Of a stretch of DNA of 21,565 bases, positions 1 to 21,565 are shown piece by piece. The position numbers were made by a program, and so were the translations under genes. The first letter of the stretch is position 1. The number at the start of each line of letters is the position of its first letter. A model generated the notes under the pieces. The model was not told the DNA's origin and did no database searches. It saw nothing but the letters and a program-made list of their open reading frames with translations. Source of the DNA: a virus; the IMG/VR virus record IMGVR_UViG_3300043399_000637, positions 1 through 21,565 of that record. The stretch is one strand, 5' to 3'.

Positions 1-140
1 CCATCTAAATCAACATATGTACCATAACCGCCTGTTGCGGTTATTACCATAGCACCATCATCTGTTTCTTGTGGAACAAACGATGGTGCTAAAGGATCTG
101 GCTTTTTTCGCTTAAATTCAAAACCAAATAGTTCTGCCAT
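1..140 (-). CDS. gp20: Portal vertex protein gp20, N-terminal part (runs off the left edge)
   Basis: The minus strand starts with ATG at 138-140 and stays open to base 1, giving about 46 residues that begin MAELFGFEFKRKK and contain TDDGAM and GGYGTYVDLDG. This GGYGTYVDLDG-type N-terminus is characteristic of marine T4-like portal proteins (gp20), which form the dodecameric ring at the capsid vertex through which DNA is packaged and to which the neck attaches. Gene order supports the call, because gp20 follows gp19 in T4-like genomes. No strong Shine-Dalgarno site or late promoter is visible in the 30-base gap to gp19, so it is probably read through from the gp19 transcript. Only the start of the gene is visible, so the core domain cannot be checked. 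Confidence 0.85.
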   Translation of the reverse strand, partial: MAELFGFEFKRKKPDPLAPSFVPQETDDGAMVITATGGYGTYVDLD

Positions 141-170
141 TTTTATACTTTCAATTATACTATTCTAAGA

Positions 171-779
171 TTACTGACTTGAATCGCCAAATCTGCCTGT
201 GTATTGAACTTGCTCTACTCCAGGACCAGGAATCCAATAGTCATATGCAAATGTTACATCAAACTCTTCAATTTGATTTGTTGTATCCCAATTCAATGCG
301 ATAGCATCAACTGATGTTGGGAATGCACCAATAAATTTATATGATCTTGAAACTAATTTTGCATTAAGATCTTGTGCTTTAGCATATTGCTTAACTATTA
401 AGTCGCACTTATACACACCTGTTGTAATAAGAGATCCTTCTCCAACTGGTGACTGAACATTTCCTTCAAGCGCATTGATTTTATTTGACCATGCTTCAAA
501 GGTATCTCTTAATGCAAAATCTTCATCATTCATCACGGTAACAGTCCAATCGTTAAATGTTCTGTCGCCAGCGACTTTAATTTTACGACCAAAATAACCA
601 ACATCTACAGAATCAACAGTAGACGCTGGAATTTGTGCTGCTTTAATTAAAAAACTACCATTTTGTGGTGCACTAGTTGAAATCCCAGTTGGAAATGTTA
701 ATTCTACTTCGAATAAAGAAGGTCTAGCTCCTCCTCTAATTAGTCCAAGGTTTTTAAATTGTGAAATACTGAAAGCCAT
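171..779 (-). CDS. gp19: Tail tube protein gp19
   Basis: A 202-residue protein beginning MAFSISQFKNLGL, with the phage tail-tube pattern of an early GGARPSLFEVEL strand, a central DWTVTVMNDEDF segment and a C-terminal EFDVTFAYDYW. It polymerises inside the sheath to form the DNA channel of the contractile tail. T4 gp19 is about 163 residues, so this version is somewhat longer. It lies directly downstream of the sheath gene, as in T4. A good Shine-Dalgarno sequence (AGGAG, plus-strand ctcct at 786-790) precedes the ATG. The leader carries a 26-bp perfect palindrome at 808-833, and an AATAAATA late promoter candidate overlaps the gp18 stop. The protein is needed in many copies per virion, so a dedicated late transcript would make sense. 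Confidence 0.93.
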   Translation of the reverse strand: MAFSISQFKNLGLIRGGARPSLFEVELTFPTGISTSAPQNGSFLIKAAQIPASTVDSVDVGYFGRKIKVAGDRTFNDWTVTVMNDEDFALRDTFEAWSNKINALEGNVQSPVGEGSLITTGVYKCDLIVKQYAKAQDLNAKLVSRSYKFIGAFPTSVDAIALNWDTTNQIEEFDVTFAYDYWIPGPGVEQVQYTGRFGDSSQ

Positions 780-807
780 TTGGTTCTCCTAATTTATATT
801 GTTACGT

Positions 808-833
808 GAGGGGAGACTTTAAAGTCTCCCCTC
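808..833 (-). other. Perfect 26-bp palindrome (RNA hairpin) in the gp18-gp19 gap
   Basis: Two 10-base arms (GAGGGGAGAC and its complement) enclose TTTAAA, so the whole 26 bases are self-complementary. On the transcribed minus strand no U-run follows, so it is not a classical intrinsic terminator for gp18. It sits a few bases downstream of the predicted gp19 late start site, which would put a very stable hairpin at the extreme 5' end of the gp19 mRNA. A stabilising or processing role is inference. A pause or partial terminator after gp18 is the alternative. Confidence 0.6.
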
Positions 834-841
834 TTTAATGT

Positions 842-849
842 TATTTATT
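842..849 (-). promoter_or_regulatory. Late promoter candidate (AATAAATA) for gp19
   Basis: The minus strand reads AATAAATA, matching the NATAAATA late motif described for T4-like cyanophages. It overlaps the gp18 stop codon. Initiation would fall near 835, just before the palindrome, giving gp19 its own late transcript with a leader of about 55 bases. Confidence 0.5.
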
Positions 850-3172
850 AAAATTGTCCAACTACTTCGGAGAATGCTACACCAGTTCTTACAGCCACGA
901 AGTTAAGCTGAATAAAGTTGATTGATCTAGCAGGCTTGATGTAAATATCACCAATAAATTCATTTCTATCAATAACTTCTGGTGTGTTATTTGATTCATC
1001 ACAGACAACCAAGAAGTCTGTGATACCACGACGACCCTGAACATCTCTTAGATAAGGAATGATAAGGTTTCTGAATTGTGATCTTGTAAATGCATCGTTG
1101 AATTCGAATAGTGTACCCTTTGAAGCAATAGAAATTGCCTTTTCGAGAACAATAAACAATCTACGAACATTGATACGATCAAATGCAGATGGTCTAGCAA
1201 GAAGAGTCTTATCACCAAATAGGATTGTTCCCTGTCCTGGGAATGTTACTACTGGGTTGCAACCTTCCTTGTAAAGTGTATCACGATCTGCCTTACGTGG
1301 GTTGTATGCAAGCTTAATGATATTTTTGATCTGTCCACGATTGATACCAGCAGGTGACCACCATGGGTCATTTGTGTTATCAGTTCTTGCACATAGACCA
1401 GCAATGTCGCCATTGAGTGGAACATATCTGTAAACATCATTGTACTTATCGTACATATACTTATATCCAGAATCTAGTATACCATAAGATGTTGATCTTA
1501 GGCTATTTCTAAATTCAACAATAGCAGATGCTTCTAGACCAGCATTAGTTACAACGTCTGCACGATCTGGTGAAATGAATGCAACGCAATCTTTTCTTAC
1601 TTCGCAGATGTTATCAATGATATAGTTACCAAGCTGTGCATAGTTTGAAGCTACTGTTCCTCTAGCCTTTCCTTGTAGAACAAGTGAAATATCAACATCT
1701 TCTGATGATACGAACTTATCATAGGCAAGTGCTAATGTTGAGAATGGTACATTAGCTTCATCTAAACCATCTGCTCCACCAAAGAATGTTGTGTTTAGAA
1801 TATTTGCTTCACTTGAAGATGTAACGAACTGTGCTGTATTTGAACGTGCACTATCTCTATCTGATGTCCACCAGATATAATTTGATTGATCATTAATTAC
1901 GTTCTTGTAATAAATAGTTGCGCCATCAGAAGACTTAGCATCTGTAGCTCTTGAAAGGTTTCTATAAACTTCAAGGATTGTTCCTGGTGAACCAGTGATC
2001 TTTCCGCCTTCATCAACTACTACTACGTGAACTTCATCGTTAGCTGCTGTATTACCGAATGATCTTACGTAATCAGACTGTGCAGGTGCAGCGTCTACAG
2101 AATTAAAGAATTCCCAGTAACGGCTTACGTAACCAACAGATACGTTAGCTGCTAACTTGTACTCGTCTTCAACGTTTACAGTGAAGCTAAATACGTTTGA
2201 TGTTCCTGTTACTGTACCTACACCTGTAACCTTTAGAGCCTGGAAACCGATTCTTGTATTACCGATCTCGATTAAGTCACCGACTGCAAGAGATTCTGCA
2301 ACGTTATTTGCAACTGTTTGAGCAGAAGTAACTTCTGTTGAGTTTGCAGTGTTTGCTGGTCTTACAGTTACTGAAAGTGTATTTGAACCTACGTTTGCTG
2401 TAATTACAGATGCTGTTGCATTGATTTGAGCATTTGGTGATAGATCGGTGTTTGAACTAAACTGCGCTGCAGAATCACAGACAGAAATTCTTAGTGAGTT
2501 ACCAATGTCACCTGCGTATCTTGCAACGTAACGTACAGAATCTGTTGATGCAGATCCAACTTCACCTAGAGCATCTTTTTGCTCGTAATCGGCTTCGTTC
2601 TTTACGATATAACCATCCCAATCGATTGAATATTCTGCTGTTCCTTCTTGAGCGATGGCTGTATAAGGAATATTTTCGCGGAATACAATTTCAATTGCAG
2701 AAGCGTTTACTGTTGGTGAAGATGAAATTGTTATAGTGTTTGCACCAGCATCGATACTAGTGATTTTTGCACCAACAATGCCAACTGAAGCGTTGGCATA
2801 AACTACAACCATTCCTTCACTTAGGTTTGTTACACCTGTTGTAATAGAAATTTCATTGTTACCAGCTTCTACAGCACTAGATGCAGATGTCTTTGTTACA
2901 GTATTACCTGTAGTGTCTGCAGCACGTACAACAAACAACCTGTTTCCATATCCCAAGAAACTTGCAGCTGTAAACCATGTTTCTGCGTTATGGTTTGAAG
3001 GTGTACCGAATCTTTGTGCTAGAGAATTTTCAGTATCAATGAGTGTTCTCTCATCGATAGGACCCCATCTAAACAACCCAGCGATAGCACCTTCAGAAGT
3101 TGCTACTGCTGGAACTATTGTTGTTAGATCAATTTCTCTAACGTTAATTCCAGGACTAATTTGAAATGGCAT
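848..3172 (-). CDS. gp18: Tail sheath protein gp18
   Basis: A 774-residue protein. The N-terminus, MPFQISPGINVREIDLTT with IAGLFRWGPIDE soon after, is the T4-like sheath signature. The C-terminal domain (from about residue 660) carries the conserved INVRRLFIVLEKAI and FTRSQFRNLIIPYLRDVQGRRGI segments of the phage sheath family, and ends in GDIYIKPARSINFIQLNF. It forms the contractile outer tube that drives DNA injection. T4 gp18 is about 659 residues. The extra length appears to lie in the central, Ser/Thr/Val-rich region (about residues 90-360), which is probably a surface-exposed insertion. The start is supported by AAGGAG (plus-strand ctcctt at 3181-3186), eight bases from the ATG, and by a perfect late promoter at 3217-3224. 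Confidence 0.95.
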   Translation of the reverse strand: MPFQISPGINVREIDLTTIVPAVATSEGAIAGLFRWGPIDERTLIDTENSLAQRFGTPSNHNAETWFTAASFLGYGNRLFVVRAADTTGNTVTKTSASSAVEAGNNEISITTGVTNLSEGMVVVYANASVGIVGAKITSIDAGANTITISSSPTVNASAIEIVFRENIPYTAIAQEGTAEYSIDWDGYIVKNEADYEQKDALGEVGSASTDSVRYVARYAGDIGNSLRISVCDSAAQFSSNTDLSPNAQINATASVITANVGSNTLSVTVRPANTANSTEVTSAQTVANNVAESLAVGDLIEIGNTRIGFQALKVTGVGTVTGTSNVFSFTVNVEDEYKLAANVSVGYVSRYWEFFNSVDAAPAQSDYVRSFGNTAANDEVHVVVVDEGGKITGSPGTILEVYRNLSRATDAKSSDGATIYYKNVINDQSNYIWWTSDRDSARSNTAQFVTSSSEANILNTTFFGGADGLDEANVPFSTLALAYDKFVSSEDVDISLVLQGKARGTVASNYAQLGNYIIDNICEVRKDCVAFISPDRADVVTNAGLEASAIVEFRNSLRSTSYGILDSGYKYMYDKYNDVYRYVPLNGDIAGLCARTDNTNDPWWSPAGINRGQIKNIIKLAYNPRKADRDTLYKEGCNPVVTFPGQGTILFGDKTLLARPSAFDRINVRRLFIVLEKAISIASKGTLFEFNDAFTRSQFRNLIIPYLRDVQGRRGITDFLVVCDESNNTPEVIDRNEFIGDIYIKPARSINFIQLNFVAVRTGVAFSEVVGQF

Positions 3173-3216
3173 TTTATTTTCTCCTTTACTGAGGATTATT
3201 AGATTTCATTTACTGA

Positions 3217-3224
3217 TATTTATA
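3217..3224 (-). promoter_or_regulatory. Late promoter (TATAAATA) for gp18
   Basis: The minus strand carries the exact T4 late -10 sequence TATAAATA in the 64-base gap between the gp17 stop and the gp18 ATG. It lies about 45 bases upstream of the ATG, with AAGGAG correctly placed between them. Confidence 0.8.
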
Positions 3225-3236
3225 AAATATAACTTT

Positions 3237-4850
3237 TTAACTAGATACTACCCACGTGTCTCCTTGTGAGTCAACTACCATTTCATCGTCATAATTTGTT
3301 GTAAATCCAAAAGGCATCAATTCATCATACAATTCTTCTTCAGATTTTTCTCTTAATCTCATAAGAGTATTAATATCTGTACTGTCTTTAAAGAAATTTT
3401 GATCGGATAACCAAGCAAATAAAACTAAACACATAACAAGGTCATCAGTAGACCCAGATTCTGCTTCATAAGAATTATTTTTAAGAGAAAATGTATTCAA
3501 TTCTGATATAGTATCTATGTCATTTATTATTAATTGATTTTGTTCAACTAATAATTTTAAAATAGAACAACCTATTGTTTTCACATTTTTAGTTGTTCTG
3601 ATTCCTCTATCTACTGATTTTTGAAATCCAGATGAAATCCTTTTACCTGTTCTTCCATTATTTTCAGTATATAATATATTTTCATATTCAAAATCATAAT
3701 GAAGTGAGTCAACCACTTGTCCACCAATATCATTTATTTCAACTAATACAGCTGCATTGTTATATGTTTTTAACATGTTGTGTATTGTTGCTGCATAATC
3801 TAAAGGTGTCATTAGATTGCTTCTAAATGTACAAACTTGCTCGTATGGCATCTTTGTAACATCTAACATTTGAAAGGCAGAATAATCTAAACCTTTACCT
3901 CTTGAAACGTCTACGACACAAACATAACTATGATTTTTTTCTGGTTTTTTATATTGTGATAGTCCATTGGCCTGCATCGTAGGAAAATTCGGAGTTAATT
4001 CTCTTAATTTCCAACCTGCAATCAATGTACCTGATGAACCTAAGAATTCTACAGAATACTCCTGATCGAATTTTGATTTATCACCATTCATACCACCAAG
4101 AGTAGATTCCATCCATTTTTGATCACGCCCTGGTACATCATGCCACATGACCTTAATAGGATTGTATCCATTTATTCCTTGTTCAGCACCAACCCATAAC
4201 TTATAAAAGTGATTTAATCCATTGGGTGTTGATACAAGAATAACTTTAGTTGTGCTACCAGATGTAATTGTAGGATAAACTGATGTAAAGAACTCATCCC
4301 AATTTTCAATGAATGCCGCCTCGTCAATAAATAGCATGTTGATTGCATAACCACGAATGGCATCTGATGATGTTGCCGCTGCAATTACACGTGAGTTATT
4401 TTCAAGAACGAATGAACCTTTGTTCCATTCAACAACACCCTGTTGCAACCACTTTGGTAAATGCTGGTATGCTAATTGAATACGACCAAGAATTTCTCTT
4501 GCGGTATCACCTTTGTTGGCGAGCAATGCGACTGTTTTTTCTGGATGAAAGATGATATACCAAAGAATACCAGCAGAAATTGCTGTTGTCTTACCTGCCT
4601 GACGTGCTGTTGCAACAATCGTAAATCTGTTTTCTGCAAGAGATGCCATCATTTTTTTCTGATAGCCATATAATCTTACAGGAATTAGTCCTTTATCAAC
4701 GTTAACAATCTTTATATAGTTTTCAGCAAAATAAATAGGATCCTGGGCACATCTCAAGTATTCTTGAACAAGGTCAGGAGACCATTCAATACTTTGATTA
4801 GATGCCTTAATTAAAGGATTGCCATTATAATGCTTTAAATTATCATTCAT
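3237..4850 (-). CDS. gp17: Terminase large subunit gp17
   Basis: A 537-residue DNA-packaging motor, with ATPase and nuclease domains in the usual order. The Walker A motif ARQAGKTT is at residues 82-89, Walker B MLFIDEAAF at 172-180 with Asp176 and Glu177, and the coupling motif STPNG at 207-211. In the RNase H-like nuclease domain, acidic residues are visible at Asp314 (VVDVSRGKGLDYS), Glu371 (VEINDIGG) and Asp469/470 (GSTDDLVM). All key residues look intact. The enzyme translocates DNA through the portal and cuts the concatemer. Its ATG overlaps the gp16 stop by four bases, implying translational coupling. A late promoter motif inside the gp16 3' end (4912-4919) may also serve it. T4 gp17 is about 610 residues. 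Confidence 0.96.
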   Translation of the reverse strand: MNDNLKHYNGNPLIKASNQSIEWSPDLVQEYLRCAQDPIYFAENYIKIVNVDKGLIPVRLYGYQKKMMASLAENRFTIVATARQAGKTTAISAGILWYIIFHPEKTVALLANKGDTAREILGRIQLAYQHLPKWLQQGVVEWNKGSFVLENNSRVIAAATSSDAIRGYAINMLFIDEAAFIENWDEFFTSVYPTITSGSTTKVILVSTPNGLNHFYKLWVGAEQGINGYNPIKVMWHDVPGRDQKWMESTLGGMNGDKSKFDQEYSVEFLGSSGTLIAGWKLRELTPNFPTMQANGLSQYKKPEKNHSYVCVVDVSRGKGLDYSAFQMLDVTKMPYEQVCTFRSNLMTPLDYAATIHNMLKTYNNAAVLVEINDIGGQVVDSLHYDFEYENILYTENNGRTGKRISSGFQKSVDRGIRTTKNVKTIGCSILKLLVEQNQLIINDIDTISELNTFSLKNNSYEAESGSTDDLVMCLVLFAWLSDQNFFKDSTDINTLMRLREKSEEELYDELMPFGFTTNYDDEMVVDSQGDTWVVSS

Positions 4851-5257
4851 TTTTTATTCAAATCTTGTATAATTTTTTGCAACTCAGCAGTTGAACCGAC
4901 AAATAAATGATTATTTATAACTTGTGCATCCTTTGAATTAGGTGAGTCAGAATCTTTGATCTCCCTAATATTTTTTTGTAGAGTCATTAATTCTTTATTT
5001 GCATCAACAACCGTTTTCATTAAAGTTGCTAAAACTTCAAATGCTCTTGGATGTTGTGACTGATCTGCTATTTGTGATAATTTAATTATTGCATCTTTAC
5101 CTGTTTCAATTGTGTCATAAAGATTTGATCGTGCAAATTCAAAATCACGATTTGCAGAATCATCATGTGCTTCTACTTTTATTTTATCAACTGTACTCAT
5201 AGGTAAAGGATTCATATTTAATGCTTTACCTATCGGATCGTTATTTGAATTTTCCAT
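4847..5257 (-). CDS. gp16: Terminase small subunit gp16
   Basis: A 136-residue, mostly helical protein. It has an acidic N-terminus (MENSNNDPIGKALNM), a central helical stretch rich in Asp, Lys and Leu (FEFARSNLYDTIETGKDAI, then LSQIADQSQHPRAFEVLATLM), and a C-terminus matching the T4 gp16 family, ending ELQKIIQDLNK. The small terminase oligomerises, recognises DNA and stimulates the gp17 ATPase. Position between gp15 and gp17 is exactly that of T4. Three bases separate it from the gp15 stop, and four bases overlap gp17. The internal 3' end doubles as a late promoter for gp17. Confidence 0.9.
   Translation of the reverse strand: MENSNNDPIGKALNMNPLPMSTVDKIKVEAHDDSANRDFEFARSNLYDTIETGKDAIIKLSQIADQSQHPRAFEVLATLMKTVVDANKELMTLQKNIREIKDSDSPNSKDAQVINNHLFVGSTAELQKIIQDLNKK
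4912..4919 (-). promoter_or_regulatory. Late promoter (TATAAATA) for gp17, inside gp16
   Basis: An exact TATAAATA on the minus strand lies within the last 25 codons of gp16, about 62 bases upstream of the gp17 ATG. The spacing resembles the other late promoters here. Because it is within coding sequence, chance is possible. Confidence 0.5.
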
Positions 5258-5260
5258 TAA

Positions 5261-6097
5261 TTACTCACTGTTCAAAAATTCAGTGTTTATAATAAAACCA
5301 AAATCATCATCTGCTTCTATTTCAGATAATGCGACTGACAAATCAACATTTGATGTTGGTGTGCCATTAGCAGTTAATCCTGGTCTGACTGTAGTTCTAA
5401 CGCTTGGGTTAGTATTACCAACGGCAGATTGTATCTGACCGTCAGGTGTTGATGCAATATAGAATGTTGTATTTGCAAATTTGATAACACTTGAAGACTT
5501 GACTGGTCCATAGATATAGCCCTTCAATGTAAAATTGAGAGTCCATATTATAGCTCTTCGTGATTTTAAATCACCCTCATAAGTATCTTCAATTGAAATT
5601 TCATTAAGGACAACAGGAATATCCATTTTTACATTCATTTCTGGAATCAGATTAACTGTAGGTGTCCAGTCCGGTGTAAAAAACGGAAGTATTTGTTCTA
5701 TAATTTTTGTTCCATCTTCTGCGTTTTTAGCGTAAACATATAACGTAAAATTTACATTGTAAGGAACAGGATTATATTGAGATTTTAGTTTATTGTTATT
5801 TGTATCTTTTACTACAACCCTGCCTACATTATGTAGCTTTCGATCTCCATCATAACTTATTCCGGAAATTTCAAATGACATTCTTGGCAACAATGTAGAA
5901 AATGGTCTATCAATGTTTGGATCATTTTCTAATCTTGCAAGCATCTTTTCTTTAGGTGCATATGATAACGGAACTTTAATAAGATCAATTACAGTATTGC
6001 TAGAATTTTGTCTAGATATTCTAATATCATTAAACAATGTACCAAAAACAATTACATATTTTCTTATAGTACTAAAATAAAAAGTTTGGCCTAACAT
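5261..6097 (-). CDS. gp15: Tail sheath stabiliser / completion protein gp15
   Basis: A 278-residue protein close to T4 gp15 in length (about 272). It begins MLGQTFYFSTIRKYVIVFGTL and contains the conserved block SYAPKEKMLARLENDP, then RPFSTLLPRMSFEISGISYD, typical of this family. The middle has NPVPYNVNFTLYVYAKN and FFTPDWTPTVNLIPEM. T4 gp15 forms a hexameric ring on top of the completed tail, stabilises sheath and tube, and docks the tail to the neck. Its ATG overlaps the gp14 stop by one base (TAATG), so it is probably translationally coupled. AAGGAA lies just upstream of the ATG, inside gp14. The last 65 residues are Thr/Val/Asp-rich and look variable. Confidence 0.92.
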   Translation of the reverse strand: MLGQTFYFSTIRKYVIVFGTLFNDIRISRQNSSNTVIDLIKVPLSYAPKEKMLARLENDPNIDRPFSTLLPRMSFEISGISYDGDRKLHNVGRVVVKDTNNNKLKSQYNPVPYNVNFTLYVYAKNAEDGTKIIEQILPFFTPDWTPTVNLIPEMNVKMDIPVVLNEISIEDTYEGDLKSRRAIIWTLNFTLKGYIYGPVKSSSVIKFANTTFYIASTPDGQIQSAVGNTNPSVRTTVRPGLTANGTPTSNVDLSVALSEIEADDDFGFIINTEFLNSE

Positions 6098-6825
6098 TAA
6101 TAATTTCCTTCACTAAATGGATCTCTTTCAGTAAAATCTAATATATCATCTGATTCTGACTGAATAATACTGTTGTCCATAAACGGATCTATAATATCAA
6201 TATTATACTTTTCAGATACAATATAATTAGAATCTTCATCTCTAATATAAGACCCATCTTCTGCTTTTATTGCATAATCTAGAATATCTAATGAAAATGA
6301 TTTTTGTAGTTTATCAATTTCGGGAATGCCAGTATCAAATCTTTCTGATGAATATTCATACAGTTCACAAACTAATTCAAATGTTTGCAATGCACCTAAT
6401 TGATAGAAGAATGGTTTGTTGTTAACATATTTAATCTGAAAACATTTTTGGTTCAATGGAAAGAATATTAAGTCACCTTCTCTAGGTCTCTTTGCAGTTA
6501 AATTTTCGTATATGTTTATTTCATCAATAAAAATTCTTTCAGCAACAGTAAATGTAATTTCATCCCTAATTTCTAAACCAAATTTAGAAAGGAACGTACC
6601 ATTACCTGTGAACCCATCAACTGAGTTGATATACATTTCAATCATATATGCTTTGTTAAAATACGCGGTAGGACTTTCACCATAAAGTTGATCTATTTCA
6701 TCTGTTCTACGCGGAATATAATAAACATCATTTCCATAAATTTTAATGGATTCAATGATCAAATTTTCAATAAGTAGTTGTTCTTGTGTTGATTGAAAAT
6801 TATTGAAATAGACTGAAGTTGCCAT
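6097..6825 (-). CDS. gp14: Neck protein gp14
   Basis: A 242-residue protein, similar in size to T4 gp14 (about 256). It carries the neck-protein N-terminus with NFQSTQEQLLIENLIIESIKI, then GNDVYYIPRR, YMIEMYINSVDGF, and RPREGDLIFFPLNQKCFQIKYV followed by PFFYQLGALQTFEL. With gp13 it builds the head-tail connector collar under the portal. The C-terminus is very acidic (DDILDFTERDPFSEGNY). It is separated from gp13 by the GIY-YIG gene, whereas the two are adjacent in T4. Its Shine-Dalgarno region is weak and lies in the 3' end of the endonuclease gene, where an exact late promoter (6918-6925) probably supplies its transcript. Confidence 0.92.
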   Translation of the reverse strand: MATSVYFNNFQSTQEQLLIENLIIESIKIYGNDVYYIPRRTDEIDQLYGESPTAYFNKAYMIEMYINSVDGFTGNGTFLSKFGLEIRDEITFTVAERIFIDEINIYENLTAKRPREGDLIFFPLNQKCFQIKYVNNKPFFYQLGALQTFELVCELYEYSSERFDTGIPEIDKLQKSFSLDILDYAIKAEDGSYIRDEDSNYIVSEKYNIDIIDPFMDNSIIQSESDDILDFTERDPFSEGNY

Positions 6826-6828
6826 TAG

Positions 6829-7548
6829 TTATTTTCTCTTACATCTTTCATTGTGGTATCTACCTATATTTCCAGCATTGCCAATAACCCCACAATGAAC
6901 ACATGATACTTTTTTATTATTTATAAGAGAAAATGTTCCAGCATTTTTAATCTTCTGTTTGTGTTCTTCTGATAATGATGTTCTTTTTACACCTTTAGAT
7001 GCTGCTATTAATTCACCAGATATCCATCTTGGATCATCATGTGTTGTATGAAAAACATTACCTAAAGAATCTTTTACAGTAATTTTACCAGCATTTTTAC
7101 CTTTCATAGATTCACTTCTTTTTTCAAGTGATTCTTTTGTTGGTGCAGGTCTTTTCTTCAATCCTTCTAAATATTTTTCACGTACTTCAGGTCTCTGCAT
7201 TGCTTCTTTAGTACGAACTGAAATTTTTTCTTTTCTAGAAATGATGTTTTCTTCATTTAACCAAGTATCATTTACATTTTTAGATAGATTATAATATTTA
7301 ATTTTAAGTTCTTCATCTTTAATGAATGATAGCCAATATTTTTCTCTTTGATATAAATCATTTCTATTGGTATAAACACGTTCTAGAATCTTACGTTTGA
7401 AGTCAGTGGGACGATGCCTGTGTGCCTGTCTCATCCATGATGATGAACAAATATATCCATCATCTTCTGACCCCCAATGCATACCGATATAGTATCTTTT
7501 ATGTTTACGATCAAACCAAATATAAACAAACCCATATTTTTCTTGCAT
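6829..7548 (-). CDS. Free-standing GIY-YIG homing endonuclease (Seg/Mob-like)
   Basis: A 239-residue protein. The N-terminal domain (about 1-95) has the GIY-YIG core as GFVYIW (residues 6-11) and RYYIG (18-22), with a candidate catalytic Glu69 in LYQREKYW. The middle holds basic helical repeats resembling nuclease-associated modular DNA-binding motifs (NUMOD3-like: RTKEAMQRPEVREKY around 112-126 and SLSEEHKQKIKNAG around 191-204). The C-terminus is a zinc-finger-like Cys216-x2-Cys219 ... His232-x3-Cys236. This layout fits mobile endonucleases of T4-like phages, which cut cognate DNA lacking the gene and spread by repair. It sits between gp13 and gp14 with its own exact late promoter and an AAGGAG ribosome site (plus-strand ctcctt at 7556-7561), and a second late promoter for gp14 lies inside its 3' end. 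Target specificity is not readable. Confidence 0.88.
   Translation of the reverse strand: MQEKYGFVYIWFDRKHKRYYIGMHWGSEDDGYICSSSWMRQAHRHRPTDFKRKILERVYTNRNDLYQREKYWLSFIKDEELKIKYYNLSKNVNDTWLNEENIISRKEKISVRTKEAMQRPEVREKYLEGLKKRPAPTKESLEKRSESMKGKNAGKITVKDSLGNVFHTTHDDPRWISGELIAASKGVKRTSLSEEHKQKIKNAGTFSLINNKKVSCVHCGVIGNAGNIGRYHNERCKRK
6918..6925 (-). promoter_or_regulatory. Late promoter (TATAAATA) for gp14, inside the endonuclease gene
   Basis: An exact TATAAATA on the minus strand lies about 93 bases upstream of the gp14 ATG, within the last 30 codons of the GIY-YIG gene. It would let gp14 be transcribed independently of the inserted gene. Confidence 0.55.
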
Positions 7549-7578
7549 TTAAATACTCCTTTGAAGTTATATCTAGAG

Positions 7579-7586
7579 TATTTATA
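7579..7586 (-). promoter_or_regulatory. Late promoter (TATAAATA) for the GIY-YIG endonuclease gene
   Basis: An exact TATAAATA on the minus strand lies in the 50-base gap downstream of gp13, about 30 bases upstream of the endonuclease ATG. AAGGAG lies between the promoter and the ATG. Late promoters ahead of homing endonuclease genes are known in T4-like phages. Confidence 0.7.
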
Positions 7587-7598
7587 CAAGTATATATT

Positions 7599-8339
7599 TC
7601 ATCCAATCATATCTGTCACAGGAAGTGAATAACTTGTAATCATTTCTTTTTCTAACTTTTCAATTTCTTGTTCTGCTTCATCATAAATCTGTTGTCCATT
7701 GAACTTTAGTCCGCCTGGCATTTGCATACCTTCAAACTTCTTTAGATTAGTTCCCCATTGACGCTTAATCAATTGTGTGCAGTAACGTGCCAACCAGCGA
7801 TCACCCCATGCATCAACAAATGTATCGGGGTTGATAACTTCATATGCTTCAATAATAAGATAATTTCCAGTTTCAACACGATCCCAATCCATGTCGAGAT
7901 ATAACTTATTAGTATGTCTATTATAACGAATTGGTTGTTTACCAACTAACATATATTCAAGAAATTGAATATGTTGCAATGCCATATAGTATGGCACCAT
8001 TGAAACTGATGTTAATGTATAAAGATCATTAAGAGCAATTTGATAACGAATATTGAAAAGATTATTTGTTCCTAGTGCAGAACCAAGATCGAAAAGATTA
8101 ACTGCACCAATAATGTTTTCTGGAAGAGTAATATACTTGTTAACTTTATCTTGTTCTGTTACTATATGCTTATAATAAATTTTTTCTGAACCATCAAAAT
8201 GATAATCGTAATAATACTTTAATGCTTCATCAATACGATCTTCAACCTGATCGTCATCTACGTTGATTTCAATAACAGGTTTACCCAATGCTCTTAGGCA
8301 ATATTCTTTGAAGGATGATCTACTATTTGGTACAGCCAT
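7599..8339 (-). CDS. gp13: Neck protein gp13
   Basis: A 246-residue protein with the T4-like gp13 signature. The N-terminus SRSSFKEYCLRALGKPVIEINVDDDQVEDRIDEAL is followed by KYYYDYHFDGSEKIYYKH. The C-terminal half has RWLARYCTQLIKRQWGTNLKKFEGMQMPGGL, ending in a helical EAEQEIEKLEKEM. With gp14 it forms the head completion/neck complex that closes the packaged head and accepts the tail. T4 gp13 is longer (about 309 residues); shorter versions are typical of marine relatives. It is the first gene of the leftward virion block. Its transcript should start at the TATAAATA at 8371-8378, which faces the rightward hldE promoter. A modest AGGA precedes the ATG. Confidence 0.93.
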   Translation of the reverse strand: MAVPNSRSSFKEYCLRALGKPVIEINVDDDQVEDRIDEALKYYYDYHFDGSEKIYYKHIVTEQDKVNKYITLPENIIGAVNLFDLGSALGTNNLFNIRYQIALNDLYTLTSVSMVPYYMALQHIQFLEYMLVGKQPIRYNRHTNKLYLDMDWDRVETGNYLIIEAYEVINPDTFVDAWGDRWLARYCTQLIKRQWGTNLKKFEGMQMPGGLKFNGQQIYDEAEQEIEKLEKEMITSYSLPVTDMIG

Positions 8340-8350
8340 TTATGGGTTCC

Positions 8351-8358
8351 TATAAATA
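8351..8358 (+). promoter_or_regulatory. Late promoter (TATAAATA) for the plus-strand hldE operon
   Basis: An exact TATAAATA on the plus strand lies 39 bases upstream of the hldE ATG. Initiation would fall near 8365. A GGTGGTG ribosome-binding stretch precedes the ATG. Confidence 0.65.
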
Positions 8359-8366
8359 TCTAATCG

Positions 8367-8378
8367 TATTTATTTATA
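8367..8378 (-). promoter_or_regulatory. Late promoter pair for gp13 (TATAAATA at 8371-8378, overlapping AATAAATA at 8367-8374)
   Basis: The minus strand holds an exact TATAAATA and an overlapping AATAAATA, both matching the NATAAATA late motif, about 30 bases upstream of the gp13 ATG. Initiation from the first would be near 8364, essentially the same position as the plus-strand start. Confidence 0.7.
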
Positions 8379-8397
8379 TTTTTTTGGTGGTGTAGTT

Positions 8398-9558
8398 ATG
8401 ATTACAGTAATTGGTGATTACATTAAAGATATTTATGTTTATGGGAATGTAACAAGAATTTCACCAGAGTCACCCATCCCAGTTTTTAATGAAGTTTCAA
8501 GAGAGATTAAAGATGGTGGTGCAGGAAATGTTTTAAATAACATTTCTGCTCTTGGTTCTAGTGTAAAAAAATACTTCTCATACAATTCAGTAAAAACAAG
8601 ATATGTCTGCAATAATCATATTCTTTTTAGATCTGATGATGAAAATTATCAACCCACAAAATTTAAAAATTTAGATCTCACTGATTCTAAGATCTGTGTG
8701 TTGTCAGATTACAACAAAGGTGCTTTGCATAATTCAATTGATATAATTAATCAGTGTAAATCTAAAAATAATTTTGTAATCGTTGATGTTAAACGACCAT
8801 TATCGTCATATGTTGGATCAGACATAGTTAAAATGAATGAATTAGAATATGCAAATTATGCTGATGATATTAATGATCACAAAAAATTGAATGAAAAATA
8901 CAACATAAATTCTATGGTAGTTACGTTAGGCAAAAGAGGCTGTGTCGTAATGTCAAAAGAATTTTCTGGTATAATCAAAACAAATGAACATGAAGTCATA
9001 GACGTTACTGGCGCAGGTGACGTATTCGTTTCATGTTTAGCACACTTCATGAGTTTAGGGTTTGGTTTACAGGAGAGTTGTGTTAAAGCAAACAAACTTG
9101 CAAGCATTTCTGTAACAAAATTTGGAACATATGTTTTGACAGAACAAGACATAAAGCAATGTAAGTTAGTATTTACTAACGGATGTTTTGATATACTTCA
9201 CAGAGGACATATTGAATATTTAAAAAGATCAAAAGAGTATGGAAATAGATTGATTGTTGGTTTAAATTCTGATGAGTCTGTGAAAAGATTGAAGGGAGAG
9301 AAGAGACCTATAAACAATCAGTATGATAGAAAATATGTTCTAGAAAATCTCGGATTCATAGACGAAGTTATCATCTTCGATGAAGACACACCGTATGAGT
9401 TGATTAAATATTTAAAGCCAGACATTATCACGAAGGGTGGGGATTATACTGAGGATACAGTCGTGGGAAACGACTTAGCAAGAGTCGTAATCATACCATA
9501 TTCAGAAAATTACTCAACAACTAAAATTATGGAGAGAATTTATGAAAAGAACAGTTAA
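8398..9558 (+). CDS. hldE: Compact HldE-like bifunctional heptose-7-phosphate kinase / heptose-1-phosphate adenylyltransferase
   Basis: A 386-residue two-domain protein. The N-terminal PfkB/ribokinase domain (1 to about 248) has VIGDYIKDIYVYG, RISPESPIPVF (20-30), GGAGNVLNN (40-48), SDYNKGAL (103-110) and the catalytic DVTGAGD motif (202-208). The C-terminal nucleotidyltransferase domain (about 255-386) has FTNGCFDILHRGH (259-271), GLNSDESVKRLKG, KGGDY (346-350) and STTKI (373-377). These match E. coli HldE (RfaE), which phosphorylates D-glycero-D-manno-heptose-7-phosphate at C1 and later adenylylates heptose-1-phosphate. It is about 90 residues shorter than E. coli HldE (477), with losses in the middle of the kinase and in the interdomain linker, but catalytic motifs look intact. 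It is the first gene of the operon and overlaps the cupin gene by 17 bases. Exact sugar specificity is inferred. Confidence 0.88.
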   Translation: MITVIGDYIKDIYVYGNVTRISPESPIPVFNEVSREIKDGGAGNVLNNISALGSSVKKYFSYNSVKTRYVCNNHILFRSDDENYQPTKFKNLDLTDSKICVLSDYNKGALHNSIDIINQCKSKNNFVIVDVKRPLSSYVGSDIVKMNELEYANYADDINDHKKLNEKYNINSMVVTLGKRGCVVMSKEFSGIIKTNEHEVIDVTGAGDVFVSCLAHFMSLGFGLQESCVKANKLASISVTKFGTYVLTEQDIKQCKLVFTNGCFDILHRGHIEYLKRSKEYGNRLIVGLNSDESVKRLKGEKRPINNQYDRKYVLENLGFIDEVIIFDEDTPYELIKYLKPDIITKGGDYTEDTVVGNDLARVVIIPYSENYSTTKIMERIYEKNS

Positions 9559-9898
9559 AAAAGGATGGGGAAGAGAAATTATCTTTGCTGATGAAAAGAA
9601 TTACTGTGGCAAGTTAATGGTATTTGATTTTAAAGGTTCAAAGTTTAGTATGCATTTTCATGCAGTAAAAGAAGAAAGTTGGTACGTTCAACAGGGTTCT
9701 TTTATTGTCAGGTTTATAAACACAATTGATGCAACAGTGCATGAAAAAGTATTAAATACAGGTGATACATGGAAAAATGAAGTGCTTGTTCCACACCAGT
9801 TAGAAGCGTTGGAAGACAATTCCATTATTTTTGAGGTGTCTACTAAAGATGATGTGTATGATAACTACCGAGTCATGCCGGGAGATAGTCAAAAATGA
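9542..9898 (+). CDS. Small cupin protein (mannose-6-phosphate isomerase-like fold)
   Basis: A 118-residue single cupin. The first motif includes FSMHFHAVKEESWYVQQG, giving candidate metal ligands His38, His40 and Glu44 or Glu45. The second includes GDTWKNEVLVPHQLEAL, giving His85. This is the ligand layout of metal-binding sugar-phosphate isomerase-type cupins. The opening GWGREIIFADEKNYCGKLM also resembles the C-terminal part of GDP-mannose pyrophosphorylase/isomerase enzymes. It lies inside the heptose operon, overlapping hldE by 17 bases and the HAD gene by four (ATGA), so it most likely acts on a related sugar phosphate or nucleotide sugar. It could supply an isomerase or epimerase step for which no gmhA is visible here, but this is speculation. 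Cupin fold confidence is high; function is unknown. Confidence 0.72.
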   Translation: MKRTVKKGWGREIIFADEKNYCGKLMVFDFKGSKFSMHFHAVKEESWYVQQGSFIVRFINTIDATVHEKVLNTGDTWKNEVLVPHQLEALEDNSIIFEVSTKDDVYDNYRVMPGDSQK

Positions 9899-10188
9899 TC
9901 TATATGATTGATGTGGATGGGACAATATGTGAAAATAAAAATAGTGATTACGAGAATTCAACCCCACTTTATGATAGGATTGAAAAGATAAATCGTTTAT
10001 ATGATGAGGGACATACGATCAATTATTGGACAGCACGCGGAAATACTACTGGAATCGATTGGAAACATTTCACAGAGCAGCAGTTAAAATCGTGGGGGTG
10101 TAAGTATCACTCGTTTAATACTAAAAAACCATCGTATGACGTATGGGTAGATGATAAGGCTATGAGTGATAAGGAGTTCTTTAAATGA
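9895..10188 (+). CDS. Minimal HAD-superfamily phosphatase (candidate GmhB substitute)
   Basis: A 97-residue HAD hydrolase with all four motifs in compact form. Motif I is DVDGT (nucleophile Asp6, acid/base Asp8), motif II is WTARG (Thr46), a lysine follows at 77/78 and motif IV is VDDKA (Asp85/86). There is no cap domain, which fits small-substrate or trans-capped phosphatases. In the ADP-heptose pathway GmhB, itself a HAD phosphatase of about 190 residues, removes the C7 phosphate from heptose-1,7-bisphosphate between the two HldE steps. This protein lies between hldE and hldD and is the obvious candidate for that step, although it is half the size of GmhB. The start overlaps the cupin stop (ATGA), and the stop overlaps the hldD start. 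Confidence 0.75.
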   Translation: MIYMIDVDGTICENKNSDYENSTPLYDRIEKINRLYDEGHTINYWTARGNTTGIDWKHFTEQQLKSWGCKYHSFNTKKPSYDVWVDDKAMSDKEFFK

Positions 10189-10976
10189 TGTTAGTCACTG
10201 GTTCAAAGGGATTTATAGGAAAGAATCTTGTAGAATCATTAGAAGATGATATCTATTCCATAGATATCGGAAATAGGAATCATATATTTTCAAATAATTT
10301 TAAATGGAATAAGATCAATGGCATATACCACCTAGGTGCGATATCCAACACGACTGAGACAGATTTTTCAAATTTATATAATTTTAATATCGATTATAGC
10401 ATTAAACTCTTTGAAAAAGCAATCGAGTATCAGATCCCGATTGTCTACGCATCATCAGCTTCTGTGTATGGAGAAGATACAAGAAACAATAAGATTCAAC
10501 CGTTGAATTATTATGCGTGTTCAAAAGCATACGTTGATCAGTGGGTGATGAACAATATTGGTAAATTTTCATATGTGATGGGTGCTAGATTTTTTAATGT
10601 TTATGGTAATCATGAAGAACATAAACTAGGACAAGCGAGTCCTATAACAACTTTTTCGTTGCAGGCAAAAGACACAGGTCAGATAAATGTGTTTGAAGGT
10701 TCTGAACACATCTACAGAGATTTTGTTAGTGTACAAGATGTAGTTAAATGCATCACAAAATTGCTTCCAAATGAGTCTGGAATATATGATGTTGGAACAA
10801 GTGATCCAATAAGTTTTATGGATGTTGCGGAAACTATTTGTAAAAAATATAATTCAAAAATTAATATTATAGAATTTCCGCAACATCTAAAAGGCAAGTA
10901 TCAAAATTATACTTGCGCTAAGAAGCGATTCTCAAATGATTTTATTCGAGTCCAAGAGTTTGTCGAATCTTTGTAG
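10185..10976 (+). CDS. hldD: HldD-like ADP-glyceromanno-heptose 6-epimerase (extended SDR family)
   Basis: A 263-residue NAD(P)-dependent epimerase. The Rossmann motif is GSKGFIG (6-12). The active site shows Ser91/Ser93 in YASSASVYG and Tyr110-x3-Lys114 in YYACSKAY. Then come ARFFNVYG and YRDFVSVQDVV. The C-terminal LKGKYQNYTCA followed by Arg/Phe-rich residues resembles the E. coli HldD end (LKGRYQAFTQA), which favours HldD over generic GDP- or UDP-sugar epimerases. HldD converts ADP-D-glycero- to ADP-L-glycero-D-manno-heptose, the donor for inner-core lipopolysaccharide. It is shorter than E. coli HldD (310). GGAG lies eight bases before the first of two consecutive ATGs. The last 35 bases overlap, tail to tail, the minus-strand kinase fusion gene. 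Confidence 0.83.
   Translation: MMLVTGSKGFIGKNLVESLEDDIYSIDIGNRNHIFSNNFKWNKINGIYHLGAISNTTETDFSNLYNFNIDYSIKLFEKAIEYQIPIVYASSASVYGEDTRNNKIQPLNYYACSKAYVDQWVMNNIGKFSYVMGARFFNVYGNHEEHKLGQASPITTFSLQAKDTGQINVFEGSEHIYRDFVSVQDVVKCITKLLPNESGIYDVGTSDPISFMDVAETICKKYNSKINIIEFPQHLKGKYQNYTCAKKRFSNDFIRVQEFVESL
10894..10916 (-). terminator. Possible intrinsic terminator of the leftward operon, inside hldD
   Basis: An 8-bp perfect stem (GCAAGTAT / ATACTTGC) with a seven-base loop is followed on the minus strand by CTTTTAG. It lies 26 bases beyond the stop codon of the leftward kinase fusion gene and within the 3' coding part of the rightward hldD gene. Stem and position fit a terminator. The U-run is only four long, so strength is doubtful. 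Confidence 0.42.
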
Positions 10977-11748
10977 CGGAAATTGAATGAATTTCTTCGC
11001 TGAATACTTCTTGTTCAATTTTATAACCTACATCTCTTCCATAAGTTATGTTAACGATATTAGGAACTACCATGATCGCGTACTGTCCGTAATAGTCAGG
11101 TGCTAAAGCTTTGTTAATACGTTCGATAACATCATTAACATTGAATGGATTGCTATCATTCCATCCTTGACAGTCCCTAATCATGATACAGACTTGTCCA
11201 GTCTTTGCCAATGCTCTTTTAAATAGTTCTTGATGACCATCATGCCACGGTTGCCATCTACCTAACATTTGAACTGTGGGGTTGCGGACATCGAATTTAA
11301 GAGGCTTAATGCCTCTAATTATATCTTGTGCTATACGTCTACCCATTCCCTTTGCATCAAAATGCGTGATCCTATAATCGTATTCTTTAGGGGGTTCAAA
11401 TATTTTATTTGTATCTTCATATCTTCCAGATTTAATTGTATCCATCCATATAACATAATCTGGTTTGCCATCTGTCGAGAACGCTTCTCTCATCTTTTCA
11501 GTCGGACAAATAAATTCACATATAGCATACTGTTTACAATTCATTGTTGATTTAGCCAAATCATTCATTCTATACGCTTGTCTTAGTCTTCCAGATTCAC
11601 TGAAATCCCAATCGTCAAATAAACTACGAACGCTGTCAGCGTTATACCACGCAGCTTTTGATTCATTTTGTTCAAGGTTATGGTACAGTTCTTCAGCAAG
11701 AGTAGTTTTACCTGAACCTGGTAAACCCATAATTAAAATCTTTTTCAT
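10942..11748 (-). CDS. Fusion of an APS-kinase-like domain and an HxGH nucleotidylyltransferase domain
   Basis: A 268-residue protein. Residues 1 to about 145 are a P-loop kinase resembling CysC/adenylylsulfate kinase: Walker A GLPGSGKTT (8-16), NADSVRSLFDDWDFSESGR (36-54), ICEFICPTEKMREAF and a shortened end with FEPPKEYDYRI. CysC normally has DGDNVR where this reads NADSVR. Residues about 155-268 are a separate nucleotidylyltransferase: GRWQPWHDGH (163-172), NPFNVNDVIERI (200-211), TYGRDVG and the terminal ISATKIR (256-262), closest in look to NMN- or cytidylyl-type enzymes. Kinase followed by HxGH domain is the order in animal PAPS synthase, but this second domain is far smaller than ATP sulfurylase. 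The upstream sulfotransferase favours a role in making PAPS; NAD or nucleotide-sugar metabolism is the alternative. It is the last gene of its operon, with its ATG overlapping the Cys-cluster gene. Confidence 0.75.
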   Translation of the reverse strand: MKKILIMGLPGSGKTTLAEELYHNLEQNESKAAWYNADSVRSLFDDWDFSESGRLRQAYRMNDLAKSTMNCKQYAICEFICPTEKMREAFSTDGKPDYVIWMDTIKSGRYEDTNKIFEPPKEYDYRITHFDAKGMGRRIAQDIIRGIKPLKFDVRNPTVQMLGRWQPWHDGHQELFKRALAKTGQVCIMIRDCQGWNDSNPFNVNDVIERINKALAPDYYGQYAIMVVPNIVNITYGRDVGYKIEQEVFSEEIHSISATKIRQTLGLE

Positions 11749-12119
11749 AAATCAACTCCAAATTTTTCTTTCGCAATTTCATTTGTTTTTGGATGGTGTC
11801 CTTTACGACAATCAAACTGTCTACATGCAAGAGGTCTATCTTCATAGATAGAGCATTTATTATCAATAAACATTGCACAACCACCGTCTTTATTCTTAAA
11901 CATAGTAACTACTGGACCTACAGTAGGATCAATTGCTAAAATTTCAATCGAAGGCATTGTCAATGATATTGGATATTTACCTGAAGAAACTTCTTCTGGC
12001 GTCAGATGCGGTGATAATAATTTACAGCATGCCGTACACGATCCACACGGCACATCTATAACAGGTTCATTTGTTGATACCGAAGTTAAATTTACGTTAG
12101 TTTTTATAATTCTCATCAA
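11745..12119 (-). CDS. YkgJ-type cysteine-cluster (zinc/iron-chelating) protein
   Basis: A 124-residue protein with eight cysteines in the pattern of the CxxCxxCC family (YkgJ, UPF0153): CGSCTACC gives Cys25, Cys28, Cys31 and Cys32. These are followed by Cys81 (GGCAMF), Cys89 (NKCSIYEDRP), Cys99 (LACRQF) and Cys104. Family members bind a metal, thought to be zinc or iron; the biochemical role is not established. It overlaps the upstream glycosyltransferase gene by 23 bases and the downstream kinase fusion gene by four, so it is tightly coupled to surface-sugar and sulfate genes. Two ATGs (MM) are possible starts. A metal-dependent modifying or maturation role next to these enzymes is inference. 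Confidence 0.8.
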   Translation of the reverse strand: MMRIIKTNVNLTSVSTNEPVIDVPCGSCTACCKLLSPHLTPEEVSSGKYPISLTMPSIEILAIDPTVGPVVTMFKNKDGGCAMFIDNKCSIYEDRPLACRQFDCRKGHHPKTNEIAKEKFGVDL

Positions 12120-13407
12120 AATATTCTTTCAACTCATTCAAAGGAGCATTCCAATTATCATATTCTTTTTGTCTTAAAATTGTGGTATTATCGGAGTACC
12201 ATTTACTATTTCTTGTAGGAAAAGCCCACGTATAATAATTTAGTATTGGAACTAGTACAATAGCTTTTTTACCCATAGCAGACGCCGCATGTGCGACTGA
12301 CGTACAACTTGATACAATGATATCCATCTGATCTATATAATCTAAAGTATCATCCCATGATTTAATTTTGTCTCTTAATGGAATTACTCTATCGTGATTT
12401 ATATCTTCATCTACATGAAATGAATATATTTTTGCGTTTGTAGGCAAACAATCAACTGTCTGATTTAATGGAATCGTGCGATGTAAATCTTGATCATACT
12501 TAGGATTTCCCATACACTTCAATCCAATTTTAAAATCACCATTTAATTTTGGTGATTTTTTTAAAGGACTTATATATGGACCATACCACAACTGATCTTC
12601 ATCAAGATCTAAGAACGTAGGTGAAGCCATTGAATAACACCACAACCAATCATTCTTATATTGTGATAAAGATGTTATAACTTCAAATCCGTTTCTTCTA
12701 AAGATAGATGCTAAATCTTTTCTATCTGTAAACCAAATGGGATGCATGCCAGCATCCTTAAAGTGTTTTTGAAATCTTACAGAAATTATTTCATCACCGA
12801 TACCACCTTCGGCACACATTAATATAGTTTTACCTTTTTGAATTCCACCTTCCCACATATTTTTAGGTGGTAGATTATATTTTTGCCAAATGTTTAATTT
12901 TCTTCCGTCTAAAAGAACATGTCTTAGACCTTCTTTAAAATTGCCATTAGCAAGATCATATGTTCCAAGATTGAATTTTACTCTAAAATCTATATCATCA
13001 GATCTTGGTTGTGTAAGTATTTTTCTTAAAATAGATTCGCCTTCTTTTTTTCTATTTAAAAGAAAAAAAGCCATTGCTTTATCCATAAGGTTAGGATGAT
13101 CATTAGGATTTATTTTTTCATTTATTTCTATATGAGAAAGAGCCTCATGTGGTTTATTAAGATTCAAACACGCTCTAATTATATTGACTCTTGAATCCCA
13201 TTTTTGTTGCGGCGTATTAACAAGATTATAAATCTTTTTAGCAATTTCTAAACAACTTTCAAATTCTCTAATTTCTGAATACAATTTTCCAATAACATCT
13301 AGCTGATCGATGTTAGTACAATACTTTAACATGACATCTAGTACAATTTTAGCGTCATCATTTTTTTTAATAGAAATTAAAAATTCGGCAGTACTTAGCG
13401 CATTCAT
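12097..13407 (-). CDS. TPR protein with a GT9/heptosyltransferase-like C-terminal domain
   Basis: A 436-residue protein. Residues 1 to about 170 are helical repeats of TPR type (for example RACLNLNKPHEALSHIEI at 78-95, KAMAFFLLNRKKEGESILRKI and FNLGTYDLANGNFKEGLRH). From about 190 it resembles a GT-B glycosyltransferase of the GT9 (heptosyltransferase) superfamily. AEGGIGDEIISVRF (199-212) matches the N-terminal GLGD-type loop, and DIIVSSCTSVAHAASAMGKKAIVLVP (362-387) matches the donor-binding motif where Ser/Thr-x-x-x-His-x-A-x-A-x-G is typical. TPR-GT9 fusions are common in marine bacteria and phages. If it uses ADP-heptose it would consume the product of the plus-strand operon, but donor specificity is not readable. 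It shares one base with the methyltransferase stop (TAATG). Confidence 0.75.
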   Translation of the reverse strand: MNALSTAEFLISIKKNDDAKIVLDVMLKYCTNIDQLDVIGKLYSEIREFESCLEIAKKIYNLVNTPQQKWDSRVNIIRACLNLNKPHEALSHIEINEKINPNDHPNLMDKAMAFFLLNRKKEGESILRKILTQPRSDDIDFRVKFNLGTYDLANGNFKEGLRHVLLDGRKLNIWQKYNLPPKNMWEGGIQKGKTILMCAEGGIGDEIISVRFQKHFKDAGMHPIWFTDRKDLASIFRRNGFEVITSLSQYKNDWLWCYSMASPTFLDLDEDQLWYGPYISPLKKSPKLNGDFKIGLKCMGNPKYDQDLHRTIPLNQTVDCLPTNAKIYSFHVDEDINHDRVIPLRDKIKSWDDTLDYIDQMDIIVSSCTSVAHAASAMGKKAIVLVPILNYYTWAFPTRNSKWYSDNTTILRQKEYDNWNAPLNELKEYFDENYKN

Positions 13408-13964
13408 TACTTAATAACCATCAATTTCATTAGTATTTCTTGAACAACATTGTTTTGTGTTTGAACAATCATCTCACATTGCTCATTCGATAAAGATTGA
13501 AATATCTCTTGAAAAAATGGATTCAAAACATAATCTATTGAAACTACTTCAAAATTAACACCATACATTAAACCTAATGGTGTCTCACGTCCATTTGCAT
13601 CGATATCACTCTTATTTCTTTGTTGCGAAAACATAGCAAGAGTGTCTGGATAAATTGGTCTTTTGTGTGTAGGATCAATTAAAAACGTATCGTGTCTTGG
13701 ATGTGGGACTCTTACGTGAATAATAGCATTATTTACACACACTCTGTAAATTTCTTTCATTGCATGAAAGAACCCGTCACCTAAGTGTTCAAGAATATGA
13801 TGGCAAATAACTTCATCTACTGAATTGTCTTTAAATGGGAGTGTGTCTTTTTCTATATCCAAAACATAGTCAGGGTTACAATGAGAAGATATATCTATGT
13901 TTATAAAATTAGATACATTTTCAAATCCAGAACCAATATTAATCTTTAGTAAATTTTCTGTCAT
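13407..13964 (-). CDS. SAM-dependent methyltransferase (class I, Methyltransf_11 type)
   Basis: A 185-residue class I methyltransferase. Motif I is INIGSGFEN (9-17), the acidic ribose-binding residue falls in INIDIS (21-26), motif II covers LDIEKDTLPFKDNSVDEV (35-52) and the HHILEHL post-motif is at 55-61, all standard for small-molecule or sugar methyltransferases. RVPHPRHDTFLIDPTH in the middle resembles methyltransferases of sugar clusters. It is linked at both ends: its ATG overlaps the sulfotransferase stop by four bases, and its stop shares a base with the TPR-GT start. Substrate unknown; a sugar or polysaccharide hydroxyl is the likely acceptor from context. Confidence 0.82.
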   Translation of the reverse strand: MTENLLKINIGSGFENVSNFINIDISSHCNPDYVLDIEKDTLPFKDNSVDEVICHHILEHLGDGFFHAMKEIYRVCVNNAIIHVRVPHPRHDTFLIDPTHKRPIYPDTLAMFSQQRNKSDIDANGRETPLGLMYGVNFEVVSIDYVLNPFFQEIFQSLSNEQCEMIVQTQNNVVQEILMKLMVIK

Positions 13965-14755
13965 ATTAAACTCACGATTTGTTTATCAACGTTATTAAAA
14001 ACTTCAAATAATTGTTCACCTAAAACTTCAATAGGATCGCTAGATGTCTTATTTAGATTAGGACGAATATCATGAAGACCTTTAAATCCCCACATCTCAT
14101 CTTTTTGTTCTGAGCAAGTATTTTCTATGTTATTATATTGATGATTGTATTTTTCTATTTTAAGAAAATTGTAAATTTTTTCTAATTCATTGGATGGATT
14201 AGCAATTAAATCATCGTATTTTACAATATGAATATGATTTCTATCATATTGAAGTCCATGTTTCAATGACATAAATGGGTCAGAAGAATATTCTCTCCAC
14301 AAAAGCATTGATCTATTATATGTATTTATTTCAAGATTTCTTTGCAATAGCTGTTTATCTACAGCATTGTTTGGATCTTTTTCTATTAATTTTAAAAAAG
14401 AAACAATTTTTTCCGCTGTAGGTCGCCACGTAGATATTATTTTTGGATCATCATTAATATATTTTTTAATATTATTAACGTTTTTTGGCCAACCTCTATG
14501 CTTGTCTATAACATATTTTTTATTTACGTGACTATAAAAATTTTTTGCTAAAGATTTTTGAATATTTGTATTGACAGATTCATAGTCATATGTGTATTGA
14601 ATATTCAAATTTGTTAAATTTTGATCTAGTAAACAATATAGATCCATCAATGGACTTGTTGGAGAAACAAAAATATCAGGATTTTGATTTAAAATTGAAC
14701 CAAGAAGAGTGGAACCAGAACGTGCGATTCCACTTAGAAAAAATAAGTTGTCCAT
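13961..14755 (-). CDS. PAPS-dependent sulfotransferase
   Basis: A protein of about 264 residues with the sulfotransferase fold. Numbered from the first of two consecutive ATGs, the 5'-phosphosulfate loop is SGIARSGSTLLGSILNQNP (9-27). DKHRGWP (85-91) and STWRPTAEKIVSFLK (109-123) fit the 3'-phosphate-binding segment, and VKYDDLIANPSNELEKIYNFL (179-199) is the characteristic C-terminal strand-helix. These enzymes transfer sulfate from PAPS to a hydroxyl or amine of a glycan, lipid or protein tyrosine. I prefer the second ATG (14753-14755), because GAGG lies seven bases before it and only four before the first. A CATAAATA late promoter candidate lies just upstream. It heads a run of overlapping modification genes ending in the APS-kinase-like fusion, which could supply PAPS. 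Confidence 0.85.
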   Translation of the reverse strand: MDNLFFLSGIARSGSTLLGSILNQNPDIFVSPTSPLMDLYCLLDQNLTNLNIQYTYDYESVNTNIQKSLAKNFYSHVNKKYVIDKHRGWPKNVNNIKKYINDDPKIISTWRPTAEKIVSFLKLIEKDPNNAVDKQLLQRNLEINTYNRSMLLWREYSSDPFMSLKHGLQYDRNHIHIVKYDDLIANPSNELEKIYNFLKIEKYNHQYNNIENTCSEQKDEMWGFKGLHDIRPNLNKTSSDPIEVLGEQLFEVFNNVDKQIVSLI

Positions 14756-14762
14756 CATTTAA

Positions 14763-14766
14763 CCTC
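14763..14766 (-). promoter_or_regulatory. Shine-Dalgarno site deciding the sulfotransferase start
   Basis: GAGG on the minus strand is seven bases from the second ATG and four from the first, which favours the second as start. Confidence 0.5.
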
Positions 14767-14784
14767 ATAATATGATATATTGTA

Positions 14785-14792
14785 TATTTATG
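14785..14792 (-). promoter_or_regulatory. Late promoter candidate (CATAAATA) for the sulfotransferase operon
   Basis: CATAAATA on the minus strand fits NATAAATA and overlaps the stop codon of the upstream RCC1 gene, about 30 bases before the sulfotransferase start. It is one mismatch from the strict T4 sequence, so support is moderate. Confidence 0.45.
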
Positions 14793-15930
14793 CCCAGTAA
14801 TCTTCACTTATTGCACATGAAGATCGTCCAGCTGCTACCATTTTCCAATAAGTTCCGCTTGCAACTGTTTGTATTGGTGATGATTTGTTTGTTGTTGTAT
14901 TATCACCCAATTCACCAGAATTATTTCTTCCCCATAACCACAATGTACCATCAGTTTTGATTGCTGCTGTATGATCATATCCGCTTGATACTTGCTTCCA
15001 ATTAGTTCCACCTGAAACTGTTTGTATTGGTGATGATTTGTTTGTTGTTGTATTATCACCTAAATGCCCATCAAAATTCGCGCCCCATAACCACAATGTA
15101 CCATCAGTTTTAATGGCGGCTGTATGAAGTCTTCCACATGCAACTTGTTTCCAGTCAGTACCACCTGATATAGTTTGTACCGGCGATGATCTATTTGTTC
15201 TGGTATTATCACCTAATTGACCATAATTATTTCTACCCCATGTCCATAATGTACCATCAGTTTTGATTGCAACAGTATGCCCTGTTCCTTGAGCTACTTG
15301 TTTCCAGTTAGTACCACCTGCCACTGTTTGAACTGGTGATGATCTAGCTGTTCTATCATTAGTACCCAATTCTCCATAATCATTTCTCCCCCATGTCCAT
15401 AATGTACCATCTGTTTTGATTGCACATGTATTATCTTCACTGGTAGCACTCACTTGTTTCCAATTAAAACCACCTGACACAGTTAGCACAGGCGATGACT
15501 TACGTGTTGTAGTATTGTCACCTAATTGACCTCTAAAGTTATTACCCCATAACCATAGACTACCATCTGTTTTAATAGCGGCTGTATGATACCTCCCAAC
15601 AGATACTTGCTTCCAATTAGTACCACCGGATATTGTTTGAACTGGTGATGATCTAGTTGTTATTGTGTTATCACCTAATTGACCTTCACTATTGGAACCC
15701 CATATCCACAATGTGCCATCTGTTTTAATGGCTGCTTTATGTTCAGACGATCCGTTTATTTGTTTCCAATTAGTACCAGTTGCAATAGTCTGAACTGGTG
15801 ACGATCTAGTTATACCAGTACCATCACCTGCACTATAGCTCCATGACCACAATCCACCTTCAGAAAACAAATCTTTTCTAACAAAAACATCATCAAAATC
15901 TGTTCCATTTATTCTGAAATTAGTAGTCAT
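14788..15930 (-). CDS. RCC1-repeat seven-bladed propeller protein C (putative tail adhesin)
   Basis: A 380-residue protein. The short N-terminus NFRINGTDFDDVFVRKDLF carries an INGTD motif (7-11) shared with RCC1 protein B. From about residue 27 it is entirely RCC1 repeats of about 50 residues, each with LW-x-WG-x-N, GQLGDN, SSPVQT, NWKQVS and HTAAIKTDGT. I count seven, the number that closes an RCC1 beta-propeller. The first repeat has a degenerate start (LWSWSYSAGDGTG) and the last ends SCAISEDYWA. It is the third of three paralogs downstream of the tail fibre. It overlaps the upstream oxygenase-like gene by four bases. A receptor-binding or tail-tip role is inferred from position, repeats and the shared N-terminal segment. 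No signal peptide is visible. Confidence 0.82.
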   Translation of the reverse strand: MTTNFRINGTDFDDVFVRKDLFSEGGLWSWSYSAGDGTGITRSSPVQTIATGTNWKQINGSSEHKAAIKTDGTLWIWGSNSEGQLGDNTITTRSSPVQTISGGTNWKQVSVGRYHTAAIKTDGSLWLWGNNFRGQLGDNTTTRKSSPVLTVSGGFNWKQVSATSEDNTCAIKTDGTLWTWGRNDYGELGTNDRTARSSPVQTVAGGTNWKQVAQGTGHTVAIKTDGTLWTWGRNNYGQLGDNTRTNRSSPVQTISGGTDWKQVACGRLHTAAIKTDGTLWLWGANFDGHLGDNTTTNKSSPIQTVSGGTNWKQVSSGYDHTAAIKTDGTLWLWGRNNSGELGDNTTTNKSSPIQTVASGTYWKMVAAGRSSCAISEDYWA

Positions 15931-16427
15931 TCTTTTTCTCTTAATTTAAATAATTGAACTAATCCACCATTAAAACTATGAAATAACCATGGTCTAAATA
16001 ACATTCCTTGACCTGGTTTCAACACAAAGTCTATTTGTAAGTCCCATTCAAATAAATTTCTGTAATTAAAATTATGTTCGTCTAATGCAGTAGTTGCACC
16101 TGATTGATGCTCAAATATATTTACTGTAGTTTCAGTCAATGCACAGACAAAAATCCATTCATTAGTATCATCAAATCCTTCAAAATGAATCCAAGTAACA
16201 GGTTTTCTAAAAACACCAGAATTATTTTCATCAACTTCAATTTTTGTATTTAGAATTGAAGAAAACATTTCATTAGCGTTTTCTGGGATCATGTTGAAAT
16301 GTGGTATTTGATCGCCAAATTCAAAAGATTCGTATTTTAAATTAGCAGCAATATTGCAAAGTCTTTGTGCATCATTTTGATTGAAGAATCCATCAACTAC
16401 CATAATCTTAACTAAAGGATGTATCAT
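15927..16427 (-). CDS. Putative 2OG-Fe(II) oxygenase-like protein between RCC1 genes
   Basis: A 166-residue protein. The start LVKIMVVDGFFNQNDAQRLCNIAANLKYES looks like the N-terminus of prolyl-hydroxylase-type 2-oxoglutarate/iron dioxygenases. A double-stranded beta-helix is suggested by VTWIHFEGFDDTNEWIFVCAL, TTVNIFEHQSG and KPGQGMLFRPWLFHSFNGG. Candidate iron ligands are His81, Glu83 (HxE, where HxD is commoner) and His150. Arg163 or Lys161 could bind 2-oxoglutarate. The gene is linked by ATGA overlaps to RCC1 protein B upstream and RCC1 protein C downstream, so the three are made together. It might hydroxylate the propellers or act as a fold-derived assembly factor; both are inference. 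The HxE variant leaves open an inactive or non-oxygenase cupin-like protein. Confidence 0.55.
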   Translation of the reverse strand: MIHPLVKIMVVDGFFNQNDAQRLCNIAANLKYESFEFGDQIPHFNMIPENANEMFSSILNTKIEVDENNSGVFRKPVTWIHFEGFDDTNEWIFVCALTETTVNIFEHQSGATTALDEHNFNYRNLFEWDLQIDFVLKPGQGMLFRPWLFHSFNGGLVQLFKLREKE

Positions 16428-17656
16428 ATTGGGTCTGCTCTAAATGGATCTGAAGAGTCGTCACGTATACACGCTATATTAGAATATCCACCTGCAACTT
16501 GTTTCCAGTTAGTACCACCAGACACTGTTTGAACAGGTGATGATTTACTTGCTATACTATTATCCCCTAATTGTCCGTAATTATTTTTACCCCATGTCCA
16601 CAATGTGCCATCAGTTTTAATTGCTGCTATGTGAGTTGATGTAGTAGAAACTTGTTTCCAGTTAGTCCCACCGGATACAGTCTGAACTGGTGATGATTTG
16701 TTTGCTACCGTATTATCACCTAATTGGCCATTACCGTTTGCACCCCATGTCAATAAAGTGCCGTTAGTTGTAATAGCTGCGGTCATACCTTGGCCAGCAG
16801 AAACTTGTTTCCAGTTAGTACCACCAGTTACAGTCTGAACTGGAGATGACCTATTTGTTCTAGTATTATCACCTAATTGACCACTGTCATTCACACCCCA
16901 TAGCCACAGAGTACCATCAGTTTTAATAGCCGATGTGTGAGAACTTCCAGCAGAAACTTGTTTCCAGTTAGTACCACCAGAAATTGTTTGAACTGGAGAC
17001 GATCTAGTTGTTGTTGTATTATCACCTAACTGACCAGAAGAATTTCTACCCCATGTCCATAGAGTACCATCGGTCTTAAGTGCAACAGTGTTATCGCTAC
17101 CCGCATCTATTTGTGCCCATGAACCACTTATTAGTACTGGTGAATTTCTAGAAAGATCAGTACTATTTATTCCTAACTGCCCATATTCGTTATAACCCCA
17201 AGCCCATAATGAATTATCTGTTTTAATCGCAGCAGTATAAAGACCTCCACAAGATACTTGTTTCCAATTAGTACCAGCTGATATAGTTTGTACAGGAGTT
17301 GAGGGACTAATTGAACCATCTTGTTGGTTTCCTATTTGTCCTTGTCCATTTGAACCCCATAACCATAAAGTCCCATCAGTTTTAATAGAAGCTACATGCC
17401 TACGGCCAAAAGATACTTGTTTCCAGTTTGTGCCGCCTGATAATGTTTGAACTGGAGACGATCTTCTATGTGTAATACCAGAAGTACCAGTACCCAATTG
17501 ACCAAAATCATTTTCACCCCATAACCAAAGACCAGCAAACCTAAATGTATCAATTAGCGAAGGATAAACATCGATTAAATATTCGCGAGTCACCAAATCA
17601 GTGCCAATATCTGTTCCATTGATTGTATAGTTTGTATTAGCACCTACATATGGCAT
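16424..17656 (-). CDS. RCC1-repeat seven-bladed propeller protein B (putative tail adhesin)
   Basis: A 410-residue protein. The N-terminus has YTINGTDIGTDLVTREYLIDVYP (INGTD at 12-16), a short segment matching RCC1 protein C and probably the docking part. RCC1 repeats begin near residue 43, and seven can be counted. Repeat 1 is stretched (GTGTSGITHRR) and repeat 2 has an unusual loop (GNQQDGSISPSTPVQT). Repeat 3 is the most diverged, with SPVLISGSWAQIDAG in place of the usual SPVQTVSGGTNWKQVSAG. The last ends in a non-repeat tail, DDSSDPFRADPI. It is one base from the DUF4376 gene upstream and overlaps the oxygenase-like gene by four bases. A surface-binding role on the tail is inferred. Confidence 0.82.
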   Translation of the reverse strand: MPYVGANTNYTINGTDIGTDLVTREYLIDVYPSLIDTFRFAGLWLWGENDFGQLGTGTSGITHRRSSPVQTLSGGTNWKQVSFGRRHVASIKTDGTLWLWGSNGQGQIGNQQDGSISPSTPVQTISAGTNWKQVSCGGLYTAAIKTDNSLWAWGYNEYGQLGINSTDLSRNSPVLISGSWAQIDAGSDNTVALKTDGTLWTWGRNSSGQLGDNTTTTRSSPVQTISGGTNWKQVSAGSSHTSAIKTDGTLWLWGVNDSGQLGDNTRTNRSSPVQTVTGGTNWKQVSAGQGMTAAITTNGTLLTWGANGNGQLGDNTVANKSSPVQTVSGGTNWKQVSTTSTHIAAIKTDGTLWTWGKNNYGQLGDNSIASKSSPVQTVSGGTNWKQVAGGYSNIACIRDDSSDPFRADPI

Positions 17657-17657
17657 A

Positions 17658-18293
17658 TTAGAAGTTTACCTCTAAATTGATTGCATGTAATTCTTGCAGA
17701 GTTGTTGCATTATCTATTTCTATTACTTTAGATTGTTCCCAATTGAAACAGGTTTGGATATGAGTTTTTCCAGCAGAAACTATCGTAAACATATCACTCT
17801 TTGTAACTGACATCCATGTTTCTGGAAACTTCCAATTAATAGTTTCTTCTTCTGTCATTGCTAACCAAGTATCAAAGAATATCTCTCTTGAACCTCTTGC
17901 AGTATCAATTGATACTAATGTATTTTGAATTTCAAGTTTGATTCCAGAGTTTTCTTTCACGTATCTATTATTAGCAACGATTTCTTTTATACTATTCTTA
18001 ACAGAATCAACTGGTAAATCTCCAGGTATAAAGTACATCTGTGCTTCTGTATTAGATAAATTCCAATATGGTCCATCAAGTCTTTGTATCTTTGAGTTGA
18101 AATATGGTTGTGGCAATCCAACAACTGGTAAAATCTTAGTGTTTTCATTGATAATAATTGGATTTTTATTATCATTTCTCGTATCTAATGTGTAGGTAAC
18201 TTCACATTCTTCAAGAAGAACTTCTTCAAAATTGAGCTTGTTCCAATTTTTTGGTCCTAAAATAACATAATTATTATGAACTATTACAAACAT
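17658..18293 (-). CDS. DUF4376-type tail fibre assembly/accessory protein
   Basis: A 211-residue protein. The N-terminal half (MFVIVHNNYVILGPKNWNKL, then VVGLPQPYFNSKIQRLDGPYW) is typical of proteins encoded next to tail fibres in marine T4-like phages. The C-terminal half (from about residue 95) fits the DUF4376 domain: helical VKNSIKEIVANNRYVKENSGI, then VSIDTARGSREIFFDTWLAM, NWKFPETWMSVTKSDMFTIV and the closing ATTLQELHAINLEV. That domain is often found on phage tail fibre and fibre-assembly proteins. GAGGAA precedes the ATG in the 12-base gap after RCC1 protein A. RCC1 protein B starts one base after its stop. A chaperone or fibre-tip role for the neighbouring propellers is likely but not shown. 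Confidence 0.7.
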   Translation of the reverse strand: MFVIVHNNYVILGPKNWNKLNFEEVLLEECEVTYTLDTRNDNKNPIIINENTKILPVVGLPQPYFNSKIQRLDGPYWNLSNTEAQMYFIPGDLPVDSVKNSIKEIVANNRYVKENSGIKLEIQNTLVSIDTARGSREIFFDTWLAMTEEETINWKFPETWMSVTKSDMFTIVSAGKTHIQTCFNWEQSKVIEIDNATTLQELHAINLEVNF

Positions 18294-18305
18294 TTCTATT
18301 CCTCT

Positions 18306-19526
18306 TTATGATTCCGTAAATGTTACTGCTGCTGTAAAATTTCGACCAACAGATACTTGTTTCCAGTTAGTTCCAAAAGTTATAGTTTGCACCGGTGATG
18401 ATCTATTTGTTCTAGTATTATCACCGAGTGCACCATAGACGCCGCTTCCCCATGACCATAAAGTTCCATCAGTCTTGATAGCTGATGTATGATCCGCTCC
18501 AGCAGATACCTGTTTCCAATTAGTACCGCCTGATACTGTTTGAACTGGAGATGATCGATCTGTAAGATTATTAGTACCTAATTTACCATTAATATTTCTA
18601 CCCCATGACCATAAAGTTCCATCAGTCTTGATAGCTGATGTATGATCTGTTCCAGCAGATACCTGTTTCCAATTAGTACCGCCTGATACTGTTTGAACTG
18701 GTGATGATCTATCGGTTCTAGTATTATCACCTAATTGACCACCAGAATCTGGTGGTGTTTGACCTTCATTGAATGTATAATTGTTTCCCCATAACCATAA
18801 AGTTCCATCTGTCTTGATAGCAGCTGTATGAGAACCTCCACTAGAAACTTGTTTCCAGTTTGTTCCACCAGATACAGTTTGTACTGGTGATGATCTATTT
18901 GTTATGTCATTAGTTCCTAATTGACCTTTAGAATTTGAACCCCATAACCATAAAGTTCCATCTGTCTTGATAGCAGCTGTATGAGAACCTCCACTAGAAA
19001 CTTGTTTCCAGTTTGTTCCTCCTGATACAGTCTGAACTGGTGATGATCTATTCGTTATGTCATTAGTTCCTAATTGACCTTCAGATGCTCTTCCCCATGA
19101 CCATAAAGTTCCATCTGTTTTAATAGCTGCTGTGTGATTGGTAGTAGTAGATACTTGTTTCCAATTAGTACCACCAGATACTGTTTGAACTGGTGATGAT
19201 CTGTTTGTTATGTCATTTGTACCCAATTTACCATAACTATTTTGACCCCATGTCCATAGAGTACCATCAGTCTTGATGACTGCAATATGTGATGCATTAT
19301 CACAAGATACTTGTTTCCAATTAGTACCTCCAGATACTGTCTGAACTGGTGATGATTTAGAATTTACGGCAGATGTACCAGAGGTACCAACAGTATTATC
19401 ACCCAATGCGCCATAGCTATTTCTACCCCATGTCCATAACTGATTACCAACGTATCTTTCTAGTATATCAACATCTGTGATATATAAATTTTTTAATATA
19501 CCTTCAGGACCAGTAAAATTAGACAT
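18306..19526 (-). CDS. RCC1-repeat seven-bladed propeller protein A (putative tail adhesin)
   Basis: A 406-residue protein. The first 29 residues (MSNFTGPEGILKNLYITDVDILERYV) differ from the INGTD-type start of the other two paralogs. It then has seven RCC1 repeats of about 51 residues with very even sequence: LWxWGxN, SSPVQTVSGGTNWKQVS and SHTAAIKTDGT recur almost unchanged. Two blades have longer loops. One is in repeat 1 (TVGTSGTSAVNSK). The other, in repeat 5 (YTFNEGQTPPDSGG), is encoded by a stretch holding a small inverted repeat. At the DNA level, neighbouring repeats share identical tracts at a 153-base period, which indicates recent duplication or conversion. The start overlaps the tail fibre stop by eight bases. 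RCC1 propellers are best known from eukaryotic chromatin regulators; here the context makes a host-binding structure more likely. Confidence 0.83.
   Translation of the reverse strand: MSNFTGPEGILKNLYITDVDILERYVGNQLWTWGRNSYGALGDNTVGTSGTSAVNSKSSPVQTVSGGTNWKQVSCDNASHIAVIKTDGTLWTWGQNSYGKLGTNDITNRSSPVQTVSGGTNWKQVSTTTNHTAAIKTDGTLWSWGRASEGQLGTNDITNRSSPVQTVSGGTNWKQVSSGGSHTAAIKTDGTLWLWGSNSKGQLGTNDITNRSSPVQTVSGGTNWKQVSSGGSHTAAIKTDGTLWLWGNNYTFNEGQTPPDSGGQLGDNTRTDRSSPVQTVSGGTNWKQVSAGTDHTSAIKTDGTLWSWGRNINGKLGTNNLTDRSSPVQTVSGGTNWKQVSAGADHTSAIKTDGTLWSWGSGVYGALGDNTRTNRSSPVQTITFGTNWKQVSVGRNFTAAVTFTES
18738..18756 (-). repeat. Small inverted repeat inside the long loop of RCC1-A blade 5
   Basis: Seven-base arms (ACCACCA / TGGTGGT) surround a five-base loop. 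They encode most of the PPDSGG part of the extra loop. It lies exactly at the insertion that distinguishes blade 5 from the other blades, so it may be a relic of the insertion event. Confidence 0.5.
18787..18866 (-). repeat. 80-bp direct repeat, copy 1 (RCC1-A)
   Basis: This 80-base tract is identical base for base to 18940-19019, 153 bases away. It covers most of one RCC1 blade from the WG motif back through NWKQVSSGGSHTAAIKTDGT. Confidence 0.9.
18940..19019 (-). repeat. 80-bp direct repeat, copy 2 (RCC1-A)
   Basis: Second perfect copy of the tract at 18787-18866. The 153-base offset is 51 codons, one blade. Synonymous sites are identical too, so protein-level selection alone does not explain it. 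Confidence 0.9.
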
Positions 19527-21216
19527 TCTTTTCTAACTTTTCTATCTTAGCATTTAGTTCTTTAATTGCTTCAATTAAGAATCCAACTAAACCGTCATAA
19601 TTAACATTTTTAATTTCATTGTTTCCAACCAACATTGGAACAATTGATTCTGCCTCTTGTGCAATGATACCAGCAGATTTGTTACCGTTGTCTTTCCAAT
19701 CAAATGTAACACCTCGTAACTTACAAACCGTTTCTAACGCGTTTGAAATTGACTCAACGTTTGTCTTAAATCTTTCGTCGGATAATGAGTTAAATATCGT
19801 AGCGTTCAATGTTCCAGTAGAGGGAACAAAATAAAGTTTTGTTGTTGATATGACACCGTTAGACCATGAACCAGACGTGGCATTCGCCATCGGTATGTAA
19901 AATGTCTGTGAGTCGGTATTATTAGCGGTTAGAGTCGCACCGCCAGAAACAGTTGACCAATAGATGCTAGTTGCGTTAGACGTTAGTACTTGTCCGGCTG
20001 TACCAAATGAACCGTTTGCGACGATACCCGCACCAGCAGTTACGATCAATTCACCGGTAGATGCTATAGTTAAATTGCCTGAAACACTTCCGTTTGCAAA
20101 CGAGACTGTATTAGTAGTCTTATTAAAAGTAAAACTTGCTACTGCGTTTAAGAATCCGCCATCATTAAATTGTATATGTGTGTCAGACCCTGCAACAGAC
20201 GCCGCGGGTGTTGACCAATAAGTTGACGTTCCATTAGAAGTTAGTAGTTGTCCTGTGGTTCCAGTAGAACCGTTAGAAACAATTCCTGTTACTTGAATGT
20301 TGGAATTGAATATAGCATTCGCTGAAAATGTTAATACACCTCCAAGTGTGTAAGATCCAGAAGTATTCACATATGATGCAGCGGAAACTCCACCTAAGAA
20401 TGATGAGTTGTTTGCAGAAAGTGTTGCAACGTTAGAAGCAAGACCAGCAGACGTTTGATATCCAGATGCTGCGACTCCACCTAAGAATGATGAGTTGTTT
20501 GCAGTTCCAGAAAATGTAGTTGAATTGATAGAAGCATTTACAGTCGAGTTACCAACACTAATTGTATTCGACGTTTTGTTAAATGTAAACCCTGCAGTGG
20601 CATTTAATGAACCAGAATCATTAAATTGTATCTGTGTGTCTCCACCGGCAACAGATGCTGATATGGTTACAGTTGACCAATAAGTAGACGTGCCGTTAGA
20701 AGTTAGTAGTTGACCTGCGGTTCCAGTAGAACCGTTTGAAACAATTCCTGTTACTTGAATGTTAGCGTTGAATATCGTGTTTGCGCTGTGAGTATGTACA
20801 CCAGTAATCGTGTAATCTGCAGATGTATTTACAAACGCGTTTGCTGCTGCCCCTTGTAGTGCTAGTGCAGACGCAGCTGTTCCAGAAAATGATGTTGAGT
20901 TAATAATTGAGTTGACAGTGCTATTGCCGATTGATATAATAGATGTATTGACAACAACATTACCAATAGATATAACAGTACTGTTTACTACTGAGTTACC
21001 AACAACAAGTCTAGTAGGTTCAAGATTTGCTATACCAGATGAGTTAGATACAGACAATGTTGTTGAAGTTAAGACTGCATTGGCAGTAGAGTTACCAACA
21101 TAATAGCTTGAGTTATTAACTACTACGTTAGATCCTAATGAAAGTCTAGTTGAATTTGCTGAAAATGTAGTATTAACGACTAGTCCGTTTTTTACTACGA
21201 AGTCTCTATCTGCCAA
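19519..21216 (-). CDS. Tail fibre with C-terminal S74 intramolecular chaperone/peptidase domain
   Basis: A 565-residue protein. The N-terminus MADRDFVVKNGLVVNT is the usual start of structural fibre-like proteins in marine T4-like phages. The long shaft is poor in charge and rich in Asn, Ser, Thr, Val and Gly, with short repeats (VVGNSVVN, ISIGN, STVN) and two larger near-duplicate modules containing IQVTGIVSNGSTGT, QLLTSNGTSTYWST and IQFND. The C-terminus from Ser479 (LSDERFKTNVESI) to the end is a Peptidase_S74 domain, an intramolecular chaperone that drives fibre trimerisation and usually cleaves itself off at the Ser-Asp site. It ends in a coiled-coil-like EAIKELNAKIEKLEKNV. The start codon is TTG (21214-21216), with AAGGGGAG eight bases upstream. 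A late promoter at 21240-21247 precedes it. Confidence 0.88.
   Translation of the reverse strand: MADRDFVVKNGLVVNTTFSANSTRLSLGSNVVVNNSSYYVGNSTANAVLTSTTLSVSNSSGIANLEPTRLVVGNSVVNSTVISIGNVVVNTSIISIGNSTVNSIINSTSFSGTAASALALQGAAANAFVNTSADYTITGVHTHSANTIFNANIQVTGIVSNGSTGTAGQLLTSNGTSTYWSTVTISASVAGGDTQIQFNDSGSLNATAGFTFNKTSNTISVGNSTVNASINSTTFSGTANNSSFLGGVAASGYQTSAGLASNVATLSANNSSFLGGVSAASYVNTSGSYTLGGVLTFSANAIFNSNIQVTGIVSNGSTGTTGQLLTSNGTSTYWSTPAASVAGSDTHIQFNDGGFLNAVASFTFNKTTNTVSFANGSVSGNLTIASTGELIVTAGAGIVANGSFGTAGQVLTSNATSIYWSTVSGGATLTANNTDSQTFYIPMANATSGSWSNGVISTTKLYFVPSTGTLNATIFNSLSDERFKTNVESISNALETVCKLRGVTFDWKDNGNKSAGIIAQEAESIVPMLVGNNEIKNVNYDGLVGFLIEAIKELNAKIEKLEKNV
20211..20310 (-). repeat. Tail fibre shaft repeat, copy 1
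   Basis: This 100-base stretch aligns without gaps to 20673-20772, with about nine differences. The offset is 462 bases (154 codons). It encodes the IVSNGSTGTTGQLLTSNGTS module of the shaft. Confidence 0.75.
20673..20772 (-). repeat. Tail fibre shaft repeat, copy 2
   Basis: Second copy of the shaft module (IVSNGSTGTAGQLLTSNGTS). A shorter 29-residue repeat (NNSSFLGGV) also recurs at an 87-base offset near 20387 and 20474. Confidence 0.75.
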
Positions 21217-21224
21217 GGTTCACT

Positions 21225-21230
21225 CTCCCC
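21225..21230 (-). promoter_or_regulatory. Shine-Dalgarno site supporting the TTG start of the tail fibre
   Basis: GGGGAG on the minus strand is eight bases from the TTG, and no ATG lies nearby in frame. The protein start it sets, ADRDFVVKNGLVV, matches the family's usual N-terminus. Confidence 0.75.
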
Positions 21231-21239
21231 TTTTGTTTT

Positions 21240-21253
21240 TATTTATATTTATC
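21240..21253 (-). promoter_or_regulatory. Late promoter (TATAAATA at 21240-21247, overlapping GATAAATA at 21246-21253) for the tail fibre operon
   Basis: An exact TATAAATA lies about 25 bases upstream of the tail fibre start, with a second NATAAATA match overlapping the stop codon of the preceding gene. It is the only strong late motif before the long overlapping run of RCC1 genes, so it probably drives them too. Confidence 0.7.
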
Positions 21254-21565
21254 TTGTTACTTCAGGTGTAATAGTAATTATTCCTTCTACTACTCTGGTA
21301 ACATTATTTGATGCGTCAACAATCTCAGCATCATATACGTATCTTCCAGCAGCAACGTTGACTGTAGCTGTAGAGTTCAGGGAGAGTGTCAATTTTCCAA
21401 CAGATAAAGATGTAGTAAACGAAACAGAATTAGTTGATGTGTAGTGTTTTCTAAATTGTGATCTTGAAGTGTATCCAGTAACATCTAATGGTTCGCCATC
21501 AGAATCTAACAATTCGATGTTAGCAGAATATGTTGTTCCTTGATCTATTATTAGATTCTTTTTAA
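21249..21565 (-). CDS. Virion structural protein, BppU-like N-terminal domain type (5' end outside the window)
   Basis: The reading frame is open from the right edge to the stop at 21249-21251, giving 104 visible residues. They begin KKNLIIDQGTTYSANIELLDSDGEPLDVTGYTSRSQFRK and end VVEGIITITPEVTR. The pattern 'DQGTTYS...L.DSDGEPLDLTGY..R.Q.R' is common in small beta-rich proteins near tail fibre and baseplate genes of cyanophages and resembles the N-terminal domain of upper baseplate proteins (BppU type). The TTG at 21510-21512 is internal, because the conserved motif continues upstream of it. Its real start lies beyond 21565. Location before the tail fibre supports a baseplate or fibre attachment role. 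Confidence 0.6.
   Translation of the reverse strand, partial: KKNLIIDQGTTYSANIELLDSDGEPLDVTGYTSRSQFRKHYTSTNSVSFTTSLSVGKLTLSLNSTATVNVAAGRYVYDAEIVDASNNVTRVVEGIITITPEVTR

Follow-up and report, generated by a model that had tools for sequence, protein, structure and literature searches.

A kinase–nucleotidylyltransferase fusion of a T4-like phage, a putative compact PAPS synthase with a candidate new type of ATP sulfurylase

Sulfotransferases need PAPS, and APS reductase makes or uses APS. The two reactions that we propose here for a viral protein are those of the animal PAPS synthases PAPSS1 and PAPSS2 and of the bifunctional Sat–APS kinases of bacteria and fungi. As the initial annotation had noticed, the viral protein has the order of PAPSS, with the kinase first and the transferase second, whereas a three-stranded transferase of about 115 residues, which is not Sat by profile, replaces the Sat domain and the PUA-like domain. 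The PAPS synthase structure 1x6v aligns over both domains of the fusion (253 residues), but with an rmsd of 20, i.e. loosely overall. APS kinases of the CysC type (TIGR00455, PF01583) have their fold and Walker A loop in common with the viral kinase, which is however shorter, lacks the K-G-x-Y...F-T-G-I-D segment and does not reach the TIGR00455 cut-off. The mini-transferase shares its HxGH motif and an end motif resembling ISxTxxR with archaeal NMN adenylyltransferase (NMNAT) and with PPAT, but it is shorter, possesses a conserved GRxVGY segment of its own and is surrounded, in the loci that we analysed, by genes of sulfur rather than of NAD or CoA metabolism. NadR, too, joins a P-loop kinase to an NMNAT-like domain; in comparison, the domain order of the viral protein is reversed, its kinase is of the APS type and the NadR model cut-off is missed.

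Auxiliary genes called cysC have been described in phages, and the available parts of two studies interpret them as assimilatory (PMC10914622, with 62 phage genes, and likewise PMC10134843 for viral cysC). The genes of the first study probably overlap with the family presented here, no direct comparison having been made. Searches of the open-access literature listed no description of such an enzyme, subscription papers being outside their scope.

The fusion gene and its two domains

The window, i.e. the whole stretch of 21,565 bases analysed, is the IMG/VR virus record IMGVR_UViG_3300043399_000637, which we read as a T4-like myovirus because it contains tail, terminase and neck genes. On its minus strand, positions 10942–11748 form an uninterrupted open reading frame of 268 codons without internal stops; the plus-strand frame of the same positions contains stops and is not open. 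The initial annotation had located the gene exactly, without stating the strand. This gene is the last of a run of five minus-strand genes headed by a sulfotransferase gene, in which neighbours overlap by 1–23 nt, and ADP-heptose-type genes are seen on the opposite strand of the window. The features of the run are the following:

13961–14758, minus strand: sulfotransferase, proposed PAPS consumer (Sulfotransfer_3 51.6 bits and Sulfotransfer_1 42.7 bits, both above cut-off)
13407–13964, minus strand: methyltransferase (PF08241, 31.3 bits)
12097–13407, minus strand: protein of 436 aa, TPR-like by eye (only a sub-threshold match, to RPN7)
11745–12119, minus strand: CxxCxxCC protein (PF03692, 38.4 bits), overlapping the fusion gene by 4 nt
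10942–11748, minus strand: kinase–nucleotidylyltransferase fusion, 268 aa, stop included (open reading frame; phrog_10255; AlphaFold2 pLDDT 91.9)
11305–11748, minus strand: APS-kinase-like domain, residues 1–148 (Pfam APS_kinase, 45.5 bits; VIA fold rows)
11704–11727, minus strand: Walker A loop GLPGSGKT, residues 8–15 (conservation in the 79-row alignment A3)
10945–11286, minus strand: mini nucleotidylyltransferase domain, proposed sulfate adenylyltransferase, residues 155–268 (separate gene in SAR86 and SAR11 loci; AlphaFold2; VIA)
11233–11262, minus strand: GRWQPWHDGH (HxGH) motif, residues 163–172 (G, R, Q, P, H, G and H invariant in 79 rows)
11023–11043, minus strand: YGRDVGY motif, residues 236–242 (G237, R238, V240, G241 and Y242 invariant in 79 rows)
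10963–10983, minus strand: ISATKIR motif, residues 256–262 (R262 invariant, I256–T259 nearly so)

Residues 1–265 match phrog_10255 (2.2e-54), of which the sole description is 'kinase'. The initial proposal of a kinase fused to a small HxGH nucleotidylyltransferase is upheld by the reading frame, the Pfam and NCBI profiles, the conserved motifs, the AlphaFold2 model and the relatives of the fusion, at least 595 of which are found in IMG/VR and 344 among GTDB genomes. The sulfotransferase that had been placed in the same operon is indeed found, with three genes between it and the fusion; this rests on gene order alone, without transcription data. By architecture, the protein qualifies as a PAPS synthase, with both domains on one chain and a PAPS consumer in the gene run, the activities being inferred.

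Residues 4–89 match Pfam APS_kinase well above its cut-off of 21.1 bits; the cut-off of the equivalog model TIGR00455 (apsK) is not met (35.1 vs. 138.7 bits). In the VIA fold comparison, residues 1–148 lie on the APS kinase fold with a best Z of 18.5 and an rmsd of 2.3 over 148 residues. The 30 best rows (Z 15.8–18.5) consist of APS kinases, together with APS-kinase-like domains taken from PAPS synthases or fungal ATP sulfurylase; gluconate kinases come next at Z ≤15.5, a small margin at the bottom of the list. Within the Walker A loop, G8, L9, P10, G11, G13 and K14 are invariant and T15 nearly so in alignment A3, which does not include the Microvirga sequence discussed below. Several residues that contact APS in CysC-type APS kinase are shared by the window kinase, namely D38, R41, F49, R54, R60, F79, P82 and R87 in the alignment. 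According to the alignment, the segment K-G-x-Y...F-T-G-I-D-x-P is absent from the window kinase and kept in five haloarchaeal relatives.

The second domain carries GRWQPWHDGH at G163–H172, as had been read initially, and the impression that it stands nearer to NMN adenylyltransferase than to ATP sulfurylase agrees with profiles and fold; we take this as a statement on ancestry. Residues 161–229 match the NMN adenylyltransferase model NF002243 at 5.7e-8, without meeting its cut-off (32.5 vs. 127 bits), and neither TIGR01527, another NMN adenylyltransferase model (28.6 vs. 181.2 bits), nor the NadR model TIGR01526 (17.6 vs. 341 bits) is satisfied; the NMNAT-first order of NadR is not met either, the kinase coming first. 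The match of residues 163–211 to Pfam CTP_transf_like (19.0 bits) remains just below the cut-off of 21, which the Halostagnicola relative passes. AlphaFold2 models the full fusion from 79 rows with a pLDDT of 91.9 and a pTM of 0.84, and the transferase alone, with its three strands, with a pLDDT of 87.3. The transferase aligns with PPAT and NMNAT (VIA) at Z of about 10 and rmsd of 2.6–3.6 over 102–112 residues, with 20–28% identity to the NMNAT rows and 9–23% to the PPAT rows. Residues G163, R164, Q166, P167, H169, G171, H172, N200, P201, P229, N230, G237, R238, V240, G241, Y242 and R262 are invariant over the 79 rows. Membership of the HxGH nucleotidylyltransferase superfamily is established by the HxGH and ISxTxxR-like motifs on a common fold. 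Because the models predict this common fold and the motif residues are invariant, the domain has the appearance of an HxGH enzyme that is shortened but intact, and whose descent would be nearer to NMNAT/PPAT than to Sat.

A trimmed ATP sulfurylase was rejected as ancestor, since the Pfam Sat family PF01747 is below cut-off (16.4 vs. 24.3 bits for the window protein, and also 17.8 bits for a SAR11 mini-transferase from genome G416) and hhalign against three ATP sulfurylases gives a probability of 3.4%. No known Sat structure ranks among the first 50 rows when the transferase fold is searched, although this absence alone rules nothing out. The GRD of YGRDVGY, which we at first assumed to be the GRDxxG motif of Sat, was dropped as an argument because SAR86 and many SAR11 relatives read YGRGVGY.

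Relatives in phages and in cellular genomes

Domains, folds, motifs, gene order, fusions and co-occurrences were all computed. For each scan the best 80 loci were kept (of 595 in IMG/VR and of 344 in GTDB), so that divergent members are under-sampled. Sulfotransferases were counted in phages with a dedicated HMM seeded with the window gene, plain neighbour clustering seeming to mix sulfotransferases with TPR-like proteins. They occur in 35 of the 80 loci selected for the gene (best 80 of 595), vs. none of 80 terminase-centred loci and 4 of 80 loci around the neck gene. With a reach of only 10 kb, the terminase control has less force than the position-matched neck-gene control; one of its 80 loci (L166) is the contig of another locus, L001. 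In the neck-gene loci there are four sulfotransferases and three fusions, both being present in two, and two of the four sulfotransferase loci are without a fusion gene.

Further profile searches concerned 43 phage records, i.e. 40 contigs of at least 25 kb and three isolates. At E 0.001, Sulfotransfer_3 is found in 19 of the 43 and Sulfotransfer_1 in 20 (19 above cut-off), Sulfotransfer_3 being absent from 21 of the 40 large contigs and from the three isolates. Five isolate phages have the gene, of which DLP_6, Bhz60 and Suzuki were tested and AhaSv and Clavibacter phage 33 left out; in the three tested, neither of the two Pfam families is detected. A gene annotated as NADAR adjoins the fusion gene in Bhz60, and the gene layout of Suzuki is the same. 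Five phage loci lie among FolE/QueD/QueE-like genes (neighbour clusters 41–43, identified by eye without profile check). Phages without a sulfotransferase may use host or unknown sulfotransferases, or the enzyme may serve another purpose there. PAPS reductase was rejected as the phage consumer, since PF01507 (CysH/CysD) exceeds its cut-off in none of the 43 records; with sulfotransferases in about half of them, this differs from the assimilatory sulfate reduction to which phage cysC is assigned in the available part of PMC10914622.

The best 80 of the 344 GTDB relatives come mostly from SAR11 and SAR86; the main fused cluster is present in 29 of these loci, a separate kinase gene in 46 and a separate transferase gene in 49. 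In SAR86 the kinase and the transferase are separate adjacent genes. Among 116 genomes from the order to which a complete SAR86 genome belongs, 71 have the transferase and 73 Sulfotransfer_3; 67 have both, 39 neither, four the transferase alone and six Sulfotransfer_3 alone (Fisher 6e-20, uncorrected for relatedness). The two matches are 547–576 bases apart in at least 13 genomes. ATP sulfurylase (Sat) is found in only one of the 116, and as the other 115 show no Sat, APS would have no known source in this order besides the mini-transferase. Matches to PF01507 (CysD/CysH) occur in 32 of the 116 at E 0.001, with 14 above cut-off and all but one at ≤29 bits; the strongest (2.9e-12) belongs to G124, which is among the six genomes that have a sulfotransferase but not the transferase. 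In genome G126 a pyruvate-kinase barrel is fused to a true ATP sulfurylase, beside a marginal sulfotransferase match.

SAR11 bacteria are very abundant, and their route from sulfite to sulfate is called incomplete. According to PMC5069961, neither cysDNCHIJ nor sat is present in Ca. P. ubique, yet Table 3 of that paper has entries for cysC and cysQ in HTCC1062, and for cysN or cysD in one or two further strains. PMC12636525 describes the sulfate pathways of Pelagibacteraceae as incomplete and counts the core genes aprAB among the genes that purifying selection constrains most, and PMC2211403 reports that aprM occurs with aprBA in the SAR11 lineage. We found the fusion or its parts in 188 of 248 genomes of the SAR11 family (one marginal, 8e-4) and Sulfotransfer_3 in 149. 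Both are present in 128, the transferase or fusion only in 60, the sulfotransferase only in 21 and neither in 39, a weaker correlation (odds ratio 4). A true Sat above cut-off is limited to 14 of the 248 genomes, of which 12 also have the mini-transferase family; G365 has such a Sat and a sulfotransferase, without the mini-transferase family.

Gene context was analysed in 58 SAR11 loci from the 188 genomes, hand-picked, partly from the top of the match list, and thus not random; two SAR86-order regions without a transferase (L272 and L273) were excluded. In 30 of the 58 the transferase is part of an aprMBA cluster. Twenty-nine of these are without kinase, the transferase standing by aprM-aprB-aprA (and adjoining aprM in 28) with a TauE-type gene beyond, and the other one (L256) has a kinase–transferase pair. 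The remaining loci comprise 17 pairs near a DmdA-like gene, three other pairs, six transferases alone elsewhere and two fused genes. The equivalog cut-offs of AprA (995 vs. 642 bits) and AprB (189 vs. 136 bits) are met in the two loci tested, L256 and L265, and the remaining apr loci were identified by similarity to L265. Sulfotransfer_3 is found in 21 of the 23 genomes with a linked kinase vs. 9 of the 35 with the transferase alone (p 7e-7), including 6 of the 29 kinase-less apr-linked cases; the p-values overstate independence because the genomes are related and incomplete. In G416 (L269) the mini-transferase is flanked on one side by a full-length APS kinase (98.5 bits with Pfam; TIGR00455 110.5, below the cut-off of 138.7) and on the other by a pyruvate-kinase-barrel gene, after which comes a sulfotransferase; this barrel is the one that is fused to Sat in G126.

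A tree of 88 transferases includes 13 apr-labelled rows (two with only the TauE neighbour), which need two origins, 12 forming a single clade (99/81) and L256 standing apart. The rows from phages cluster with two contigs from Bacteroidetes-labelled bins, which may be viral. With a short alignment and a bootstrap not yet stable, the forks are only rough.

In Rhizobium sp. BK376 a single open reading frame of 555 aa combines Sulfotransfer_2, APS_kinase and CTP_transf_like, all three above the Pfam cut-offs. At least 80% of this query is covered in 10 of 211 matching plasmid records, nine haloarchaeal and one from Microvirga. Eight of the nine full-length haloarchaeal hits are annotated (the unannotated Natronococcus AD-5 was not counted), and in all eight a sulfotransferase is annotated upstream, either adjacent or separated by one small gene; in the five tested with Pfam it exceeds the cut-off. 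In the Halostagnicola protein, the only one of the haloarchaeal relatives tested with TIGR00455, the kinase half passes this model (160.3 vs. 138.7 bits) and is fused to a mini-transferase. Five aligned haloarchaeal relatives end in ISGTETR, vs. ISATKIR in the window. The Microvirga transferase has changed motifs, FHESH instead of HxGH, HGLDLGY instead of YGRDVGY and VSPTAVQ instead of ISATKIR; a sulfotransferase is upstream, and CysD and CysN are downstream (543 and 617 bits vs. equivalog cut-offs of 413 and 590). This is as expected if CysDN took over the transferase step, although this is a single case.

Proposed reactions and rival explanations

The context points to APS and PAPS rather than NAD. 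APS is the compound common to the loci with kinase and sulfotransferase and to the kinase-less loci with APS reductase, hence our proposal of a sulfate adenylyltransferase. The C-terminal HxGH domain would convert sulfate and ATP to APS and PPi, and the N-terminal domain would phosphorylate APS at its 3'-OH to PAPS; with a kinase domain added to an APS-making transferase, the fusion would be a PAPS synthase. The sulfotransferase heading the gene run may then use PAPS to sulfate an acceptor of unknown identity, perhaps a glycan or protein of the virion or host surface. Both catalytic activities and the acceptor are inferred. The miniature PAPS-making enzyme suggested initially is supported by the fusion and operons with sulfotransferases, by the co-distribution, by domains occurring split, fused or alone, and by the SAR11 transferase beside APS reductase genes. 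In the absence of an enzyme assay, we consider a function of the fusion as a compact, bifunctional PAPS synthase to be very probable.

The chemistry is ordinary and the transferase is the new element. Next to Sat (PF01747) and CysDN, it would represent a third lineage, one that arose inside the NMNAT/PPAT-like branch of the HxGH nucleotidylyltransferases and that, as far as sequence comparison can tell, has no family-level similarity to either of the two. Alone beside aprMBA in SAR11, it may be the missing Sat working in the direction APS + PPi to sulfate + ATP, and would close a route from sulfite through APS to sulfate with a gain of ATP. The wider reading, an unrecognised third class of ATP sulfurylase of about 115 residues ('mini-Sat') that supplies PAPS in phages, SAR11, SAR86 and haloarchaea and has a role in the SAR11 apr route, seems to us likely, these activities being inferred too.

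Three other readings have to be weighed against these. For NAD salvage, the kinase would make NMN from nicotinamide riboside and the transferase NAD, as in NadR with the domain order reversed. The best sequence models of the transferase are indeed NMN adenylyltransferases, jumbo-phage fusions of NMNAT with a P-loop kinase are interpreted as NAD synthesis in the available part of PMC7824862, and there is the NADAR gene of Bhz60; yet the NMNAT and NadR cut-offs are missed by far, the kinase folds as an APS kinase, with the Halostagnicola relative above the equivalog cut-off, and the neighbours are sulfotransferase, APS reductase and sulfite-exporter-type genes. We therefore give NAD salvage hardly any credence. 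According to the initial annotation, the PAPS idea would be refuted if NAD-metabolism genes consistently replaced sulfotransferases beside the fusion. This is not the case in the cell loci examined, whereas the isolates tested (three of five) show no sulfotransferase by two Pfam families and one has the NADAR neighbour, and the NAD alternative is for this reason not wholly closed for phages. Co-occurrence with sulfotransferases, suggested at the same time as a check, holds for SAR86, haloarchaea and the SAR11 genomes with a linked kinase, but fails in about half of the large phage contigs and in the tested isolates.

The product could also be another PAPS-like donor or an activated sugar or polyol (e.g. 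3'-phospho-CDP-X), used by enzymes of the sulfotransferase fold. A 3'-phospho-CDP-X donor serves for the Campylobacter phosphoramidate, the acceptors of HxGH transferases are diverse, and some homologues of APS kinase act on other nucleotides; the ADP-heptose-type genes of the opposite strand would fit as well. The kinase-less mini-transferase by aprMBA points instead to APS itself, and the three associated sulfotransferase Pfam families are known as PAPS users, which makes such a donor very unlikely. It is just as improbable, in our opinion, that the protein is merely an APS kinase fed with APS by the host, its transferase being regulatory or inactive. Microvirga does keep its kinase beside CysDN despite the altered transferase motifs, but none of the 79 rows in A3 departs from HxGH, GRxVGY or the final R, the transferase stands without a kinase in the 29 sampled apr loci of SAR11, and 115 of the 116 SAR86-order genomes show no Sat.

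If the interpretation as sulfate adenylyltransferase and PAPS synthase is true, SAR11 gains an ATP-yielding sulfite oxidation together with a PAPS supply, the mini-transferase could fill gaps in the sulfur metabolism of SAR11, SAR86 and haloarchaea, at least some phage cysC genes are tools for sulfation and not for making cysteine, and the fusion shows how small a sulfate-activating enzyme can be.

A further argument for the main reading comes from DUF2061. A protein of this family is encoded at most two genes away from the fusion in 11 phage loci (checked with Pfam in one), and the Microvirga CysN carries DUF2061 as its C-terminal end; the phage protein corresponds to this end with 38% identity over 73 residues (6e-17).

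DUF2061 and sulfate activation

A DUF2061 membrane protein is encoded at most two genes away from the fusion of the APS-kinase-like domain and the nucleotidylyltransferase in 11 phage loci (L005, and as cluster c10 in 10 others). Since the C-terminus of CysN in the Microvirga plasmid locus (L314 8181-9770) is also a DUF2061 domain, DUF2061 is tied a second time to sulfate activation. A second P-loop kinase ORF of no clear family, with its kinase portion C-terminal, adjoins the fusion gene in phage locus L045.

L005 4291-4659, DUF2061 membrane protein
L045 7488-8381, second P-loop kinase ORF

Neighbours in cellular loci

DmdA-like genes were repeatedly found near kinase-transferase genes of SAR11 and SAR86; the DMSP demethylase family is their top match, but under the family cut-off. 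The fetched regions of L264, L282 and L298, where the transferase adjoins a TauE-type gene, yielded no aprA, and these loci have perhaps lost the apr cluster. Of the eight annotated haloarchaeal loci, seven (L315, L316, L317, L321, L402, L403 and L404) have a YqcI/YcgG family gene immediately downstream of the homologue.

L257 9230-10588, DmdA-like gene
L122 5633-6784, DmdA-like gene
L165 7-2160, single SAR86 ORF joining a pyruvate-kinase barrel, PUA_2 and true ATP sulfurylase

Other genes of the window

On the strand opposite to the fusion gene, HldE-like, cupin, HAD phosphatase and HldD-like epimerase genes form a run, the last sharing 35 nt with the fusion gene end. Inspection by eye revealed three paralogues made of RCC1-like WxWGxNxxGQLG repeats immediately upstream of the sulfotransferase gene run, possibly virion acceptors, and an apparent GIY-YIG homing endonuclease gene that interrupts the neck and tail genes.

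8398-10976, plus strand, ADP-heptose-type gene run
14788-15930, minus strand, RCC1-like repeat protein 1
16424-17656, minus strand, RCC1-like repeat protein 2
18306-19526, minus strand, RCC1-like repeat protein 3
6829-7548, minus strand, putative GIY-YIG homing endonuclease

Follow-up and report, generated by a model that had tools for sequence, protein, structure and literature searches.

Three RCC1 propeller genes downstream of an S74 tail fibre as a candidate receptor-binding cassette of T4-like phages

Introduction

Gene 38 comes after gene 37 in phages of the T2 type. Its product, gp38, is the adhesin at the tip of the long tail fibre, in which hypervariable receptor loops are carried on a constant scaffold (PMC12892980). 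Propellers built from RCC1 repeats have been described in other settings, such as UVR8, RCC1 and the RCC1-like domains (RLDs) of HERC2. In phages of the Rak2/GAP32 type, which are jumbo phages, RCC1 repeats are found in several copies in some members (the multicopy sets of 121Q, PBEC04 and phAPEC6), and the RCC1-like protein gp1 of GAP32, described as a DNA condensation protein, was detected in virions by mass spectrometry (PMC5259590). A three-leader cassette was not seen described for these phages, and we found no description of a three-slot recombining RCC1 cassette in the open-access literature. As bacteria, too, commonly have RCC1 proteins, a eukaryotic origin is not implied.

The window, which is the whole 21.6 kb stretch of DNA analysed here, comes from a T4-like phage whose large terminase is nearest to those of the Sinorhizobium phages phiN3 and phiM12 (58%). 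Its three RCC1 proteins share the repeat signature, the seven blades and the fold with UVR8, the HERC2 RLDs and RCC1. Unlike these eukaryotic proteins, they are encoded in a phage tail operon, carry slot-specific leaders and have repeats that evolve in concert, and a Ran, chromatin or UV function would not be expected of them, nor would bacteria be expected to offer a Ran or chromatin partner. Their predicted propeller fold also matches the GAP32 protein K4F6B8, whereas gp1 of GAP32 is distant in sequence. The closest working analogue may be gp38, with its hypervariable segments on a constant scaffold and a position next to the distal fibre gene that the first RCC1 gene of the window would share. 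However, gp38 has glycine-rich motifs and folds as a polyglycine-II sandwich, while the window encodes RCC1 propellers in three genes, and these are not members of the gp38 family.

Results

The genes of interest form a series on the minus strand, running from the S74 fibre through T1, the DUF4376 gene, T2 and the 166-aa ORF to T3 (Table 1). The T1 gene overlaps the upstream S74 ORF by 8 bases. From its PHROG matches, the S74 ORF was inferred to encode the distal tail fibre, and the DUF4376 protein, which resembles tail-fibre families, is likely a fibre assembly factor. The 166-aa ORF had no Pfam or PHROG match. The initial annotation had placed the RCC1 genes directly downstream of an S74 tail fibre and in alternation with accessory genes; both statements hold, with the Pfam S74 domain placed C-terminally in the upstream ORF and the DUF4376 and 166-aa ORFs lying in between.

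Table 1. Features of the fibre and propeller region of the window
Feature	Position	Strand	Description
S74 tail-fibre protein	19519..21216	-	Pfam PF13884, E 3.9e-15, C-terminal; many PHROG tail fibre/baseplate families
RCC1 propeller, slot type T1	18306..19526	-	406 aa; leader MSNFTGPEGILKNLYITDVDILERYVGNQ, then seven repeats
DUF4376 protein	17658..18293	-	Pfam PF14301, E 3.3e-7; PHROG 10508 tail fibre, E 5.2e-13
RCC1 propeller, slot type T2	16424..17656	-	410 aa; seven repeats after a 42-residue leader that includes a helix
166-aa ORF	15927..16427	-	Near T2/T3 in some relatives
RCC1 propeller, slot type T3	14788..15930	-	380 aa; 26-residue leader MTTNFRINGTDFDDVFVRKDLFSEGG, seven repeats, the first degenerate

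Elsewhere on the fragment, a sugar/sulfur island was seen at 8398-10976 (+) and 10942-11748 (-), with a fusion of PfkB kinase and cytidylyltransferase (HldE-like), a cupin, an NAD-dependent epimerase and an adenylylsulphate-kinase-like protein. Together with a sulfotransferase at 13961-14758, it may point to sulfation or glycan modification encoded by the phage. A 239-aa ORF amid the neck genes (6829-7548, minus strand) resembles a GIY-YIG homing endonuclease on visual inspection, with no Pfam match at E 0.001.

All three RCC1 ORFs are complete and matched the Pfam families RCC1 (PF00415), RCC1_2 and WD40_RLD with E values from 1e-51 to 1e-90. For PF00415 (which with PF25390 covers the RCC1/RCC1-like domain) the values were 1e-63 to 1e-71, past the gathering score in each protein. 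Pfam alone counted 6, 7 and 7 repeats, the count of 6 being explained by the degenerate repeat 1 of the shortest protein, T3. When the proteins were split at the LWxWG motif, each gave exactly seven repeats, some 51 residues long, as first read from the sequence, with an 11-residue insert in repeat 5 of T1.

Viral contigs were searched and yielded 239 relatives, from which 70 loci were retained (L numbers below). Among their 127 non-redundant complete RCC1 ORFs, 111 had 7 repeats, five had 14, four had 21 and one had 28, so that 121 of the 127 distinct proteins carried a multiple of seven. Three further ORFs scored as 8 are really 7, as an insertion interrupts one of the repeats, and the non-heptad exceptions were single ORFs with 27, 6 and 4 repeats. 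The heptad count of the window proteins is therefore more than chance, and multiples of seven are the numbers that closed propellers require.

The closed seven-bladed propellers that had been proposed were borne out by structure prediction for T1 and T2, the two of the three proteins that were modelled. The AlphaFold2 models (T1, pLDDT 79 and pTM 0.83; T2, pLDDT 82 and pTM 0.82) each contained about 28 blade strands (7 x 4). The best folds for the T2 model were UVR8 and HERC2 domains, with a target TM of 0.81-0.88, and the T1 model matched HERC2 RLD2 with a Z of 53 and an rmsd of 1.6 A over 357 residues. The leaders had low confidence in both models; that of T2 was predicted to form a helix at residues 24-35.

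In relatives, RCC1 propellers occur directly in tail-fibre chains. A single chain of 2445 aa in L028 carries four propellers of seven repeats, stretches of collagen and, at the C-terminus, S74. L023 has a chain of 1117 aa with one propeller, collagen and S74, and L046 a chain of 1566 aa, truncated by the edge of the locus, with one propeller and S74 but no collagen. The window fibre shares the S74 domain of these modular S74/collagen fibres. Unlike in L028 and L023, where RCC1 heptads are built into the fibre, each propeller of the window is encoded as an independent protein and has its own leader.

These chains bear on another suggestion. Going by the name 'regulator of chromosome condensation', such proteins might act intracellularly, with DNA or a host regulator as possible targets. 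PHROG places RCC1 families under DNA metabolism, and an intracellular role was raised as a possibility for phAPEC6 (PMC7247149). However, the name derives from the eukaryotic function, the propellers are found within S74 fibre chains, the genes of the window adjoin a fibre gene and a DUF4376 gene, and the face of the propellers is hypervariable, as described below. An intracellular role is therefore very improbable.

Other fused forms were also observed. The T2 protein of L043 (6522-10424, 1300 aa) has three heptad propellers, with Ig-like-looking linkers of some 100 residues between them. In L046, a T3 protein (9164-11485) has two propellers with a T3-like leader between them; it matches two separate T3 genes in L041 and is likely a gene fusion. 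In BFVD, the predicted folds of A0A2K9VI36 and A0A2K9VHT9, from the Pseudomonas phages PollyC (with a T7-type fibre N-terminal domain) and Littlefix (a tail fibre protein), match the propeller and could represent an independent fibre-propeller fusion.

The leaders fall into three related yet distinct types, T1 (..SPEGDLENYFVTEYWLIDQYVGD), T2 (TNFxDSxGVDLGxKLVTKxYLIDVYP) and T3 (..NGxDFDDVFVRxDxFxEGG). Using leader-typing HMMs trained on the same locus set, so that the typing is not out-of-sample, the order T1, T2, T3 was found in the typed loci with zero violations beyond duplicated sets and contig ends. T2 and T3 are repeated as a pair in L067, and a further T1 begins after T3 in L043. The slots grow independently, with T2 and T3 each seen at 14 and at 21 repeats. 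A window-like DUF4376 ORF was present in 62 loci including the window, with its usual place between T1 and T2; a window-like S74 fibre ORF was present in 42 loci, and a window-like 166-aa ORF in 29 including the window.

A search with the T2 leader only, with no repeat sequence, returned loci with RCC1 repeats in 60 of 60 cases; many share contigs with loci of the first set, which makes this a check of the leader on a sample that is not fully independent. Among the ORFs uncut by the locus end, 14 repeats were counted in two, 4 or 5 in another two, and 7 in the others. The idea that the leaders are general tail modules was rejected on the T2 leader, whose matches in viral contigs were all to RCC1 proteins, and on a search of phage records with the leaders.

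By tblastn against phage records, the T3 and T2 leaders matched the cyanophage isolate S-SRM01 (Kyanoviridae, from a Singapore reservoir) and otherwise gave chance-level matches; the T1 leader did not match S-SRM01 in this search. In S-SRM01, T1, DUF4376, T2 and T3 lie downstream of the distal tail-fibre gene, with six repeats in T1 that are either real or collapsed. The RCC1 proteins of this Synechococcus phage are gp335, gp337 and gp344, and gp336 is its DUF4376 protein. The layout search thus showed that the modular three-gene set after an S74 fibre, first noticed in the window, is kept in relatives and in a cultured phage. The window phage need not be marine: among cultured phages, the closest to have this layout originated in a freshwater reservoir. 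The single-cell genome of Marine virus AG-345-E08 (L081) has three RCC1 genes in a similar gene order with unrelated-looking WxLxxxY leaders. As the layout is shared there with other leaders, the three-gene arrangement may be older than the leaders.

The fixed order can be read in more than one way. The three proteins could form one hetero-oligomeric tip, a T1:T2:T3 complex in which the leaders bind each other, instead of three separate heads. The leaders look mutually homologous, and each type is found once, in fixed order, in most complete loci. However, a 1:1:1 ratio is broken by duplicated T1 or T3 genes (L023, L041, L052, L055 and L067) and by slots with 14 or 21 repeats (L033, L045, L051 and L062). 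We therefore regard a single mixed tip as possible but rather doubtful, and three separate heads as the preferred reading.

Between close relatives, the propellers diverge down to about 75% identity, whereas the leaders and neighbouring genes are mostly 84-99% identical. L016 and L019 have flanks that are 94-96% identical over many kb and T1 leaders that are 98% identical, while the propellers are 76% (T1), 84% (T2) and 99% (T3) identical. Similarly, L023 and L028 share 98% identity in DUF4376, 99% in the relative of the 166-aa ORF and 92-94% in the leaders, but 75% in the propellers. This turnover with constant leaders is the pattern of a receptor-binding module being replaced.

Within the repeat, columns 6, 8, 9, 17, 19, 40 and 41 were hypervariable on a constant scaffold. 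With the columns chosen by amino-acid entropy, which inflates pN, pN/pS was above 1 at hypervariable columns in 31 of 44 loci against a median of 0.29 at conserved columns, and in the window it was 1.41 against 0.26. Column 6 aligns with W302 of UVR8, columns 40-41 with W285/R286 and column 4 with W300. In UVR8, W302 and W285 are at the dimer interface and W300 belongs to a buried ring (PMC7455749). The alignment thereby places columns 6 and 40-41, the hypervariable columns that were located on a structure, on the face used by UVR8 for dimerisation.

When repeats were compared within the same column at fourfold degenerate sites, third-base identity reached 0.63 for repeats of a single protein and 0.60 for repeats compared between the three genes of a genome. 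The controls gave 0.37 (a different column, matched for codon box) and 0.40 (codon use of the other genes). Same-column identity was at or above the first control in 35 of 35 testable loci and exceeded the second in 32 of 35. Between orthologues, fourfold identity was 0.38-0.40 whether or not the position matched. The effect in the window was moderate, at 0.50 across genes against 0.39-0.41. The repeats thus evolve in concert across the three genes, and codon bias was ruled out as the source of their likeness by the two controls. Short-read assembly of 153-bp repeats can yield chimeras, but an assembly artefact is disfavoured, as the concerted pattern is repeated in the S-SRM01 isolate (0.80 against 0.38) and in the single-cell genome of AG-345-E08 (0.75 against 0.43). 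In L020, two variable patches occur in differing combinations among repeats and genes; four-gamete counts are not decisive here, as recurrent mutation is also able to produce them.

A diversity-generating retroelement (DGR) could also produce hypervariable positions against an otherwise constant scaffold in a protein of receptor-binding type. No reverse transcriptase (PF00078) was found in 13 related records of up to 259 kb, some of which may be fragments, as the window itself is. The variable codons of L020 also differ at third bases. A DGR origin was rejected on these two grounds, and is the least probable of the explanations considered.

The propellers could instead be accessory decorations of the virion, or structural spacers, with variability that reflects drift on an exposed surface and not receptor binding. 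RCC1 folds are general protein-binding scaffolds, and the adhesin function is itself a proposal. However, pN exceeds pS at face positions while the scaffold is constrained, and the propellers diverge far more than the leaders, DUF4376 and flanks in close relatives. Both variable patches were, moreover, common to just one repeat pair in the genomes tested. We consider a purely decorative or spacing role unlikely.

Discussion

The cassette probably encodes three receptor-binding heads of the tail, in which a slot-specific leader docks a propeller with a diversifying face. The adhesin role suggested by the initial annotation was supported by the propellers in S74 fibre chains, the hypervariable face and the turnover with constant leaders, while the location in the virion, the binding of receptors, the docking by leaders and the recombination mechanism are inferred. 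Points that the annotation had missed are the three position-specific leaders, the concerted evolution of the genes, and the known occurrence of RCC1 in bacteria and in a phage virion. Each leader (T1, T2 or T3) would direct its protein to a docking site of its own, either on the baseplate or on the distal tail fibre, and the DUF4376 protein would probably aid assembly. The propeller would be a rigid scaffold presenting, on one face, a few hypervariable side chains per blade that touch receptors on the host surface.

Homologous recombination or gene conversion among the approximately 21 blades of the three genes could shuffle whole propellers as well as residues of the face without disturbing the leaders. 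Recombination between blades would be possible because the scaffold DNA stays alike within a genome. Selection together with such intragenomic recombination would reshuffle the propeller faces. It is a little short of an even prospect that the cassette is a self-renewing receptor-binding repertoire, with about 21 codon-matched blades in three slots serving as a recombination pool from which new adhesin surfaces could arise in the absence of a dedicated mutator such as a DGR.

DNA metabolism and 'chromosome condensation' are the usual labels for phage RCC1 proteins. Our evidence favours a different view, an adhesin scaffold, widespread among T4-like phages, whose propeller face changes fast while its three docking leaders remain constant. 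If this is true, it would explain a common annotation puzzle and provide a structural marker for the receptor-binding proteins of uncultured phages. It would also offer a natural example of diversification through blade shuffling, which could be tested in the cultured phage S-SRM01.
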